Source of the DNA: Thermincola carboxydiphila
Lineage (GTDB): Bacteria > Bacillota > Thermincolia > Thermincolales > UBA2595
Length of the DNA: 64,000 bases
Reading direction: 5' to 3'
NCBI GenBank assembly: GCA_016841325.1
Contig: JAENZJ010000001.1
Location: forward strand, 124,001 to 188,000
Part shown: positions 1-64,000 of the stretch, one piece after another
Layout: each line of letters begins with the position of its first letter
Numbering within the stretch: the first letter of the stretch is position 1
Program-made: the position numbers and the translations under genes
The notes under the pieces: generated by a model
Seen by the model: only the letters and a program-made list of their open reading frames with translations
Database searches by the model: none
What the model was told of the DNA's origin: nothing

Positions 1-1
1 T

Positions 2-277
2 GAACATCAGCTGAAACCGGGGATGTTTGCCGAGATTGAGCTGGTTACCAAAAAAAGGGAAGGTGTAGTGGCGGTTCCCAAAGAAGCCATTGTAGACAAG
101 GGTTCCGGAAAGGTGCTTTATGTGCTGCAGGGCAGCGTGGTGGAACAGCGCCAGGTTGAGACAGGGATAGAGACAGATGAAATGACAGAGGTTGTGAAAG
201 GGCTGGAAGTGGGTGAGAAATTCATCATTGAAGGCCAGCACAAACTTGCAGACAAGACAAAAGTGACCATTAAATGA
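2..277 (+). CDS. Efflux RND/HlyD-type periplasmic adaptor subunit, C-terminal fragment
   Basis: The reading frame enters from the left edge, so only the last 91 residues are seen. They match the C-terminal part of membrane-fusion (adaptor) proteins of RND or ABC efflux systems: a LKPGMFAEIEL segment typical of the beta-barrel domain, then VAVPKEAIVD and a membrane-proximal domain ending in GLEVGEKFIIEGQHKL. Such adaptors link an inner-membrane pump to a TolC-like channel, and a TolC-family gene follows 53 bp downstream, which supports the call. The pump gene is probably left of the window. The fragment alone cannot tell an RND from a MacA-like ABC adaptor. Confidence 0.8.
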   Translation, partial: EHQLKPGMFAEIELVTKKREGVVAVPKEAIVDKGSGKVLYVLQGSVVEQRQVETGIETDEMTEVVKGLEVGEKFIIEGQHKLADKTKVTIK

Positions 278-330
278 TAATTGGATTAGGAAATCCTGGT
301 TCCATTGAAAATAATAAGGGGGAGAAGTCA

Positions 331-1449
331 ATGCTAAAGCGGATATTTACCAAAAAACTGGTTTCCGGGTTCCTGGTTTCATTGTTGATGCTGTCTGGTT
401 TTGGAATTAACTATGCAGTCGGTGTTGACGGGCCGGAAGTGAAGGCCCTGAGCCTGGAGGAAGCTATCGAACTGGCCATGCAGAACAATCCTGATATGGA
501 GATAGACGGTTTGGCTGTGGAGAAGGCTGAAGAGGAGTACAAGTTGGCGAGGGATCAGGCACGGGATTTGAAAAATGACATGGTCACTACATATGAATTA
601 GGTTTAGCTAAATGGGTTAATCCCAAGGCTAAGGAAGTTGCCCTGATATTGGAAGAAAAGAAGCGGGATGTGGGTGAAAAGAAGCTGAAACTGGATGTGG
701 AGAAGGCCTATTATGATGTCCTCAAGGCTGAGAAAGGTCTGGAAATAGAGAGGGCAGGGCTTACATATATGCAGGACCAGCTAAAAATTGCCGAAACAGC
801 CTATAAGGTTGGCACAAAAGCAAAACTGGATGTCACCACTGCCGAAGCTGCTGTAGCAGGTTACCAGGCTTCTGTTACCCGTGCTGAAAACACCTACCGG
901 ACTTCTGTGATGGAGTTAAACCGCATTACCGGACTGGACCTGGATACACCACTAAAACTGACTTCTAAGTTTGCTGTGGAAAAAGCCGGGGAATCTATTA
1001 ACCTTGAGGAAACCATTAATCAGGCCCTCGAGGATAATATTGATATCCTGGCAGCTAAGAAGACACTAGAGCTTAATGAGGTCCAGTATGAAGTGGCTAA
1101 AAAGTTTTATGTTCGGGGAGTAACCGCTTACGATACTGCGGAAATTGACAAACAGAGCGCTGAGGCAACCGTACGCAAACAGGATTTAAATACACGGGCC
1201 TCTGTCCGCAAAAGCTACCTGACACTGTTCAGCCTGGAGAAAATGATTGACTGGCAGACCAAAGAAGTGGAAAAGGCTAAAGAAAATGCCCGGGTATTGA
1301 TGCTGAAGTATGAGGCCGGGCTGGCTACCAGTCTGGATGCCAGGAATGCTGCCATTGACCTGGAGAAGGCCGAGCAAAATCTTTCAAACAGTATCTATGA
1401 TTATAACCTGACCAAGAGTCAGTTTAAATACCAACTCTTCACATCCTAA
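331..1449 (+). CDS. TolC-family outer membrane efflux protein
   Basis: A 372-residue protein with a signal peptide (positively charged start, hydrophobic stretch near residues 10-28) followed by two long alpha-helical repeats. Each repeat opens with the TolC (OEP) signature: LSLEEAIELAMQNNPDM near residue 38 and INLEETINQALEDNIDI near residue 230. Known family members form trimeric channels for export of drugs or proteins together with the adaptor encoded just upstream. ATG 331 is chosen because a good ribosome site (AAGGGGGAG) precedes it; an ATG at 274 overlapping the adaptor stop would add a non-signal-like leader. The protein is shorter than proteobacterial TolC (about 470 mature residues). 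Its presence next to Gram-positive-type wall genes is notable. Confidence 0.82.
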   Translation: MLKRIFTKKLVSGFLVSLLMLSGFGINYAVGVDGPEVKALSLEEAIELAMQNNPDMEIDGLAVEKAEEEYKLARDQARDLKNDMVTTYELGLAKWVNPKAKEVALILEEKKRDVGEKKLKLDVEKAYYDVLKAEKGLEIERAGLTYMQDQLKIAETAYKVGTKAKLDVTTAEAAVAGYQASVTRAENTYRTSVMELNRITGLDLDTPLKLTSKFAVEKAGESINLEETINQALEDNIDILAAKKTLELNEVQYEVAKKFYVRGVTAYDTAEIDKQSAEATVRKQDLNTRASVRKSYLTLFSLEKMIDWQTKEVEKAKENARVLMLKYEAGLATSLDARNAAIDLEKAEQNLSNSIYDYNLTKSQFKYQLFTS

Positions 1450-1541
1450 ACAGGATGTGGCTGCCGATTGAGTTTAACAGGGGAATGTGAATGTCTTCTG
1501 GTTTGATTCAGCAGGATTAATTTCAGAAAGCAGGTGACACA

Positions 1542-2138
1542 ATGGACCGCCCGGCTGAAAAAGACAAGCGGATAAAAATTATCAAAGCAGCAGTTAAAGT
1601 CTTTTCCCGGAAAGGGTTTCATCAGGCCAGGGTTGAGGAAATAGCTCAACTGGCCGATGTTGGGAAGGGAACGGTATACGAGTATTTTTCCAGTAAAACG
1701 GAACTATTTCAGGAAATGTTCAAGGCCGGGATCCGGTTTTATCTGGACAGCCTGATTAATGACCTCAGTCCTGACCTTTCCTGTAAAGAAAAACTCTCCC
1801 GAATTGCCCGGCTCCACCTGAGATTTGTCAGCAACTATAAGGACCTGGCCAAAATTACCATGACGGAACACACATATTTCAATGAAGACTTCCGCAAATG
1901 GGTATGGGACTACCGGGCCAAAAAGCTTGAAATGTTGAAACAGATAATTGATGAAGGTATCGCCAGGGGGGAGTTCCGGAACATTGATTCTCAGGCGGTT
2001 GCCCTGGTTTTCATGGGTTCGCTTGGAGCCCTGTTTTCACCGCTTATATTTTCCGACGACAATATTAATGCCAAAGACCTGGTCGAACCGGCCCTTGATG
2101 TCATTATGGAAGGCATTCTGGCTGTAAAAGAGCAATAA
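1542..2138 (+). CDS. TetR/AcrR-family transcriptional regulator
   Basis: A 198-residue TetR-type regulator. The N-terminal helix-turn-helix covers about residues 10-55, with the family pattern AAVKVFSRKGFHQARVEEIA followed by VGKGTVYEYFSSKTEL. The remaining helices form the ligand-binding and dimer domain, which is not conserved enough to name an inducer. A Shine-Dalgarno AGGTGA stands eight bases before ATG 1542. Its place directly after the adaptor and TolC genes suggests it controls that efflux unit, as AcrR-type regulators often do; this is inference from position. I found no clear operator palindrome in the 92 bp upstream. Confidence 0.88.
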   Translation: MDRPAEKDKRIKIIKAAVKVFSRKGFHQARVEEIAQLADVGKGTVYEYFSSKTELFQEMFKAGIRFYLDSLINDLSPDLSCKEKLSRIARLHLRFVSNYKDLAKITMTEHTYFNEDFRKWVWDYRAKKLEMLKQIIDEGIARGEFRNIDSQAVALVFMGSLGALFSPLIFSDDNINAKDLVEPALDVIMEGILAVKEQ

Positions 2139-2193
2139 ACTGAAGGAAATTATACGTTTTTTTGGTATTTAATTGTAACCGTATCATGAATAG

Positions 2194-2247
2194 GGGTAGA
2201 TAAATTCCCGGATCAAGGCCCGGTCTGCCTTCCGGAATTATCTGCCC
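2194..2247 (+). terminator. Long imperfect hairpin after the tetR gene, possible terminator
   Basis: GGGTAGATAAATTCC (2194-2208) pairs with GGAATTATCTGCCC (2234-2247) with one bulged A and one G-U pair, and CCGG on both inner sides extends the stem. TTGTCTTGTGTT follows, a poor U tract. It lies in the 253-bp gap between tetR and the manC-like gene, so it may end the efflux unit or shape the leader of the next gene. Nothing else was recognised in the gap. Confidence 0.45.
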
Positions 2248-2391
2248 TTGTCTTGTGTTAACCATTCCTGACGCAGGAAAAAGGGTATCATCTGTCGAAG
2301 AAGTAATTTGATTTACCAAAATCAAGGAGAAGCAAAATTAAGGATAAAGCCCGATCAAGAAGAAATATAATTAAAGGAGAATACTGGTTAA

Positions 2392-3492
2392 GTGAAACAA
2401 AATCCGGGATTAGCAGAAAAAATCAGTGTTGTCATCATGGCAGGGGGCAGGGGGGAACGCTTCTGGCCCCGCAGCAGGGCCGGGAGGCCCAAGCAGTTTA
2501 CTGACCTAACCGGACAAGGCAGCATGCTGTACCTTACATATAACAGGGCCCTGAAACTGGTCCCGCCGCAGCGCATCTTTGTGGTTACCGGGGCTGAATA
2601 CCGGGAGATAACGGGGGAATGTCTTCCTGAGCTGCCGCCGGAAAACATTATTATCGAGCCTGAAGGAAGGAATACGGCACCCTGTATCGGACTGGCTGCA
2701 GTTACCCTGGAGCAGCGGCTGCCCGGGAGTACAATGGTTGTCCTGCCGGCTGACCACCTGATTAGGGATGAGGATCTGTTTGCCGGGACCCTGCTGCAGG
2801 CAGCAGGACTGGCTGGAGAGACCGGCGGATTGGTTACCGTCGGCATCCGGCCTGATAGGCCCGAAACAGGCTATGGCTATTTAAGGATAGGGAAACCGGC
2901 TTCAACCGGAGACGGAAAGACCGCATACCGGGTCGGCAGTTTTGTGGAAAAACCGGACCCGGTCAAAGCTCGGCAGTACCTGGAGGACGGCGGATACCTC
3001 TGGAATGCGGGTATTTTTGTGTGGAAGGTTGGTGCAGTTCTTGAGGAATTCAGAAATCACCTTCCCGGGATATATGAAGGGCTGCAGGAAATACGCAGGC
3101 ATCTTGATACAGAGGACTATAATGAAGTACTGCAGAGGATTTACCCCTGCTTAGATAAGATTTCCATTGACTACGGGGTCATGGAAAAGTCCGACCGGGT
3201 CTACACAGTGCCGGGAGAGTTTTATTGGGACGATGTGGGTACCTGGATGTCCCTGGAGCGTATCTTCCGGACCGGTAATAATGGCAATGTGTTCCGCGGA
3301 AAAGTGGCCTCCCTGGATACGGAAAACAGTATTATTGATTCCGGGGGGCGCATGATTGCTGCAATCGGTGTCAAAGACATGGTCATAGTGGAAACAGATG
3401 ATGTAACTTTTGTCTGCCATAAAAATGAAATAGGTCGGATCAGGGAACTTTTAGAGGAACTTCGTCGTCTAAATATGGAGGAGTACCTGTAG
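2392..3492 (+). CDS. manC: Mannose-1-phosphate guanylyltransferase
   Basis: A 366-residue nucleotidyltransferase that would make GDP-mannose from mannose-1-phosphate and GTP. The pyrophosphorylase signature VVIMAGGRGERFWPRSR followed by RPKQF is at residues about 13-35; later family blocks include NTAPCIGLAA, VLPADHLI, GYGYL, FVEKPD and GYLWNAGIFVWK. The length fits the single-domain form without the phosphomannose isomerase domain found in the 470-residue bifunctional ManC/AlgA type. The start is GTG 2392 with AAAGGAG about 12 bases upstream. The phosphohexomutase gene at 17725 could supply its substrate. The S8 protease gene follows after 11 bp, so they are probably co-transcribed. Confidence 0.92.
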   Translation: MKQNPGLAEKISVVIMAGGRGERFWPRSRAGRPKQFTDLTGQGSMLYLTYNRALKLVPPQRIFVVTGAEYREITGECLPELPPENIIIEPEGRNTAPCIGLAAVTLEQRLPGSTMVVLPADHLIRDEDLFAGTLLQAAGLAGETGGLVTVGIRPDRPETGYGYLRIGKPASTGDGKTAYRVGSFVEKPDPVKARQYLEDGGYLWNAGIFVWKVGAVLEEFRNHLPGIYEGLQEIRRHLDTEDYNEVLQRIYPCLDKISIDYGVMEKSDRVYTVPGEFYWDDVGTWMSLERIFRTGNNGNVFRGKVASLDTENSIIDSGGRMIAAIGVKDMVIVETDDVTFVCHKNEIGRIRELLEELRRLNMEEYL

Positions 3493-3503
3493 GGGGAGAA
3501 TTA

Positions 3504-6500
3504 ATGTTTCTAACTTCTATTACCAGAATAACTGTTGTTGGATTAACTGTTCTAAGCCTAATATTATATAGTATTGTACCGGTGTATGGATTGACATTTT
3601 CCGATATTTCGGGTAACTGGGCAAGGGATTCCATTACACGGCTGGCCGCATTGGAAATAGTTAATGGGTTCAACGGAAAATTTAATCCTCATTCAGTGGT
3701 TACCAGAGCCGAATTTTCGGCTATGATTATCAGGGCTTTGGGACTTGCTGAGGAAGCTAAAGTTACCGGTGGAATTTCCACGGGGTATACTGATGTGGCT
3801 GCCGGACATTGGGCCGCCGGTGATATTATTGTAGCCCGGGAGATGGGTTTGATAAAAGGTTACCCGGACGGCAGTTTTAAACCGTCTGCCCCAATCCGCC
3901 GCGTTGAAATTACCTCAATTATGGTCAGGGCCTTAGAACTGGAGCCGGGTGAAGAAATGGAGGACCCCGGGGAGATATTCATTGATGGAGATCTAATTCC
4001 TTTATGGGCCTGTGATGCCGTCAAAATTGCCTATAATTATGGCCTGATAAATGGCTATCCTGATGGAAGTTTCGGACCGCAGCAAAATGCTACCAGGGGA
4101 GAGACGGCAGTACTCATAGAAAAGGTTCTGCAACAAATGGGGACAGAATTTACTTTTACCGGAATTTTACAGAGTATAAATACATCGGCAAATTTGCTGA
4201 CAATGGACATTTGGGGCCAGACTGAGACATTTGCAGTCAATCCCGGGGCAGAGGTTTGGATTAATAATAATGAAGGAGCTATTACCAACCTGAAACCAGG
4301 CAGCCAGGTTTCCATAATACTGGATGATAACGGTGTGATAAGGTTTATCCAGGCAAGTGAAATGGTGTCATTGAGCCGGTCAGTGGATGAAGTTCTGCCA
4401 TTAACTCTTAGTTTAAAAAATAAAGAGCTAAGTGTTCCCCAGGAAAAAACACAGGTCTTTAACTCACTTCAAAAAGATATACTGAGAGTTGTTATGATGG
4501 CAAAAGACGGGTATTTTGACCAGGTTTATCAGACTGTGAAAAATGTCGCCGGTAAGATTGATTATTTTAACAGGGATATTGGTCTTTTAATTGCTGATAT
4601 TACCAATGATGCATATCTGGAGTTGAAAAGCAGTTATCAGTTGGAATGGATTTCTGTTGATAAAGAAGTAAAAGTGGACAGTTTGGCAGTTGGACCTGCC
4701 GGTGAGGGAGAGCCCGTAACTACAGTGATTAATCCCGGCAGAAGTATTGCTGTTGCCAAAAAAGAAATAAATGCTCCTGAATTTGTTGAACTGACAAATT
4801 CTGATGGTAAACACCAGACAATTGCCATCATTGACACAGGGGTGGATGCAGGTCATCCGGACCTGCAGTTTACCTCGCATAACCAACGGAAAATAATTGA
4901 CTGGCAGGATTTTACCGGTGAAGGAGACATTGACACAAGCTCTGTTGCCGCACCTAACGGCAAATATCTAAATCTTGCCGACGGGACATATTATATCGGC
5001 GACATTGTTACAAAAAGTGGGAAATTCAGGTATGGATATTTACGGGAAATAGACCTGGTCAATGCCGGTGGCAACAATATGGATATTAATTTCAACGGAA
5101 GCAAAAGCGATATTTTTGGGGTAATTGTCATCGATAGCAAGAGAAACGGGGCATATGACACCGTTTATGTAGATACCAACATGAATAAGAACTTTTCTGA
5201 TGAGCAGCCCCTCACCCTCTTTTCATTAGATCCTGCGTATGGAACATTTATGGGTAAGGAGGGGGAGGACAGCCTTAACTTTGTCCTGACGAAGGTTGAT
5301 AATGGAGGAGCTTTAATAAATCTGGGCTTTGACGGTAATGACCATGGTACCCACATCGCGGGAATAGCCGGTGCCAATGGTAAAATAAAAGGTGTTGCTC
5401 CCGGAGCCCAGATTATGGTACTCAAGGTTCTGGACTCAGGGGGATATGGTGACAGGGATTTAAGCTCCATAGTTAAAGCCATGTCCTATGCTGCGGAACA
5501 CGGAGCAGATATTATAAATATGAGTTTAGGTTTCCCTGTGGGCTCTGATGATGATAATGGGGTACCTACCCAGATATTTGATGCTTTAATTAGAAGATAT
5601 GGGGTTGTATTTGTAGTGGCTGCAGGTAATCAAGGGCCTGGTCTCACTACTGTTGTATCTCCGGCTGATTCTTCGGCAGCTATAAGTGTGGGTGCCTTTA
5701 GCAGTCCCGAAATCTGGAAAACAGATTACGGTTGGGATGTTCCCGAAAGAAGTCTTTGGTTTTTCAGTGCGGCAGGTCCTCGCCTCGACGGCTCAAAGTC
5801 TCCTTCGATAGTTGCGCCTGGAAGCGCTTTTTCAACTGTGTCACAGCGTAATGGGGACTGGTATTCACTAAGCGAAGGCACCAGTATGGCTGTTCCGTAT
5901 GTTACCGGGAGTATTGCTTTACTGCTGGAGGTAGCTGAAAGAAATAACATTAAAGTATCTCCGGCAATGATTAAGAAAGCCCTGGAAATTGGGGCCAAGC
6001 CAATATCCGGTTACACCCCGGCCGAACAGGGTCACGGAGCATTAAATGTGGTGATGTCTTGGGCTGCGATTTTATCAATTGATGAAGCACCCGATATAGA
6101 TGTTGAAACAATCAATCCAGGGCTTCTTCATGGCAAAGGTATATTTATTAAAGAGGGGATACCAAAAAACCTTACCGTACAGCTGAAAAATAATTCGGAC
6201 AGGAATGTTAATTTAAAATTGAACAATGAACCAGGGGTTGCTTTTCGGCAAGATGAAGTAATTATTCCCGGCGGACAAACGCGGGCTGTGGATTTGCAGC
6301 TGGATTCTCCCAAAGAGAAGGGGTTATTCTCATTTATGATAACAGGGGATGATTCTTCCACTTACGGCAATGATACCGAGATATTAACCACAATAATAAA
6401 TCCTTATTATCTGACAGAGGATAATAATTATAAGGTTAAGATCGATGATGTCCAAAGCGCTGCCCGGTATAAGAGATATTTTTTCAGGGTACCCCCGGGT

Positions 6501-7061
6501 GCGGAAGAGGTTACTGCCAGGCTGAGCGTAGCCGAGGGCCGCGGCCGGTCCATGGTTTACCTCTATGACCCTGTAGGGCGTCTGGTCAGTGAGTCAGGGT
6601 ATGCCGGCAGCAATCCCGGTGGCTATGCGGCCGAGGCCGCGGCTTCCGGAAGGTCCCCTGTTGCCGGTGTATGGGAGGCGGTTGTTTATACTTCAGCAGC
6701 CCTCAGCGCCTATGACCTGAAAGAGTCAGCCTATGAGCTTGAGGTCTCCCTGAGGGGCCAGGATATCGGAAAATACAATTACGAGAACCGGAAACTGATA
6801 ATCGGGGTTAATCCGAAGACAATTATTCCCGGCAGAAAAAATCTGGTTACCGTCCAGGTAAGGGACAGATATACCAAAAAACCGTTTGAAGGCTTTATAG
6901 AAATTAACGGGCTGCTTTACTTTACCAGGGGCGGCAGGGTGACGGTCCCGGCGGAAGCTGAAACCGGCAGTGTCAACCTGAAGGTGAGGACTGTCCCGGG
7001 AGCGCCGGATATCAAGCCGTGGGAGTTTGATTTTACCCTGCCTGCCGGCGATAAGGCATAA
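3504..7061 (+). CDS. SLH-anchored subtilisin-family (S8) serine protease, pyrolysin-like
   Basis: A 1185-residue exported protein. A signal peptide (about residues 1-29) is followed by three SLH domains (about 30-75, 90-140 and 150-200; each with a GYPDG- or GFNGK-type turn and a TRAE or RRVE block), which bind the secondary wall polymer. The peptidase carries the triad Asp444 (in IIDTGVD), His614 (in NDHGTHIAG) and Ser794 (in GTSMAVP). The 170-residue gap between Asp and His is far longer than in subtilisin and contains DTVYVDTNMNKNF, a pattern I associate with pyrolysin/tripeptidyl-peptidase-II-like S8 members. A long beta-rich C-terminal region (about 850-1185) follows. It probably acts on the cell surface in maturation or nutrient capture; the substrate is unknown. 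Confidence 0.9.
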   Translation: MFLTSITRITVVGLTVLSLILYSIVPVYGLTFSDISGNWARDSITRLAALEIVNGFNGKFNPHSVVTRAEFSAMIIRALGLAEEAKVTGGISTGYTDVAAGHWAAGDIIVAREMGLIKGYPDGSFKPSAPIRRVEITSIMVRALELEPGEEMEDPGEIFIDGDLIPLWACDAVKIAYNYGLINGYPDGSFGPQQNATRGETAVLIEKVLQQMGTEFTFTGILQSINTSANLLTMDIWGQTETFAVNPGAEVWINNNEGAITNLKPGSQVSIILDDNGVIRFIQASEMVSLSRSVDEVLPLTLSLKNKELSVPQEKTQVFNSLQKDILRVVMMAKDGYFDQVYQTVKNVAGKIDYFNRDIGLLIADITNDAYLELKSSYQLEWISVDKEVKVDSLAVGPAGEGEPVTTVINPGRSIAVAKKEINAPEFVELTNSDGKHQTIAIIDTGVDAGHPDLQFTSHNQRKIIDWQDFTGEGDIDTSSVAAPNGKYLNLADGTYYIGDIVTKSGKFRYGYLREIDLVNAGGNNMDINFNGSKSDIFGVIVIDSKRNGAYDTVYVDTNMNKNFSDEQPLTLFSLDPAYGTFMGKEGEDSLNFVLTKVDNGGALINLGFDGNDHGTHIAGIAGANGKIKGVAPGAQIMVLKVLDSGGYGDRDLSSIVKAMSYAAEHGADIINMSLGFPVGSDDDNGVPTQIFDALIRRYGVVFVVAAGNQGPGLTTVVSPADSSAAISVGAFSSPEIWKTDYGWDVPERSLWFFSAAGPRLDGSKSPSIVAPGSAFSTVSQRNGDWYSLSEGTSMAVPYVTGSIALLLEVAERNNIKVSPAMIKKALEIGAKPISGYTPAEQGHGALNVVMSWAAILSIDEAPDIDVETINPGLLHGKGIFIKEGIPKNLTVQLKNNSDRNVNLKLNNEPGVAFRQDEVIIPGGQTRAVDLQLDSPKEKGLFSFMITGDDSSTYGNDTEILTTIINPYYLTEDNNYKVKIDDVQSAARYKRYFFRVPPGAEEVTARLSVAEGRGRSMVYLYDPVGRLVSESGYAGSNPGGYAAEAAASGRSPVAGVWEAVVYTSAALSAYDLKESAYELEVSLRGQDIGKYNYENRKLIIGVNPKTIIPGRKNLVTVQVRDRYTKKPFEGFIEINGLLYFTRGGRVTVPAEAETGSVNLKVRTVPGAPDIKPWEFDFTLPAGDKA

Positions 7062-7106
7062 GAGTTTACAGATTTCTGCAGGGCAACTGTTTCCAGTAAG
7101 TTGGTG

Positions 7107-7135
7107 TTGATTGTGATAGTAAATTACGGTAAAAT
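7107..7135 (+). promoter_or_regulatory. Predicted sigma-A promoter for the LCP gene
   Basis: TTGATT (7107-7112) and TAAAAT (7130-7135) are separated by exactly 17 bp. Four and five of six bases respectively match the housekeeping consensus. It lies 56 bp before the LCP start in the 129-bp gap after the protease gene. Confidence 0.5.
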
Positions 7136-7190
7136 TATTTGGAGGGACTAATTTAAGGAGCACTTTTTAGTGATTTGAGGTGATTGCGGG

Positions 7191-8609
7191 ATGATGCCAG
7201 ACAAGCGCAGAAAGGTTTCCCCATTAAGAATTCTGGCTTTATTGCTGGTTTTTACGGTATCATTCTTTGGCGGTAAATATATAGCATCCCTTGGCGGGGA
7301 ACCGGAACCGGAAGGCAGCAACGGCTTGGAGACCGCTGCCCAGGATGAAGCGGAGTTTCCGGTCAACAGACTGAATGTTCTCCTTTTGGGAGTTGACGCC
7401 CGCCCCGGTGAAGCAGATGCCAGGACTGATTCCATGATCCTGGTCAGTATAGACCGGGATACCAAGAAAATTGCCATGGTTTCCATTCCCAGGGATACCA
7501 TGGTGGAAATCCCCGGTCATGGCACAGAAAAGATTAATTCTGCCAATGCTTTTGGTGGTGCAGAACTGGCAACAGAAACCGTGGAAAACCTTCTTGACAT
7601 CAAAATACCTTATTATGTAAAGACTAATTTTGACGGGTTTAAGGACATAGTTGATACCCTGGGCGGGGTAGAAATGGAAGTAGACAAACGCATGTACTAT
7701 CCTGCGGAAGACATTGATTTAAAGCCGGGCCTGCAGAGGTTGATGGGAGATGATGCCCTGGGTTATGTGAGATACAGGCATGATGCCCTCGGTGACATCA
7801 CCCGGGCTGAGCGCCAGCAGAAGTTTTTGGCTGCCCTGACCAAAGAAATGCTTAGGGCCAAGACCATTATTAAACTTCCCAGACTGGTGCCGCAGCTTAT
7901 GGATGCAGTGGAGACCAACCTGGGGATAAAGGATGCCATTTTCCTGGCAAAGGCAGCCACAGGTTTGGATTCAGACAGCATTGTCACGGCGACCCTGCCC
8001 GGAACTTTTCTGAATTACAAGGGTGTAAGTTACTGGAAGGCTGATGATGAGAAGGCAAAAATGGTATTAAATGACCTGTTCCGCGGGGTGCAGCTGGCTA
8101 CCATTACCGGACCGGATATTACTGTGCCGCGGGAAACCAAAAAACCTGCGGAAACAGAGGAACCGGCTCAGGATGCGGAAAATCCGGCTGATAAAGACTC
8201 TGAAACAGGGGAACCCGGTCAGGAAGACGGTACCGGGGTACCCGGGGAGTCACCGGATGCCGGTACAGTCCCCGGACAGGAGCCCGGCAGTAATAACGGG
8301 ACGGGTAACAATGGCAAACCGGGACAGGGTAGCCAGGCACAGCCTCCTCAGGGGCTTCCTGAACCTGTCAATCCGGTGGAGGACAATAATACGACCCAGC
8401 CCGTTGACCCGGCTGCCCCGACAATTCCCGCCACTCCGCAGGATTCCACAGGGGACAGTCAGGAACAGCCGGTCAGCAGCGGTATTACCACCAATAGCAC
8501 CACTACTACTAACAGCGCCACTACTACTAACAGCGCCACTACTACTAACAGCGCCACTACTACCAACAGCACCACAACACCGGTTGTCAAGGTTATAACC
8601 CAGGGATAG
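7191..8609 (+). CDS. LytR-CpsA-Psr (LCP) family wall-polymer ligase with repetitive tail
   Basis: A 472-residue membrane-anchored protein. One transmembrane segment (about residues 11-30) is followed by the LCP domain (about 60-210), recognised from NVLLLGVDARPGEADARTD, VSIPRDTMVEIPG, EKINSANAFGG, DTLGGVEMEV and GYVRYRHDALGDITRAERQ. Known LCP enzymes transfer undecaprenyl-linked wall polymers such as teichoic acid or capsule onto peptidoglycan outside the membrane. The Arg and Asp residues that bind the lipid pyrophosphate are present. After residue 305 the protein becomes Pro/Glu/Gly-rich and ends in Thr/Asn/Ser/Ala hexapeptide repeats. The TagA-type gene downstream and the TagO-type gene at 15867 fit a shared wall-polymer pathway. 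Two in-frame ATGs (7191, 7194) follow AGGTGA. Confidence 0.9.
   Translation: MMPDKRRKVSPLRILALLLVFTVSFFGGKYIASLGGEPEPEGSNGLETAAQDEAEFPVNRLNVLLLGVDARPGEADARTDSMILVSIDRDTKKIAMVSIPRDTMVEIPGHGTEKINSANAFGGAELATETVENLLDIKIPYYVKTNFDGFKDIVDTLGGVEMEVDKRMYYPAEDIDLKPGLQRLMGDDALGYVRYRHDALGDITRAERQQKFLAALTKEMLRAKTIIKLPRLVPQLMDAVETNLGIKDAIFLAKAATGLDSDSIVTATLPGTFLNYKGVSYWKADDEKAKMVLNDLFRGVQLATITGPDITVPRETKKPAETEEPAQDAENPADKDSETGEPGQEDGTGVPGESPDAGTVPGQEPGSNNGTGNNGKPGQGSQAQPPQGLPEPVNPVEDNNTTQPVDPAAPTIPATPQDSTGDSQEQPVSSGITTNSTTTTNSATTTNSATTTNSATTTNSTTTPVVKVITQG
8484..8573 (+). repeat. 18-bp in-frame tandem repeat in the LCP gene tail
   Basis: Three perfect 18-bp units (ACTACTACTAACAGCGCC at 8502-8519, 8520-8537 and 8538-8555) are flanked by a degenerate unit on each side. 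They encode a Thr-Thr-Thr-Asn-Ser-Ala hexapeptide series. The period keeps the frame open, and the Ser/Thr-rich product looks like a flexible spacer or O-glycosylation target. Confidence 0.9.
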
Positions 8610-8757
8610 ACGGCGGTAGTACGGCGGTACCGCAATTGAAAGCGCAACAATGTCGTAAAGACAGCGCAATGATGGTATAGGTCGGTTCATTGTAAAGATG
8701 TGTTTGAAGGGATAGGTAATGCCTGTCCCTTTTCTAGTATCAGTCAGGAGATGTTTT

Positions 8758-9525
8758 ATGATGGATAACAGCAGAAATACCGGTAATCTGGCCCGGGTGG
8801 AGAGGGTTCCGATCCTCGGGGTTGGCATCGATAATGTTGATTTGGCTGAAGCGCTGGACAGAATAGGGGAGTTTGTGGCCAGGGGCGAGCCGGGCCTGGT
8901 AGTTACTGCCAACCCGGAAATCGTGATGCTGGCCCAAAAGGCCCCTGGTTTTAAGGCATATCTTGATAATGCCCTTCTGGTAACTGCTGACGGTATAGGG
9001 ATTGTAATTGCAGCCAGGCTGCTGGGCAGGCCCCTGAAGCAGAGGGTGACCGGGATTGACCTGACTACAGCGTTATTTCAACAGGCCGCCGTCAGGAAGT
9101 ACAGGTTCTATTTTGTGGGGGCCAAACCCGGAGTTGCCCAAAAGGCAGCCGAAAACATCAGGAGGGACTACCCCGGTATTGAGATTGTCGGCATTGAGCA
9201 TGGTTATTTTACTGATGATACCAGGATAATTGAGGACATTAAAGCCAGCAAACCGGATATACTGCTGGCAGCCCTTGGCATGGGTAAACAGGAGAAGTGG
9301 ATTGCCGAACGGGTGCAGCCTGCCGGAGTCCCTGTAAGTATCGGGGTTGGCGGCAGTTTTGACGTTTTCGCCGGGGAAGCCAAAAGGGCGCCCAAGTGGA
9401 TCCAGGACGCCGGCATCGAATGGCTGTACCGGCTGATTAAGCAGCCGTCCCGCTTCCGTAGAATGCTTCAGCTGCCCAAATTCCTGATTGCCGTGCTGGT
9501 GTCAAGAATTTTTTCAGTTAGGTAG
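8758..9525 (+). CDS. tagA: WecB/TagA/CpsF-family glycosyltransferase
   Basis: A 255-residue GT26 glycosyltransferase. Family blocks are visible in order: ILGVGIDNVDLAEAL (about residues 19-33), VVTANPEIVMLAQ, ADGIGIVIAARLLG, RVTGIDLT, YFVGAKPGVAQKAAE, LAALGMGKQEKWIAE and GVGGSFDVFAGE. In Gram-positive bacteria this enzyme adds ManNAc to undecaprenyl-PP-GlcNAc to build the wall teichoic acid linkage unit; the enzyme that makes the acceptor would be the TagO-type protein encoded at 15867. ATG 8758 (or 8761) is preferred over an upstream ATG because AGGAG sits seven bases before it. The exact sugar used cannot be read from the sequence. It lies between the LCP ligase gene and an SLH protein gene. 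Confidence 0.9.
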   Translation: MMDNSRNTGNLARVERVPILGVGIDNVDLAEALDRIGEFVARGEPGLVVTANPEIVMLAQKAPGFKAYLDNALLVTADGIGIVIAARLLGRPLKQRVTGIDLTTALFQQAAVRKYRFYFVGAKPGVAQKAAENIRRDYPGIEIVGIEHGYFTDDTRIIEDIKASKPDILLAALGMGKQEKWIAERVQPAGVPVSIGVGGSFDVFAGEAKRAPKWIQDAGIEWLYRLIKQPSRFRRMLQLPKFLIAVLVSRIFSVR

Positions 9526-9528
9526 TAA

Positions 9529-9548
9529 GGTCATTAACGTTTATGACC
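9529..9548 (+). promoter_or_regulatory. 20-bp near-perfect palindrome, candidate operator
   Basis: GGTCAT (9529-9534) and ATGACC (9543-9548) form the outer arms, and the eight bases between them continue the dyad with one mismatched pair, so nine of ten pairs match with no loop. It starts four bases after the tagA stop and 120 bp before the SLH gene. The loop-free symmetry suggests a protein-binding site more than an RNA hairpin. The regulator is unknown. Confidence 0.4.
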
Positions 9549-9668
9549 ATAAATTACCAAAAAAGAAATAACCTCCAAAAGCAGGACATTTCTAGGGTCC
9601 GTCGAATCTATAGCCTGTACAATTTAATAATAGGAATCGAAGCAATTATTACTATGGAGGAAGTACAT

Positions 9669-11090
9669 ATGAAGAAAGCGGCAGCAGTTGTATTAGTGGT
9701 TACAGTACTGGTTTCCCTGTTTTATGTACCGGTAATGGCTAACAGGACAGATTACCTTATCGAAGATTTTTATGATCTCAGGGCTCAAAACGGCAACAGG
9801 CACTGGGCGTACGAAGAGATGACCGAACTGATTGCCATGGGGATACTGCAGGGTTATACAGAAAAGGTGTATGACCGGAACACGGGAAGATACATACAGG
9901 TCCAGACAGCTAAGCCATCCCGGGAAATTACCAGGGCTGAGTTTGCCAAAATCCTTTATGAAGCCCTGAATCTTGAACCAGCCGATACTAAGGCGCAGTT
10001 TAATGACCAGATCCCTTCATGGGCGCAAAATGCAGTCAACACCCTTTATGCAGAGGGGATAGTCATCGGGAATCCGGACGGTACCTTCCGGGCCGGGAGG
10101 CAGATTTCCAGGGCGGAAATCGCCACAATGCTGGTCAGGGCAGTAGCCGGAGAGCCCGATACAGATGAAAATGAAGAACCGGCAGAGAATGACAGTGAAG
10201 AACCGGCAGAGAATCACGGTGAAGGAACGGCAGCGGAGGAGAATGCAGAAGCCAAAGCGGATGAAGCAGACAAAGGTGAACAATCTGCAAATAGCACTGA
10301 GGAACAATCTGCAAATAGCGGTGAAGAACAAAATACAGGTAACAGTGGGCAGCCCGGAGCTGTAGACGACAGCATTGCGGCAGACGACAGCATTGCGGCA
10401 GATGATAGCGCTATAGCAGATGATATCATTGTAGCAGATGATAGTACTGCAGCAGACGGGGATGCCGTGAAGTATTCCAGCGCTGTTGCAGGGAATACTG
10501 CCGCTGACGAGGAGGGAACTCCTGCAGAAGAAAGTGTTTTTCCTGATGTCCCTGCCGGGTATTGGGCATATCCAAGCATCAAAAAGGCTTCAGAAATGGG
10601 GCTGATTACAGGTTTTCCCGATGGCAGGTTTGCCCCCGGGCAGGGAGCCAAACGGGCTGAGGTTATGGTTATGCTTTACCGGTACCTTATGAATGACAAC
10701 TCAGACCTTCCGGATGATGACACGCTTCGGTCACAGACTGATAAGGTCAGCAGTATGATTGAGTCACTGATAAATGACGATAGTTCTGCAGGCGTGGAAA
10801 CTTTACTGCCATACCTGACAGGAGAGATGGCTGCATATATGTCAGATGCCAAAACCCTGGAGATGATTGCAGCCATGAAACAGGGAGAGTACCTTGGCTA
10901 CCGGATCACCTCAAAGGGCCGGGTACTAAATAAGAGTTCATACTGGGCCGAAGTTGTTTATGACAGTATGGCCACATTTCAGAAGGACGATGTCTATGTG
11001 GAAGCAGACAGGCCGATACATTACTACCTGATGAAGACAGGCGGCCAGTGGCAGGTCTATAAGGAGTCGTATGAAACTCAGGGCAGCTAG
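9669..11090 (+). CDS. SLH-domain surface protein with acidic repeat linker
   Basis: A 473-residue exported protein. Signal peptide at about residues 1-22 (MKKAAAVVLVVTVLVSLFY, then an ALA-type end near VMA). Two SLH domains follow (about 33-95 and 98-152; motifs RHWAYEEMTEL, ITRAEFAKILYEAL, GNPDGTF, ISRAEIATMLVRAV). A third SLH domain (about 287-340, DVPAGYWAYPSIKKA, GFPDGRFAPG, KRAEVMVMLYRYL) is set apart by some 130 residues of Glu/Ala/Asn- and Asp/Ala-rich sequence that includes DDSIAA repeats. The last 130 residues look like a small NTF2-like or DUF domain (YWAEVVYDSM, GGQWQVYKESYE). ATG 9669 follows GGAGGAA; the upstream in-frame extension has no signal-like features. Probably a wall-bound structural or sensor protein. 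Confidence 0.87.
   Translation: MKKAAAVVLVVTVLVSLFYVPVMANRTDYLIEDFYDLRAQNGNRHWAYEEMTELIAMGILQGYTEKVYDRNTGRYIQVQTAKPSREITRAEFAKILYEALNLEPADTKAQFNDQIPSWAQNAVNTLYAEGIVIGNPDGTFRAGRQISRAEIATMLVRAVAGEPDTDENEEPAENDSEEPAENHGEGTAAEENAEAKADEADKGEQSANSTEEQSANSGEEQNTGNSGQPGAVDDSIAADDSIAADDSAIADDIIVADDSTAADGDAVKYSSAVAGNTAADEEGTPAEESVFPDVPAGYWAYPSIKKASEMGLITGFPDGRFAPGQGAKRAEVMVMLYRYLMNDNSDLPDDDTLRSQTDKVSSMIESLINDDSSAGVETLLPYLTGEMAAYMSDAKTLEMIAAMKQGEYLGYRITSKGRVLNKSSYWAEVVYDSMATFQKDDVYVEADRPIHYYLMKTGGQWQVYKESYETQGS
10365..10454 (+). repeat. Five 18-bp in-frame tandem repeats in the SLH gene
   Basis: Units at 10365-10382 and 10383-10400 are identical (GACGACAGCATTGCGGCA); three diverged units follow to 10454. 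They encode the hexapeptides DDSIAA, DDSIAA, DDSAIA, DDIIVA and DDSTAA. A 24-bp duplication (about 10171-10218, encoding EEPAEN-type units) lies further upstream in the same linker. Confidence 0.9.
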
Positions 11091-11159
11091 ATACAACTGT
11101 TAAGCTTCAAATCCAGGAAACAAATTCTTTTTCCAGATAAACCAACCTTTAGAATTGTG

Positions 11160-11185
11160 GGGCCCGGCTGATCATAGCCGGGCCC
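11160..11185 (+). terminator. Perfect 10-bp hairpin, probable transcription-unit boundary
   Basis: GGGCCCGGCT (11160-11169) and AGCCGGGCCC (11176-11185) pair perfectly around a GATCAT loop. No U tract follows on either strand, so it is not a textbook intrinsic terminator. Its place between the SLH gene and a predicted promoter fits a unit boundary. Confidence 0.5.
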
Positions 11186-11198
11186 TGACTGTTGCCAC

Positions 11199-11227
11199 TT
11201 GTTAAACCTATTGCTAACTGATAAAAT
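11199..11227 (+). promoter_or_regulatory. Predicted sigma-A promoter for the epimerase/GT4/murJ genes
   Basis: TTGTTA (11199-11204) and TAAAAT (11222-11227) with a 17-bp spacer, matching the consensus at four and five of six positions. It stands right after the strong hairpin and about 35 bp before the epimerase start. Confidence 0.45.
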
Positions 11228-11260
11228 ATAGTAATAGGGGAGACAAGGCCCTGGGAAAGG

Positions 11261-12199
11261 GTGAAGACATTGAAAGTACTGGTAACCGGCGGGGCCGGTT
11301 TTATCGGTTCCCATACAGTGGATCAACTGATTAACGACGGGGCAGAGGTAGTGGTCCTTGATGACCTGTCGACAGGAATAAAAGAAAATCTTCATCCTAA
11401 AGCTGAACTTATTGTTATGGACATTGCCTCAGAGGAGGTCTCTGAGGTATTTCAGAGGTACAGGCCTGAATATGTTATTCACCTGGCGGCACAGGTAAGT
11501 GTGCCCGGGTCTTTGGACCATCCGGTCAAAGACTGTATGACAAATGCCGCCGGTTCAGTTAACATTCTGGAAAACTGCAGGCTTTATGGTGTAAGAAAGG
11601 TAGTCTATGCATCCTCGGCGGCTGTATACGGAAATCCGGCAGGTGTTACCGTTTCCGCATCGGACCCCCTGGTACCCATGTCCTTTTATGGTGTTTCCAA
11701 ACTGGTCCCGGAATACTACCTGAAAATATTCGCCGATCTTTACGGACTGAAATATACCGTGCTCCGTTATGCCAATGTATTTGGCCCCAGGCAGGGGGCT
11801 GCAGGTGAGGGCGGGGTTGTCTCCATATTTGCCGCTAGGCTGCTTAGTGGTGAGCAGCCCTGTATCCACGGTGACGGTGAGCAGACCAGGGACTTTATCT
11901 ATGTAGGCGATATTGCCCGGGCCAATGTTAAGGCCCTGAACAGGGGAGACGGGTTAACCCTTAATGTGGGCACCGGAATGAGGGTCTCGATAAATCATCT
12001 CTGCCAGGCGATGTCGTCAATAGCGGGAGTGGTTTCCTCTCCTGTCTATACGGCCGGGCGTGAAGGTGATATCAGGCATATGTGTATGGATATTGAACAA
12101 ACAATTGCGGCCCTGGAATGGCAGCCGCAGTTTTCCCTAGAAGAGGGCCTGCAGAAAACCCTGGGATTTTGGCGGCCGGACATCACGGGCAGGAGGTAA
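11261..12199 (+). CDS. NAD-dependent nucleotide-sugar epimerase/dehydratase (GalE-like)
   Basis: A 312-residue extended short-chain dehydrogenase. The NAD-binding Rossmann motif GGAGFIGS is at about residues 10-17, an early acidic residue sits in VVLDDLSTG, and the active-site Ser plus Tyr-x-x-x-Lys are in ASSAAVYG and FYGVSKLVPE. RYANVFGPRQ and GDGEQTRDFIYVGDIARA are typical of UDP-glucose/UDP-GlcNAc 4-epimerases. It probably supplies an epimerised UDP-sugar for the neighbouring glycosyltransferases. Start choice is open: GTG 11261, or TTG 11270, which gives the more usual MKVLVTGG start with AAAGGGTGA just upstream. The GT4 gene follows after four bases. Substrate specificity cannot be decided from motifs alone. 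Confidence 0.87.
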   Translation: MKTLKVLVTGGAGFIGSHTVDQLINDGAEVVVLDDLSTGIKENLHPKAELIVMDIASEEVSEVFQRYRPEYVIHLAAQVSVPGSLDHPVKDCMTNAAGSVNILENCRLYGVRKVVYASSAAVYGNPAGVTVSASDPLVPMSFYGVSKLVPEYYLKIFADLYGLKYTVLRYANVFGPRQGAAGEGGVVSIFAARLLSGEQPCIHGDGEQTRDFIYVGDIARANVKALNRGDGLTLNVGTGMRVSINHLCQAMSSIAGVVSSPVYTAGREGDIRHMCMDIEQTIAALEWQPQFSLEEGLQKTLGFWRPDITGRR

Positions 12200-12203
12200 G
12201 CAG

Positions 12204-13358
12204 ATGGGGCGGACAAAAGTACTGCATATAATCGGCGGGGGGGAGTTCGGGGGTGCGGAACAGCACCTGATTACCCTGCTGCGGCACGTAAATCCTGCAG
12301 AATTTGAACTTCATGCGGCCTGTTTTTTTTCCGGGCCACTGGCGCCGCTGGTTGTAAATGAGGGGTTCCCGGCATATGTTTTCCCCATGCAGAGTAAATT
12401 TGACCTTTCACCTGTCAATGAGATGGCATCTCTGATAAGAAGGGAAGGTTTTTCTATTGTACATACCCACGGGGTGCGCGCCAATCTGGTCGGCCGCCTG
12501 GCTGCCAGGCGGGCCCGGGTCAGCCGGGTGGTGACAACCGTCCACAGTGTCCTGGATTTTGATTACCCCAGGTACCTGGACAGACTTGTCAACAGGATGT
12601 GTGAAAACCTTACCCGGCGCTTTACGTCAAGGTTTATTGCAGTCAGTGAAATGCTCAGGGAACAACTGACCCGGGAGGGTATTCCCCGGGACAGGATAAC
12701 AACTATATATAACGGGCTGGAACTGGGGCAGTACAATCCGCTGGCATCAGGCCAGGGTGTCAGGGAGGAGCTGGGCCTGAACCCGGAACAGACGGTTGCG
12801 GGTATTATAGCCAGGCTGCATCCGGTGAAAGGGCATGACACCCTCCTGAAAGCTATGGCAGAGGTAGTGCCCGATTTCCCGGACCTGGTACTTCTGGTTG
12901 TGGGTTCAGGGACAGAGCGCCAGCGGCTGGAACGGGTTACCGAGGGGCTGGGGCTTAAGGATAGAGTGATATTTACCGGGTTCCGTTCAGATATTCCTGA
13001 GGTTATTGCCGCACTGGATTTCCTGGTACTGCCGTCCCTTTCCGAGGGGCTGGGGCTTATTGTCATGGAGGCCATGGCAATGCAGAAGCCGGTTCTGGCA
13101 ACCCGTGTCGGGGGCATTCCGGAAGTGGTTACCCCGGGGCGGGACGGGCTTCTGGTCCCTCCCGGCGATCCGGAGGCTTTGGCCCGGGGAATCAGGACCC
13201 TGGCCGGGGACAGGGAACTGGCATCCCGGCTGGCTGCTGCAGCCAGAAAAACCATTGAGACGAAGTTTTCGGCTGAGAAAATGGGTGCAGAAACAGCTGC
13301 CCTCTACCAGGAGATGACGGAGGCAGAGACTGATAAAGAGGAAACAGAGACGGATTAA
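12204..13358 (+). CDS. GT4-family glycosyltransferase
   Basis: A 384-residue retaining glycosyltransferase of the GT-B fold. The N-terminal domain opens with KVLHIIGGGEFGGAEQHL, a start common in GT4 enzymes; the C-terminal domain has VAGIIARLHPVKGHDTLL (about residue 195), VVGSGTERQRLE, FTGFRSDIPEVIAALDFLVL and the E-x7-E nucleotide-sugar block SEGLGLIVMEAMAMQKPV. It probably acts on the cytoplasmic face to build a lipid-linked surface polysaccharide together with the TagO- and TagA-type enzymes. The last residues are Glu/Thr-rich (EMTEAETDKEETETD). Just past the stop a roughly 20-bp near-duplication (about 13348-13388) is visible. Donor and acceptor are unknown. Confidence 0.88.
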   Translation: MGRTKVLHIIGGGEFGGAEQHLITLLRHVNPAEFELHAACFFSGPLAPLVVNEGFPAYVFPMQSKFDLSPVNEMASLIRREGFSIVHTHGVRANLVGRLAARRARVSRVVTTVHSVLDFDYPRYLDRLVNRMCENLTRRFTSRFIAVSEMLREQLTREGIPRDRITTIYNGLELGQYNPLASGQGVREELGLNPEQTVAGIIARLHPVKGHDTLLKAMAEVVPDFPDLVLLVVGSGTERQRLERVTEGLGLKDRVIFTGFRSDIPEVIAALDFLVLPSLSEGLGLIVMEAMAMQKPVLATRVGGIPEVVTPGRDGLLVPPGDPEALARGIRTLAGDRELASRLAAAARKTIETKFSAEKMGAETAALYQEMTEAETDKEETETD

Positions 13359-13424
13359 CAAGCAATGGAGACGGTTAACAAGCAGTAGAGATAACATTGT
13401 CTGACATTGGAGAGGGCTGAAAAT

Positions 13425-14993
13425 ATGATAACAGGCAAGTCGATAGCAAAGGGAGCCCTGGTGGTGATGACAGCAACACTGCTGAGCCGCCTGTTCGGGT
13501 TTTTCCGGGAAATGGTCATTGCCGGGCGTTTCGGGCTCACCTGGGAAACCGATGCCTATCTGGTGGCCTTTGCTGTTCCCAATGGAGTAGCCATGGCTAT
13601 TGCTGCCGGGATAGGTGCGGGATTTATTCCTGTTTTGAACAGCTACCTGGTCCAAAACAAAAAAGATGATGCCAACAGGATTGCCAGTACCCTGATAAAT
13701 GTGGTCGGTGGAATCCTGCTGCTGGCGGTGGTCCTGGCGGTGGTTTTCGCCCCCCGGCTGGTGGCCTTGCTTGCCCCCGGTTTTGAGGGTGACAGTATTG
13801 CCCTGACGGTAGAAATGATCCGGATTATGTTTCCGGCTCTTGTTTTTGTCAGCCTGCTGGGTGTTGCCTCAGGGTATCTCAATTCCCACCAGCATTTTCT
13901 TTTTCCGGCCCTGGGGCCAATGATAACGAGTGTGGTCATTATTGCTTCAGCTGTCATCCTGGGACCGGTTATTGGAATCAGGGGACTGGCTGTTGGGACC
14001 ATGGCAGGTTTCGCCTGCCAGTTCCTGGTACAGGTTCCGGTAATGTATCGCAAGGGTTTTCGCTACCGCCTGGAATTTGCCCTTGATCATCCGGGGGTTA
14101 TCAGGGTTTTTAAACTGATGCTCCCGGTGCTGGTGGCCTCAATGGCTCCCCCGCTGATCCTGATGGTTGAGCGCGGGCTGGCTTCAGGCCTTGATGCCGG
14201 AAGCATTTCAGCACTTAACTATGCCTTCAGACTGATGCAGCTGCCCCTGGGATTGTTCCTGACAGCGGTTACCGTCCCGCTTTTTCCTGCCCTGTCGGCC
14301 TTTGCGGCCCAGAACAGGATGGACAGGCTCAGGGAGACACTGGTCAAGGGTATCAAGGTCCTTTCCCTGATAATGATGCCTGCCTGTGCCGGACTGATAG
14401 CTTTAAGTGTGCCGATTGTGAGGCTGCTTTTTCAGCGGGGGGCCTTTGATGCCGGCGACACGGTGCCGACAGCTTATGCACTGTCACTGTATGCCCTGGC
14501 TCTGCTGCCTTTTTCAGTCAGGGATATCTTCCGGAGGGGTTTTTATTCACTGCAGAATACTCTCATCCCTGTTGCCATTACTGTGGCTGCATTCATATTA
14601 AATGTTATTCTGGACTTTATACTGGTCAGGTTCATGGGTATCGGAGGCCTGGCCCTGGGTGCTGTCCTCACTGCCCTGACCGAGGCGGCGGCGCTTTACA
14701 TTCTACTGTCAGGGAAGCTTGGGGAACTGCAGGGCAAAAGCATTGCCGTCCTGCTGGCCAAACTGGCTGCAGCTTCTGCTGTCATGGGTGTTTTAGCTTA
14801 TTTCTGCAGCGGTATAATAGGCCTGAGGGTTGAACTGGGTTCAGGCATCGGAAGGATGATTCAGGTCGGGGGTTCGGTAGTTTTCGGGATTGTTGTCTAT
14901 CTGGCGTTTTTGATGATTTTCAGGGTAGCCGAGATAAAGGAAGCCCTGGATATGCTCAGGGGAATGTATAAAAAGGCCAGGGGACAGGCATGA
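13425..14993 (+). CDS. murJ: Lipid II flippase MurJ
   Basis: A 522-residue polytopic membrane protein of the MOP superfamily with about 14 transmembrane segments. The N-terminal block LLSRLFGFFREMVIAGRFG followed by DAYLVAF, and the later QLPLGLFLTAVTVPLFPALS and RRGFYSLQNTLIP blocks are those of MurJ/MviN, which moves lipid II across the membrane for peptidoglycan synthesis. ATG 13425 is preferred because GGAGAGGG stands about 12 bases upstream and includes the alternative TTG 13407. In a surface-polymer locus a paralogue could instead flip another undecaprenyl-linked unit, so wall-polymer export is the alternative role. Confidence 0.88.
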   Translation: MITGKSIAKGALVVMTATLLSRLFGFFREMVIAGRFGLTWETDAYLVAFAVPNGVAMAIAAGIGAGFIPVLNSYLVQNKKDDANRIASTLINVVGGILLLAVVLAVVFAPRLVALLAPGFEGDSIALTVEMIRIMFPALVFVSLLGVASGYLNSHQHFLFPALGPMITSVVIIASAVILGPVIGIRGLAVGTMAGFACQFLVQVPVMYRKGFRYRLEFALDHPGVIRVFKLMLPVLVASMAPPLILMVERGLASGLDAGSISALNYAFRLMQLPLGLFLTAVTVPLFPALSAFAAQNRMDRLRETLVKGIKVLSLIMMPACAGLIALSVPIVRLLFQRGAFDAGDTVPTAYALSLYALALLPFSVRDIFRRGFYSLQNTLIPVAITVAAFILNVILDFILVRFMGIGGLALGAVLTALTEAAALYILLSGKLGELQGKSIAVLLAKLAAASAVMGVLAYFCSGIIGLRVELGSGIGRMIQVGGSVVFGIVVYLAFLMIFRVAEIKEALDMLRGMYKKARGQA

Positions 14994-15092
14994 TGAGAAA
15001 AATTAATTATAGAGGAAATTATCCGGTGCATGTGGAATCAGTTAATATACATGCAACTCTGTTGAAAATCAGTAGGTCTGGAGGTTGTGTTT

Positions 15093-15515
15093 GTGCTTGA
15101 TATTAGAGAAATTCAGGAAATCTTACCCCACCGTTACCCGTTTTTGCTGGTGGACCGGATACTGGAAATGGATGACAATAAAATCGTGGGACTGAAAAAC
15201 GTCAGTGGTAACGAATCTTTTTTTCAGGGGCATTTTCCCGGTTATCCGGTTATGCCCGGAGTGCTTATTATTGAAGCAATGGCTCAGGTGGGGGCGGCAT
15301 GGATACTGAGCAAACCGGAGTACAAAGGCAAGGTGGCGTTCTTTGCAGGTATTGACAATGCCAGGTTCCGCCGCCAGGTTATCCCGGGGGACAGGCTTAT
15401 TATTGAGGTAGAGGTTATTAAACTGCGGGGGAAAGTGGGCAAAGCAAAAGCAAAGGCCATGGTTGAGGATGAGCTGGCAGCGGAGGCCGAGTTTATGTTT
15501 GCTATCGGTCAGTAG
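15093..15515 (+). CDS. fabZ: 3-hydroxyacyl-ACP dehydratase FabZ
   Basis: About 140 residues with a hot-dog fold. It dehydrates beta-hydroxyacyl-ACP in type II fatty-acid synthesis. Diagnostic blocks are [14 protein letters not shown], the catalytic His in [15 protein letters not shown] followed by the catalytic Glu in [10 protein letters not shown], and [16 protein letters not shown] 15093 is taken as start because GGAGG (15080-15084) is eight bases before it; GTG 15087 would be too close. The gene stands alone among surface-polymer genes, away from other fab genes, and has no lpx neighbours here. A 350-bp region with a promoter, a structured leader and a repeat array separates it from the next gene. 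Confidence 0.93.
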
Positions 15516-15551
15516 TTCCTTTACCCGGCAGACGAAATTTTGATTTTTATG

Positions 15552-15580
15552 ATGACATCTGTAATAACTTATGATAAAAT
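15552..15580 (+). promoter_or_regulatory. Predicted sigma-A promoter for the tagO-type gene
   Basis: ATGACA (15552-15557) and TAAAAT (15575-15580) with a 17-bp spacer; each differs from consensus by one base. A start near 15587 would give a leader of about 280 nt before ATG 15867. Confidence 0.55.
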
Positions 15581-15592
15581 TTTTAATTAAGG

Positions 15593-15672
15593 GACAAGGG
15601 TTTATGATTTTTTGCAGAAATCCCGCATAAAAATAGACGGGAGCTCACCTTGTCTATTTGCTTTGTTGTTTT
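15593..15672 (+). promoter_or_regulatory. Leader with two mutually exclusive pairings, candidate attenuator
   Basis: AAATAGAC (15631-15638) pairs with GTCTATTT (15652-15659), followed by the U-rich GCTTTGTTGTTTT, so this could end transcription. GACAAGG (15593-15599) can instead pair with CCTTGTC (15648-15654), which would break that hairpin. Such competing helices mark attenuators and riboswitches. I do not recognise a known riboswitch class here. Confidence 0.4.
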
Positions 15673-15732
15673 GGACGAATTATGTGAACTTTATTTGTAG
15701 TTACAACGTCTTATTAAGGGACCAGGAACAAG

Positions 15733-15838
15733 GGAGAGACTAAGAATCAGAGAGATTAAAAATTAGAGAGACTAAAAATCAGAGAGATCGATAATTAGAG
15801 AGATCGATAATTAGAGAGATCGATAATTAGAGAGATCA
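15733..15838 (+). repeat. 16-bp noncoding tandem repeat array (6.6 copies)
   Basis: Three perfect AGAGAGATCGATAATT units (15781-15828) are preceded by three diverged units (15733-15780) and followed by a partial unit ending at 15838. It ends 28 bp before the start codon of the tagO-type gene, inside the predicted leader. The period of 16 is not a multiple of three and no reading frame runs through it. Confidence 0.95.
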
Positions 15839-15866
15839 GGAAACTGTACCAGAGAGGAGACTCATC

Positions 15867-16949
15867 ATGGCGGGGCTGTATCAAGGTTTTATAATTGCGT
15901 TTCTGATTTCCCTGGCGGTTACCCCTGTAGTCCGGAAAATGTCTTTCCGCCTTGGCGCCGTAGACCGGCCCGATGCCAGGAAGGTTCACTCAGGGTTGAT
16001 GCCGCGTATGGGTGGGCTGGCAGTATATCTTGCATTTACTGTGACTTTACTTATTACGGGGGATATAACTGAATCCATGAAAGGCCTGCTGATTGGCGGG
16101 ACCCTGATAATGCTGCTGGGACTGGTTGACGATATCAGGAATATTTCGCCAAGGGTTAAATTATTGGGACAGGTCATTGCAGCAGGTGTCCTGGTGGCTT
16201 TCGGGATTCAGGTTGATTTTATCACCAATCCCTGGGGCGGCACCTTCAGTTTAACACATTTCGGGATTAACTTTGGCATCCCGTTAACCATATTGTGGAT
16301 TGTGGGTATTACCAATGCTATCAATCTGATAGACGGCCTTGACGGTCTGGCCGGCGGGCTGGCTTCGATTGCGGCTCTGACCCTGGCAGTGGTTGGCTGG
16401 GTAAATGGGCAGATGTGGATAGTAATGCCTGCGGTTATTTTGAGCGCTGCCGTAATGGGCTTTCTCAGGTACAACTTTTATCCGGCCAAAATATTCCTCG
16501 GGGATTCGGGGAGCCTTTTCTTAGGCTTCATGCTGGCAGGGATGTCAGTTATCGGTCTGACCAAACAGGCTGCCATGTTTTCGGTATTTGTCCCGGTGTT
16601 AATTTTCGGGATTCCCATATTTGATACACTGTTTGCCATTCTCAGGAGGTATATCAACAACCAGCCGATATTCACTGCAGATAAGGAACACCTGCACCAC
16701 AGGTTGCTGGCCATCGGGCTTTCCCACCGGCAGACAGTGCTGGCCATCTATGGAGTCAGCTGCCTGCTGGGAGGCAGTGCGGTGCTGATGACCTTCATGA
16801 CCAGTGAACAGGCCTTTGCGGTATTTATCGGAATAACCCTGCTGGTTCTTATTGGCGCCAACCGGGTGGGCGTTCTCAGTACCAGGGCGGGGCGCCGGGT
16901 ACAGCATCAATATGTGGAAGCTGAGAACAAATCAAATTATGGAGCATGA
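15867..16949 (+). CDS. tagO: Undecaprenyl-phosphate GlcNAc-1-phosphate transferase (TagO/WecA/MraY family)
   Basis: A 360-residue polytopic membrane enzyme (about 10-11 transmembrane segments) that would transfer GlcNAc-1-phosphate from UDP-GlcNAc to undecaprenyl phosphate, the first lipid-linked step of wall-polymer or O-antigen-type synthesis. Family motifs: PDARKVHSGLMPRMGGLAVY (about residues 32-51), LVDDIRNISPRVKLLGQ, NAINLIDGLDGLAGG with the catalytic Asp residues, NFYPAKIFLGDSGSLFLG, and the HLHHRLLAIG histidine motif that separates the TagO/WecA group from MraY. RBS GAGAGGAG precedes ATG 15867. With TagA and the LCP protein it gives a start-to-anchor set for a secondary wall polymer. 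Confidence 0.9.
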   Translation: MAGLYQGFIIAFLISLAVTPVVRKMSFRLGAVDRPDARKVHSGLMPRMGGLAVYLAFTVTLLITGDITESMKGLLIGGTLIMLLGLVDDIRNISPRVKLLGQVIAAGVLVAFGIQVDFITNPWGGTFSLTHFGINFGIPLTILWIVGITNAINLIDGLDGLAGGLASIAALTLAVVGWVNGQMWIVMPAVILSAAVMGFLRYNFYPAKIFLGDSGSLFLGFMLAGMSVIGLTKQAAMFSVFVPVLIFGIPIFDTLFAILRRYINNQPIFTADKEHLHHRLLAIGLSHRQTVLAIYGVSCLLGGSAVLMTFMTSEQAFAVFIGITLLVLIGANRVGVLSTRAGRRVQHQYVEAENKSNYGA

Positions 16950-16983
16950 TGATACAAACATCTTATATTGACAATGAAGTTGA

Positions 16984-17010
16984 AAGCAGGCCGAGGGCCT
17001 GCTTTTTTTT
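16984..17010 (+). terminator. Intrinsic terminator after the tagO-type gene
   Basis: AAGCAGGCC and GGCCTGCTT pair around a GAG loop and run into eight T residues. It is a textbook Rho-independent terminator. Confidence 0.9.
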
Positions 17011-17110
17011 AGGCATAATCAACCCTGCAGATACAAATAATACAGGCGTTGACAGAAAAAGCCGGAAGAGTTGGCGCAGATCATGTTGAATTAAACGGGA
17101 GGTTAGCAAA

Positions 17111-17623
17111 ATGCCTGTGATTATGGAAGGGGTTATGCGAGGCGTATTTGCCTTTATCGTGCTGTTGGTGCTGGCCAGGCTGGTCGGAAAACAGAGCTTT
17201 TCCCAGCTTACCTTTTTTGACTTTATATCAGGGGTCGCTATAGGAGGTATGGGCGCTCTGCTGGCAGCAGGACTGACTGTCAATGTCTGGGGAATATTTG
17301 CAGCGCTAATGGCCTTTGTTGTCCTGATGATTCTCAACGGTTACCTTGTTTTGGAAAGCAGGCCGTTAAGGAAGCTAGTCAGGGGAGGACCTGTGGTGGT
17401 TGTCCACAATGGCAGGATGCTCCGGGAAAACATGGTCCGGCTGAGGATGTCGGAAGATGACCTGATGACCCGGCTGCAGGAAAAAGGGGGATTTGAACCC
17501 GATGATATCGAGGCTGCCGTTTTGGAGGAGGACAGCGGGCAGCTGAGTATTCTGCCCAGAGGCCGGGAGCGCAACAATACAACAAAACCGGAGCATAACG
17601 ATACAGAACCGGGAAAAGCTTAA
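17111..17623 (+). CDS. DUF421 (YetF-like) membrane protein
   Basis: A 170-residue protein with about three N-terminal transmembrane segments (residues 10-75) and a soluble domain. ARLVGKQSFSQLTFFDFISGVAIG is the conserved N-terminal block of DUF421 proteins, and RPLRKLVRGGPVVVVHNGRML with MSEDDLMTRLQEKGG marks the cytoplasmic domain. The molecular role of this family is not settled; in spore-formers members occur in germination or envelope contexts. The tail after residue 150 is polar and repetitive (NNTTKPEHNDTEPGK). The protein is shorter than many family members (about 220 residues), but the domain order looks intact. It is flanked by a terminator upstream and a phosphohexomutase downstream. 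Confidence 0.8.
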   Translation: MPVIMEGVMRGVFAFIVLLVLARLVGKQSFSQLTFFDFISGVAIGGMGALLAAGLTVNVWGIFAALMAFVVLMILNGYLVLESRPLRKLVRGGPVVVVHNGRMLRENMVRLRMSEDDLMTRLQEKGGFEPDDIEAAVLEEDSGQLSILPRGRERNNTTKPEHNDTEPGKA

Positions 17624-17724
17624 ACCGGTAGAAACTTTTGGTTCCCCAAAAGGAAATATTTGTACATATACAGAAATAGAATATAACAGTCTGCTTTTTT
17701 ATTCCGAAATGAGGGGGACGGTTG

Positions 17725-19146
17725 ATGAATAAGATTAAGTTTGGAACAGATGGCTGGAGGGAAATAATTGCCAGGGAGTTTACCTTTGAGAATGTCAGGT
17801 TTGTATCCCAGGCCATAGCGGAATATGTGACCGGTCATGGTATGTCCGGGCGGGGTGTGGTTATCGGTTATGATAACAGGTTCCTGTCAGAACACTTTGC
17901 CCGGGCGGTTGCTGAAGTATTATGTGGCAACGGGGTCAGGGTCTGGATGACGGGCAGGGCCACACCAACTCCGGTGACTGCATTTGCGGTGAAACACCTT
18001 GGGGCAGCCGGTGCTGTCATGCTTACCGCGAGTCATAATCCCCCGGAATACAATGGGATAAAATTTATTCCTGAGTATGCGGGGCCGGCTATGCCATATA
18101 TCACTGACGAGATTGAAGGGCACCTGAACAGGGTTACCGGGGAAGGGAAGTTTACGGTGATACCTTATGATACGGCAGTCGAACAGGGGCTTGTTGCCGA
18201 CATCGACCCATTTGATGACTACATTAAGCACCTGAAGACAGTAGTTGACCTGGAAGCCATTGGCCGGGCCGGCCTTAAAGTAATAGTTGACCCTATGTAT
18301 GGAGCCGGGATAGGGTACCTTTCCCGGGTTCTTGAAGAGGCCGGCTGCCAGGTGGAGGTTATCCACGGGCACCGGGACCCGCTTTTTGGGGGGTCTATGC
18401 CTGAACCCTCTGCCAAAGTCCTCACTGAGCTCCGCGACCGCGTCGTTTCTTCCGGGGCCGACCTGGGGCTGGCCATGGACGGGGACGCTGACCGCTTCGG
18501 TATTATTGACAATGACGGGACATACATAATTGCTAACCAGGTACTCTATCTTTTATATTACCACCTGATTAATTTCCGCGGGCTGAAGGGACCGGTTGCA
18601 AGGTCTGTGGCCACTACCCATATGCTGGACCGGATTGCCGGTCGTTACGGTTTTGAAGTTGATGAGACCCCGGTTGGTTTCAAGTATATCGGTGAGTCCA
18701 TGATGAACAGGGGCAGCATTCTGGGCGGAGAGGAAAGCGGCGGGATGAGTATTGCCGGACACATACCGGAAAAAGACGGCATTTTGGCGGCTGCCCTGGT
18801 TGCCGAGCTGGTGGCTGTGGAAAAGCTCCCGGTACGCGAAATACTGCAAAACCTGGAACGTGAATTTGGTGTCCTTATCAGCCAGAGGCTGGATATCCGC
18901 ACAACCGAGGACAACAAAGAAAAAGTACTCACTAACCTGAAGGAACTGTCACCAGAGAATATTTCAGGGCTGGCGGTAACCCGGACTGTGGCAGTTGACG
19001 GGAAGAAATTTGTCCTGGAGGACGGCAGCTGGGTCCTGATCAGGGCTTCCGGGACAGAGCCGCTGTTTCGGATTTACGTGGAAACAGAAAATGAAGCCAG
19101 GATAAAGCAAATACAGTCAGCTACCAGGGAAATGCTGGGGCTGTGA
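17725..19146 (+). CDS. Phosphoglucomutase/phosphomannomutase family protein
   Basis: A 473-residue alpha-D-phosphohexomutase that interconverts hexose 6- and 1-phosphates. The phosphoserine loop TASHNPPEYNG places the catalytic Ser at residue 103; the metal loop DGDADR starts at about 252; the sugar-specificity loop GGEESGGMS is near 335; the phosphate-binding loop RASGTEPLFRIYVE is near the C terminus. A GEESGG-type loop is found in enzymes using glucose and/or mannose phosphates. It could feed the GDP-mannose step at 2392 or a UDP/dTDP-glucose step such as RfbA at 63600. ATG 17725 with GAGGGGG upstream is preferred to the overlapping TTG 17722. The terminator at 19149 begins just after the stop. 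Confidence 0.9.
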   Translation: MNKIKFGTDGWREIIAREFTFENVRFVSQAIAEYVTGHGMSGRGVVIGYDNRFLSEHFARAVAEVLCGNGVRVWMTGRATPTPVTAFAVKHLGAAGAVMLTASHNPPEYNGIKFIPEYAGPAMPYITDEIEGHLNRVTGEGKFTVIPYDTAVEQGLVADIDPFDDYIKHLKTVVDLEAIGRAGLKVIVDPMYGAGIGYLSRVLEEAGCQVEVIHGHRDPLFGGSMPEPSAKVLTELRDRVVSSGADLGLAMDGDADRFGIIDNDGTYIIANQVLYLLYYHLINFRGLKGPVARSVATTHMLDRIAGRYGFEVDETPVGFKYIGESMMNRGSILGGEESGGMSIAGHIPEKDGILAAALVAELVAVEKLPVREILQNLEREFGVLISQRLDIRTTEDNKEKVLTNLKELSPENISGLAVTRTVAVDGKKFVLEDGSWVLIRASGTEPLFRIYVETENEARIKQIQSATREMLGL

Positions 19147-19148
19147 TG

Positions 19149-19180
19149 AAAGAGGGGCCATATGGCTCCTCTTTATTGTT
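19149..19180 (+). terminator. Intrinsic terminator after the phosphohexomutase gene
   Basis: AAAGAGGGGCC (19149-19159) pairs with GGCTCCTCTTT (19164-19174) around ATAT with a single G-U pair; TTTATTGTTT follows. It starts two bases after the stop codon. Confidence 0.85.
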
Positions 19181-19274
19181 TAGAGCATGTCTTTGCAGGT
19201 TTAATAATGGCAGCAGCTTCCTTTTTGCAGGATTTTATAAAAATATATCGAATTTTGTTCCAGGGAGGTATATT

Positions 19275-20438
19275 ATGACTAACGTGGACGGCAATGGAAG
19301 CTCTGCAGAATTGACAGCTCTGGATACTGTGATAAAAGAGACCATGAGGACCCTGGGTGCGGGCAGGGAACAGCTATTTGCGGTAGCTGAAAATGCCCGC
19401 AGTGAATGTTCCCGGATTAAGAAAAGCATCGCCGAAACTGATAGTCAGTTGGAAGCCATTAATTCGGAACTGGCAGCAACCCAGAAAGAGGAAGAAATTG
19501 TCCAGGCACGGGTGGCCCAGGTAACAGGCGCTTTTGAGAGGCATTCTGAGGCAGAAATTAAGGCTGCTTATGAGGAAGTCAGGGAACTGCAGGTCAGGCT
19601 GACCCTGCTGAAGGAGCGACGGGAACAATTGCTGCGCAAAAGAGAGGATTTTGAAACCAGCAGACTGAACCTCCAGGAGACGGCGGAAAAAGCTGAAAAC
19701 ATGGTTTCACAGGTCGGAGTTGTCATGGACTTCATTGGGGGAAACCTCAGGGACATCAATGTGAAATTGGAAAGCCTGCAGCAGAGGCAGCAGATGGGCC
19801 TGCAGATTGTAAAAGCCCAAGAGGAAGAGAGGAAGCGGGTTGCCAGGGAAATTCATGACGGTCCTGCCCAGTCTATGGCTAATGTTGTCCTCAGGATGGA
19901 GTTTTGTGAAAAGCTGATGGAAGTGGAGCCTGCCAAAGTGAGTCAGGAATTAAAAGAGCTGAAGGATATTGTGCGCAGCAACCTCCAGGATATGCGGAAA
20001 ATAATTTTTGACCTGCGCCCGATGGCTCTTGATGACCTGGGTGTGGTCCCTGCGCTTAAAAGATATATTGAAGATTTTCGTGAAAAAAACGATATAGATA
20101 TTGAGATACAGTTTTTCGGGAAAGAGGCCAGGCTGGAACCCGTTCTGGAAATTGCGCTGTTCCGGCTGGTTCAGGAGGCTTTAAACAATGTCGTTAAACA
20201 CGCCCATGCCAAAAAAGTTAAGGTTGTTATGGAATTAAAGGATGACCAGGTAAGGGCATTTGTTGAGGATGACGGGATAGGTTTTGACCTGGATGATTAC
20301 TATGCCAATCAGAAGGGAAACAATTTCGGACTGGTCAGTATGAGAGAGAGAACTGACCTGCTCGGTGGGGAGATGAAAATCCAGACTAAACCTGGTAAGG
20401 GGACAAAAGTGTATTTTATAGTTCCGGTTGCCAGGTAG
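19275..20438 (+). CDS. DegS-like cytoplasmic sensor histidine kinase
   Basis: A 387-residue histidine kinase of the NarL/DegS (HisKA_3) type. It lacks a transmembrane segment; residues about 30-180 are a long coiled coil (ESQLEAIN-like heptads, Glu/Lys/Arg-rich) as in DegS. The phosphoacceptor His194 lies in EERKRVAREIHDGPAQSMAN, and the ATPase domain has VQEALNNVVKHAHAKKV (N box), DDGIGFDLDD (G1) and GLVSMRERTDLLGG (G2). It would phosphorylate the response regulator encoded 11 bp downstream. ATG 19275 follows GGGAGG; the upstream in-frame extension crosses the terminator region and is rejected. In Bacillus DegS/DegU steer motility, competence and exoenzyme choices, which fits this neighbourhood. 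Confidence 0.9.
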   Translation: MTNVDGNGSSAELTALDTVIKETMRTLGAGREQLFAVAENARSECSRIKKSIAETDSQLEAINSELAATQKEEEIVQARVAQVTGAFERHSEAEIKAAYEEVRELQVRLTLLKERREQLLRKREDFETSRLNLQETAEKAENMVSQVGVVMDFIGGNLRDINVKLESLQQRQQMGLQIVKAQEEERKRVAREIHDGPAQSMANVVLRMEFCEKLMEVEPAKVSQELKELKDIVRSNLQDMRKIIFDLRPMALDDLGVVPALKRYIEDFREKNDIDIEIQFFGKEARLEPVLEIALFRLVQEALNNVVKHAHAKKVKVVMELKDDQVRAFVEDDGIGFDLDDYYANQKGNNFGLVSMRERTDLLGGEMKIQTKPGKGTKVYFIVPVAR

Positions 20439-20449
20439 GAGGAGGCTGT

Positions 20450-21142
20450 ATGGACCGGATAAGGGTATTGATTGCTGATGACCATCCGCTAATCCGCCAG
20501 GGACTTGTTAGGGTAATCAGGCTTGACCCGTTACTGGATGTTGTCGGTGAGGCTGCAGACGGTAAAGAGGTCATTGAGAAAGCGGAACAATTACATCCTC
20601 ATATTATCATCATGGACCTGAACATGCCCAGGATGGATGGTCTGCAGGCTACAAGGCAGATCAAACAAAGGTTCCCGGATATCAGGGTCATAGCCCTTAC
20701 GGTTGAAGACAGTGAGCAAAGGGTAATCGAGGTTATCCGGGCGGGAGTCAGTGGTTATATACTAAAGGATGTTGATCCTGATGCCTTGGCCTCAACAATA
20801 AAGGCAGTTTATGCAGGGGAGATGGTGATCCATCCGCGAATTACGGCAATGCTCTGCAGGGAAATGGAACAGGACGGGGAACGGGGCGGCAATCATGACC
20901 AACAGTGCAGTTGTGTTTCCCGGCCTCCCGGGGAGACCCTGAATACCGGCCTTACTCCGAGAGAAGTGCAGATATTGAAATACATGGCCAGCGGCGTTCA
21001 TAATAAGGATATTGCCAGGATGCTTTATATCAGTGAGAAAACAGTAAAAAACCATATTACAAACATCTTCAGGAAACTGGATGTCGAAGACAGGACCCAG
21101 GCGGTAATATCAGCTGTTAAATTAAAACTGGTTAATCTTTAG
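20450..21142 (+). CDS. DegU-like NarL/FixJ response regulator
   Basis: A 230-residue two-domain regulator. The receiver domain (about 1-120) has the acidic pair in IADDHPL, the phosphoacceptor Asp56 in IIMDLNMPRMDG, and Lys in the GYILKDVDPD block. A LuxR-type DNA-binding domain (about 165-228) contains LTPREVQILKYMASGVHNKDIA and ISEKTVKNHITNIFRKL. The linker (about 140-162) is unusual in carrying two Cys and several His/Gln residues (HDQQCSCVS). The start ATG 20450 follows AGGAGGCTGT. It lies directly upstream of the Tad pilus locus, so it may control it; that is inference from position. Confidence 0.92.
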   Translation: MDRIRVLIADDHPLIRQGLVRVIRLDPLLDVVGEAADGKEVIEKAEQLHPHIIIMDLNMPRMDGLQATRQIKQRFPDIRVIALTVEDSEQRVIEVIRAGVSGYILKDVDPDALASTIKAVYAGEMVIHPRITAMLCREMEQDGERGGNHDQQCSCVSRPPGETLNTGLTPREVQILKYMASGVHNKDIARMLYISEKTVKNHITNIFRKLDVEDRTQAVISAVKLKLVNL

Positions 21143-21170
21143 ATGGGTTGAAAAATTATTGAAAAAAATG

Positions 21171-21199
21171 TAGACAAGGCTGGTAAAATATTGTATTAT
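21171..21199 (+). promoter_or_regulatory. Predicted sigma-A promoter driving the first riboswitch
   Basis: TAGACA (21171-21176) and TATTAT (21194-21199) with a 17-bp spacer, each one base off consensus. Transcription from about 21206 would enter the GEMM element about 40 nt later. Confidence 0.6.
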
Positions 21200-21242
21200 A
21201 AAATTACGATATTGTGCAAATTAATAATGACTTCTCTGTCGA

Positions 21243-21322
21243 AAATAGCAAAACCGCCGAAAGGCGGTGACGCAAAGCTATGGGTCTAAGGTGTCGGTCA
21301 CTATGATTGCCAAGCTGCCGAA
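21243..21322 (+). promoter_or_regulatory. GEMM-I cyclic-dinucleotide riboswitch 1 (A at the specificity position)
   Basis: The GEMM-I (c-di-GMP-I) core is clear: GCAAAACC, a GCC-GAAA-GGC tetraloop hairpin, GGTGACGCAAAGC, GGGTCTAAGG, and a 3' half ending in GCCAAGCTGCCG. The base just 5' of GCAAA, which by my alignment to the Vc2 aptamer is position 20, is A (21247). Position 20 is G in c-di-GMP-specific members and A in the GEMM-Ib class that prefers 3',3'-cGAMP (known from Geobacter). Ligand preference is therefore a hypothesis. An intrinsic terminator follows at 21345, so it probably acts by transcription attenuation on the gene at 21519 and perhaps on the genes beyond. Confidence 0.88.
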
Positions 21323-21344
21323 AAAGAGTCAGGGGTATAGTATA

Positions 21345-21386
21345 CCTTTCTCTTAACTGCAGTTTGGAGAAAGGTTTTTGTTCTTT
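21345..21386 (+). terminator. Intrinsic terminator of riboswitch 1
   Basis: CCTTTCTC (21345-21352) pairs with GAGAAAGG (21367-21374), followed by TTTTTGTTCTTT. Upstream AAAGAG (21322-21327) can compete for the CTCTT part, a possible antiterminator. Confidence 0.85.
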
Positions 21387-21475
21387 CCACTGCCATTAAT
21401 GGTGCGGTTACCAAAAAAGAATAAGGGGGACGCCCCTGTTTCTCACTTGTCCGATTAGCGGCAGAGGCTGTTCTT

Positions 21476-21506
21476 TCATAAGATGGTGTAAGGAATAATC
21501 TTATGA
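21476..21506 (+). promoter_or_regulatory. 9-bp inverted repeat touching the ribosome-binding site of gene 21519
   Basis: TCATAAGAT (21476-21484) and ATCTTATGA (21498-21506) are perfect inverted repeats around 13 bases. The right arm overlaps the first bases of the Shine-Dalgarno GAGAGGTG. It may be a translational hairpin or a protein operator. The rest of the 376-bp gap (21143-21518) holds the promoter, riboswitch and terminator listed separately, plus a short AGGGG/CCCCT hairpin near 21425. Confidence 0.5.
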
Positions 21507-21518
21507 GAGGTGAAAGGA

Positions 21519-22049
21519 ATGTACCTTGGCTGGCTGATTGGAGCAACCGTACTGTTAATTGTTATATATTGTTTCACAATTTATACACGGACGGTGGTGA
21601 TGTGCAAAAAGTCAGGGAACAGGAAAGGTTTTCAAAAGACAAGTCTGGTTTTGACAGTCAGGAATCAGGAAGAGATTATCGAAGGCCTGATACGCGAAAT
21701 TTTTGCCTACGGCTATCTTATTCCACTTGAGGTTATGGTATTTGATTTTGGGTCTGTCGATAGGACCGGACTGATCCTGGAGCGGCTGGCAAGGGATTAC
21801 CCGGGTCTTAGGTTCTTTGCCTGCTGCGGAGAAGAAAACGGTATTCGCAAAAGAGTAATGGATTTGTGTCAGAGTGATGTTATTTATTGTTTCGATTTGA
21901 CGAGTTCGGTAAATTACAGTTTGATAATCAAAGCAGTGGAGTCGATACTGGGTGGTACTAAAATGAGCTTGTATAGGACCACAGTCCTACGCAAAAATAA
22001 GACCCAGGGTCGATGTACAGTCCCCAGAAATGTGCTAAAATTAAAATGA
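21519..22049 (+). CDS. Membrane-anchored GT2-like half-domain protein under riboswitch control
   Basis: About 176 residues: one N-terminal transmembrane segment (MYLGWLIGATVLLIVIYC, about 1-20), then a segment resembling the first half of a GT-A (family 2) glycosyltransferase. SLVLTVRNQEEIIEGLI and VMVFDFGSVDRTGLILERLA match the usual start and the DDGS-D-T nucleotide-binding block, with FDFGS in place of VDDGS. The chain ends soon after, before an acceptor-binding half, and no clear DxD metal motif is seen. It may be a degenerate or regulatory relative, not an active transferase. ATG 21519 is seven bases after AGAGGTG; GTG 21510 is the alternative. Riboswitches lie on both sides, which ties it to the Tad locus. 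Confidence 0.65.
   Translation: MYLGWLIGATVLLIVIYCFTIYTRTVVMCKKSGNRKGFQKTSLVLTVRNQEEIIEGLIREIFAYGYLIPLEVMVFDFGSVDRTGLILERLARDYPGLRFFACCGEENGIRKRVMDLCQSDVIYCFDLTSSVNYSLIIKAVESILGGTKMSLYRTTVLRKNKTQGRCTVPRNVLKLK
22014..22041 (+). promoter_or_regulatory. Possible weak promoter before riboswitch 2
   Basis: TGTACA (22014-22019) and TAAAAT (22036-22041, preceded by TGC as an extended -10) with a 16-bp spacer, inside the end of the preceding gene. Read-through from the upstream promoter is equally possible. Confidence 0.3.
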
Positions 22050-22065
22050 AAATGATACCTTCAGT

Positions 22066-22146
22066 GAAAAAGGCAAAGTCGTTGAAAGACGGCGGCGCAA
22101 AGCCATGGGTCTAAGGTGGCAACACTATGATCGCCAGGCTGCCAAA
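22066..22146 (+). promoter_or_regulatory. GEMM-I c-di-GMP riboswitch 2 (G at the specificity position)
   Basis: A second GEMM-I element: GGCAAAG, a GUCGUU-GAAA-GACGGC hairpin, GGCGCAAAGCC, GGGTCTAAGG and a 3' half ending in CGCCAGGCTGCC. Here the base before GCAAA is G (22072), as in c-di-GMP-specific riboswitches. It is followed by its own terminator at 22167 and then the Flp pilin gene, so c-di-GMP level should set pilin transcription. Whether ligand turns the gene on or off cannot be told from sequence alone. Confidence 0.9.
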
Positions 22147-22166
22147 GGGGGGAGTGTATAAAAAAT

Positions 22167-22208
22167 AACCCTTCTCTAACGGGCAGTGTGGAGAAGGGTT
22201 TTATGTTT
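22167..22208 (+). terminator. Intrinsic terminator of riboswitch 2
   Basis: AACCCTTCTC (22167-22176) pairs with GAGAAGGGTT (22191-22200), followed by TTATGTTTT. Same layout as the terminator behind riboswitch 1. Confidence 0.8.
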
Positions 22209-22259
22209 TGGTTAAGACAAGGTCGGAATAAATCAAAAAAAATTGAAGGAGGTAATATT

Positions 22260-22427
22260 ATGTTATCGATGATTAAAAGACTGTGGAGTGAAGAAAGAGG
22301 ACAAGGCATGACCGAGTATGGCCTGATTCTGGCGCTTATTGTAATCGGGGTTATAACTATTCTTGCAACTATGGGTGACACTCTGATCGAAAAGTTCACC
22401 GAAGTCAGTGATGGTCTTAATAAGTAA
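22260..22427 (+). CDS. flp: Flp-type pilin
   Basis: A 55-residue Flp/Fap pilin, the major subunit of Tad (type IVc) pili. A short basic leader (MLSMIKRLWSEERG) is followed by QGMTEYGLILALIVIGVI; the Gly before the cleavage site and the Glu-Tyr at mature positions 5-6 are the Flp hallmarks. The prepilin peptidase encoded at 22653 should remove the leader, and the Tad machinery encoded beyond assembles it. ATG 22260 follows GAAGGAGG; a longer in-frame ORF upstream runs into the terminator and is rejected. Expression appears gated by riboswitch 2 upstream. Confidence 0.93.
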   Translation: MLSMIKRLWSEERGQGMTEYGLILALIVIGVITILATMGDTLIEKFTEVSDGLNK

Positions 22428-22463
22428 TGGTCCTGATGACCCGACTCCTTAAGATCAGACATG

Positions 22464-22560
22464 CCGGGGCGGTGGATAATCCACTGCCCCATCCACTACT
22501 CAATGGTTGCGCAAAGCTGTGGGTCTATGTAAAATCTCACTGCAGACCGGCTTGCCGAAG
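22464..22560 (+). promoter_or_regulatory. Degenerate third GEMM-like element between flp and the prepilin peptidase gene
   Basis: The segment TTGCGCAAAGCTGTGGGTCTA (from about 22506) closely resembles the central core of riboswitches 1 and 2, and GGCTTGCCG (22549-22557) resembles their 3' end. The 5' GCAAA and the GAAA tetraloop hairpin are missing; instead a strong GGGGC...GCCCC hairpin (about 22466-22490) precedes it and may end flp mRNA. It looks like a decayed or altered copy. A good terminator follows at 22605. Confidence 0.5.
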
Positions 22561-22604
22561 ATGCAGTGGTCGTAAAGAAGATATGGTTACGTGTATTAAA
22601 AAAG

Positions 22605-22640
22605 ACAGGCCCTACTTTTTAAGCAAGTAGGGTCTGTTTT
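22605..22640 (+). terminator. Intrinsic terminator before the prepilin peptidase gene
   Basis: ACAGGCCCTACTT (22605-22617) pairs with AAGTAGGGTCTGT (22625-22637) with one G-U pair, followed by TTT. It stands 12 bp before the peptidase start, so downstream tad genes depend on read-through. Confidence 0.85.
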
Positions 22641-22652
22641 CGAAAAGGGTTG

Positions 22653-23189
22653 ATGCCGGTGACAGTTCAGGTTGATAACCTGATTGATATTGCTGTAGCA
22701 GTGGTTGTGATAGTATCTGTTTACACGGACCTTAAGGAACGGAAGATATACAATGTAGTTGTATTATCCGGAGCCCTTGGCGGTCTGCTGCTGAATTTAA
22801 TGATCCACGGCAGCACCGGTATCCTTTTCAGCCTGAAGGGCCTGGGAGCAGGTTTGGGATTGTTGTTTATCCCTTTTATGCTTGGCGGCTTTGGGGCCGG
22901 GGATGTAAAACTGCTTGGCGCAATCGGGGCATTAAAAGGAACTGTATTCGTTTGCAAGGTGTTTTTGGCTACCGGGATTGCAGGGGGGGTTCTGGCTGTC
23001 TTAGTACTAATTAAGCAAAAAAAACTGTTAGCAACAATTAAACGTATTGGAATAAGTTTTTACCTTATGGTTACCAGTGTATTTAAAGTAAATACCCTGA
23101 AGAACCTGGATAAAGCCGAATTCCACGAATCCCTGCCATACGGCTTAGCCATTGGAATTGGTACGCTGGCAGCGTACCTGGTGGGGTGA
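22653..23189 (+). CDS. tadV: Prepilin peptidase, TadV/CpaA type (A24)
   Basis: A 178-residue polytopic membrane aspartyl protease of the short (CpaA/TadV) form without the N-methyltransferase domain. The two catalytic Asp residues are Asp26 in YTDLKERKIYN and Asp84 in GGFGAGDVKLLGAIG (the GxGD motif). It would process the Flp pilin and the TadE-like pseudopilin encoded next to it. Start is uncertain: ATG 22653 has AAAGGG only three bases upstream, TTG 22650 and GTG 22659 are alternatives. The end overlaps the following gene region closely, indicating translational coupling. Confidence 0.9.
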   Translation: MPVTVQVDNLIDIAVAVVVIVSVYTDLKERKIYNVVVLSGALGGLLLNLMIHGSTGILFSLKGLGAGLGLLFIPFMLGGFGAGDVKLLGAIGALKGTVFVCKVFLATGIAGGVLAVLVLIKQKKLLATIKRIGISFYLMVTSVFKVNTLKNLDKAEFHESLPYGLAIGIGTLAAYLVG

Positions 23190-23194
23190 TAAGA

Positions 23195-23608
23195 ATGTTA
23201 TGGTTCCATGATTTACGTAGAAATCAGCGGGGTCAGGCCGTTGTGGAAATGGCTTTGGTACTGCCGATTCTCATCATGTTGATTTTTGGTATTGTAGAGT
23301 TCGGACGGATATTGAACACATACATGATCGTAACTAATCTGTCACGTGAAGGGGCCAGGGAAGGCGCTGTAGGGGGAACTGACACGGAAATCACTAACGC
23401 TGTGCAAAATGGTACTAATGCTGACCAGTTTGACACCGGCCTGATGAGTATAACAATTGATCCCCCGGCCATGAGTGAAAGACCCCGTGGCAGTGCCGTT
23501 AAAGTTACTGTATCATATCCGGTGGATATAATTGCCCCAGTAATTGGACCTATTATAGGGGATCCCTTCATTGTCACCTCCCAGACAACAATGCGAGTGG
23601 AGGGATGA
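23195..23608 (+). CDS. tadE: TadE-like pseudopilin
   Basis: A 137-residue protein with the TadE-like N-terminal signature: NQRGQAVVEMALVLPILIMLIFGIVEFGR (shown here in meaning as a Gly before the cleavage site, a Glu at mature position 5 and one transmembrane helix, about residues 10-38). TadE/F pseudopilins are minor pilus components processed by the same peptidase as Flp. ATG 23195 is six bases after GGGGTGA, which overlaps the stop of the peptidase gene; GTG 23186 is less likely. The C-terminal part (about 45-137) is a small beta-rich extracellular domain. The TadG-like gene follows after three bases. Confidence 0.88.
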   Translation: MLWFHDLRRNQRGQAVVEMALVLPILIMLIFGIVEFGRILNTYMIVTNLSREGAREGAVGGTDTEITNAVQNGTNADQFDTGLMSITIDPPAMSERPRGSAVKVTVSYPVDIIAPVIGPIIGDPFIVTSQTTMRVEG

Positions 23609-23611
23609 TGC

Positions 23612-24529
23612 ATGGATATGTTCAGAAGGCTGGTAACAGGGGAAAATGGAAATGTTGCCGTGATTTCTGCGATTATATTTACCGTGCTGCTGGGGTTTGT
23701 AGCACTGGCAGTTGATGGAGGTCTCCTTTATCTGGAATATACCAGAGTTGCCCGTGGCGCTGATGCCGCTGCTTTGGCGGGAGCACAGGAACTGCCTGAT
23801 ACAGTGAAGGCTGCGGCCCGGGTATCAGAGTATCTCCAGAAAAATAATATTAATGCCGGTGTGCCTGACAATCTTGCAATTACTTTTGCACCCGGTAACA
23901 GGGAAATTACCGTTAAAGTACAAAAGCCTGTAGAGCTTCATTTTGCCACGGTATTAGGGTTAGACACGGCAAATGTAGATGGAATAGCTACGGCAAAGAT
24001 TTCTCCTGTCTCAAAAATAAGCGGTCTGATTCCCCTGGGGATTGATGAAAGTTTGCTGCCTCTGGAACATGGGCATCAGTACATTATCAAGGTTGGTAAT
24101 CCGAGTACAGGATGGACAGGAATAATAGAATATCCGGGCCAGTCAGGAAAAGATGACTACAGGGAAGCAGCTCTAAATGGTTATGATGGTATGGTGTCTA
24201 TTGACGATATCGTGGGAAAAGCTCCCGGAAATGCCACCGGGCCTACGATTGAAGGCATTCAGACACGAATTGACCAAATCAATGAAACCTGGAGTGATTA
24301 CAGTCCTGACAGTCCACGGATAGCATTAATTCCTGTCTATCGGAACCTTGGGATACTTCCCAATGAAGGCGTCCAGATTGTCGGTTTTGCCAGTGTCTTT
24401 CTGGAGAAGGTTGTCGGGCACGGGCTGGAAAATGATGTATATGTAAGGTATGTTAATTACACAGTATCCGGGGAAACGGATGATTCAATTACCGGATCGT
24501 ATTTAAACAGTGTTAAACTTATTGGGTGA
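23612..24529 (+). CDS. TadG-like pilus-assembly protein (copy 1)
   Basis: A 305-residue protein with an N-terminal transmembrane Tad domain: ENGNVAVISAIIF then LLGFVALAVDGGLLYLEY, followed by ADAAALAGAQELP, the usual start of TadG and other putative Flp-assembly proteins. The remaining 250 residues are outside the membrane and of unknown fold. It shares this start and much of its C-terminal half (GNATGPTIEGI, VQIVGFASVFLE, GETDDSI, SVKLIG) with the next gene, showing a tandem duplication. It has no von Willebrand domain of the kind seen in long proteobacterial TadG. ATG 23612 follows GGAGGGATG. Confidence 0.85.
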   Translation: MDMFRRLVTGENGNVAVISAIIFTVLLGFVALAVDGGLLYLEYTRVARGADAAALAGAQELPDTVKAAARVSEYLQKNNINAGVPDNLAITFAPGNREITVKVQKPVELHFATVLGLDTANVDGIATAKISPVSKISGLIPLGIDESLLPLEHGHQYIIKVGNPSTGWTGIIEYPGQSGKDDYREAALNGYDGMVSIDDIVGKAPGNATGPTIEGIQTRIDQINETWSDYSPDSPRIALIPVYRNLGILPNEGVQIVGFASVFLEKVVGHGLENDVYVRYVNYTVSGETDDSITGSYLNSVKLIG

Positions 24530-24610
24530 TATGGGTTCCATGAAGCGTTCCTGAACCTCTTTTGCCGGGGCCCTCATCAAAAACAGGTGAGATGAAAAGA
24601 GGTGTTCCAA

Positions 24611-25564
24611 ATGCAAAATTTAATAAGCAAGTTTTTTAAGGATGAAGAGGGACAGGTTATTGTCATCCTGGCTGTTGCTTTTACTGTATTGCTGGGTTTT
24701 GTCGGCCTGGCAGTAGATACCGGGGTGCTGTATCTGGAACACAATCGCCTTGTCAGGGCGGCAGATGCTGCCGCCCTGGCAGGGGCCCAGGAACTGCCGG
24801 CTAACCCGGCCAGGGCCGAAGAGATGGCTAAGGAATATGTCGGCAGGAATGGCATCAATCCGGAACAATTAAGTATTGATATTAGTGGTGACGAAAAAAC
24901 CATTACCGTCTCTGTTGATAAAAACGTCAATCTGGTCTTTGCCAAGGTTTTTGGCTATGACTCCCGTGAAGTGAGTACAGCGGTCAGCGCCAGGGTGGCT
25001 CCCGTAAAAAGTCTTCGCGGCGCAGTTCCCTTTTCTATAAAAGAGCAGGTATTTAATTACGGTGACCCTTATGTCTTAAAAGAAGGTGCGAGTGGACCGG
25101 GTTCTGATGGGGCCAGGTGGTGCGGCTGGTTTGGCGCCCTGGATTTTACAGGGGGCGGTGGCGGCGCCAGGGAATATGAAGATATGATTGTTCAGGGTTA
25201 TTCCGGAGAGATTTCCATTGGAGATATTATTGATATAGAACCGGGGAATATGGCCGGGCCTACCGCTGATGGTGTTATGGAACGCATTGAAAGTTGTAAC
25301 CATAACCCTTCGTGCACATGGAATAACCATGCTCCTGACTGCCCCAGAGTGATTTATGTGCCTATCGTTGAAGAATATTCAGGAACCGGTGGCAACAGAA
25401 GAGTCCAGGTGGTAGGTTTTGCCGCATTTTTCCTGGAAGGTGTGGATAACCACCATGGCAATAACGGTGATGTTTTGGGCAGGTTTATTTTTGAGACTGT
25501 ATCTGCGGAGACAGATGATTCCATTGACGGATATGGGTTGCAAAGTGTTAAGCTGCTGGAATAA
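24611..25564 (+). CDS. TadG-like pilus-assembly protein (copy 2)
   Basis: A 317-residue paralogue of the preceding protein: EEGQVIVILAVAFTVLLGFV opens the Tad domain, then AADAAALAGAQELP. The C-terminal half keeps GNMAGPTADGV, VQVVGFAAFFLE, AETDDSI and SVKLLE. It differs by extra Cys residues (WCGW, and a pair in ESCNHNPSCTW with another in DCPR) and a Gly-rich stretch, so it may form disulfides outside the cell. ATG 24611 lies seven bases after AAGAGGTG; GTG 24602 is an alternative. The CpaB gene follows after 35 bp. Confidence 0.85.
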   Translation: MQNLISKFFKDEEGQVIVILAVAFTVLLGFVGLAVDTGVLYLEHNRLVRAADAAALAGAQELPANPARAEEMAKEYVGRNGINPEQLSIDISGDEKTITVSVDKNVNLVFAKVFGYDSREVSTAVSARVAPVKSLRGAVPFSIKEQVFNYGDPYVLKEGASGPGSDGARWCGWFGALDFTGGGGGAREYEDMIVQGYSGEISIGDIIDIEPGNMAGPTADGVMERIESCNHNPSCTWNNHAPDCPRVIYVPIVEEYSGTGGNRRVQVVGFAAFFLEGVDNHHGNNGDVLGRFIFETVSAETDDSIDGYGLQSVKLLE

Positions 25565-25599
25565 CGGTTTTTATTTTATACTGGAAAGAAGGGAAAGGA

Positions 25600-26346
25600 A
25601 TGTCCAATAAGAAAGTCTTGTTGCTGGCGCTCTTATGCGGCCTTTTGACTGCAATTGCCCTGAATTTTTACCTGAAGTCTGTTCAGGAGGCTGCCACTAA
25701 CATAAAAACCAAGGCCGTAGTAGTTGCTGCCGCCAGGATTCCGGATAGGACCCTGATAACTGCCAATATGGTTACCGTGAAAGACATTCCGGTAGAATAT
25801 GTTAACAGCTATGCTGTCAGTGACATATCTCAGGTTGTGGGCTCAACTGCGCGGGCTGAAATTGAATCCGGAGAACAGGTATTACAGACCAAAATTGTCA
25901 GGGAGGACAGCAACCGGCAGTCTTTAGCCTATTCTGTCCCTCTTGGAATGCGGGCGATAGCTGTTAATATTAACGAACAAACCGGGGTCGGGGGACTTCT
26001 TAGGCCCGGAGACCGTGTTGATGTACTCGGCACAGTGGAAGTGGAGATTTTTAGTGCAGACCCTAATGTAAATACAGTACGGGAAACAAAGACCCATGTT
26101 GTCCTTCAGAATGTTGAAGTCCTGGCCGTGGGCAGCGATATTGGAAGCCCTGAGGAGGGACAGGAAGAAAAGGAAGAAAGCAAACCAAAACCTGCCGGTA
26201 CTGTTACTTTGGCTGTGCCTACTGAAAAGACACAGTTGGTAGCCCACATAGCATCCAAGGGAGATTTGTACCTGACTCTGCGTGCGCCTGCAGATAACAG
26301 CGTAGAAGACAGGCCATCAATCGATTCACTGGAACTTCTCAAATAA
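25600..26346 (+). CDS. cpaB: Flp pilus assembly protein CpaB
   Basis: A 248-residue protein with an N-terminal membrane anchor (KVLLLALLCGLLTAIALNFY, about residues 5-24), a SAF domain (VVVAAARIPDRTLITANMV, about 40-105) and an RcpC/CpaB domain (MRAIAVNINEQTGVGGLLRPGDRVDVLG, about 120-147). CpaB is thought to help organise the Tad secretion complex outside the inner membrane. A Glu/Lys-rich linker (EEGQEEKEESKPKPAG) separates two parts of the C-terminal domain. In diderm bacteria CpaB works with the secretin CpaC; no secretin gene is present here. The start ATG 25600 follows AAAGGA. Confidence 0.9.
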   Translation: MSNKKVLLLALLCGLLTAIALNFYLKSVQEAATNIKTKAVVVAAARIPDRTLITANMVTVKDIPVEYVNSYAVSDISQVVGSTARAEIESGEQVLQTKIVREDSNRQSLAYSVPLGMRAIAVNINEQTGVGGLLRPGDRVDVLGTVEVEIFSADPNVNTVRETKTHVVLQNVEVLAVGSDIGSPEEGQEEKEESKPKPAGTVTLAVPTEKTQLVAHIASKGDLYLTLRAPADNSVEDRPSIDSLELLK

Positions 26347-26361
26347 ACGGAGGCGAGTCTG

Positions 26362-27576
26362 ATGGCAATAAAAATCTTAATAGTTGATGATGTCACAGAA
26401 ACCAGGGAAAATATTAAACGGCTGCTTTATTTTGAAAAAGATATGATGATTGTCGGTGAAGCTGCTGACGGAGAAGAAGCTATCAGGCAAACCGGGAAGC
26501 TAAATCCTGATATACTGTTGATGGATATCAATATGCCGGCAATGGATGGAATAACGGCCACCGAGGAAATCTCTCTTAAGTACCCCAGGGCAGCGATTAT
26601 CATTATGTCAGTTCAGGGTGAGCAGGAATACCTGAAAAAGGCCATGGTAGCCGGGGCAAGGGAGTATATGGTAAAACCCTTTAGCACTGACGAACTGGTG
26701 AATACTATCAGGAAGGTTTATGAACTGGAACAGAAACGCAGGATCCAGCTGACTGAGCCTTCAGTTGTAAGGCAGATGCAGCGTGACCCGCAGATTATTA
26801 CTGTGTTTTCCACTAAAGGCGGTGTTGGCAGGACAACTGTGGCCACTAATCTTGCAGTAAGCCTGGCTGAAGAGACCAGGAAAAAAGTGGCCATAATTGA
26901 TTTGGACCTGCAGTTCGGGGATGTAGCCATAATGTTGAACGTGGTCCCGAAAAGGACCATAACTGAATTGATTCAGGATATCGGACAAATGGATGCAGAG
27001 CTAATGGAAAGTTATCTGGTTACACATCCGACTGGTGTCAGGGTCCTTCCGTGCCCTACCAGGCCCGAATATTCAGAACTGATTACCGGAAGTCATGTGG
27101 AAAAAATTCTCGGTATCCTGAAACAGACTTATGATTATGTAGTTGTTGATACTCCGTCATTTTTCCATGAGACAACCCTTAGCGCTCTTGACCTCAGTCA
27201 CCAGATTATGCTCCTGATTTCACTGGACCTGCCCACTATCAAGAATGTCAAACTGGGGCTGGAAGTCCTTGATTCCCTGCACCTGAAAGGGAAGGTTAAG
27301 TTAATTTTAAACCGGTCTTCAAGTGATATCGGAATTAAGTGTGAAGATATGGAAGAAAGTATCGGCCTTCAGGTTGCTGCCCATGTTCCCAGTGACGGTC
27401 GTACTGTTATAGGTTCTGTGAACAAGGGTAATCCCTTCGTAATATCCAATCCCCATACCAGAATTTCAGAAAGCATCAGTGAATTGGCACATATGGTTAT
27501 GCAGGGTGAGCCCCAAAAACAGAAGGTGGCTGAAGGGGAAAAGAGGAAAGGTCTGTTTGGAAAGTTATTCGGATAG
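26362..27576 (+). CDS. tadZ: TadZ/CpaE-type ATPase with an intact receiver domain
   Basis: A 404-residue fusion. The receiver domain (about 1-120) keeps the acidic pair (IVDDV), the phosphoacceptor Asp55 (LLMDINMPAMDG), Ser/Thr (IIMSVQG) and the Lys of MVKPFS. A MinD/ParA-like ATPase (about 142-375) follows, with the deviant Walker A KGGVGRTTVATN beginning at Lys152 and IDLDLQFGDVA as the second metal block. TadZ/CpaE proteins localise the pilus machine to a cell pole. Many known family members have degenerate receivers, so a complete phosphorylation site suggests two-component input, possibly from the kinase at 19275. The start ATG 26362 follows GGAGGCGAG. Confidence 0.9.
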   Translation: MAIKILIVDDVTETRENIKRLLYFEKDMMIVGEAADGEEAIRQTGKLNPDILLMDINMPAMDGITATEEISLKYPRAAIIIMSVQGEQEYLKKAMVAGAREYMVKPFSTDELVNTIRKVYELEQKRRIQLTEPSVVRQMQRDPQIITVFSTKGGVGRTTVATNLAVSLAEETRKKVAIIDLDLQFGDVAIMLNVVPKRTITELIQDIGQMDAELMESYLVTHPTGVRVLPCPTRPEYSELITGSHVEKILGILKQTYDYVVVDTPSFFHETTLSALDLSHQIMLLISLDLPTIKNVKLGLEVLDSLHLKGKVKLILNRSSSDIGIKCEDMEESIGLQVAAHVPSDGRTVIGSVNKGNPFVISNPHTRISESISELAHMVMQGEPQKQKVAEGEKRKGLFGKLFG

Positions 27577-27612
27577 TGAGCAGTTAACATAATTTGGTGA
27601 GGGGTGTTAGGT

Positions 27613-28989
27613 ATGTCGCTGTTAAAACGGCTGGAAAAAGAAAAAACAGCCCTTGGTGAAGGAACGGAAAAGGCGGACAAGTCGGCAAAGACATCAGTCG
27701 TCAAACAGGACCCTTATAAAGAACTCAAAATTCAGATACATAAAAGGGTTATTGAGGAATTGGATAATGAAGCAATGCAGGCTGACAGCCAGGATGAAGA
27801 AGATTCAAAAAAGCTGAGGGAGATTATTGACACGATTGTTAACGATATGCTTGACCAGGAGGCTGCATATATTCCCAGGGCTGACAGGACAAAAATTATA
27901 TCTGAAATAATTGATGAGGTTATTGGATTGGGCCCGATTACGCCACTTCTTAATGACCCCACGGTATCAGAGGTAATGGTTAACAATCCAAACCAGGTTT
28001 ATGTAGAGCGGAACGGTAAGCTTGTCCTGACTGATGTGACCTTTAGGGATAATGAGCATGTCATGCATATTATTGAAAAGATTGTTGCCCCTATCGGCAG
28101 GAGGGTTGACGAAAGTTCCCCAATGGTTGATGCCCGGCTGCCGGACGGTTCCCGTGTTAATGCGATTATCCCGCCTCTTGCCTTAAAAGGGCCGACTATA
28201 ACCATTCGAAAATTTTCCAGAGACCCCTTAAAAATTGAAGACCTGATCAGGTTCGGCTCCCTGACTCCTGAGATGGCCAAGTTTCTCGAGGCCTGTGTCA
28301 AGGCCAGGCTTAACATAGTGGTGTCAGGGGGTACAGGGTCAGGAAAAACAACCACACTTAACGTGTTGTCCTCATTTATCCCCAATGATGAGCGGATTGT
28401 CACCTGTGAGGATGCTGCCGAGATCCAGCTCAGGCAGGAACATGTCATTACCTTGGAAAGCCGTCCGCCCAACATTGAGGGTAAAGGTGCAGTGACTATA
28501 CGGGATCTGGTAAAGAACTGCCTGCGGATGCGCCCGGACCGGATTGTAGTCGGTGAGGTCCGCAGCGGTGAGGCTCTCGATATGCTCCAGGCTATGAATA
28601 CCGGACATGACGGGTCACTGACAACAGGACATGCCAACTCACCCCGTGATATGCTGGCCAGGCTGGAAACAATGGTTCTAATGGCCGGGATGGACCTTCC
28701 CGTAAGGGCCATCAGGGAGCAGATGGCTTCAGCGATTGATATGATTGTTCAGCAGAGCAGGCTAAAAGACGGGTCCAGGAAGATTACACATATCACCGAA
28801 GTATTGGGGCTTGAAAGTGATACCATCGTATTGCAGGATATCTTTGTCTATGAACAAAAAGGGGTTGATGAAAACGGTAAACTGATAGGGCGCTTCAGAC
28901 CGACAGGTATCAGGCCCAAATTCCTTAGCAAGCTGGAAGCAGCGGGTATTAAGCTGCCTGATGATATTTTTTCAATGCCTCCGCTATAA
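27613..28989 (+). CDS. tadA: Tad pilus secretion ATPase (CpaF/TadA)
   Basis: A 458-residue type II/IV secretion ATPase that powers Flp pilus assembly. The N-terminal domain (about 1-130) is followed by VSEVMVNNPNQVYVERNGKL, the Walker A VSGGTGSGKTTTLNVLSSF near residue 240, an Asp box (RIVTCEDAAEIQL), Walker B region (RPDRIVVGEVRSGEALDML) and His box (GHDGSLTTGHANSP). Length and motif order are normal for CpaF. ATG 27613 is nine bases downstream of the alternative GTG 27604. Neighbours tadZ upstream and tadB/tadC downstream confirm the assignment. Confidence 0.95.
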   Translation: MSLLKRLEKEKTALGEGTEKADKSAKTSVVKQDPYKELKIQIHKRVIEELDNEAMQADSQDEEDSKKLREIIDTIVNDMLDQEAAYIPRADRTKIISEIIDEVIGLGPITPLLNDPTVSEVMVNNPNQVYVERNGKLVLTDVTFRDNEHVMHIIEKIVAPIGRRVDESSPMVDARLPDGSRVNAIIPPLALKGPTITIRKFSRDPLKIEDLIRFGSLTPEMAKFLEACVKARLNIVVSGGTGSGKTTTLNVLSSFIPNDERIVTCEDAAEIQLRQEHVITLESRPPNIEGKGAVTIRDLVKNCLRMRPDRIVVGEVRSGEALDMLQAMNTGHDGSLTTGHANSPRDMLARLETMVLMAGMDLPVRAIREQMASAIDMIVQQSRLKDGSRKITHITEVLGLESDTIVLQDIFVYEQKGVDENGKLIGRFRPTGIRPKFLSKLEAAGIKLPDDIFSMPPL

Positions 28990-29017
28990 ATATATGGTTA
29001 TTCCGGGAGGGAACATT

Positions 29018-29989
29018 ATGTATCTTTCTCTAATACTGGTGCTGGTATTCCTGTTTGTCTCGCTTTTAATATACGGCCTTTATCTTACGGCTACGGCCGG
29101 TAAACGGGAGTTAAGCAGCCGGATGAAAACTTACACCGCCAAAACAGGTGAACTGACCCAGAAAACCGGTTTAAAAGACCGGGTAAGTAATTTTGACTGG
29201 AAAATAGCATTTCAGGAAGCCAGCAAAGTATTTGCTGCCAAACAATTCACCAAAAAAGTGGAAACTGAGCTTATCAAAGCTGATATCCCCTTAAGAGGTG
29301 AGGAATTTGTCCTAATAATTGTACTGGTCATGGCCGGGCTGGGTCTCTTGTTTAGCATCATTACCCAAAACATTATTTTAGGCTGGCTCGGAGCAGTAGC
29401 AGGATTTATTCTGCCCAGGTTTGTTATCAAAAGGATAAAAACAAAGAGGGCCCAAAAATTCAATTCTCAAATAGGGGATTCTCTTGTAGTTATGGCAAAC
29501 TCGATGAGGGCGGGCTTTAGTTTTATGCAGGCCATGGAAATGGTTGCCAAGGAAATGCCGGCACCGATAAGTGATGAATTTAACCGGGCGCTCCGGGAAA
29601 TGAACCTTGGAACTCCGACAGAGGAGGCTCTGATGAATATAACCGAAAGAATAGAAAGTGAGGACATGGATCTGGTTATCACTGCGGTACTTATCCAGAG
29701 ACAGGTCGGGGGAAACCTGTCAGAGGTTCTTGAGGGTATTTCACATACTATCAGGGAACGCATCCGAATTAAAGGTGAAATTAAAACCCTTACCGCTCAG
29801 GGGAGGATATCAGGAATGGTTGTGGGATTTCTCCCCATTGCCATCGGGCTGATCCTTTCTGTGATAAATCCGTCATATATCGGTACTTTGTTCACCAATC
29901 CCATTGGCTGGGGGCTGCTTATAGCAGGTGTTATATCCCAGACTATAGGAATCGCACTTATCAAAAAATCTGTTGATATTAAGGTGTAA
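29018..29989 (+). CDS. tadB: Tad pilus inner-membrane platform protein TadB
   Basis: A 323-residue T2SF-family membrane protein. An N-terminal transmembrane segment (about 1-24), a cytoplasmic region, two central segments (about 88-130), the T2SF domain with SLVVMANSMRAGFSFMQAM and LIQRQVGGNLSEVLEGIS, and two C-terminal segments match TadB. It forms the membrane platform with TadC and is driven by the TadA ATPase. The start ATG 29018 follows GGGAGG; the longer upstream frame overlaps the tadA end and is rejected. Confidence 0.92.
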   Translation: MYLSLILVLVFLFVSLLIYGLYLTATAGKRELSSRMKTYTAKTGELTQKTGLKDRVSNFDWKIAFQEASKVFAAKQFTKKVETELIKADIPLRGEEFVLIIVLVMAGLGLLFSIITQNIILGWLGAVAGFILPRFVIKRIKTKRAQKFNSQIGDSLVVMANSMRAGFSFMQAMEMVAKEMPAPISDEFNRALREMNLGTPTEEALMNITERIESEDMDLVITAVLIQRQVGGNLSEVLEGISHTIRERIRIKGEIKTLTAQGRISGMVVGFLPIAIGLILSVINPSYIGTLFTNPIGWGLLIAGVISQTIGIALIKKSVDIKV

Positions 29990-30004
29990 ACAGGAGGGGT
30001 CTTA

Positions 30005-30922
30005 ATGAAGTACCTGATTTTTTGCTTTGGGTTCCTCTCGGTATTCCTCTTTATATACGGGATATATATCTCGATTTATCAGGAGCGCTTTGCGGTTACC
30101 CGGAGGATGCAGGAAATTGCCAGCAGCCTGCGCCGTAAGCCCCAGCTTAATGATGAACTCAGCAAGCCTTTTGTAGAACGGGTCTTTCGCCCGCTTTTGC
30201 TGAAAATGTCAGCACATATTGGCAAATTGACACCTGCCAGGAAAAAGGTCAGCCTGCACAAAAAACTGGTTATGGCCGGAAACCCCGGAAACCTTACACC
30301 AAATGAGTTTGTGGTCATTCAGTACGGATGTGCCATAGGTTTTCCTGCAGTGGTTTTTTTAATGGCCCTGCCTCTGGGCTGGAGTCCGGGAACGATTCTG
30401 GTGTTTATGATCCTGGCTTGTATAGCAGGCATAATCCTTCCTGACTACTATCTGAAGATGTGTGCCGGCAGAAGAAGGGAAGAGGTGCAGGATAACCTTC
30501 CTGATGTCCTGGATCTGCTCACTGTAAGTGTGGAAGCAGGACTGGGTTTTGATGCTGCCCTGGTTAAAGTTGTGGAAAAGACTAAAGGGGTGGTCTCACA
30601 GGAATTTAACAGGGTATTACAGGAAATAAAAATGGGCAAACCAAGGCGCGATGCGCTTCGGGATTTGGGTAACCGGTCTGGGGTTGATGATATGGTGGCA
30701 TTTGTTGGCTCAATTATTCAGGCTGACCAGTTGGGGGTCAGTATTGGTAATGTACTCCGCCTCCAGTCGGAACAGATGCGCCAGAAAAGAAGGCAAAGGG
30801 CTGAGGAAAAGGCTATGAAGGCACCTATCAAAATGTTAATACCTTTGATTCTCTTTATTTTCCCCACGATTTTTATTGTAGTCCTCGGTCCGGCTGCTAT
30901 TCAGATAATGGATATTTTTTAA
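30005..30922 (+). CDS. tadC: Tad pilus inner-membrane platform protein TadC
   Basis: A 305-residue T2SF-family protein with an N-terminal transmembrane segment, a basic cytoplasmic region, a central pair of segments and the T2SF domain (LPDVLDLLTVSVEAGLGFDA, VGSIIQADQLGVSIGNVLR) followed by a terminal pair (about 275-305). It is the partner of TadB. AGGAGGGG precedes ATG 30005. Its stop overlaps the start of the DUF192 gene (TAATG), indicating translational coupling. Confidence 0.92.
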   Translation: MKYLIFCFGFLSVFLFIYGIYISIYQERFAVTRRMQEIASSLRRKPQLNDELSKPFVERVFRPLLLKMSAHIGKLTPARKKVSLHKKLVMAGNPGNLTPNEFVVIQYGCAIGFPAVVFLMALPLGWSPGTILVFMILACIAGIILPDYYLKMCAGRRREEVQDNLPDVLDLLTVSVEAGLGFDAALVKVVEKTKGVVSQEFNRVLQEIKMGKPRRDALRDLGNRSGVDDMVAFVGSIIQADQLGVSIGNVLRLQSEQMRQKRRQRAEEKAMKAPIKMLIPLILFIFPTIFIVVLGPAAIQIMDIF

Positions 30923-31287
30923 TGAACGGCCAACTGGTTAATATCAGCAAAGACATTACCCTTGCCGACCGGGTTGAGATCGCCCGGACCTGGCTGACTC
31001 GCCTGAAAGGCCTCCTGGGAAGGGACCGGCTCCCGGAAGGTCACTGCCTGGTAATTACTCCATGCAGGTCAGTACATACCCATTTTATGAAATTCAATAT
31101 TGATGTCCTCTTTGTTGACTCTTCCGGACGAATAGTTTACCTGGTGGAAAACATGCCTCCATTCAGAATTACACCCAGTATCAGCCAGGCCGGTTTTGTT
31201 GTCGAATTACCTGCAGGTACTGTAAGCTCAACAGGGACTTCCGTAAATGACTGTATAAATTTTGTTCCTGAATTGCTCGAAAAGTGA
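30922..31287 (+). CDS. DUF192 family protein
   Basis: A 121-residue small beta-rich protein. ARTWLTRLKGLLGRDRLPEG, the CRSVHTHFMKFNIDVLFVD block and AGFVVELPAGTV are the DUF192 signature; the His-Thr-Phe-Met-like central block is its most conserved part. Its biochemical role is not established. It has no clear signal peptide. The one-base overlap with tadC implies it belongs to the Tad operon; a link to pilus function is inferred from this coupling only. Confidence 0.85.
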   Translation: MNGQLVNISKDITLADRVEIARTWLTRLKGLLGRDRLPEGHCLVITPCRSVHTHFMKFNIDVLFVDSSGRIVYLVENMPPFRITPSISQAGFVVELPAGTVSSTGTSVNDCINFVPELLEK

Positions 31288-31302
31288 ACGTTCCTGTAAA
31301 AT

Positions 31303-31328
31303 ACAGACAAATGACTGTCTGTTAATCT
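31303..31328 (+). terminator. Weak hairpin at the end of the Tad operon
   Basis: ACAGACA (31303-31309) and TGTCTGT (31316-31322) pair around AATGAC; TAATCT follows, a poor U tract. It may mark the end of the Tad unit. Confidence 0.35.
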
Positions 31329-31386
31329 GGCAGATTTGCAGGGATTAATGGGCTGGATGTCGAATATGGTAACAGGGGGTGTTACC

Positions 31387-33111
31387 ATGGCAGGGGCCAG
31401 AAAAGGTTTTTTGCACGGACTTTATGTATGGCTGGTTATCTTTTTGGGATATGGTATGCTTACTGCCATTCTGAAGGCAGAACCCCTGGATGTGGACCTC
31501 TGGAGAGAATACGCAGTATTGGTGGTTCTCGGGGTCCTGGCTGAATGGTTCGTAGTTTCCGTGCCCCAGGGAAGCCTCTCTCTGGGGTTTGCTGTTGTCT
31601 TTGTGTCCTTCATCAGGTTTGATGCCACCACAACAGTTCTGGTAAGTGTCCTTAGCGCTTTTATAGCCAACAGTATTTTCAGCAAAGACAGCTTTTTCCG
31701 GTCAACACTTTTTAACGGCGCCCAGTATACTATTTCCGCGGTGGCCGCATCGGCACTGTATTTTTATACAGGCGGACAGGTTGCTGATAAAATATCGGCT
31801 GCCAACTTTATCCCACTGGCGGTTTTCGTAATTACATATTTCTTTGTCAATCACTTCCTGGTGACCCTGTTCCTGTGGCCGTCCTTCCGGATGCAGAGGT
31901 GGTCTGTATGGAGATCGGCTCTGAAATGGGACTGTCTCACCTACATGTTTACAGCCCCCATCGGGATTCTGATGGCCCTGATCTATGAGAAGACAGGGAC
32001 CCTCGGAGCGGTACTGCTTTTCATTCCCCTGTTGACTTTAAAGTATCTGCTCAGGCTGTACATCAATCTGGAAACGGCCAATAAGGAGCTTTCTGCCCTT
32101 TATGAGGTAGCCAAAAACCTCGGCTCCAACCTGGAACTCTCCAAAACACTGGGCCTGATTCTTTCTGAGACCAAAAGGGTGGTTAATTACCATACAGGTA
32201 TTATTTACCTATGGGAGGAGGAGGAACGGCTGCTGGTCCCTGCGGCCATTAAGAGTCCCTTTGCCGAAAAGCTCCGGAGTATTACCTATTCTTTAGAAGA
32301 GGGCCTGATTGGACAGGCTGCCAAGACCGGTCAGCCGGAAATCGTCTATGACTCTAAAAGGGACAGCCGTATGAGGAGCATTCCGGGAATAAACCAGTTC
32401 CTCAGGTCATTGCTGATTATTCCCCTGTCAATGGATAATAAGCTGATAGGGGTAATTGCCATCGGGAAAAAGGAACCCTATGCCTTTGGGCAGAAACAGG
32501 TCCGCATATTAAGCAGCCTGGGTGGTCAGGCAGCAGTTGCCATGGCTAATGCGATGCTGTATAAAAAGATTGAAAAACTGGCTATTACCGATGGCCTTAC
32601 CAAGGTTTATAACCACAGGTACTTTTATAAGAAGATGGAAGAAGAAAGCGAGAGATACCGCAGGTATGGGACGGTTTTTTCCTTCATTATGCTTGACCTG
32701 GATTATTTCAAGAGATTTAATGACAAGTACGGCCACCGTGCCGGGGACCATGCCCTGTATACCGTAGCCCAGGTGATCAAAAAAAGCACGCGGATGCTTG
32801 ATGTGGTCAGCCGTTACGGGGGCGAAGAGTTTGCCGTGATTCTGCCGGAAACTGATGCCGCAGCCGCCAGGGTGGTTGCGGAACGAATCCTTCACGCTGT
32901 CCGGGATACATATTTTTCTGTTTCCGATGACCATCCTCCGGTACACATTACTGTAAGCATAGGTGTAGCCACCTGCCCGCAGGATGCCGAAAATATTAAT
33001 GACCTCATTGAAATGGCTGATAAGGCCCTTTATTACTCCAAAGAGACGGGCAAAAACAAGGTATCGGTCTGGTCTGAAGTACCTGTCAATGCCTTGGTTG
33101 ATAACGGCTGA
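31387..33111 (+). CDS. Membrane GAF-GGDEF diguanylate cyclase
   Basis: A 574-residue protein: an N-terminal region of about seven or eight transmembrane segments (residues 5-225), a GAF domain (about 250-395) and a GGDEF domain (about 405-565). The active-site loop is GGEEF at 478-482, preceded by an RMLD inhibitory site (RxxD five residues before it). FKRFNDKYGHRAGD retains the Asn and Asp that recognise guanine in PleD-like enzymes, so it should make c-di-GMP from two GTP under product inhibition. ATG 31387 after AGGGGGTG is preferred to upstream in-frame starts. It follows the Tad locus whose leaders are c-di-GMP riboswitches. Confidence 0.9.
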   Translation: MAGARKGFLHGLYVWLVIFLGYGMLTAILKAEPLDVDLWREYAVLVVLGVLAEWFVVSVPQGSLSLGFAVVFVSFIRFDATTTVLVSVLSAFIANSIFSKDSFFRSTLFNGAQYTISAVAASALYFYTGGQVADKISAANFIPLAVFVITYFFVNHFLVTLFLWPSFRMQRWSVWRSALKWDCLTYMFTAPIGILMALIYEKTGTLGAVLLFIPLLTLKYLLRLYINLETANKELSALYEVAKNLGSNLELSKTLGLILSETKRVVNYHTGIIYLWEEEERLLVPAAIKSPFAEKLRSITYSLEEGLIGQAAKTGQPEIVYDSKRDSRMRSIPGINQFLRSLLIIPLSMDNKLIGVIAIGKKEPYAFGQKQVRILSSLGGQAAVAMANAMLYKKIEKLAITDGLTKVYNHRYFYKKMEEESERYRRYGTVFSFIMLDLDYFKRFNDKYGHRAGDHALYTVAQVIKKSTRMLDVVSRYGGEEFAVILPETDAAAARVVAERILHAVRDTYFSVSDDHPPVHITVSIGVATCPQDAENINDLIEMADKALYYSKETGKNKVSVWSEVPVNALVDNG

Positions 33112-33154
33112 ACCGGTACCGGCCTGAACAGTGGGCAAAATATGACAAAAAGTA

Positions 33155-33243
33155 GTTTGGGTGAAGGAAATTTGTGTTTTTTAGCGAAATATTACCATAT
33201 GTCGACATGTTCCCAAACGGCTCCCGGAAACATAACCGGAGCC
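33155..33243 (+). promoter_or_regulatory. Structured leader of the second GGDEF gene
   Basis: GTTTGGG (33155-33161) can pair with CCCAAAC (33212-33218), enclosing a 10-bp palindrome ATGTCGACAT (33199-33208). A strong hairpin follows directly: GGCTCCCGG with CCGGAGCC (about 33219-33243). No U tract follows and no known riboswitch class was recognised. The 169-bp gap contains no other gene. Confidence 0.4.
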
Positions 33244-33280
33244 ACCTAGATAAATGCTTATTATGCAGGGGGAAGGGTTA

Positions 33281-34408
33281 ATGACCGGAGACAGCAATAC
33301 CAACAGGAATTTATGGATTATAACGGGTATAGCCAGTGTGCCTTTTGCCATCCTGGCTTTTAATGACCCGGGCCTGTTAAAGACTCCTTATATTTACTAC
33401 TTATTCGCTGTGGCAGTCATTTTTAACGGGTTTCTGGTTCCCTTTATATTGTTTAAGGAGGAACCCAACTGGCTGAAAAAGACTGTTGCGCTTGGCATCA
33501 ATATGGTAATAGCTGTATTGTGGATCGAATTTACCGGTGGAATACAGAGTATTTTTTACCCTAGCTTTTTTTTGCTGCCTGTCTTTGCGGCAACAATTTA
33601 CTGTGGCATGCTCGACGCGCTCCTGACCGCATTTTTTGGCAGCGCCCTGACACTGTTTTTCCGGTATAACCAGCTCGGGTCAGTCAAAGAGGCTTTGAGT
33701 GATGCAGCTGTCCTGGTAAACATAATTTTCTTTTTCCTCATTGCTGCTATTGTCGGTTATATCGTCAGAGTACTCCGGGAACAGCAGGCCAGCACCCTCC
33801 GGATAACCTCAGAGCTGGAAACGGCTTACCACCAGTTGTCATCTTCCCATGAGCAGCTCCAGAGTTATACGGACATTATTGAAAAGATGAATAAGGAAAT
33901 GGAGCAGCTGGCGGTTACGGATGAACTGACTATGCTGTATAACTACAGGTATTTCCAGATAGCCCTGGACAAGGAACTCAAAAAGAACAAGGCCGGCAGT
34001 GTCAGCCTGCTGATGCTGGATGTGGACCATTTCAAACAGTTTAATGAGTTACACGGACACCTGACGGGAAATAAACTGTTAACAGAGATAGCCCGGATAA
34101 TCAGGGAGAATGTCCGGGATACGGATGCCGTATTCCGGTATGGCGGAGAGGAATTTGCCGTGATATTCCCCGGGCTTGAGCCGCAGCAGGTGCTGGAGTC
34201 TGCAGAAAAAATCAGGAGGGTCATTGAAAACACAACTATCAAAACAGCGGCCGGCAAACAGGTAACGGTTACTGTCAGTGAGGGAATATCACATTATCCC
34301 GGTGATTCCAGGAATAAGAGTGAACTTATCAGCCATGCCGACTTGGCTCTGGCTGAAGCCAAACAGGGCGGACGGAATCAGGTCAGAATATTCGCCAATG
34401 GGCAATAA
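33281..34408 (+). CDS. Membrane GGDEF protein with Asn at the guanine-recognition position
   Basis: A 375-residue protein: about six transmembrane segments (residues 10-165), a coiled-coil signalling helix (about 165-205), and a GGDEF domain (about 210-370). GGEEF is at 288-292 with an RDTD inhibitory site before it, so catalysis looks intact. The conserved stretch reads FKQFNELHGHLTGN: the Asn of the ND pair is kept, the next Asp is Glu, and the Asp that contacts guanine in PleD (Asp344) is Asn264. The same position is Ser in the cGAMP-producing Hypr enzyme GacA of Geobacter. Altered nucleotide choice is thus possible but unproven. ATG 33281 follows GGGGGAAGGG. Confidence 0.88.
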   Translation: MTGDSNTNRNLWIITGIASVPFAILAFNDPGLLKTPYIYYLFAVAVIFNGFLVPFILFKEEPNWLKKTVALGINMVIAVLWIEFTGGIQSIFYPSFFLLPVFAATIYCGMLDALLTAFFGSALTLFFRYNQLGSVKEALSDAAVLVNIIFFFLIAAIVGYIVRVLREQQASTLRITSELETAYHQLSSSHEQLQSYTDIIEKMNKEMEQLAVTDELTMLYNYRYFQIALDKELKKNKAGSVSLLMLDVDHFKQFNELHGHLTGNKLLTEIARIIRENVRDTDAVFRYGGEEFAVIFPGLEPQQVLESAEKIRRVIENTTIKTAAGKQVTVTVSEGISHYPGDSRNKSELISHADLALAEAKQGGRNQVRIFANGQ

Positions 34409-34485
34409 GTGAATAATTAACAATGGAAAACAGGCGGAAGATTAACAATAGATAAACAGGATAATTGCCGATGGATAAGATGATG

Positions 34486-34522
34486 AAGGGATGTCTCTGG
34501 TGAGGCATCCCTTTAATTTTTT
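34486..34522 (+). terminator. Intrinsic terminator after the second GGDEF gene
   Basis: AAGGGATG (34486-34493) pairs with CATCCCTT (34506-34513), followed by TAATTTTTT. Between the stop and this hairpin lies a short near-duplication (about 34411-34460). Confidence 0.85.
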
Positions 34523-34587
34523 GTGGCAGATGGAGAGGCAGGTGTATTCCCCCGGCGGCTACAACTCAGTTTGAGGGATGCTATGAA

Positions 34588-34614
34588 TAAATAAAAAAAG
34601 CCCATAAGTGGGCC
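34588..34614 (-). terminator. Minus-strand terminator-like hairpin
   Basis: Read on the minus strand, GCCCA and TGGGC pair around CTTA and are followed by TTTTTTTATTTATT. On the plus strand there is no U tract. No minus-strand gene is evident to its right. Confidence 0.45.
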
Positions 34615-34698
34615 AGAGTAAAAAGCGTCTCTCAGCACACACGATAATTAACAGAAAATAACAAGGAAATAAATGTAAAGTGTCGAATTGGTAGCTTT

Positions 34699-36807
34699 AT
34701 GAGAGATTTGCTTACATGTATTTATATGGCCACACTGAATAATGGCGCCTGTCATGCATTTATGACCCATGATCCCAGGGTTGATGCCGTGTTTCTGTTC
34801 CCCGGCCAGGACTCTGCTTCCCTGGAGGTGCTTACACCATATTTGCCTGTGGGGATCTCATATTATCTGATGCAAGCGGTGTCTGACGGTAAAAGGCTGT
34901 ATAGCCGGGAGGCATCCTATGAAACTCTGGTCCGGTCCAGGGCCGGTGAAGTTTACAGCCTGATGGTACGGTTGGAGCGGGTCCTAGGCAAAGGGACCCT
35001 GTTGGAACATATGGAAGGTTATCCTGCCAGGCTGGTAATGAAAAACCTGAGGACACTAAGGATACCGGAATCTCAAGTTTGCCGGGAAGTGCTTGGCGCT
35101 TTGAGAGGCCGCATTTTATTCCGTGAAGAACTTGAAACTGCTCTGGCGGAAAATACTGGTGACACTGCATTGCGTAACCGGAACCTTAATGATATACTAC
35201 AGGTCCTGGCCCTGCAGGGACAAGTTGAGGTGATGCCTGCATTGGGTTTTTCCGGACCGGTTACCGTGACCTGTTTCCGGTGTGGCAGTAAAACAGACCT
35301 GCGGAGCAGCTTTTGGGGCCCCGGGTTTTCCGGAGGCGGTGGGAAGGTATTCAGGGCAGACTGCCCGGTCTGCGGGTTTCCTTCAATATTTTGCGAACAG
35401 TGTAATACCCTCGGGGACTCCAGGCTTTGCCGCGGCCTATATGCTGCTCCGGGGGAATCTCTTAGCCGGTCAGGTCTAGGCTCTCAGCCCGAGAGCATGC
35501 TAAACCCTCAGCCCGGGAGGATGCTAAACCCTCAGCCCGAGAGCATGCTAAACCCTCAGCTCAGGGGGATGCAAAGAATTCAGCCCAGGGGGGTGCCCCC
35601 CCTGACATCTGCCCAGCGGGCTGCTTCAGATGAACTGGCGGCCTTTGCCTCGGGGCTGCCGGTATTACCGGCAGACAATGGCCAGACTAAAACAATAAGT
35701 AAGACTGCCAGATCCGGGAAGTTTCTTTTGGGAAAGCCCAAAACGAACATTAAGGAGTGTTTGGTCTGGGCGGTATGTGGAGCGGGAAAAACTGAGGTTG
35801 TCTTTGGCGCCATTGCTGAAGTGTTAAACCGGGGAGGCCGTGTCCTGTATGCCATCCCCAGGCGGGATGTGGTCCGGGAGCTGGCGCCCCGGCTGCAGGA
35901 TGCCTTCAGGGAAGTGGAGCTTTTGGCCAGCTATGGAGGGAGTGCCGGGAAATACCGTGCCTCCAGACTGGTAACAGCCACCACACACCAGGTTATCCGG
36001 TATTACAGGAACTTTGACCTCGTCATCCTTGACGAGGTTGATGCCTATCCCTACCAGGGGAGTGATATGCTTCGCATGGCCGTACAGAGGGCTGTAAAAC
36101 CCGGTGGGGGGACTATTTATCTGACAGCTACTCCTGACAGGAGGATGCTGGCAGATACCAGGAGCGGGGTGACCGGGTTGGTAACTATTCCCGCAAGGTA
36201 TCACGGTTATCCGGTGCCGGAGCCGCGGCTGGAAAAGGCGGCCCTGTATACCAGCAAGGGCCGCAACGGCAGGGAGGTTAACAGGGAAATTGTGAATCTG
36301 CTGCTCCGCTGGCTTAGTGATCCTGGCCGGCAAGCCTTTATTTTTCTGCCAACAGTCACTATTGTTGAAGAGTACGGACCTTTACTGGCAGAGGCTCTGC
36401 TGGCCGCGGTCCGGCGAAACGGGCATACTGCATATACCGGATACCGAACTGTCTTCCAGAATGACCTGCTGCGTTTCAGCCACGCCAGGGATGCGCAGCG
36501 GGACCGGAAAAGAGACGATTTTAAGAAAGGGAAGTTCCCCCTGTTTGTTACCACAACCATTATGGAGCGCGGGATCACGGTTAAAAAGGCTAATGTACTG
36601 GTATTGGAAGCCGACCGGGAACAGGTCTTTGATGAAGGGACCCTGATTCAGATGGCCGGGAGGGCCGGGAGGTCGGCTGAGTACCCTGAGGGGGAAGTGA
36701 TATTCGCCGGAAAGACAATTAATGATGCTATGAGAAATGCCAGGAAGAAAATCATTTTCCTCAACGAGACAGCCAGGGGGCAGGGATACCTGAAGCCGGG
36801 CCTTTGA
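34699..36807 (+). CDS. comFA: Late competence helicase ComFA
   Basis: A 702-residue superfamily 2 helicase required in known systems for DNA uptake. A zinc-binding region (about 190-250) has four Cys pairs: CFRC, CPVC, CEQC plus a later Cys. The helicase core has Walker A VCGAGKTE (Lys364), DEVD starting at Asp445, LTATPDRR, and a C-terminal domain with TTTIMERGITVKKANVLV and QMAGRAGRSAEYPEG. Between zinc region and helicase lies an insert of tandem MLNPQPxx octapeptides (about 256-300) not typical of ComFA. Start ATG 34699 has a weak ribosome site; ATG 34726 is possible. comFC follows at 36877 as in Bacillus. Confidence 0.9.
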   Translation: MRDLLTCIYMATLNNGACHAFMTHDPRVDAVFLFPGQDSASLEVLTPYLPVGISYYLMQAVSDGKRLYSREASYETLVRSRAGEVYSLMVRLERVLGKGTLLEHMEGYPARLVMKNLRTLRIPESQVCREVLGALRGRILFREELETALAENTGDTALRNRNLNDILQVLALQGQVEVMPALGFSGPVTVTCFRCGSKTDLRSSFWGPGFSGGGGKVFRADCPVCGFPSIFCEQCNTLGDSRLCRGLYAAPGESLSRSGLGSQPESMLNPQPGRMLNPQPESMLNPQLRGMQRIQPRGVPPLTSAQRAASDELAAFASGLPVLPADNGQTKTISKTARSGKFLLGKPKTNIKECLVWAVCGAGKTEVVFGAIAEVLNRGGRVLYAIPRRDVVRELAPRLQDAFREVELLASYGGSAGKYRASRLVTATTHQVIRYYRNFDLVILDEVDAYPYQGSDMLRMAVQRAVKPGGGTIYLTATPDRRMLADTRSGVTGLVTIPARYHGYPVPEPRLEKAALYTSKGRNGREVNREIVNLLLRWLSDPGRQAFIFLPTVTIVEEYGPLLAEALLAAVRRNGHTAYTGYRTVFQNDLLRFSHARDAQRDRKRDDFKKGKFPLFVTTTIMERGITVKKANVLVLEADREQVFDEGTLIQMAGRAGRSAEYPEGEVIFAGKTINDAMRNARKKIIFLNETARGQGYLKPGL
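35483..35590 (+). repeat. 24-bp in-frame tandem repeat in comFA
   Basis: Units of 24 bp start at 35483, 35507, 35531 and 35555, with a partial fifth. The first and third are nearly identical. They encode PQPESMLN-type octapeptides, and the last units diverge (QLRGMQRI, QPRGV). Confidence 0.9.
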
Positions 36808-36876
36808 CAATCCCAATAATAAAAATCAGGGGCTTCATGGCACTATCTGTAAAAACGCAAAGTGGAGGTGTGGTAG

Positions 36877-37773
36877 TTGAGATTGCTGGATAAGATGCTT
36901 CATTTACTGTTCCCGCAGCAGAGCAGTTGCCTCCTTTGTGGGCAGCCTGCCGGGTCTGAGGCCTTATGCGGGGATTGTATGGAGGGTATTGGCGGCAGCA
37001 GGCAGGACCTTAATTCCTGTCAGAGGTGCGGTCGCTATCTGCCGGAGACCGGTGAAGACAATGATGCCGGGCGGTCCGGTAAGGCACACAAGGGCGGCCG
37101 GTATTGCCCTGAGTGCCTGGAGGCGCCCCCGGCATTTTTTATGGCCAGGTCACTGGGGCCCTATAGAGGGGACCTGAAACAGGTAATTTACATGTACAAA
37201 TATACCGGATACCGGTCCCTGTGCAGGCCCCTTGGACTGCTGCTGGCCGAACTTTTCCTCAGGGAAAAAGAGTTTTGGGATTCCCGGGTTATAGTGCCTG
37301 TACCCCTGAGCCTAGAAAAGATGAGGACAAGGGGTTTCAACCAGTCCGAACTCCTGGCTGAACGGATGGGACAGCTGTTAAATCTTCCGGTGGTCAGATG
37401 TCTGCTGCGGACTATTGACACTCCCAGCCAGAGCAAGCTGACACGGCAGGGCAGGCAGGATAACATCAGAGGCGCCTTTGCCATTAACAGGCAGTTAATC
37501 ATTAACAGGCAGATAATGCATGGAAATGGTACGGCAGCGTTTGCAGACGGTATGGCAGCGTTTGCAGGGGGGACTGCAGCGCCTGCAGGGGGTATTGCAG
37601 CGCCTGCAGGAGGGATTAATAAAACATTGGGCAGGGCAGGTAAAGTCCTTCTGGTGGATGATATCCTGACCACCGGGGCTACTGCGGGTGAATGTTCCCG
37701 GGTGCTGCTCAGGGAGGGAGCGCAAAGTATAAGTGTAATTACACTGGCATCAGGGCTGCAGGAAAAAATGTGA
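36877..37773 (+). CDS. comFC: ComFC phosphoribosyltransferase-like competence protein
   Basis: A 298-residue protein: an N-terminal zinc ribbon (CLLC, CGDC, CQRC, CPEC within residues 14-73) and a type I phosphoribosyltransferase domain with VIVPVPLSLEKMRTRGFNQSELLA (about 138-161) and the PRPP loop VLLVDDILTTGATAGE containing Asp261. In Bacillus and other naturally competent bacteria ComFC aids DNA uptake. A repeat-encoded Ala/Gly-rich insert (about 217-246) precedes the PRPP loop and interrupts the usual spacing. Start is TTG 36877 after GGAGGTG. Together with comFA upstream and yvyF downstream it reproduces the Bacillus comF-flagellar gene order. Confidence 0.9.
   Translation: MRLLDKMLHLLFPQQSSCLLCGQPAGSEALCGDCMEGIGGSRQDLNSCQRCGRYLPETGEDNDAGRSGKAHKGGRYCPECLEAPPAFFMARSLGPYRGDLKQVIYMYKYTGYRSLCRPLGLLLAELFLREKEFWDSRVIVPVPLSLEKMRTRGFNQSELLAERMGQLLNLPVVRCLLRTIDTPSQSKLTRQGRQDNIRGAFAINRQLIINRQIMHGNGTAAFADGMAAFAGGTAAPAGGIAAPAGGINKTLGRAGKVLLVDDILTTGATAGECSRVLLREGAQSISVITLASGLQEKM
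37528..37611 (+). repeat. 21-bp in-frame tandem repeat in comFC
   Basis: Four 21-bp units (37528, 37549, 37570, 37591) encode the heptapeptides GTAAFAD, GMAAFAG, GTAAPAG and GIAAPAG. An 18-bp near-duplication encoding a repeated INRQ lies just upstream (about 37481-37516). Confidence 0.9.
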
Positions 37774-37858
37774 ATATTTCCTTTATAAAGAAGGAAAATG
37801 CAGGAATTTGTCGAAAAGTGACACAGAAGAAAACGGTTTCTGAACAGGAGGTATCAGT

Positions 37859-38284
37859 ATGGGTGACCTGAGAAATTGTCCCGAGTGTGGTAAGGTATTT
37901 GTCAAAATAAATAAAAACCTCTGCCCGGACTGTATTGAAAAAGAAGAAAACGAGTTCGAGGAAGTGAGAAAATATCTCAAAGACAACCCTAAGGCTTCTG
38001 TTGAGGAGATTGTGGAAATTACCGGGGTTGAGGAAAAGAAAGTACTCAGGTGGATGCGGGAAGGGCGGGTTGATGTCAGCTTCTCTGACGGCAGCAGCGG
38101 CCTGACTTGTAAAAGCTGTGGCGCCAGGATCAAGACAGGCAATTTTTGTTCCAGTTGTGCCAAAGCCCTTTCTGCCCAGATGAAAGGCGCAGCAGGGCAG
38201 AGGACAATAAGGCAGGAAGAGCCTGAAAAGGAAAAAGAAAAAAGAAGGGGTATGTATACTGCCGACAGGTTGAGGGACGACTAA
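37859..38284 (+). CDS. yvyF: YvyF-like flagellar operon protein
   Basis: A 141-residue protein of the family called flagellar operon protein TIGR03826. Two zinc-ribbon-like Cys pairs flank a helix-turn-helix-like middle: CPECGKVF and CPDC at residues 6-29, ASVEEIVEITGVEEKKVLRWM (about 42-62) and CKSCGARI plus CSSC (about 82-101). The tail is Lys/Glu-rich. In Bacillus yvyF lies between comFC and flgM, exactly as here. It may be a regulator of flagellar genes; the mechanism is not established. AGGAGG precedes ATG 37859. Confidence 0.87.
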   Translation: MGDLRNCPECGKVFVKINKNLCPDCIEKEENEFEEVRKYLKDNPKASVEEIVEITGVEEKKVLRWMREGRVDVSFSDGSSGLTCKSCGARIKTGNFCSSCAKALSAQMKGAAGQRTIRQEEPEKEKEKRRGMYTADRLRDD

Positions 38285-38529
38285 ACCGGGCAAAGAGTTT
38301 TCCAGTCTGCGGGCTTGTGATAAAAATAACAAAATTTTCAGACAAATAACGTCAGGCAGACTTGTTGATGAGCTATCCGGTGTATTTGGAAGAAAAACTG
38401 AATAAGTTTGAGATATTATCAGGAATTCCGGCCTAAATAAAAAGATATGTTTTCACGACATTAACTGTAAGTTTGGTTGTTATATGCAACAATTCTATCC
38501 AGTTTAGAATTTTTAAAGAGGTGGCCGGT

Positions 38530-38832
38530 ATGATTATCTCAAACAGTCAGATCAGGTCCCTGATTGCCATGTATGCCAATCAGGACAAAAAAGAGGTCCA
38601 GAGCCCCGAAAAAGGCATTAAAAAGTTTAACGAAGAAGCATACCAGATTTCTGTTTCCCATGATGCCCAGGCCTATATGACAGCCAAAAAAGCTATCAGT
38701 ACACTCCCTGATGTCAGGGAAGACCGGTTGGCCAATATAAAGAAACAGGTCCAGTCCGGTACTTATGAAGTAACTGATGAAGAAGTTGCTGAAAAGATGA
38801 TCGGGAGGAGCCTGGTTGACAAACTTGTTTGA
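38530..38832 (+). CDS. flgM: Anti-sigma-28 factor FlgM
   Basis: A 100-residue protein whose C-terminal half matches FlgM: DVREDRLANIKKQVQSGTYEV followed by VAEKMIGRSLVDKL. FlgM holds the flagellar sigma factor (sigma-D/28) until the hook-basal body is complete, so it controls flagellin expression from promoters such as the one at 43309. ATG 38530 follows AAAGAGGTGG. The 245-bp gap upstream (38285-38529) holds only small AT-rich inverted repeats (for example TTGTT/AACAA near 38477); I see no clear sigma-D promoter there. Confidence 0.9.
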   Translation: MIISNSQIRSLIAMYANQDKKEVQSPEKGIKKFNEEAYQISVSHDAQAYMTAKKAISTLPDVREDRLANIKKQVQSGTYEVTDEEVAEKMIGRSLVDKLV

Positions 38833-38883
38833 GCTTCTTTGGAGAACCAATGAAAGATTCACTAAAGATACGGGGGAATAAAG

Positions 38884-39378
38884 GTGGAAAAAATTCTTAC
38901 CGGGCTGCTGGAAAACATGTTGAGCCAGTTTGAGCTTTACCAGAGAGTGCTTTCACTGGCTTCAGAAAAGCAGCCGGTGTTGGTAAAAGGAGACCTCCAC
39001 GAACTTGACAGAATTACCAGGGAAGAAGAGGGGTTGATTTTACAGGTTGGCAGGCTGGAGGAGCAGAGACTTTCACTCCAGAAGGATTTGGTCGGCCATT
39101 TCGCACTTTCTGCCGAGGAATTAACTGTATCAGAGATCATCAGCCGTGTTGATGAGCCGACCGGTGTGCAGTTCAAACAGGTTATGGAAGACATGACCGG
39201 TGTGCTGCATAAACTGGCTGCAACCAATGAGGTCAATACGGAGCTGATCAGGAATTCACTTGATTTTGTGAATTTTTATTTTAATATACTTACTGATAAT
39301 GACAGCATTCCTTCTTACGGAGAAAAGGAAGATTCCTCAAAAGGGAATGCTGCCAAAATTTTTGACCGTAAGGTCTAG
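38884..39378 (+). CDS. flgN: FlgN-like flagellar chaperone
   Basis: A 164-residue, mostly helical protein (LLENMLSQFELYQRVLSLAS, LDRITREEEGLILQVGRLEEQR) typical of FlgN, which escorts FlgK and FlgL to the flagellar export gate. The identification relies on length, helical heptads and position between flgM and flgK, as in other Bacillota; sequence conservation in this family is low. GTG 38884 is the start with GGGGG upstream. Confidence 0.85.
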   Translation: MEKILTGLLENMLSQFELYQRVLSLASEKQPVLVKGDLHELDRITREEEGLILQVGRLEEQRLSLQKDLVGHFALSAEELTVSEIISRVDEPTGVQFKQVMEDMTGVLHKLAATNEVNTELIRNSLDFVNFYFNILTDNDSIPSYGEKEDSSKGNAAKIFDRKV

Positions 39379-39413
39379 GTAGTACAAAACCTCGAAAAGG
39401 CGGGTAATACTAT

Positions 39414-40874
39414 ATGAGTTCAACATTTTTCGGACTGGAAATTGGGAGAAAGGCGCTGCAGGTACAGCAGACAGCCCTGAACATAACGGGTCACAATATT
39501 GCCAATGCCAATACAAAAGGATTTACCCGGCAGCAGGCAGTGATGTCGGCTACCCAACCATTCGCCATGCCCTCTTATAACAGGCCGATAGGAGCCGGAC
39601 AAATCGGGACAGGTGTCGAGGTCCAGGAGATACGCCGGCTGAGGGATGACTTTATTGACCTTCAGGTGAGGCAGGAAGTTAATAAGTTCAGTGAATGGGA
39701 AGCAAAACAGGATGCCCTGCAGAAACTTGAAGTCATTTTCAACGAGCCATCAGAATCCGGCCTGAGGACAGTGATGGACCAGTTCTGGGAAGCATGGCAG
39801 GACTTATCAGGCAATCCTGAACTGGAAGCTGTCAGGAAGACAGTGCGGGAGAGAGGGATTACCCTTGCGGAAACCTTTAATCACCTGGACAGGCAGCTGT
39901 CTGAACTGGCCGCAGATATTGATGCTTCAGTAAAGATTAAGGTTGATGAAATTAATAATATCGCCAGCCAGATAGCCACACTCAATGACCAGATTGTGCG
40001 GATTGAGGTCCAGAATGACAACGCCAATGACCTGAGGGACAAGAGGGATCTGCTGGTAGACGAACTCTCCAGGAGCATTCAGGTTACTGTCAGTGAGGAT
40101 GAATACGGTTCCCTTAAGGTTATGATAGGAGGAAGGGCCCTGGTTTCCGGATCAGAGGCATTCCAGATATCAGCGGTGCCGGACCCGGCCAATAACGGGT
40201 ATGCTGAACTGCAGTGGGCTGCAGACGGCTCTGCTGTAATGGTACAGTCAGGAGAACTCAGAGGTATGCTGGACAACAGGGATACTATTGTGCCAAGTTA
40301 CCGGGACCAGCTTGATGAAATAGCCAGGACTGTGGTTGTTGAGTTAAATGCTGTTCATTCAGCTGGCTATGGTCTGGATGACAATGTTGGCGGAATTAAC
40401 TTTTTTGACCCCATTGACCCTCTGGACCCGACTTATCCCAATAACATTACCGCTGCCAATATTGCGGTTGATGCCGCCATCATGGCTGACCTGGATAATA
40501 TTGCTGCAGCAACGACCCCGGGTGACCCGCTTGATCCCGGGTTAAATGCCGGGGATGGGTCAAATGCCATAAATATCGTGGAACTGAAACACCGGAATCT
40601 TATCGGTACAGCCACTATTGATGATTATTACCGGGGCATGATTGCCGAATTGGGAGTCCAGGCCCAGGAGGCCGGACGAATGACTGATAACCAGGAGCTG
40701 CTGGTATCTCAGCTGGAAAACCGCCGGCAACAGGTATCGGGAGTTTCCCTGGATGAGGAAATGACAAATATGATTAAATTTCAGCATGCATATAATGCGG
40801 CAGCACGTGTGGTTACTGCCATGGATGAGATGCTGGAGACTATTGTTAACAGATTGGGGCTGGTGGGAAGGTAA
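39414..40874 (+). CDS. flgK: Flagellar hook-associated protein FlgK (HAP1)
   Basis: A 486-residue hook-filament junction protein. The N terminus (FFGLEIGRKALQVQQTALNI then GHNIANANTKGFTRQQ) is the flagellar rod/hook signature, and the C terminus (SGVSLDEEMTNMIKFQHAYNAAARVVTAMDEM) is the FlgK/FlgE terminal helix. The middle includes NQIVRIE-type coiled coil and a Pro/Asp-rich repeat DPIDPLDPTYPN. The ribosome site before ATG 39414 is weak (AAAGG). flgL follows. Confidence 0.95.
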   Translation: MSSTFFGLEIGRKALQVQQTALNITGHNIANANTKGFTRQQAVMSATQPFAMPSYNRPIGAGQIGTGVEVQEIRRLRDDFIDLQVRQEVNKFSEWEAKQDALQKLEVIFNEPSESGLRTVMDQFWEAWQDLSGNPELEAVRKTVRERGITLAETFNHLDRQLSELAADIDASVKIKVDEINNIASQIATLNDQIVRIEVQNDNANDLRDKRDLLVDELSRSIQVTVSEDEYGSLKVMIGGRALVSGSEAFQISAVPDPANNGYAELQWAADGSAVMVQSGELRGMLDNRDTIVPSYRDQLDEIARTVVVELNAVHSAGYGLDDNVGGINFFDPIDPLDPTYPNNITAANIAVDAAIMADLDNIAAATTPGDPLDPGLNAGDGSNAINIVELKHRNLIGTATIDDYYRGMIAELGVQAQEAGRMTDNQELLVSQLENRRQQVSGVSLDEEMTNMIKFQHAYNAAARVVTAMDEMLETIVNRLGLVGR

Positions 40875-40951
40875 TTCTGAATACTGAATTCTGACTACTG
40901 ACTCCTGTTCACATAATACCGTTACTAATTGCAAATAAAGGGGTGTCATTG

Positions 40952-41827
40952 ATGCGCGTTACTCAGGGTATGCTGGTCAGTAACTTCCTGAACAACCTGA
41001 ATACCAATTACCGCAATATGAACAGAATCCAGGAACAACTCTCAACAACCAAGAAAATAAACCGGCCGTCAGATGACCCTGTTGGGGTAGTTACATCCCT
41101 CAGGCTGTATACCAATCTGACGGAAACCGAAAAGTACCTGGGCAATGTGGAAAGTGCCCTGGCATGGCTGAATACCACTGATACAGCTTTGGGCCAGGCG
41201 GCAGATGTCCTGGACCGGGTCCGGGAACTGACAGTTGCCAGTGCCAGTGACTCATTGTCCCAGTCAGCACGGGATGCCCTGGCTGCCGAGGTTGCCGAAC
41301 TGAGGGAACAGCTGGAGCAGATCGGCAATACTGCCCATGACGGGCGGTATATTTTCGGGGGTTTCCGCACAACCGAACCTCCCTTTGCGGCAGGGGCTTA
41401 TGTGGGGAATACGGGCAGCATGAACTATGAAATCGGAGTTAACATCACCATTCCGGTGAATATCACCGGTGATGATGTTTTAATAAATACAGTGGATACC
41501 TTTGCACTGCTGACAAATATTGAAGCTGAGATCACCGCCGGGAACACGGCTTCCCTGTCAGGCACCAGGCTGGGGGAGTTGGACCAGGCCATAGATAATA
41601 TCCTCTCATTAAGGTCAGGGGTCGGCGCCAAAACCAACAGGCTGGAACTGACCAAAACAAGGCTTGAAGATGCAGGCCTAAACTTTTCCACCCTGCTCTC
41701 AGAGAATGAAGATATTAATACTGCAGAGGTGATTACACAGTTAAAAATGCAGGAAAACACCTACAATACCGCACTGGCAGCGGGGGCCAGGATTATCCAG
41801 CCGACTCTGCTGGACTTCCTAAGGTAG
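40952..41827 (+). CDS. flgL: Flagellar hook-associated protein FlgL (HAP3)
   Basis: A 291-residue flagellin-like junction protein. MRVTQGMLVSNFLNNLNTNY at the start and ISTTKKINRPSDDP-type sequence (LSTTKKINRPSDDPVG, about residues 32-47) are diagnostic, and the C terminus (AEVITQLKMQENTYNTALAAGARII) is the D0 helix. ATG 40952 is six bases after AAAGGGGTG; GTG 40943 is unlikely. The 77-bp gap from flgK contains a low-complexity stretch with several CTGAATACTGA/CTGACTACTGA-like steps. Confidence 0.95.
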   Translation: MRVTQGMLVSNFLNNLNTNYRNMNRIQEQLSTTKKINRPSDDPVGVVTSLRLYTNLTETEKYLGNVESALAWLNTTDTALGQAADVLDRVRELTVASASDSLSQSARDALAAEVAELREQLEQIGNTAHDGRYIFGGFRTTEPPFAAGAYVGNTGSMNYEIGVNITIPVNITGDDVLINTVDTFALLTNIEAEITAGNTASLSGTRLGELDQAIDNILSLRSGVGAKTNRLELTKTRLEDAGLNFSTLLSENEDINTAEVITQLKMQENTYNTALAAGARIIQPTLLDFLR

Positions 41828-41860
41828 GATAAGCACTAATTTGAAAGCTATCCTTTTGTT
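41827..41860 (+). terminator. Possible terminator or attenuator between flgL and yviE
   Basis: GGATAAGC (41827-41834) pairs with GCTATCC (41847-41853) with one bulge, followed by TTTTGTTT. It begins at the flgL stop codon. Confidence 0.4.
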
Positions 41861-41875
41861 TAAGGATGATTGAAC

Positions 41876-42436
41876 ATGCAGATTCGGATAACCCAGCAAT
41901 TGGGGCAGATAGGGATTAATACAACCCAGTCACAAATCCAGATCAACAGCAGGCCTGCAGATATTCAAACCCGGATTGTTCCTTCCAGGATGGATATTTC
42001 GGTGCAGTCTCCACGCGTCCAAATTAACCTTACCCGGCCCCTGGCAGAACTGGGATGTAAAGGTATTGTGCCTTTTGAGGCGGAATATGCCGGCAAAGGC
42101 AAAGCTGCCGTTTTGAGAAGGATTGAAAGGGTTGCCAGGGAGGGTGACAGCCTGGCCCGGTCCATTGGGGGCGGGGCCGAGATTATCGGAAAGATAGCGC
42201 GGGATAAGTCTGTTGACAGGGCTCAGTTCAATGTAGGGTTAATACCCAGCTCGGCGCCTGAAATAACTGCTTCCGGGGGGCTTGATATACAGGTGGCGCC
42301 AGGGGATGTACGATATGCAGTGACACCACATCCCCCGGAGATAAAGTATTCTCCCGGGGATATTAGAGTCTACCTGAGGCAAAAACCCTCGATAACGATT
42401 GAGCCCGCAGGAAGTTATCTGGATATAATAACTTAG
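41876..42436 (+). CDS. yviE: YviE-like (DUF6470) flagellar-locus protein
   Basis: A 186-residue protein with a repetitive N terminus of alternating polar and hydrophobic residues (MQIRITQQLGQIGINTTQSQ and QTRIVPSRMDISVQSPRVQI), then a KGKAAVLRRIERVAREGDSLA helix and a beta-rich C-terminal part. This matches the YviE family found between flgL and fliW in Bacillota. Function is not known. ATG 41876 follows AAGGATGA. Confidence 0.8.
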   Translation: MQIRITQQLGQIGINTTQSQIQINSRPADIQTRIVPSRMDISVQSPRVQINLTRPLAELGCKGIVPFEAEYAGKGKAAVLRRIERVAREGDSLARSIGGGAEIIGKIARDKSVDRAQFNVGLIPSSAPEITASGGLDIQVAPGDVRYAVTPHPPEIKYSPGDIRVYLRQKPSITIEPAGSYLDIIT

Positions 42437-42491
42437 GCAGGAGAGTGTCTCCGATTAGTTATTGATTGAAAAATATGAGGTGATAAGACGG

Positions 42492-42917
42492 ATGATAGTG
42501 AAAACCAAGCGGTTTGGGGACCTGAATATTGAAGAACAGGATATTATTACAATGATTGGCGGCTTACCGGGTTTTGAAGACAATACAAAATATGTCCTTC
42601 TGGACCATGATGACAAATCGCCTTATAAATGGCTGCAGTCCCTGGAAAATCCCGAACTGGCTTTTGTGGTAATGGAGCCGTTTATTTTTTTTGAGGACTA
42701 CCAGTTTGAGTTGTCACAAAATGATATCAGGGAACTGGAGGTGGCCAGGCCGGAAGATGTTGCTGTCCTGGTAATCCTGGTGATTCCCGAAGATCCCAGG
42801 AAAATGACTGCCAATATCAAGGCCCCGCTGGTTCTCAATATGACGAAAATGAAAGGCAAGCAGGTTATTCTAAATAATGACGCTTACCCGGTTAAACTAC
42901 CATTGTTTCCACAGTAA
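42492..42917 (+). CDS. fliW: Flagellar assembly factor FliW
   Basis: A 141-residue protein. MIVKTKRFGDLNIEEQDIIT followed by GLPGFEDNTKYVLLDHDDKSP and FQWL-like KWLQSLENPELAFVV are FliW hallmarks. FliW binds flagellin and, when free, binds CsrA and relieves its repression of flagellin translation, so it couples secretion to synthesis. ATG 42492 is preceded by GAGGTGAT; a longer frame from TTG 42462 is less likely. csrA follows after 33 bp and the flagellin gene next, the complete regulatory set. Confidence 0.93.
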   Translation: MIVKTKRFGDLNIEEQDIITMIGGLPGFEDNTKYVLLDHDDKSPYKWLQSLENPELAFVVMEPFIFFEDYQFELSQNDIRELEVARPEDVAVLVILVIPEDPRKMTANIKAPLVLNMTKMKGKQVILNNDAYPVKLPLFPQ

Positions 42918-42950
42918 AAAAAGATAACAATAGCCAAGGAGGGCGGCAAA

Positions 42951-43211
42951 ATGTTAGCATTAACAAGGAAGAAGGGGCAAAGCATTATAGTTGACGACAA
43001 TATAGAGATAACAGTTGTTGAAGTCAAAGGGGACCAGGTAAGGCTGGGGATTAGCGCTCCCAGGAATGTGAAGATTTTGCGGAAAGAGATTTTCGATGAA
43101 ATCAGGGCTGAAAACATGGCCGCTGCAGGGGTGTCCCAAATTCCGGGAGATAATCTGGATATCCTGGTACAAAATATACCGGGAGGCAAAATCGTCAAAA
43201 ACGACAGATAA
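42951..43211 (+). CDS. csrA: Translational regulator CsrA
   Basis: An 86-residue RNA-binding protein. MLALTRKKGQSIIVDDNIEI and VKGDQVRLGISAPRNVKILRKEI are the CsrA core with the RNA-contacting N-terminal strand and the conserved Arg near residue 43. The C-terminal extension (AAAGVSQIPGDNLDILVQN) is a little longer than in gamma-proteobacteria; extended CsrA forms occur with FliW. It should bind GGA motifs in the leader of the flagellin mRNA (see 43394-43458) and block translation. RBS GGAGGGCGG precedes ATG 42951. Confidence 0.95.
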   Translation: MLALTRKKGQSIIVDDNIEITVVEVKGDQVRLGISAPRNVKILRKEIFDEIRAENMAAAGVSQIPGDNLDILVQNIPGGKIVKNDR

Positions 43212-43285
43212 CGACAAGAAATGGCAATAAATAATGTGAAAAATTACGAATAATGGCGATAACAAAGCAATGTGGTAAAAATAAG

Positions 43286-43322
43286 CCTTTATTGCCCTAA
43301 AATGGGCTTAAAGGTTTTTTTT
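43286..43322 (+). terminator. Intrinsic terminator of the csrA transcript, overlapping the flagellin promoter
   Basis: CCTTTA-TT-GCCC (43286-43297) pairs with GGGC-T-TAAAGG (43304-43314) around TAAAAT, followed by eight T (43315-43322). Its 3' arm and U tract are also parts of the promoter listed next. Confidence 0.85.
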
Positions 43323-43335
43323 GTATAACCGATAT
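43309..43335 (+). promoter_or_regulatory. Sigma-D (sigma-28) promoter of the flagellin gene
   Basis: TAAA (43309-43312), a 15-bp spacer and ACCGATAT (43328-43335) match the flagellar sigma consensus TAAA-N15-GCCGATAA at all but two positions. It stands 130 bp before the flagellin start. FlgM and FlgK-stage completion would gate it through sigma-28. Confidence 0.85.
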
Positions 43336-43393
43336 TATTACCGGCAAGATATCACTTCATATTTTCCGGCAGCAGCGGCCGATGCCGCCGGAT

Positions 43394-43458
43394 GTAAGGA
43401 GATGATGATTTTTCCAAAAAATGAGGAGCATGGAAGCTCCGTAATTATTCAAGGAGGA
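43394..43458 (+). promoter_or_regulatory. Candidate CsrA-binding sites in the flagellin leader
   Basis: A hairpin GGAGC-ATGGAA-GCTCC (43425-43440) shows GGA in its loop (43432-43434), the classic CsrA target. The flagellin Shine-Dalgarno AAGGAGG (43451-43457) holds a second GGA, and GTAAGGAGAT (about 43394) a third. This resembles the two-site hag leader of Bacillus. The adjoining fliW-csrA genes support it. Confidence 0.65.
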
Positions 43459-43465
43459 TGATAGT

Positions 43466-44287
43466 ATGAGAATTAACAACAACATTAATGCTCTGTTCGC
43501 CCAGAACAAACTGGCGGCAACCAACACCAACCTGACCAAATCACTGGAGAAACTGGCTTCCGGTTTAAGAATCAACCGGGCCGGTGATGATGCCGCAGGA
43601 CTGGCAATCTCCGAGAAAATGAGGGGTCAGATCAATGGTTTGACTCAGGCTCAGCGTAATGCCCAGGACGGCATTTCCCTGATCCAGACCGCTGAGGGCG
43701 CTCTCAATGAGACCCATGCTATGCTCCAGAGGATGCGGGAGCTGGCTGTCCAGGCTGGTAATGACACCAACATTACCGCAGACCGCAAAAAGATTGTTGA
43801 TGAGCTCAACAAGCTGAAGGATGAAATCACCCGGATTGCCAACCAGACTGAGTTTAACACCCAGAAACTGATGACCGGCGGTTTCTCAGGCAAATTCTTC
43901 CAGATTGGTGCTAATGCTGACCAGACCATTCAGGTTGATATCAGTAACATGACTTCTACTGCAATTGGTCTGACTGCTAATGTGATTGACGCAGCTACCT
44001 TGCAGGGAGGCGTCAGCGCTTTAATTACTGCTGTCGACGCTGCTATCAACACAGTATCCAATGAGCGTTCCAGCCTTGGTACCCTGCAGAACAGGCTTGA
44101 GCACACCATTGCCAACCTGCAGACCTCTGCAGAAAACCTGTCAGCTGCTGAGTCCCGTGTCCGCGACGTTGATATGGCTGCTGAAATGGTTAAGTTCACC
44201 AAGAACCAGATCCTGGTTCAGGCCGGAACTGCGATGCTGGCTCAGGCCAACATGGCGCCACAGAGCGTACTGCAGCTGTTAGGCTAA
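43466..44287 (+). CDS. fliC: Flagellin
   Basis: A 273-residue filament protein. The conserved D0/D1 N-terminal region (MRINNNINALFAQNKLAATN, LEKLASGLRINRAGDDAAGL, SEKMRGQINGL) and C-terminal region (RLEHTIANLQTSAENLSAAE, VDMAAEMVKFTKNQILVQAG) are joined by a short central part (about 140-190), so the outer domain is minimal. It is exported without cleavage and probably glycosylated by the Maf proteins encoded downstream; Ser/Thr residues such as those in DISNMTSTAIGLT (about 158-170) would be candidates. Strong GGAGGATGATAGT site before ATG 43466. Codon use is restricted and regular, as in highly expressed genes. Confidence 0.97.
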   Translation: MRINNNINALFAQNKLAATNTNLTKSLEKLASGLRINRAGDDAAGLAISEKMRGQINGLTQAQRNAQDGISLIQTAEGALNETHAMLQRMRELAVQAGNDTNITADRKKIVDELNKLKDEITRIANQTEFNTQKLMTGGFSGKFFQIGANADQTIQVDISNMTSTAIGLTANVIDAATLQGGVSALITAVDAAINTVSNERSSLGTLQNRLEHTIANLQTSAENLSAAESRVRDVDMAAEMVKFTKNQILVQAGTAMLAQANMAPQSVLQLLG

Positions 44288-44300
44288 TTTCTGGCGATAT

Positions 44301-44336
44301 ACAGCCGGCTGGCTTTTGCCGGCCGGCTGTTTTATT
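44301..44336 (+). terminator. Intrinsic terminator after the flagellin gene
   Basis: CAGCCGGC pairs with GCCGGCTG, with an inner GGC-TTTT-GCC hairpin, followed by TTTTATT. The flagellin mRNA should end here, as a single-gene unit. Confidence 0.88.
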
Positions 44337-44377
44337 AGCCTGTTAGCCTGTTTTTTAAGTTAAGGGTGGTGGATGGT

Positions 44378-44776
44378 ATGAAGATTTTACCGGTAGGGGG
44401 AAACTCAAATACGGTTAACTCCGGACCTAAGGCCCAAAACACCCGGAACGCCGACAGCGCCAGGCCGGATCTTTTAGAACCGCGGAACAAACCAGACTCT
44501 GCTGAGAAAGAGGCTGATCCAAAGGCTTTGTCCGCTAAGGACAGGGAAATGGATGAGCGGGTCCTGCAGGAAGAGACTGAGAAACTTAATGAAATGACCC
44601 GTATTTTTAACCGGTCATTCCATTTTGAAATACATGAGGAATCGAAGCGATGGATGGTACAGGTGATCAATACCGAAACCGGAGAGGTGATCAAAGAGAT
44701 CCCGCCGGAAAAGATTTTGGATATGGTTGCCCGGCTTGACCAGTTCGTGGGACTGATTGTTGACGAAAGGCGTTAG
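44378..44776 (+). CDS. flaG: FlaG-family protein
   Basis: A 132-residue protein. The C-terminal half carries the FlaG pattern: LNEMTRIFNRSFHFEIHEES, WMVQVINTETGEVIKEIPPEKILDMVARL, ending in VGLIVDERR. FlaG influences filament length in some species; its mechanism is poorly known. The N-terminal half is polar and disordered (Asn/Asp/Ala/Lys). ATG 44378 follows AAGGGTGGTGG; GTG 44366 is an alternative. It lies between flagellin and fliD, the usual place, 14 bp before fliD. Confidence 0.9.
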   Translation: MKILPVGGNSNTVNSGPKAQNTRNADSARPDLLEPRNKPDSAEKEADPKALSAKDREMDERVLQEETEKLNEMTRIFNRSFHFEIHEESKRWMVQVINTETGEVIKEIPPEKILDMVARLDQFVGLIVDERR

Positions 44777-44790
44777 GAGGTGAAGCTATT

Positions 44791-46278
44791 ATGAGTATGA
44801 GAATTGATGGTTTGATTTCAGGGATGCAGACTGAAGATATTATCTCCAAACTTATGTCAGTGGAGCGCCAGCCTGTTAACCTGATGAAGACCCGGCAGCA
44901 TACCTATGAACTCCGCAGGGGGCTGTGGAATGAAATCAATTCAAGCCTGCTGTCATTGAAGAGCAAGGGTGAGGGTATAGCATCAGCTGCTGACCTGCTT
45001 ACCAAAAAAGCCACCTCTTCTGATGATACCTATTTTACAGCCAATGCAGATTCATCTGCCGCTGACGCTGTATATACCATAGATATTACCACTATAGCCA
45101 AGGCCCAGCGGGTCCATGGGACAACCCAGGCTGACGGGGCCCTGAACCTTAGCGGCAAATTTACCATCGGAGACGGGACTTACAGTTCCACGATAGAGAT
45201 CTATGCAACAGATACCCTTTCAACCATTATGTCCAGGATTAATCAGGCAAAGGATGATACTGACCCGACCAAAAGCCTTGATGTCTCGGCAACTATAGTA
45301 AATAACACCCTTGTCCTGGAACATAAGAAGACCGGTTCTGCCAACGGTCTGGTGCTAACAGATACGGTGAATACAGCCGGTTCGACCGGAAATGATGAGA
45401 TTTTGGAAAGCCTTGGCATACTCAATGATGACAAAACCATCAGGAATGAGTCCCAGGCTGCCCAGGATGCGGTATTTACTGTAAACGGCATTGCTGTAAC
45501 CAGGTCGAGCAATACCGGGCTGACTGATGTAATCAGCGGGGTTACCCTGAGTCTGAAACAGGAAGGTGTTTCCGGAACTCTTACAGTTGCCAAGGATATT
45601 GATGCCAGTGTCAATGCCATAAAGGGCTGGGTGGACCAGTATAACTCCACTATAGACCTGTTGGGTACCAGGCTTAGCGAAGAGGTTGTCAAGGACGCCA
45701 CCAGTGATGCCATGATGAGCAAAGGCCTGCTCAGGGGAGACTCCATTCTGTCAAATACCAAGAGTGAACTCAGGCAGTATGTATCCTCTGATGTTAAAGG
45801 ATTAACTGTGTATAAGAATTTTTCACAAATTGGCATTATGACAACAAGTTCTGATTACGGCAAATCAGGGAAACTGGAAATTGATGAAACCAAGTTAAGG
45901 GCTGCCCTGGAAGCCAACCCCGATGAGGTTGCCAAGCTGTTTGTCAATAATGAGGACATGGATGGCGACGGAAAAATAACATGGCAGGAAAAAGGTGTTA
46001 TTGCAAGGCTTGACTCCCAGATGGAGTACCTGACCAGCACTGCAAGCAAAACCATCGGCGGGGTAACGGTTAAGGCAGGTGTGATCCAGGCACGGATTGA
46101 TTACGAATCAAGAGTCATCAGCGACCTGACAGATAAGATTGCGGCCTATGAAGAAAGGCTCGAAAAGAGAGAGGCCAGCCTGTACAAACAGTTTACAGCT
46201 ATGGAAACTGCTCTGTCAGATTTGCAGAACCAGGCAACCTGGCTGGCAGGACAGTTGGGTGGTTTGTACTCCGGATAA
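44791..46278 (+). CDS. fliD: Flagellar filament cap protein FliD (HAP2)
   Basis: A 495-residue cap protein that guides flagellin polymerisation at the filament tip. The N terminus (MRIDGLISGMQTEDIISKLM) and C terminus (LEKREASLYKQFTAMETALSDLQNQATWLAGQL) are the FliD_N and FliD_C signatures; the middle has FTVNGIAVTRSSNTGLTDVISGVTL. AGGAGGTG precedes ATG 44791. No fliS follows, although fliS often comes after fliD; a terminator and a small regulator gene come next. Confidence 0.95.
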   Translation: MSMRIDGLISGMQTEDIISKLMSVERQPVNLMKTRQHTYELRRGLWNEINSSLLSLKSKGEGIASAADLLTKKATSSDDTYFTANADSSAADAVYTIDITTIAKAQRVHGTTQADGALNLSGKFTIGDGTYSSTIEIYATDTLSTIMSRINQAKDDTDPTKSLDVSATIVNNTLVLEHKKTGSANGLVLTDTVNTAGSTGNDEILESLGILNDDKTIRNESQAAQDAVFTVNGIAVTRSSNTGLTDVISGVTLSLKQEGVSGTLTVAKDIDASVNAIKGWVDQYNSTIDLLGTRLSEEVVKDATSDAMMSKGLLRGDSILSNTKSELRQYVSSDVKGLTVYKNFSQIGIMTTSSDYGKSGKLEIDETKLRAALEANPDEVAKLFVNNEDMDGDGKITWQEKGVIARLDSQMEYLTSTASKTIGGVTVKAGVIQARIDYESRVISDLTDKIAAYEERLEKREASLYKQFTAMETALSDLQNQATWLAGQLGGLYSG

Positions 46279-46288
46279 GAAAAAATAC

Positions 46289-46313
46289 GGCAATTTTATT
46301 GCCAGTTTTTTTT
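46289..46313 (+). terminator. Intrinsic terminator after fliD
   Basis: GGCAAT (46289-46294) pairs with ATTGCC (46298-46303) around TTT, then AG and eight T. Confidence 0.85.
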
Positions 46314-46376
46314 GCGGGATATGTCGACTCAAGACGGGATAAGCGGGGTAGTGTCAACAAAGGTGGGGAGTCAGAA

Positions 46377-46595
46377 ATGCAATTGACGTACATACAACAG
46401 GAAATCATGGGAATTCTCAGGAGGGCCGGAGCTTCTTATGCAAACCCGGTATCTTCTGCTGAAATCAGCAAAACCCTGAATGTGACTCCTTCCTATGTGA
46501 GGGAACAGGGGAAAGCCCTTTTTGATGGGGGTCTAATCCGGGTGCGCCGGGGGCCGGGCGGCGGATATTTTTTAAACAGGGAGAGGGAGGACTGA
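46377..46595 (+). CDS. Small winged-helix DNA-binding protein (Rrf2-like)
   Basis: A 72-residue protein: YIQQEIMGILRRAGASYANP, then SSAEISKTLNVTPSYVREQGKALFDGGLI and RVRRGPGGGYFLNRE. The GPGGGYFL wing is shared with Rrf2-type winged helices, but the usual Rrf2 C-terminal extension with cysteines is absent, so it is a bare DNA-binding domain. ATG 46377 follows AGGTGGGGAG. It starts the flagellin glycosylation unit right after the fliD terminator, and the next gene begins two bases after its stop, so it may regulate that unit. This role is inferred. Confidence 0.78.
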   Translation: MQLTYIQQEIMGILRRAGASYANPVSSAEISKTLNVTPSYVREQGKALFDGGLIRVRRGPGGGYFLNRERED

Positions 46596-46597
46596 TT

Positions 46598-47188
46598 TTG
46601 AAGGTTACTGTAAATGACCGGGAAATGCAGTTTGGTGAAAATTTGTCCCAGAGTGAGATTATATTACAGTTGAAAAGCGCACTTAAGGAAAACAACCTGA
46701 TTGTCATGGAAGCCAGGGTCAATGGGGTCAAGAGCAGTACAGACCTGGCGCAGCTGGCGGATTTAAATGATATTGAAACAATGGCCTTGCTGGTAGGGAC
46801 ACCCAGGCAGGTGATTAACGACGGCCTGGAAACGGCAGTCACTTATTTACCGATACTCAGGAGCGGGTTGACAGATGCTGCGGCATTATTTCAGGAAGGA
46901 CGGGAAGGAGAGGGTATCTCTAAATTCCTGGAAGCTGTCCCGGGCCTGGAGTGGCTGGGCCAGATATTGTCGGGTGCGGCTATGTTCCTTGATAGCAGTA
47001 TCTCCCAGGATTCATTCAGGGATTCTGCAGCGGGTTATAGTAAAAAGCTGGAGGAACTGCTGGAAGGGTGGCAAAACAGGGACTATGTGCTGATAGCAGA
47101 CTTATTGGAATATGAACTGGCACCCTTTATCCTGGAACTCATGCCTTTGATGCAAAATGCGCTGAGTACCGCTTCGGAAAAGGGATGA
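46598..47188 (+). CDS. Conserved protein of unknown function upstream of Maf genes
   Basis: A 196-residue soluble protein I cannot assign to a named family. The first 70 residues look like a small beta-rich domain (MKVTVNDREMQFGENLSQSE, VMEARVNGVKSSTDL); the rest is helical, with REGEGISKFLEAVPGLEWLG and NRDYVLIADLLEYELAPFILEL. The helical part is the size of a flagellar chaperone (FliS/FliT-like), and fliS/fliT are missing after fliD, so a chaperone role is conceivable but unproven. Start TTG 46598 has GGGAGGAC upstream. Its stop overlaps the start of the first Maf gene (ATGA), implying coupled translation. Confidence 0.7.
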   Translation: MKVTVNDREMQFGENLSQSEIILQLKSALKENNLIVMEARVNGVKSSTDLAQLADLNDIETMALLVGTPRQVINDGLETAVTYLPILRSGLTDAAALFQEGREGEGISKFLEAVPGLEWLGQILSGAAMFLDSSISQDSFRDSAAGYSKKLEELLEGWQNRDYVLIADLLEYELAPFILELMPLMQNALSTASEKG

Positions 47189-48525
47189 TAAAGTTGCAGA
47201 TTATTCCTGAAAAGGCCCGTTCCGGACTGAATACTGCCAGAATAGACACCGGTTCAAGGGAGATATACCTGCACAGCAGGTATGACCCGGTCAAAGAAGC
47301 AGCCAGGATGATCACCAATTATGAAATTGGCTCAGGAAATTCTGTGGTTGTCTATGGCGCCGGACTGGGTTATCATATCGTCGAAATACTAGATAGAGTG
47401 GGGAATGACGGGCGGGTTTGTGTATTTCAGTTTGGCAGTGAGATATTTGACGAGCTGAAGCGCCTGGGCAATTTGGAGGGCATTGCGGCAGATTCCAGGG
47501 TCAGTATTTTTGTGGCTGATGATGTAAGCCTGCTGGCTGCCCGGCTGGCATCGGTCCTTGAGGCTGAAGAAGGCAAAGAAAGAACACTTGTAGTACATCG
47601 TCCTTCATTGGAGCTGCTCCCGCCCGAAGCGGCCAATTTCCGGGCAGCTTTGGAAGACTGGGAAGTGAAGAGGTCTACCCTTCAGCGTTTTTCCGGGCAC
47701 ATGGATATTAACCTGGAGGCAAATGCTGAATACTGCAGAAAACTATGTGATGTTTCAGTCCTGTTTAACCGTTTTCCTGATGTACCTGCTGTATTAGTGG
47801 CGGCGGGGCCCTCTTTGGATGCGGCATTGCCGCACCTGTCCGGATTTATTGCAGAAAAAAAGGGGCTTGTCCTGGCAGTCGGGTCGGTTCTGAAACCATT
47901 ACTCGCCAGGGGAATCAGACCGCACCTCGCGGTGATCACCGACCCCCAGCAGTTTGTAGTGAACCAGATTGCCGGAATTGATGAAGTTGTTCCATTGGTA
48001 GTGTTCCCTACCGTGACTCCAAGGATAGTGCAGGATTACCCGGGTCCCAAAATACTGGCTTTTCCCAATGATCAGGACCTAATCAAAAAAATAAATGGTG
48101 AGACCTCGGCAGCAGTGGAAACAGGTGGTTCTGTGGCTACAACCCTGCTTGATATAGCGATAAAAATGGGCAGCAACCCTGTCATCTTTGTGGGGCAGGA
48201 TTTGGCATTCACCAATAACAGGTTACATGCCAGCTCCAGTACTCACAGAAAAGTTGATATGGAAGAGAAAATGGTTCTGCGCAGGGTGAAGGGGAACAAT
48301 GGTGAAATATTATCCACTTCCAGGGTACTTGACATATACAGGAAATGGATTGAAGAACGGATTGCCAGAGAAAACAAAAGAAAGTTTATCAATACTTCAC
48401 TTGGGGGGGCAAAGATCAGGGGAACAGAGGTTATTCCGTTTCCTGATGTGATACGATGCCTGTCCCGGTTAAAGGAAGACGTTAATAAAATGTTTTTAGG
48501 GTTAATTAAGCCAAAGGGGAATTAA
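47185..48525 (+). CDS. Maf-type flagellin glycosyltransferase (DUF115/MptE-like), copy 1
   Basis: A 446-residue motility-associated factor. The N-terminal module (about 1-130) has the block LHSRYDPVKEAARMITNY and VVVYGAGLGYHIVEIL. The central DUF115 domain contains PAVLVAAGPSLDAALPHL (about 202-219), VLAVGSVLKPLLARGIRPHL, VITDPQ and GGSVATTLLDIA, VIFVGQDLAFTNNRLHA. Known Maf proteins transfer pseudaminic or legionaminic acid-type sugars to flagellin Ser/Thr. It is shorter than copy 2 and ends soon after the KINTSLGGAKIRGTE-like block. The position after fliD and before sugar-synthesis genes fits flagellin glycosylation. Confidence 0.88.
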   Translation: MIKLQIIPEKARSGLNTARIDTGSREIYLHSRYDPVKEAARMITNYEIGSGNSVVVYGAGLGYHIVEILDRVGNDGRVCVFQFGSEIFDELKRLGNLEGIAADSRVSIFVADDVSLLAARLASVLEAEEGKERTLVVHRPSLELLPPEAANFRAALEDWEVKRSTLQRFSGHMDINLEANAEYCRKLCDVSVLFNRFPDVPAVLVAAGPSLDAALPHLSGFIAEKKGLVLAVGSVLKPLLARGIRPHLAVITDPQQFVVNQIAGIDEVVPLVVFPTVTPRIVQDYPGPKILAFPNDQDLIKKINGETSAAVETGGSVATTLLDIAIKMGSNPVIFVGQDLAFTNNRLHASSSTHRKVDMEEKMVLRRVKGNNGEILSTSRVLDIYRKWIEERIARENKRKFINTSLGGAKIRGTEVIPFPDVIRCLSRLKEDVNKMFLGLIKPKGN

Positions 48526-48530
48526 CGTAA

Positions 48531-50396
48531 ATGGAAAAACTGCAATATCAGGAAATGCTAAAGCGAAAATGCCTTAACTATGACTTTCTAGCGGAAGAAG
48601 ACACGGAGATTCATTTTGAGAAATTACCATCCAGGTCAGGATGGCAGACTCTTAAGGCAATAAGGGATGATAAGGCAGTTTTTATCCATAGTTCATATGA
48701 CCCGGTACGGGAAGCACGGCAATGGGCCGAGAAGATGTCTCCCAAACAGGGTGAAGTTTATTTTGTGTTCGGTTATGGCCTGGGATATCATGTTGCGGAA
48801 TTATTGAAAAAGGTACCTGACAATTGTAAAGTCATTATTGTTGAAATATGCCGTGAACTTATACTTGACGGCTGTGAATCCGGCTATATCATAGATTTGC
48901 TGCATCGTGAGAATGTACATTTTTTACTTGGGAAAAGGCATTTGGAACTGGAGGGCTTTTTAAGCGGGGTGGTCGGTTTTGACAACCTTGAAAAAATCCA
49001 ATTCCTGGATTACAAGCCTGCCATAAGGCTGTTTGAGGACTGTTATGATGAACTTAAACTCAGGATTACCGCTGCCATCAGCAACCTTATTGTGGAAATG
49101 AATACCATTCTCCATTTTTCCGAAAAATGGCTGCAGAACCTGTTTGCCAACCTTCCTCAGATAGCCATGAACCCGGGTATTGCTTCACTTTACGGGAAAT
49201 TTCCGGAGATGCCGGCTATTATTGTATCAGCCGGACCTTCTTTAAATAAAAACATTCATTTACTTCAGGAAGCCAAAGGCAAGAGTGTCATCATCTGTGT
49301 GGGTACAGCCCTGAAACCCATGATACAGGCCGGTATTAAGCCGGACCTTATAATATCTGTTGACGGCGGAAAACCCAATTTCCGGCACTTTCAGAATATA
49401 CCTGCGATGGATGTCCCGATGGTATTTGATATTACCATTTACCCCGAAATTCCAAAAACATATACCGGGCCCAAACTGGTCGGCGGCTGTCACGAGAACA
49501 TGGTTGTCTGGACAGAAAAAACCCTGGGTGAGAAAAAGGGCCTGTACCAAATGGGACCATCGGTAGCCTGTGTGGCTTTTGACCTGGCCAGAAATCTTGG
49601 CTGTAACCCCATTATCCTGATTGGACAGGACCTGGCTTATACAAATAACCAGGCCCATGCCAAAGGGACTGCCTTTGACCACCGGACAATCGAAAACTTC
49701 CGGAGGCGTGAGATTATTGAAGTAGATGGGATTAATGGGACTAAGGTTCTCACAGACAGGGTCATGGCCACCTTTATCAGGTGGTTTGAAATCAAAATAA
49801 ATGAATCCAGGGAAACACACCGGGTCATTGATGCTACCGAAGGAGGAGCAAAAATTCCCGGTACCGATATTATGCCACTGTCACAGGTCATCAGGGAAGT
49901 TTGTTTTGAAAAGGTGAACGCCCATGAGACAATAGCAGGCATTATAAGTGACTATGTTCCTCCTGAAGGGGAGCGATTATTAAAGATTAAAGAAGACATC
50001 AGCACATTGGCGCAGCAATTAAGCCTCCTGGAAAAGGAAGCGGCTAAAGGGATTACATACTCCCGCAAACTGCTGGCGTTTTATTCGAACCGGTTGTCTG
50101 ATCCCAGGGGATTAAATAAACTCCTGCGGAAGCTTGACCGGATTGACCGGAGAATGGGCGAATTAAAAGAATCGACAGAATTGTTTGCCCTGATGTTCCA
50201 AAAATCAATAATAAAAATGAAACATGACCTAAAAACCATCAGGGAAACTGAAGATACAGAAAACGGGAAGGGCCGGCGGATTGCATTATGTTCCACAGAA
50301 CTGTACGAAGGGATCAATACAGCAGCTAAAAAAGCCGGAAAAATGGTCAGTGATGCACTGGCCGGGCTGGAAAATCTTATGAGGCAAGGGGAGTAG
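48531..50396 (+). CDS. Maf-type flagellin glycosyltransferase (DUF115/MptE-like), copy 2
   Basis: A 621-residue paralogue of the preceding protein. N-terminal module: IHSSYDPVREARQWAEKM and VFGYGLGYHVAELLKKV (about 55-100). Central domain: PAIIVSAGPSLNKNIHLL (about 228-245), IICVGTALKPMIQAGIKPDL, SVDGGKPN, GPSVACVAFDLARNLGCNPI, LIGQDLAYTNNQAHAKG. A helical C-terminal extension (about 480-621; LSLLEKEAAKGITYSRKLL and following) is absent from copy 1 and may bind the flagellin acceptor. Five bases separate it from copy 1, so they are co-transcribed. Two Maf paralogues may add different sugars or act on different sites. Confidence 0.9.
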   Translation: MEKLQYQEMLKRKCLNYDFLAEEDTEIHFEKLPSRSGWQTLKAIRDDKAVFIHSSYDPVREARQWAEKMSPKQGEVYFVFGYGLGYHVAELLKKVPDNCKVIIVEICRELILDGCESGYIIDLLHRENVHFLLGKRHLELEGFLSGVVGFDNLEKIQFLDYKPAIRLFEDCYDELKLRITAAISNLIVEMNTILHFSEKWLQNLFANLPQIAMNPGIASLYGKFPEMPAIIVSAGPSLNKNIHLLQEAKGKSVIICVGTALKPMIQAGIKPDLIISVDGGKPNFRHFQNIPAMDVPMVFDITIYPEIPKTYTGPKLVGGCHENMVVWTEKTLGEKKGLYQMGPSVACVAFDLARNLGCNPIILIGQDLAYTNNQAHAKGTAFDHRTIENFRRREIIEVDGINGTKVLTDRVMATFIRWFEIKINESRETHRVIDATEGGAKIPGTDIMPLSQVIREVCFEKVNAHETIAGIISDYVPPEGERLLKIKEDISTLAQQLSLLEKEAAKGITYSRKLLAFYSNRLSDPRGLNKLLRKLDRIDRRMGELKESTELFALMFQKSIIKMKHDLKTIRETEDTENGKGRRIALCSTELYEGINTAAKKAGKMVSDALAGLENLMRQGE

Positions 50397-50402
50397 GTTG
50401 AG

Positions 50403-51467
50403 ATGAGAGACTTAATCCGGGGCAAGAAGATACTGATAACCGGGGGGACCGGAACTCTGGGGAAAGCGCTGCTGAACGAGATTTTGAAGTATGAGCCCAG
50501 GGTGGTGCGCATCTTCAGCAGGGATGAAGCTAAACAATTTGACTTACAGTTTGACCTTTCCGAGTATACTAATACCCGTTATCTTCTGGGGGATGTCAGG
50601 GATAAGGAGCGGTTGACCCGGGCCATGGAAGGCATTGATATCGTTTTCCACACTGCGGCTCTGAAGCATGTCCCTTCCTGTGAATATAACCCTTTTGAGG
50701 GGGTTAAGACAAATATAATCGGGACCCAGAATGTTATCGAAGCTGCCCTGTATAACCGGGTAAGCAAGGTGATTTATACCAGCAGCGATAAGGCTATCAG
50801 CCCAACCAACACAATGGGGGCAACTAAGCTGGTGGCCGAAAGGCTGATATCGGCTGCCGATTATTACAAGGGTAGTACCAAAACTGTTTTTACTGCTGTG
50901 CGATTCGGTAATGTGATGGGTTCGCGGGGGTCGGTGATCCCCCTGTTTAAGAAACAAATTCAGGCAGGGGGGCCGGTGACGGTGACCCTGGCACAAATGA
51001 CCCGGTTTATGATGTCACTAAATCAGGCAGTAATGCTTACCCTGGAAGCCGCCAGGCGGGCTAAGGGGGGAGAGACCTTTGTCCTCAAAATGCCGGTTAT
51101 TCGCCTGGGGGACCTGGCAGAAATAATGGTAGAAGAATTTGCTCCCCTATGTGGTTTCAGGCCTGATGAAATCCCGGTGGAAACTATTGGGCTGCGTCCC
51201 GGTGAGAAAATGTATGAAGAACTCATGACCGGTGAAGAAGCCAGATTTGCTATGGAATTTCCCAAAATGTTTGCCATACCGCCAAGTTATGAATTAAAAC
51301 ACTATACCTACAGGGACGCCAGGCCGGCAGAAGTTAAAACCTACCGGTCAGATGAGGTGGCTCCTTTAACTAAAGGGCAACTGAAGCGGCTTTTGTATGC
51401 AGAGGAGCTGCTAGACCGCCGCAGGCAAAGTGCAAATGTAATAAATGGTATCAGGAGGGCAAATTAA
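50403..51467 (+). CDS. UDP-GlcNAc 4,6-dehydratase family enzyme (PseB/CapE-like)
   Basis: A 354-residue extended SDR of the polysaccharide-biosynthesis/FlaA1 group. GGTGTLGKALLNEIL is the NAD-binding start (about residues 14-28), followed by FSRDEAKQF, HTAALKHVPSCEYNPFE, TSSDKAISPTNTMGATK, RFGNVMGSRGSVIPLF and GLRPGEKMYEELM. In the active site Met stands in the place of the usual Tyr (TNTMGATK), as in several inverting 4,6-dehydratases of this group. It would turn UDP-GlcNAc into a 4-keto-6-deoxy sugar, the first step to pseudaminic-acid-like sugars. The PseC-like aminotransferase at 52499 is its natural partner. The six-base gap from Maf copy 2 implies one operon. Confidence 0.85.
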   Translation: MRDLIRGKKILITGGTGTLGKALLNEILKYEPRVVRIFSRDEAKQFDLQFDLSEYTNTRYLLGDVRDKERLTRAMEGIDIVFHTAALKHVPSCEYNPFEGVKTNIIGTQNVIEAALYNRVSKVIYTSSDKAISPTNTMGATKLVAERLISAADYYKGSTKTVFTAVRFGNVMGSRGSVIPLFKKQIQAGGPVTVTLAQMTRFMMSLNQAVMLTLEAARRAKGGETFVLKMPVIRLGDLAEIMVEEFAPLCGFRPDEIPVETIGLRPGEKMYEELMTGEEARFAMEFPKMFAIPPSYELKHYTYRDARPAEVKTYRSDEVAPLTKGQLKRLLYAEELLDRRRQSANVINGIRRAN

Positions 51468-51491
51468 GAATTTAACAGGAGGGCGGTTTAA

Positions 51492-52436
51492 TTGAAGGTT
51501 TTGGTAACGGGCGGGGCAGGGTTTATCGGAAGATGGGTGGTAAAGCGCCTGCTTGATGATGGCCGTGATGTATGGGTACTTGATAATCTCTGCAACGGAA
51601 GGCGCAGCAATGTAGCTGAATTCGTGAACCATTCCGGTTTTAGGGGTTTTGTGGAAGGAGATATCAGGGACAGGGATGTTCTCCGGGATTTGTTTGGCAA
51701 CAAATATGATATTTGTTACCACCTGGCTGCAAGTATAAATGTACAGGATAGCATTGATAACCCAGGGGCGACCTTTGCCAATGACGTGGACGGGACCTTT
51801 AATGTTCTAGAAGAGTGCCGCGGGAACAATACCAAGATGGTGTTTATGAGTACCTGTATGGTATATGACAGGGCTGCATCTCAGGAAGGTATCGATGAGT
51901 CCTGGAAGACAAAACCGGCCTCGCCATATGCCGGGGCCAAAATAGCCGGGGAAAACATGGTTTTATCCTATTATCATGCCTACGGCCTGCCTACAGTTGT
52001 GATCAGGCCCTTTAACACATACGGACCTTTTCAGAAGAGTTCCGGTGAGGGCGGGGTTGTCAGCATATTTATTAAAAAAAATCTCAGGGGTGAAACATTA
52101 AACATTTACGGTCACGGAACCCAGACCAGGGATTTACTTTATGTTGAGGACTGTGCCCGTTTTGTGGTCCAGGCAGGTTATTCAGACAGGGTTAACGGTG
52201 AGATAGTAAATGCCGGCCTGGGGCGGGATATTTCGGTGAATGACCTGGCCCGCCTGATTTGTGGGGATTCGGACCGGATTAAACATGTCCCCCATATCCA
52301 TCCCCAGAGCGAAATCCCTAAGCTGTTGTGCAACTATGGGAAAGCCAGGAAACTGCTGGGCTGGGAACCTGCTGTTTCTCTGGAGGAAGGCATCAAGAGA
52401 ACAGCCGGCTGGATTGAAATTCATGATATGGGATAG
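51492..52436 (+). CDS. NAD-dependent epimerase/dehydratase
   Basis: A 314-residue extended SDR: MKVLVTGGAGFIGRWVVKRL, LDNLCNGRRSNV, YHLAASINVQDSIDNP, active-site MSTCMVYD and SPYAGAKIAGENMV, then RPFNTYGPFQKSSGEGGVVS. It is related to UDP-hexose epimerases and to the LegB-type dehydratases (RPFNTYGP). Its sibling at 11261 shares the start and the EGGVVSIF block. The product cannot be fixed from the sequence. Start is TTG 51492 after AGGAGGGCGG. It stands between the PseB-like and PseC-like genes, so it probably modifies a sugar in the same route. Confidence 0.83.
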   Translation: MKVLVTGGAGFIGRWVVKRLLDDGRDVWVLDNLCNGRRSNVAEFVNHSGFRGFVEGDIRDRDVLRDLFGNKYDICYHLAASINVQDSIDNPGATFANDVDGTFNVLEECRGNNTKMVFMSTCMVYDRAASQEGIDESWKTKPASPYAGAKIAGENMVLSYYHAYGLPTVVIRPFNTYGPFQKSSGEGGVVSIFIKKNLRGETLNIYGHGTQTRDLLYVEDCARFVVQAGYSDRVNGEIVNAGLGRDISVNDLARLICGDSDRIKHVPHIHPQSEIPKLLCNYGKARKLLGWEPAVSLEEGIKRTAGWIEIHDMG

Positions 52437-52498
52437 AGTACACCAAGTAATCAACAGAATTTTGAATGATTAATTTATGTGGAAACAGGTGTTGAAAA

Positions 52499-53692
52499 AT
52501 GGTGAACACTCCAGCAATTGAGGGTGGCAGCCCGGTGCGCCGGGAGATGCTGCCATATGGACAGCAATGGATTGACGAAGATGATATCAAAGGTGTCGTG
52601 GATGTTTTAAAGGGTGATTACCTGACCACCGGGCCTAGGATTAATGATTTTGAGTGCAGGTTTGCCGAATATGTGGGGGCCAGGTATGCCGTGGCTGTGG
52701 CTAATGGCACGGCCGCCCTGCATGCTGCTGCTTTTGCTGCCGGGATCGGTCCCGGTGACGAGGTGATTACCACCCCCATTACCTTCGCGGCATCAGCCAA
52801 TTGTGTTCTTTATATGGGCGGGAAGCCGGTATTTTCAGATATCAGGGATTCTGACTGGAACATAGATCAGAATGAAATAGAAGGCCAACTGAGCAGCAGG
52901 ACTAAAGCTATAATTCCGGTACATTTTACCGGTTTGCCCGTGGATATTGATGAGATTCAGCAAATTGCCCGGGAACACAATCTGGTAGTCATTGAAGATG
53001 CTGCTCATGCTCTGGGGGCCACATATAAAGGACAAAGAATCGGTGGATTAAGCCAGATGACGATTTTCAGCTTTCACCCGGTAAAGCATATTACCACTGG
53101 TGAAGGCGGTATGATAACAACAGATGATAAGGAACTTTACCAAAGGCTGGTGCAGTTCAGGAGTCACGGGATAACCAGGGACAGGCAACAGCTGCGGAGT
53201 GATGAAGGACCATGGTATTATGAGATGCAGTTTGAGGGTTATAATTACCGGTTGACAGATTTGCAGGCCGCACTGGGACTGAGCCAACTGGCAAAGGCCG
53301 ACCGGTTTCTGAAGCGCAGGCGGGAAATTGTAGCCAGGTATATTGAGGCCTTTAAGGATATACCGGAAATTTCTCTTCAGGTGAGGCATAATGACCGGGA
53401 ATCAGGATGGCATTTGTTTATTATCAGGCTGGATACCGGTCGTCTTAAAGTAGGCAGGAGAAGGGTTTTTGAAGCCCTCAGGGCTGAAAATGTCGGGGTT
53501 AATGTCCATTATATCCCTGTTTACCTGCACCCGTATTACAGGGATCTGGGGTATCCCGGGGGCCTTTGCCCCAGGGCGGAAAAGCTTTACTCCGAAATAA
53601 TAACGCTTCCCCTGTTTCCCAAGATGACAAAACAGGATGTCGACGATGTTATTGAAGCGGTACACAGGGTGGTTACCCATTACCGCCGTTGA
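52499..53692 (+). CDS. pseC: PseC-like UDP-4-keto sugar aminotransferase (DegT/DnrJ/EryC1)
   Basis: A 397-residue PLP-dependent sugar aminotransferase. LPYGQQWIDEDDIKGVVDVL, LTTGPRINDFE, ANGTAALHAAAFAAGIGPGD, ITTPITFAASAN and FSFHPVKHITTGEGG follow the PseC pattern closely; the PLP-binding Lys is residue 196. PseC converts UDP-2-acetamido-2,6-dideoxy-beta-L-arabino-hexos-4-ulose to the 4-amino sugar. The later enzymes of pseudaminate synthesis (PseH, PseG, PseI, PseF) are not in this window, so either they lie further right or the amino sugar itself is used. The start ATG 52499 follows CAGGTGTTG. Confidence 0.85.
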   Translation: MVNTPAIEGGSPVRREMLPYGQQWIDEDDIKGVVDVLKGDYLTTGPRINDFECRFAEYVGARYAVAVANGTAALHAAAFAAGIGPGDEVITTPITFAASANCVLYMGGKPVFSDIRDSDWNIDQNEIEGQLSSRTKAIIPVHFTGLPVDIDEIQQIAREHNLVVIEDAAHALGATYKGQRIGGLSQMTIFSFHPVKHITTGEGGMITTDDKELYQRLVQFRSHGITRDRQQLRSDEGPWYYEMQFEGYNYRLTDLQAALGLSQLAKADRFLKRRREIVARYIEAFKDIPEISLQVRHNDRESGWHLFIIRLDTGRLKVGRRRVFEALRAENVGVNVHYIPVYLHPYYRDLGYPGGLCPRAEKLYSEIITLPLFPKMTKQDVDDVIEAVHRVVTHYRR

Positions 53693-53752
53693 TTAAGAAA
53701 AAAGGCATTGGTAAAAGGATAAGAAAAACTCGTTTGTAAAAGGACTGATCAG

Positions 53753-55486
53753 ATGGATGAGCAGCTGAGGCAAAACTATCAAAACAGCCTTAATATGCTG
53801 CAGAATCAAAATAGCGACCTGCTCCGGCATCTGAAGGGAAACCGGTGTGACGGCATCTTTTTGGAAAAAGCACGGGATGGAAACTATACCTGCCTGGTAG
53901 GGGATCCTGACCGAAAGGCCTATCTTTACAGCAAATTCAGGCCGGTGGAAACAGCCCGGAAAAACATTACCAAATATCTGGAACAGAGGACAGGGAATTA
54001 CCTGGTCCTGGGGCTGGGTTTAGGTTATGAGCTTTGGGAACTGTATCATGCAGTAAAAAATGATAAGAACTTCGGCAGGATAATTGTAATAGAAAAAAAT
54101 CCCGATTTCTTCTATCTCACTCTCCATATGAACGATTATACAGGGGTCCTCTCTGACGGGAGGGTTGCTTTTCTGATAGGAAATCCTGAACAGGTCACCT
54201 TTCCGGTTGGTTCACTGACGGTAATTGATAATCCTTTACTTGCCTCCCTGGCACCGGACTTCTATAAAAATATTGTTTCAGAAATTGGTTTTGCTGTCAG
54301 AAGGAGGGTTTCGGACTGTGTTGCGGTCTTTGAACATGTTACCTTTGCTGAGGATGTTTCTGCAGCTTTTGCTGAGCTGGGCCTGAAGGTCGTTAAACTA
54401 AAACTTGACCCTGACCCGGTTAAATTAGCAGGTGCAGTAAAACAATGTGCTCCCAGATTCCTTTTTTCAATTAATTTCAGTCCTTATATCCTGCAAATAG
54501 CGGAACATTTAGAAATGCCCTATGTCTCATGGACCATAGATACTCCCTGTTTCAGCCTGTTTAATGAAAAAAACAAGTCACCCCGGGCGCTGCTCTTTGT
54601 TTATGAGCAGGAGGTATGTGACCGGCTTCGCATAGACGGGTTCGAGAATGTCTGGTATCTGCCTGCGGCAGCCAATCCGGCCAGATTCGACAAAGCTTTA
54701 CTTTCTAAAGCCGACAGGGACTGCTATAGCTGTAATGTCAGTTTTGTGGGGACAACAGGGGTTGTTAATGAATACCGGAAGCTTTTTCTCGACCATGTGG
54801 ACGGGGATTTGAAGGACCTGACAGACAGGATTTCGGCAGCACAACTGGACAGACCGGAGCGGTACATGGTGTATGAGCTGATAAGGAGTTACCGTGAGGA
54901 AAACGGTATTGATATTACCCGCCAGTTTTATGAAAAGAGTATGACAAGATTGGGAGGAGAGAATTACATTCCTGATGATGAACGGTTTGCAATGGTGTTA
55001 GCCAAGGAAATATGCAGCTGTTGGAGGAAAAAAGTGATCAGCCGGATTGCCGGCTCTCATGAAATTCATGTTTACGGTGATGCGGAGTGGGAGCGGCTTG
55101 AACCGACATCTCCAGGTCTGAAATACCGCGGCCGGGCCAGGCACTTTGAAGACTTGCCCAGAATTTATAAGTCCTCAAAAATAAACCTTAACCTGACCCG
55201 GATTTATGTGGAATCAGGTCTGCCTATGCGGGTTTTTGATGTCCTGGCTGCCGGCGGGTTCCTGCTCACCAACCACAAGAAAGACCTGGACAGGCTCTTT
55301 AAACCCGGCAGGGACATGGTAGTATTCAATGACGATAAGGAAATGATGGAGGCCATAGATTATTATCTGGAACATGAGACTGAGAGGCAGGAGATTGCGG
55401 CCCGGGGTTATGAAGCTGTGAAAGAGAGGCATACCTTTGTACACCGGATGCGGGAGGTCCTGGATGTTGTGCAGGGTAAAATATAG
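53753..55486 (+). CDS. Chimera: Maf N-terminal module fused to a CgeB-like glycosyltransferase
   Basis: A 577-residue protein. Residues about 50-150 (YSKFRPVETARKNITKYL, YLVLGLGLGYELWELY, IIVIEKNPDFF) resemble the N-terminal module of the two Maf proteins upstream. Instead of the DUF115 domain there follows a CgeB-type glycosyltransferase: ISWTIDTPCF-like SWTIDTPCFSLFNEKN (about 263-278), WYLPAAANPARFD (about 302), VSFVGTTG, then SKINLNLTRIYVESGLPMRVFDVLAAGGFLL (stated as the acceptor/donor block near 475-505) and the terminal VKERHTFVHRM. It may target flagellin like Maf but use a different donor. The start ATG 53753 follows a weak AAAAGGA. Confidence 0.8.
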   Translation: MDEQLRQNYQNSLNMLQNQNSDLLRHLKGNRCDGIFLEKARDGNYTCLVGDPDRKAYLYSKFRPVETARKNITKYLEQRTGNYLVLGLGLGYELWELYHAVKNDKNFGRIIVIEKNPDFFYLTLHMNDYTGVLSDGRVAFLIGNPEQVTFPVGSLTVIDNPLLASLAPDFYKNIVSEIGFAVRRRVSDCVAVFEHVTFAEDVSAAFAELGLKVVKLKLDPDPVKLAGAVKQCAPRFLFSINFSPYILQIAEHLEMPYVSWTIDTPCFSLFNEKNKSPRALLFVYEQEVCDRLRIDGFENVWYLPAAANPARFDKALLSKADRDCYSCNVSFVGTTGVVNEYRKLFLDHVDGDLKDLTDRISAAQLDRPERYMVYELIRSYREENGIDITRQFYEKSMTRLGGENYIPDDERFAMVLAKEICSCWRKKVISRIAGSHEIHVYGDAEWERLEPTSPGLKYRGRARHFEDLPRIYKSSKINLNLTRIYVESGLPMRVFDVLAAGGFLLTNHKKDLDRLFKPGRDMVVFNDDKEMMEAIDYYLEHETERQEIAARGYEAVKERHTFVHRMREVLDVVQGKI

Positions 55487-55518
55487 CATTATTTGTCACA
55501 TTAAGCAGGATTTTGTAG

Positions 55519-55546
55519 TTGATTGGGCGAAAAAGGTAGATATGTT
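55519..55546 (+). promoter_or_regulatory. Possible promoter upstream of the methyltransferase gene
   Basis: TTGATT (55519-55524) and TATGTT (55541-55546), 16-bp spacer, in the 107-bp gap before ATG 55594. The match is modest. Confidence 0.3.
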
Positions 55547-55593
55547 ATCCTGTTATTAAGCGGCTATCAGAGCTGCATTGGGGGAACATTTTT

Positions 55594-56604
55594 ATGAGTT
55601 TAATATCGGACTATACCAAGAGTGATAAATTTTTAATATGGGGTCCCGGAAGTATATATCAACAGTACAAGTCAGCCTTTGAGGACTTAGAAATTGAATT
55701 TATTGATAATGATCCTGCCAAGCAAGGTGGGACTTTTGACGGGCTCCCGGTTTACGGGCCGAAACAGCTATTGAAACCAGAATATCGGGACAGAGCGGTT
55801 ATTATTTGTTGTCACGTATACCCGCCAGTGCAAAAACAGCTTGAAGCTCTGGGGTATGAAGATTCCGGGGCGGTATTAGTGGCAGATGATAATATAAGTT
55901 TTGACATATTTAGCAGATCACCATATGCAGAAATGTCTTGTTACTGTCCATGCTGCAACAGCTATTTTTGTAAGTTTTTGCCATTTGGAGTTAAAACAAA
56001 CCTGAGGGCTAATGCCAGGTGTCCGGTGTGCGGTTCACTGGAAAGACTTCGCCTGCTTTGGCTGTACCTCAAAAACAAGACTAACTTATATGCGGCCGAT
56101 CTGCGAGTTCTGCATTTTGCTCCAGAGTATATTCTCCATAAAAAATTAAAGTCTATGCCGAATATAGACTATATCAGTGCTGACCTAAGTTCTTCCCTGG
56201 CAATGGTTAAAACCGATATCACAGATATTTTGTTCACGGATAATAGTTTTGATGTTATCATATGCAGTCATGTTCTAGAACATATTTCTGATGATAGACG
56301 GGCAATGCGGGAATTGTATAGGGTGTTGAAACCTGGGGGCTGGGCTGTCTTACAGGTTCCCATTGATACTAACAGAAATGTGACCTTTGAGGACCCGGAA
56401 ATAGTAACACCGGAAGATAGGCACCGTAACTTTGGAAATTATGACCATGTAAGGCTTTACGGTCTCGATTTTGGGAAGCGGCTGCGGGAAGCCGGGTTTT
56501 TCGTTATAGAAGATGATTATGTCCAAACCCTTAGTGCTGAAGAGATAAGAAAATTTGGGTTAGTGGAAAGAGAAATTGTTTATTTGTGTATCAAGAAACA
56601 GTAA
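55594..56604 (+). CDS. SAM-dependent methyltransferase with sugar-O-type N-terminal Rossmann module and zinc ribbon
   Basis: A 336-residue three-part protein. Residues about 10-100 form a small Rossmann-like module (FLIWGPGSIYQQYKSAF, EFIDNDPAKQGGTFDGLPVYG) shared with the proteins at 56693 and 62517. A zinc ribbon follows (CYCPCCNSYFC and ARCPVCGSLERLRLLW, about 112-155). The class I methyltransferase domain (about 165-290) has VLHFAPEYILHK, YISADLSSSLA, DVIICSHVLEHISDDRRAMRELYRVLKPGG. It probably methylates a sugar or lipid-linked glycan; the substrate is unknown. GGGGGAA precedes ATG 55594. Confidence 0.8.
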   Translation: MSLISDYTKSDKFLIWGPGSIYQQYKSAFEDLEIEFIDNDPAKQGGTFDGLPVYGPKQLLKPEYRDRAVIICCHVYPPVQKQLEALGYEDSGAVLVADDNISFDIFSRSPYAEMSCYCPCCNSYFCKFLPFGVKTNLRANARCPVCGSLERLRLLWLYLKNKTNLYAADLRVLHFAPEYILHKKLKSMPNIDYISADLSSSLAMVKTDITDILFTDNSFDVIICSHVLEHISDDRRAMRELYRVLKPGGWAVLQVPIDTNRNVTFEDPEIVTPEDRHRNFGNYDHVRLYGLDFGKRLREAGFFVIEDDYVQTLSAEEIRKFGLVEREIVYLCIKKQ

Positions 56605-56692
56605 TTTTGAGGTATCACGTATGACTCCGGGGTTAACGGAGCATAACCAGGTGGATGAATATGAGTTATTTTACTGACAGGGTGGAAGTATA

Positions 56693-58615
56693 TTGAAACG
56701 ATTCATTAAAGGGTTTGCAGGTAAAAAAATCATTATTTTTGGCACCGGTAGTGCTGGAGCGGCAATTACCAATAAATTGGCAAATCATGTTTCCTATTAT
56801 GTTGATAATGATAATTCAAAGTGGGACTCCACTTTTATGGGAAGCAGAGTTCTTAATCCCATAACATGCAAGAACGAAAACAAGGATGAGGCAATGATTA
56901 TTGTAGCAAGTTCTTTTTATGATGATATAGCTGGCCAACTGAAAGAAATGGGTTTTCAGGAATTCAGACATTTCTGGAATGGGCTGGAATTATTTATTAA
57001 TGTAATAGATCAGGATATTGAAGTCTTAATAAATCATGAAATGAGCCTGATTTATAAAAAGGTTGCCAGTTTGGTGGAACACGGGTTAGAAGACGATGCC
57101 AACAGTCTTCTATATGAGTATGAAAGATTCGTTCCCCTGGATGGCAGGATTCCAGGTCTAAAAGCATATATAAATGTCCCAGCAGGGAAGCAGAGACTTG
57201 AGATTAGAAATCTGTTGACTGATGCTCTAAGAAAAACCGATTATAAGGCTGACATACATTATAACTTTTATTTGGCATATGCCCTACTTGAAAAGGGAGA
57301 GTGCTTGAAAGCTCTTGAAATGTTCGAAAGAGTTTTGGCCCAAATTGAAAATGAAGAACTGCAATATGAATTTGCAAACAGAATTGACCAAATTGAAAGC
57401 AAGTTTGAAAAGGATATCAGGAGAGAACTACAAGAAAGAAATTCTGCAGTTCGGAAAAAGGAGAGAGGAGATTATTATCTGCACTTAATGATAGATAATA
57501 TTTACTCCCAGACATTTATCGAATTTATAGATAATGGTTTTGACATGAAGCAGCATGTTTTTGTTATCGTCAACCCCAAGAAAAAATTGACTTATGTCAG
57601 GGAAGACCAGTTTGATAATCTTATTGTTTTTAGCACACATGAAATATACAAAGAGATACACACAGAAAAATTACTCAAGCTGATTCAGGACAGTAGGAAG
57701 GTCATTATTCATTTTCTTAAAGACCATATCTGTTGGTTGATGTGCCGGTATGACATAAATAAAGAGATAAATTGGGTTTTATGGGGAGCAGACTTTTACA
57801 ATTATATTGATATAAAACTGTACGATGATAAAACTGCTAAATTTTTGGAGCATATTGGGTATCAAAGACCGGATAATCAAAACTGTACACCAAAGGGAAA
57901 GGTTTTTTTAAGGTTTAGAAAAGGTGCCATTAGAAGGGTTGATTATTTATTAGGTTTTAATGAACTTGAAGCTAAGTTTGTGGAAAGTAAGTACATCACC
58001 AGTGCAAGATACAAAAAGTTTGTTTACCCTAATGTTGTTGAGTTGAAAAAGACAATAGAAACGAAAATTTCATCTGAGCATGAATTTAATTTCAAAAAAG
58101 AATATAAACATGTTTTTATGTTAGGGAATTCCGGTGATCCGTCAAATAATCATCTGGAGATTTTATATAAACTGAAAGAAATGAACAACAGGGAATTTTG
58201 TGTATTTGTTCCATTGGCTTATGGCAACCAGTTATATATTAAAGAACTTCTACGAGTGGGGAAACAAATATTGGGAGAACAGTTTAAGCCATTGACGAAG
58301 TTTTTGGCCCCCTCAAAGTATATCGATATTTTGCGTCAAATTGATGTAGCATTTATGAACCACAACAGACAGCAAGCTTTTGGAAACATTGTTTCTTTAT
58401 TACATGACGGTAAAAAGGTTTATATGAAGAAAAACTTGGTAACCTATAAGTTTTTCAAAATTCAAGGATTAAAAGTATTCGATATTGAGCGAATGGGAAG
58501 TATTGATGAAATAGTTTCAGTTAATTCTTCCATAAGCGAAAATCAAAATGCAGCTATTTTCAGAGAAATGTCCGAAAAATATATTAAAAATTTATATGAA
58601 GTGATTTTTCGATAA
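56693..58615 (+). CDS. Multidomain glycan protein with WecF-like (GT56) C-terminal domain
   Basis: A 640-residue protein from AT-rich DNA. Residues 1-90 are the shared Rossmann-like module (KKIIIFGTGSAGAAITNKL, YVDNDNSKWDSTFMGSRVLNP). A helical, TPR-like middle (about 120-250; LAYALLEKGECLKALEMFERVL) follows. From about 262 it resembles TDP-Fuc4NAc transferase WecF (GT56): YYLHLMIDNIYSQTFIEFI, VIIHFLKDHICWLM, WVLWGADFYNYI, then MLGNSGDPSNNHLEIL and VFVPLAYG. WecF uses dTDP-Fuc4NAc; the WecE-like aminotransferase at 61368 and RfbA at 63600 belong to that donor route, which strengthens the call. Start is TTG 56693 after GGTGGAAG. Confidence 0.75.
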   Translation: MKRFIKGFAGKKIIIFGTGSAGAAITNKLANHVSYYVDNDNSKWDSTFMGSRVLNPITCKNENKDEAMIIVASSFYDDIAGQLKEMGFQEFRHFWNGLELFINVIDQDIEVLINHEMSLIYKKVASLVEHGLEDDANSLLYEYERFVPLDGRIPGLKAYINVPAGKQRLEIRNLLTDALRKTDYKADIHYNFYLAYALLEKGECLKALEMFERVLAQIENEELQYEFANRIDQIESKFEKDIRRELQERNSAVRKKERGDYYLHLMIDNIYSQTFIEFIDNGFDMKQHVFVIVNPKKKLTYVREDQFDNLIVFSTHEIYKEIHTEKLLKLIQDSRKVIIHFLKDHICWLMCRYDINKEINWVLWGADFYNYIDIKLYDDKTAKFLEHIGYQRPDNQNCTPKGKVFLRFRKGAIRRVDYLLGFNELEAKFVESKYITSARYKKFVYPNVVELKKTIETKISSEHEFNFKKEYKHVFMLGNSGDPSNNHLEILYKLKEMNNREFCVFVPLAYGNQLYIKELLRVGKQILGEQFKPLTKFLAPSKYIDILRQIDVAFMNHNRQQAFGNIVSLLHDGKKVYMKKNLVTYKFFKIQGLKVFDIERMGSIDEIVSVNSSISENQNAAIFREMSEKYIKNLYEVIFR

Positions 58616-58650
58616 GCTGATTTATATTTTCTAGGAAAGGGTTGCTAATA

Positions 58651-59835
58651 ATGGCAAAGAAAGTAATGATTGTTGGTGGTGGGCAATGGCAAGTTCCAAT
58701 TATTAAAAAAGCCAAAGAACTAGGGTTCTATGTTATAAATACAAACTTATATGAAGAATCAGAAGGATTCAAGTACGCTGATGTTGGAATTGTTGCAGAT
58801 GTTCTGGACAAAAAGAAAAATTTAAAAATAGCAGAGGAATACGAGCCGAATGCGATAATTACCGATCAAAGTGACATTGCTGTTCCAACCGTGGCTTATT
58901 TATGTGAGCAGTTAAGCCTTCCTGGAATCGGATTTGATAAGGCCAATCTTTTTACAGATAAGTATCGAATGAGAGAGTTTTGCTGCAATAATGGTTTTCC
59001 TACTCCAAAGTTTTATTGTTGCTTTTCTTTTAGTGACCTAAAGAAAGCTGCTGTTAAACTGGGTTATCCTTTCGTGATAAAGCCAACTAATAACCAGTCC
59101 AGCAGAGGTGTTCACAAGATTTGTACTTTTGCGGAGCTTGAAATCAAATATAACGACACCTTAAATTACTGTAACAGTGGACCTGTTTTAGCGGAACAGT
59201 TTATTGGAGGAACAGAATACACAGTAGAAGGTTTTAAAACTGCTGCGAAGCATTATTCGTTAGCAGTATCAAAGAAGAAGCATTTTAGGGAGAATGAAGT
59301 TGTAGCAAGCCGCTTATTATATTCAAAATCAATGAGCATTGAAGAGTTGAAAAGAATTAACAACATGTTAATTGAAAAAATGGAACTTCCTTTTGGAATT
59401 ACTCATGCTGAATACAAGTACTGGAATGGTATTTTTTACTTAATAGAAGTGGCAGCCAGAGGGGGAGGCACAAAAATCTCTTCACATATTGTTCCGTTGC
59501 TTTCAGGAATAGACACTAATGAAATGTTAATTCGAATGGCTTTAGGCGAGAAAATCGAAGAAATTGGTGATATCAGTCAAACTGATATGAGTGTGGTTTT
59601 GGAATTCTTTGTTTTCGAAAATGGTAGGGTTAAGGAAATCCGGGGCTTGGAGAAGATTAAGTCTTTGGAGAATGTTATAGATATTAGTTTAAACTTTAAA
59701 ATTGGTGATTATTTATATCCTCCTACTGATGACAGATCGAGAGCAGGATACTTTATTGCCTGTGATGAGAGTAAAGATGGTTTGTTACAGTTAATAGAAC
59801 AAATTAAAACGACTTTGGAGGTAATCTATGAATAA
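58651..59835 (+). CDS. ATP-grasp ligase
   Basis: A 394-residue ATP-grasp enzyme (carbamoyl-phosphate-synthase/biotin-carboxylase-like fold). The preATP domain starts with VMIVGGGQWQVPIIKKAKEL; the ATP-binding part has FTDKYRMREFCCNNGFPTP (about 110), YPFVIKPTNNQSSRGVHKI (about 144), VLAEQFIGGTEYTVEGF (about 180) and metal-binding HAEYKYWNGIFYLIEVAARGGG (given as motif near 250-272). Such enzymes join a carboxylate to an amine through an acyl phosphate. In a glycan locus it might acylate an amino sugar with an amino acid or other acid; this is inference. ATG 58651 follows AGGAAAGGG. It overlaps the next gene by eight bases. Confidence 0.85.
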   Translation: MAKKVMIVGGGQWQVPIIKKAKELGFYVINTNLYEESEGFKYADVGIVADVLDKKKNLKIAEEYEPNAIITDQSDIAVPTVAYLCEQLSLPGIGFDKANLFTDKYRMREFCCNNGFPTPKFYCCFSFSDLKKAAVKLGYPFVIKPTNNQSSRGVHKICTFAELEIKYNDTLNYCNSGPVLAEQFIGGTEYTVEGFKTAAKHYSLAVSKKKHFRENEVVASRLLYSKSMSIEELKRINNMLIEKMELPFGITHAEYKYWNGIFYLIEVAARGGGTKISSHIVPLLSGIDTNEMLIRMALGEKIEEIGDISQTDMSVVLEFFVFENGRVKEIRGLEKIKSLENVIDISLNFKIGDYLYPPTDDRSRAGYFIACDESKDGLLQLIEQIKTTLEVIYE

Positions 59836-60631
59836 TATACCTTTATTCGATAGCTTAGTACACCCAACAGTAAATGGTAATTGGCTTCAGCCAAAATATG
59901 ATGGCAAGAATTCTCCTGAAGAGCTAGTAGTGCAGATGCAAGAAAATAATATTCGATGGGCTTTTGCTGTAGGGCTTCCTGATGTGGGAAATTATAATTT
60001 GGAAAAGTATAGTAAGTTTATAAGGTCTAAATCAGATTCATTATATCCAGTCGCAGGATTACGTTTTGATGATATTCAAAAAAAGCACAGTATTAAAGAA
60101 TTACTTACTAAAGTATCTAAATTGAATTATGTAGGAATAAAAATACACCCAAGATTCTCAAAGGTAACTTACGACAACGTTCTATTGCCTGAGGTTGTAA
60201 AAACAGCTAATGGATTAAATTTAGCTGTGATGTTATGCACGTATTTTTACCGCTCCGGAAATGATTATTATAGGAATAACATGGTAAGTTTGAGAGAGTT
60301 GTTATCAAAACTAAATGGTGAAAAAATAATTCTTTTACACTCCTGCACTGTGAGATTATTGGAAATGATGGAGATTGCAAGGGAATTTCATAATGTTTTA
60401 TTAGATTTATCTTTAACTTTGTGTAAATACGAAGGAAGCTCCTTAGATTTAGATATTCGATTTTTATTTAAGAATTTTGATAGGAGAATCTGTGTTGGTT
60501 CTGATGGCCCAGAGTTTGATTCGAAAAAGCTACGAGAAAGATTTAATTATTTTTCGAAAGGGTTGGAGCGAGAAAAGGTTGAGAATATAGCTTACAAAAA
60601 TATAATGAATTTCACCGGGCTAGGGGTATAA
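59828..60631 (+). CDS. Amidohydrolase-2-type metal-dependent hydrolase
   Basis: A 267-residue TIM-barrel protein. LFDSLVHPTV at the start, GIKIHPRF (about residue 111), IILLHSCTVRLLEMMEIA (about 170) and RRICVGSDGPEFD (about 218) fit the amidohydrolase-2 group: HxH-like first strand, His in the middle strands and a final Asp. The first motif reads D-S-L-V-H, so one His of the usual HxH pair is changed to Ser or lies elsewhere, which may mean altered metal binding. It overlaps the ATP-grasp gene, so the two products probably work on one compound. Substrate unknown. Confidence 0.75.
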   Translation: MNNIPLFDSLVHPTVNGNWLQPKYDGKNSPEELVVQMQENNIRWAFAVGLPDVGNYNLEKYSKFIRSKSDSLYPVAGLRFDDIQKKHSIKELLTKVSKLNYVGIKIHPRFSKVTYDNVLLPEVVKTANGLNLAVMLCTYFYRSGNDYYRNNMVSLRELLSKLNGEKIILLHSCTVRLLEMMEIAREFHNVLLDLSLTLCKYEGSSLDLDIRFLFKNFDRRICVGSDGPEFDSKKLRERFNYFSKGLEREKVENIAYKNIMNFTGLGV

Positions 60632-60697
60632 ATTAAGTGTTCAAATAATACCTCACAAAACTTTAGTATTTAGTAAGAAATTTTAGGAGGTACAAAA

Positions 60698-61342
60698 ATG
60701 GACATACAGCAAAAGTTGATTGAATACATCAAAAAGAATAGAGTATCTTCAACGGAGGTTGCTGACTGCTTGGGTAAGACTGGTGCAATACCTAACGTTA
60801 AAGCTCTAAATAGGGGGCATTTTGAGGTTGGAAATGTATTCTGGGCTTATGCCTACGGGGGGAGCAACTGGGATCTTCATGAACAACTCCAGCATGTTAA
60901 GGAAAATGATATAGTTCTCGTTGAAGTTTTTGACTCTAATAATAAAGCCGTTTTTGGTGATTTAGTTTCGAAGTACCTAATCCTTTACAGACAAGTTTCT
61001 GCTATAGTTGTCACTGGTAATCTGAGAGATGTTCCGAGACTAATGAAAGAAAATTGGCCAATTTGGTGTGAAGGGTTTAATCCCATTGGCTGTGAAAATG
61101 TTCAGTTAGAAAGTAAACTTGACGAAAAAATTATAATTGAAAGAAGAAATAAATACCATGGAGCAATAGCTGTATGTGATGATACCGGTGTAGTATTAAT
61201 TCCTAAATCTTTTCATAACGAAGAATTCCATAGGAGATTAGAATTTATAGAATTACAAGAGGATATTTGGTATGAATGTATAGACAGAAAAAAGATGACA
61301 ACTTTCGAAGCAGTGTGTTTAAAGAAGTATGAACAAAAATAA
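60698..61342 (+). CDS. RraA-family protein (HMG/CHA aldolase-like)
   Basis: A 214-residue member of the RraA family. VSSTEVADCLGKTGAIPNV (about 17-35), VVEVFDSNNKAVFGDLVSKY-like VLVEVFDSNNKAVFGDLV (about 74-91), VVTGNLRDVPRL (about 107) and the region VCDDTGVVLIPKS (about 166) follow the family order. The Arg-Asp pair in GNLRD is the metal/substrate motif of the aldolase members that act on pyruvate-containing acids; other members are RNase E inhibitors in proteobacteria, unlikely here. AGGAGG precedes ATG 60698. Placed after the ATP-grasp and amidohydrolase genes, it may help make or break the small acid they handle. Confidence 0.8.
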   Translation: MDIQQKLIEYIKKNRVSSTEVADCLGKTGAIPNVKALNRGHFEVGNVFWAYAYGGSNWDLHEQLQHVKENDIVLVEVFDSNNKAVFGDLVSKYLILYRQVSAIVVTGNLRDVPRLMKENWPIWCEGFNPIGCENVQLESKLDEKIIIERRNKYHGAIAVCDDTGVVLIPKSFHNEEFHRRLEFIELQEDIWYECIDRKKMTTFEAVCLKKYEQK

Positions 61343-61367
61343 ATCAGCCAGTAGTGAGGTCCATATT

Positions 61368-62504
61368 ATGAAAGAGATACTTTTTAATATTCCATATATT
61401 GTCGAGAAGCAAGCTAGATATGCTGAGCAGGCAATTATTAGCAAAAGAATAGCGGGCGATGGTAAATTTACAAAAAAGGTAAACGACTTTTTGGAGAGGG
61501 AGTTCAATACAAAAAAGGCTCTCTTGACAACTTCCTGCACATCAGCACTTGAAATGGCTTCATTATTGCTTAATCTGAAGGAAGGCGATGAGGTAATTCT
61601 GCCGTCTTATACTTTTGTTTCCACAGCTAACGCCATAGTATTGAGGGGTGCCAGGCCTGTCTTTGCAGAAGTACAGCCCGATACATTGAATATTGACCCT
61701 AAAGACATAGAAAGAAAGATAACTAAAAAGACCAGGGCTGTCTTTCCTGTCCATTATGCCGGCGTGGCCTGTGATATGGACAGTATTATGGATATTGCAG
61801 GGAACTATAATCTGAAGGTTGTTGAAGATGCAGCCCAGGGAGTTACTGCAAGTTATAAAGGACGGTTTTTGGGAACCATCGGGGATATTGGATGCTACAG
61901 TTTTCATGAATCCAAAAACTATTCCTGTGGTGAGGGAGGAGCAATATTAATAAATTCAGATAAAGACCTCATCGAAAGGGCGGAAATTATCAGGGAGAAA
62001 GGTACCAACAGAAGTAAGTTTTTTAGAGGAGAAGTAGATAAGTATACCTGGACGGACATAGGCTCGAGTTATCTACCTGCAGATATTTTGGCTGCAGTTT
62101 TATGGGGGCAGTTAGAAGACCGCCATATAATTAATGCCAAGAGAGAGACGGTTTTTAATTATTACTGTGAGGCGCTGAAACCTCTTGAAGAGAAAGGTTT
62201 GCTGCAATTACCCACTATACCGGAGGAATGTCAGCCTAACTTTCATATTTTTTATATTCTTGTCCGGTCGGAAGAAACAAGAAATGGCTTGATTGATAAA
62301 TTAAAAGAAAGAGGCATCCAAAGTTTTTTCCATTATGTACCGCTCCACCTGTCTCCCATGGGTAAGAAACTGGGATACGAAATAGGCATGCTGCCTCTTA
62401 CTGAAGATTTAAGTCAAAGGTTGTTGCGTCTGCCGATATATCCGGATTTATCAAAGGCTGATTTGGAATACATTGTGGATTCTATTTATCAAATAATTCA
62501 GTGA
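61368..62504 (+). CDS. wecE: WecE/RffA-like dTDP-4-keto-6-deoxyhexose aminotransferase
   Basis: A 378-residue DegT-family aminotransferase. ILFNIPYIVEKQARYAEQAI, IAGDGKFTKKVNDFLE, TTSCTSALEMASLLLNL, LPSYTFVSTANAIVLRGA and YSFHESKNYSCGEGGAI agree with the dTDP-4-amino-4,6-dideoxygalactose transaminase group (WecE/RffA); the PLP Lys is residue 183. It would form dTDP-Fuc4N from the 4-keto sugar made by RfbA and RfbB. RfbA starts at 63600; RfbB is not seen. A WecF-like transferase domain is encoded at 56693. ATG 61368 is preferred to ATG 61329, which overlaps the previous gene. Confidence 0.87.
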   Translation: MKEILFNIPYIVEKQARYAEQAIISKRIAGDGKFTKKVNDFLEREFNTKKALLTTSCTSALEMASLLLNLKEGDEVILPSYTFVSTANAIVLRGARPVFAEVQPDTLNIDPKDIERKITKKTRAVFPVHYAGVACDMDSIMDIAGNYNLKVVEDAAQGVTASYKGRFLGTIGDIGCYSFHESKNYSCGEGGAILINSDKDLIERAEIIREKGTNRSKFFRGEVDKYTWTDIGSSYLPADILAAVLWGQLEDRHIINAKRETVFNYYCEALKPLEEKGLLQLPTIPEECQPNFHIFYILVRSEETRNGLIDKLKERGIQSFFHYVPLHLSPMGKKLGYEIGMLPLTEDLSQRLLRLPIYPDLSKADLEYIVDSIYQIIQ

Positions 62505-62516
62505 GGGGAGTAACCT

Positions 62517-63536
62517 ATGTCTGAAAAGGTAATTTTATTTGGGGCTTCAAAGCTAGGGCAGGCTGCCAAAATGCTGCTGACAGATAAGGTAAATATTGTT
62601 GCTTTCTGTGATAATGATAGTAATAAATGGGGGAAAAACTTCGACGGCCTGAATATTGTTTCCCCTGGAAAACTCCTTGAATTAAAAGATATAAAAGTAA
62701 TAATAACCAGCAGCTGTTATCGGGAAATTTCTAATCAGCTCTTGGAGTCAGGTATTAAAAACTTTGAGATTTTTACCTATGACTTATTAAATAATGCCTC
62801 CTGGAACAGTCTTAAAAAAAATTACAGCATAAAACACATTAATCTGGGAGCCTTTTTGGATTCCATTGATAGTAAAAAGTTACAGGTAAGTAATTTCACG
62901 TTTCTAACAGGAGGATCTGGGCTGCTGGATATTTTGTTTCTAAAGGCCTTAGCGGTAAAATTCAACGCAAAAACTTACCTGGAAATAGGCACCTGGATGG
63001 GGGAGAGTATAGCTGCTGTTTCAGAAGTTGTTGATAATTGCTACAGTGTATCTTTACCTGATGATGACTCGGACTTGGGGGACTACTTTAAAAGATTTCT
63101 TAACAAGAAAAACTTTAGCCGTTACTTTTCATACAGGAAAAACAATATAAAACATTATTTCGTAGATTCAAAAGAATTTAATTATAAAGAAATTCCCCAG
63201 GAAATTGACCTGGTGTTTATCGATGGAGACCACTCATACGAAGGAGTTAGAGCAGATACAAAAAACATTTTTAAAACTATTGATACCACTAAGACCATAG
63301 TGGTCTGGCATGATTTCAAGGAGAGAAGAAATGAATATATCGTAACAACGGTAAATGCCGTTTATGATGCGGTACCAAAGAATCTACAGGACAATATTTT
63401 CAGTGTTGACAATAATATGTGTGGTGTTTATATACCAGACAAGTTTGTTAAAGAGTTTAGTTTTGACAGTCCTTCAAACGAAATATATTCTTACAGTACA
63501 AAGATTGAGCCGACAAGACATGTTTTAACAACATAG
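62517..63536 (+). CDS. SAM-dependent methyltransferase with N-terminal Rossmann-like module
   Basis: A 339-residue two-domain protein. Residues about 1-90 are the shared module (KVILFGASKLGQAAKMLL, AFCDNDSNKWGKNFDGLNIVSP, IITSSCYREISNQLLESGI). The C-terminal methyltransferase-24-like domain (about 130-320) has YLEIGTWMGESIAAVSEV (about 156), DLVFIDGDHSYEGVRADTKN (about 230) and VVWHDFKE. Cephalosporin-hydroxylase-like or sugar O-methyltransferases share this form; the substrate is unknown. GAGGGGAG precedes ATG 62517. It lies between the WecE-like gene and rfbA. Confidence 0.78.
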   Translation: MSEKVILFGASKLGQAAKMLLTDKVNIVAFCDNDSNKWGKNFDGLNIVSPGKLLELKDIKVIITSSCYREISNQLLESGIKNFEIFTYDLLNNASWNSLKKNYSIKHINLGAFLDSIDSKKLQVSNFTFLTGGSGLLDILFLKALAVKFNAKTYLEIGTWMGESIAAVSEVVDNCYSVSLPDDDSDLGDYFKRFLNKKNFSRYFSYRKNNIKHYFVDSKEFNYKEIPQEIDLVFIDGDHSYEGVRADTKNIFKTIDTTKTIVVWHDFKERRNEYIVTTVNAVYDAVPKNLQDNIFSVDNNMCGVYIPDKFVKEFSFDSPSNEIYSYSTKIEPTRHVLTT

Positions 63537-63599
63537 ATTCAACCTGGAAGTGTTGTATCCCACACGTTGTCATTAGTGACAGCGGAGAGGAGGTTTCTT

Positions 63600-64000
63600 A
63601 TGAAGGGGATTATTTTGGCTGGCGGATGCGGGACCAGACTCTATCCAAGTACAACGGCTGTCAGTAAACAGCTGCTCCCTGTATATGATAAACCAATGAT
63701 TTACTATCCTTTATCCACCTTAATGCTGGCAGGCATCCGGGACATATTGATAATATCCACTCCGGAAGATACTCCCAAATATAGACGATTATTAGGTAAC
63801 GGAACTAAGTGGGGTATTGAGCTATCCTATGAAGTGCAGAAAGAGCCTAAAGGAATTGCAGAGGCGGTTATTATTGGAGAAAACTTTATTAACGATCAGA
63901 GTGTCTGTTTAGTGTTAGGTGATAATGTTTTTTATGGGCAGGGACTGCCGAATATTTTAAGAAAAGCTGCCAAATTGGAATCAGGAGCAATAATATTCGG
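63600..64000 (+). CDS. rfbA: Glucose-1-phosphate thymidylyltransferase RfbA, N-terminal part (cut by window end)
   Basis: The frame runs open to the right edge, giving about 133 residues. [69 protein letters not shown] and [14 protein letters not shown] are nearly invariant RfbA/RmlA blocks. The enzyme makes dTDP-glucose from glucose-1-phosphate and dTTP, first step to dTDP-Fuc4NAc, dTDP-rhamnose and related sugars. RBS GAGAGGAGG stands eight bases before ATG 63600. Together with the WecE-like gene it suggests a dTDP-amino sugar route whose other genes lie to the right. Confidence 0.96.

Follow-up and report, generated by a model that had tools for sequence, protein, structure and literature searches.

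The stretch of DNA analysed here (the window, 64 kb) belongs to the genome of Thermincola carboxydiphila, which is available in 49 contigs and comprises 3.43 Mb. Thermincola are Gram-positive Fe(III)-reducers and a subject of work on extracellular electron transfer (PMC7911101). Within the window, two riboswitch aptamers are embedded in a Tad/Flp pilus locus, with a start-to-start distance of 825 bp. Upstream, as conserved neighbours, lie genes for a DegS-like histidine kinase and a LuxR-type response regulator (19143..21142, forward strand, like all genes, aptamers, promoter-like sites and terminators of the window given below; PF05384, PF07730, PF00072, PF00196). The first aptamer (element 1, 21237..21322) precedes a gene for a small membrane protein of 176 aa with a partial GT2-like domain (21519..22049), whose score of 21.3 bits against PF00535 falls below the cut-off of 23.3 bits; the protein is 88% identical within Thermincola and 45–50% identical to its counterparts from three further genera of this family. 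The second aptamer (element 2, 22062..22146) is located ahead of the flp pilin gene (Flp/Fap; 22260..22427; PF04964, 36.9 bits), which is the first gene of a full Tad operon. This arrangement agrees with the first-pass annotation, which had placed one element before a small GT2-like gene and the other before flp. Further downstream, two cyclase-like proteins are encoded: GGDEF1 (31384..33111), of MASE9-GAF-GGDEF architecture, with the motif GGEEF and Asp at the position of PleD D344, and GGDEF2 (33254..34408), a membrane GGDEF protein and candidate atypical cyclase with the motif GGEEF and Asn at the position of PleD D344 and GacA S348.

A strong hairpin just 3' of flp (22466-22490), which is retained with a different sequence in genome G001, possibly stabilises the flp mRNA or separates flp from the remainder of the operon. 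Between flp and the prepilin peptidase gene sits a GEMM-like fragment (22501-22570; GCGCAAAGC...GGGTCTA...GGCTTGCCG); genome G005 carries a full GEMM element ahead of the same prepilin peptidase gene. As a third switch, the fragment was rejected: it has no Rfam match up to an E-value of 5, survives only in eroded form in G002, is missing from G001 and is at best a remnant.

Two GEMM-I aptamers that differ at position 20

A search of the window with cmscan and Rfam 15 returns exactly two RNA matches, both to the c-di-GMP-I/GEMM-I family (RF01051; typified by Vc2 and Cd1). Element 1 scores 83.3 bits (E = 6.5e-15) and element 2 scores 82.4 bits (E = 1.1e-14), well above the gathering score of 35 bits and over the full length of the model (positions 1-87). 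Each aptamer is followed by a U-tailed hairpin, resulting in the terminator expression platform that is also known from the family; terminator 1 (21344..21375, then TTTT) is almost invariant in three Thermincola species, and terminator 2 (22167..22200, then TTTTA) is conserved in all three. The promoter and terminator scan omits both hairpins, as it allows loops of no more than 8 and theirs are longer. The initial reading of two complete GEMM-I elements, each with its own terminator, is thereby borne out.

Position 11 of the RF01051 model is the unpaired base ahead of the G-C pair closing P2, and corresponds to nucleotide 20 of Vc2. In the alignment to the model, this position is A in element 1 (21247) and G in element 2 (22072), so that the bases singled out in the first-pass annotation are indeed position 20 and element 1 lacks a G there. 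In J1/2 of element 1, A20 is preceded by U (21246); U19-A20 thus replaces the A19-G20 usual for the family, which element 2 possesses.

With A at the ligand-contact base and a U-A step in J1/2, element 1 is similar to the GEMM-Ib switches of Geobacter (Gs1761, pilM). In the cGAMP aptamer Gs1761, U13-A14 is presumably the counterpart of U19-A20. The Gs1761 sequence used for this comparison agrees with 13 of the 14 numbered bases in PMC6274999, nucleotide 13 not being among the bases named there. Pilus gene context and an exoelectrogenic host are further likenesses. Differences concern the Gram-positive host, a genome devoid of Hypr GGDEF domains and the base of P2, which closes with G21248-C21273 in element 1 instead of the non-G-C type of pair seen in Geobacter, i.e., C15-G40 in Gs1761 (PMC6274999) and U15-G38 in the pilM switch (PMC9262584).

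Transcription termination and its predicted direction

Both GEMM-I switches would control the Tad/Flp pilus locus via transcription termination. The 3' strand of aptamer 1 (CCAAGCTGC, 21310..21318) is a 9-bp complement of GCAGTTTGG (21359..21367), which spans the loop and 3' arm of terminator 1, and in the lowest-energy fold without ligand these stretches form nine pairs that hide the 5' arm of the terminator. In free-energy folding across the three species, the probability of the terminator is 0.01-0.21 for the free RNA and 0.95-0.97 with the aptamer enforced. From this folding, the layout of element 1 is predicted to be that of an OFF switch: in the absence of ligand, the aptamer 3' strand would pair with the terminator loop, yielding an antiterminator and read-through, while upon ligand binding, the aptamer would capture its 3' strand, the terminator would form and transcription would stop. 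This predicted antiterminator logic resembles that of the OFF switch Cd1, in contrast to the Geobacter cGAMP switches, which are ON switches (PMC9262584). For element 2, folding gives an OFF switch in the T. carboxydiphila genome only, the terminator being favoured either way in the other two Thermincola species; equilibrium folding of elements from other genera yields mixed switching directions.

Upstream of element 1, a promoter-like site (TAGACA-17-TATTAT, 21171..21199) is present as a consensus match of 10/12; its spacing is identical in the three Thermincola genomes, with a slightly variable first hexamer, and over the whole region five such sites compare with 3.0 expected. A further promoter-like site with a TG before the -10 hexamer (22014..22041) lies inside the GT2-like gene, at its 3' end, and the hexamers of the site are kept in the three species. 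Because this conserved site precedes element 2, each switch may work on its own, and an AND gate in which one transcript passes element 1 and then element 2 is, in view of the same site, unsupported.

Conservation in the genus and recurrence of U19-A20 in the phylum

In all three Thermincola genomes compared, the first element has A20 and the second has G20, at equal spacing; the orthologues of element 1 (L062:3004-3089 and L063:2824-2909) both contain U19-A20 and those of element 2 contain G20. The flanks diverge among these genomes, while aptamers and terminators change hardly at all. The difference between A20 and G20 is therefore confirmed as real and not a chance change. In other genera of the family (G003, G004 and G005), the first-element orthologues have A19-G20, so that two adjacent bases distinguish element 1, A19G20 having changed to U19A20, and they precede an flp gene. 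In Thermincola, element 1 is followed directly by the GT2-like gene, with no flp in between; an flp gene once next to element 1 may have been lost.

The T. carboxydiphila genome contains 16 GEMM-I elements (L001 to L016), of which element 1 is the only one with A20. Among others, these elements precede genes for chemoreceptors and for HD-GYP, S-layer-like, transglutaminase-like, HU-like and signal peptidase proteins; the CxxCH haem motif occurs in none of the nearest ORFs downstream of the 16.

The first-pass annotation regarded A20 GEMM-I elements as mainly a Geobacter feature. This did not hold up: the A20 pattern gives 72 matches in 47 of 398 genomes of this Gram-positive phylum, in which G20 elements occur in 257 genomes. 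U19-A20 accounts for 41 of the 72 matches, distributed over 28 genomes and 17 families (families counted by hand). In 81 distinct GEMM-I sequences, U19 accompanies A20 in 18 of 26 cases and G20 in 3 of 55 (Fisher p=3e-9, a value that overstates independence, given that the counts include related sequences, with 17 families represented nonetheless). The recurrence of this coupling, together with U13-A14 at the corresponding place of the Gs1761 aptamer, argues that A20 in element 1 probably belongs to a motif under selection and is not a single stray change.

Position 20 also toggles elsewhere. Tandem GEMM-I elements before a transglutaminase-like gene have A19G20 in T. carboxydiphila (L009, L011) and U19A20 in G003, G007 and G008 (L068, L072, L073), with downstream proteins that are 50-54% identical. 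Mixed A20/G20 tandems before transglutaminase-like genes are likewise found in G358 and G293 (L161, L162), from two other families. In an Anaerolineales MAG of the Chloroflexota (JAICRQ010000212.1; L079:3547-3813), three GEMM-I-like elements in close tandem all have A at position 20, and two of the three exceed the Rfam gathering score.

Ligand reading and the search for a cGAMP source

Position 20 is a selectivity factor and no hard filter (PMC9262584), and cGAMP riboswitches bind c-di-GMP via a protonated adenine (cited in PMC9262584). A mixed G20/A20 GEMM-I locus is a kind already published: in a 7-kb locus of Desulfobacca acetoxidans, three G-type elements and one A-type element are found, and in-line probing of the A-type showed markedly better binding of c-AMP-GMP and perhaps slightly weaker binding of c-di-GMP (PMC9481103). 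While AdoCbl riboswitches join that cluster as logic gates, the Thermincola locus comprises two GEMM-I elements with one gene between them in a Tad context. As to the suggestion that A20 marks a GEMM-Ib switch preferring cGAMP, the conservation of A20 in the genus and its coupling to U19, as in the Gs1761 sequence, speak for it; the notion of a strict specificity determinant is lost. Separate reading of the two dinucleotides in vitro appears unlikely, because the A-type aptamer of Desulfobacca binds c-di-GMP nearly as well (PMC9481103). From that aptamer, the selectivity-factor role of position 20 and the G-C base of P2, element 1 is expected to be a dual-binding A20 variant.

With moderate confidence, we thus read the locus as two GEMM-I termination switches, element 2 ahead of flp being an ordinary c-di-GMP-I switch and element 1 a dual-binding A20 variant, predicted to act as an OFF switch, in which a cGAMP-type J1/2 would be set on a c-di-GMP-type P2 base. 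Element 1 would most likely exceed element 2 in 3',3'-cGAMP binding and would retain c-di-GMP binding; in the cell, c-di-GMP with a shifted affinity, or either dinucleotide, would be a likelier ligand than cGAMP alone. It speaks against this reading that, if c-di-GMP is read by both elements, the conserved U19-A20 is left without an obvious reason.

Separate inputs in vivo, with 3',3'-cGAMP for element 1 and c-di-GMP for element 2, would involve an unrecognised synthase such as GGDEF2, and we regard this alternative as rather unlikely. In the original suggestion that one locus reads two cyclic dinucleotides separately, the base is position 20 and A20 is genus-wide, as proposed; the suggestion is weakened by the c-di-GMP binding kept in the Desulfobacca A-type (PMC9481103) and by the lack of Hypr and SMODS enzymes. 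The coupling of the conserved A20 to U19 is in its favour, as is the physiology of Thermincola, exoelectrogens of the kind in which, for Geobacter, cGAMP controls that very trait (PMC6456294). With regard to a source of cGAMP, the specificity residue (PleD D344/GacA S348) was read in all 16 GGDEF domains of the T. carboxydiphila genome. Ser or Thr at this position, the mark of Hypr GGDEF enzymes (PMC6456294), occurs in none of the 16; the residue is Asp in 15 and Asn in one, GGDEF2 (codon 34070-34072), whose gene is located about 12 kb downstream of the riboswitch pair. SMODS-type CD-NTases (PF18144, DncV type) have no match in this genome or in the class.

GGDEF2 thus shares its locus with the A20 element, and its Asn is present in all three Thermincola genomes (orthologues in L062 and L063) and in G009. 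Its best PDB match is the Hypr enzyme GacA (6D9M, 123.8 bits, the next being 109.2), with the Asn aligned to Ser348. This closeness was rejected as a sign of cGAMP synthesis, an ordinary Asp GGDEF domain of the same genome reaching 139.1 bits against 6D9M as its second match after PleD. Moreover, GGDEF2 has Asn where Hypr enzymes need Ser or Thr and GGEEF where they need GGDE[F/Y]; natural Ser/Thr enzymes carry GGDE[F/Y] only, and the Ser/GGEEF combination is inactive (PMC6456294). Domains with Asn or Lys at position 344, for which we found no description of function, occur in about 54 of the 398 phylum genomes (pattern scan), and the co-occurrence of A20 with non-Asp GGDEF domains indicates no association (9 shared genomes, p=0.27; the survey used a strict DNA pattern that misses divergent domains). 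GGDDF proteins of the class recall GSU1937, a Hypr enzyme of Geobacter with Ser at the specificity position (PMC8835794), but were rejected as Hypr enzymes on account of Asp at that position.

Genome G003 (99% complete) also weighs against separate inputs: it contains U19-A20 elements and Asp in 17 of 17 GGDEF domains, which means that A20 elements exist without a recognised cGAMP synthase. Such elements either read c-di-GMP or are served by a synthase of an unrecognised type. The broadest version of the latter, in which U19-A20 GEMM-I elements would form a recurrent cGAMP-reading subclass in the phylum, supplied by synthases that are neither Hypr nor CD-NTase, with the Thermincola Asn344 GGDEF feeding element 1, is a long shot.

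Neutral drift, in which A20 is tolerated and c-di-GMP is read alike by both elements, we consider improbable: in Cd1 of C. difficile, c-di-GMP binding is not greatly affected when A or C replaces G11 (equivalent to G20; PMC9262584), position 20 varies between orthologous transglutaminase-like loci and no cGAMP synthase was found in the genome, but A20 is retained in three species despite diverging flanks, the U19 coupling recurs in 17 families and the Desulfobacca A variant has a different affinity profile (PMC9481103).

For the preferred reading of a dual-binding element 1 beside an ordinary c-di-GMP-I switch, what is new in comparison with the published mixed locus is the Gram-positive exoelectrogenic host, the coupled U19-A20 motif and the absence of a recognised synthase. 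As natural sister aptamers 825 bp apart, one of them with the coupled U19-A20, the two elements offer a clean test pair. Should element 1 bind cGAMP, the Asn344 GGDEF protein would become a direct synthase candidate, given that known synthases are absent. cGAMP riboswitches are known mainly from Geobacter and its relatives, in which extracellular electron transfer is under their control. If the U19-A20 subclass with an Asn344 GGDEF synthase proved true, exoelectrogens of a second lineage, unrelated to the first, would be tied to cGAMP. The conserved A20 in the Thermincola pilus locus would either extend cGAMP signalling or show that A20 alone does not signify cGAMP, and either outcome bears on the interpretation of many GEMM-I annotations.
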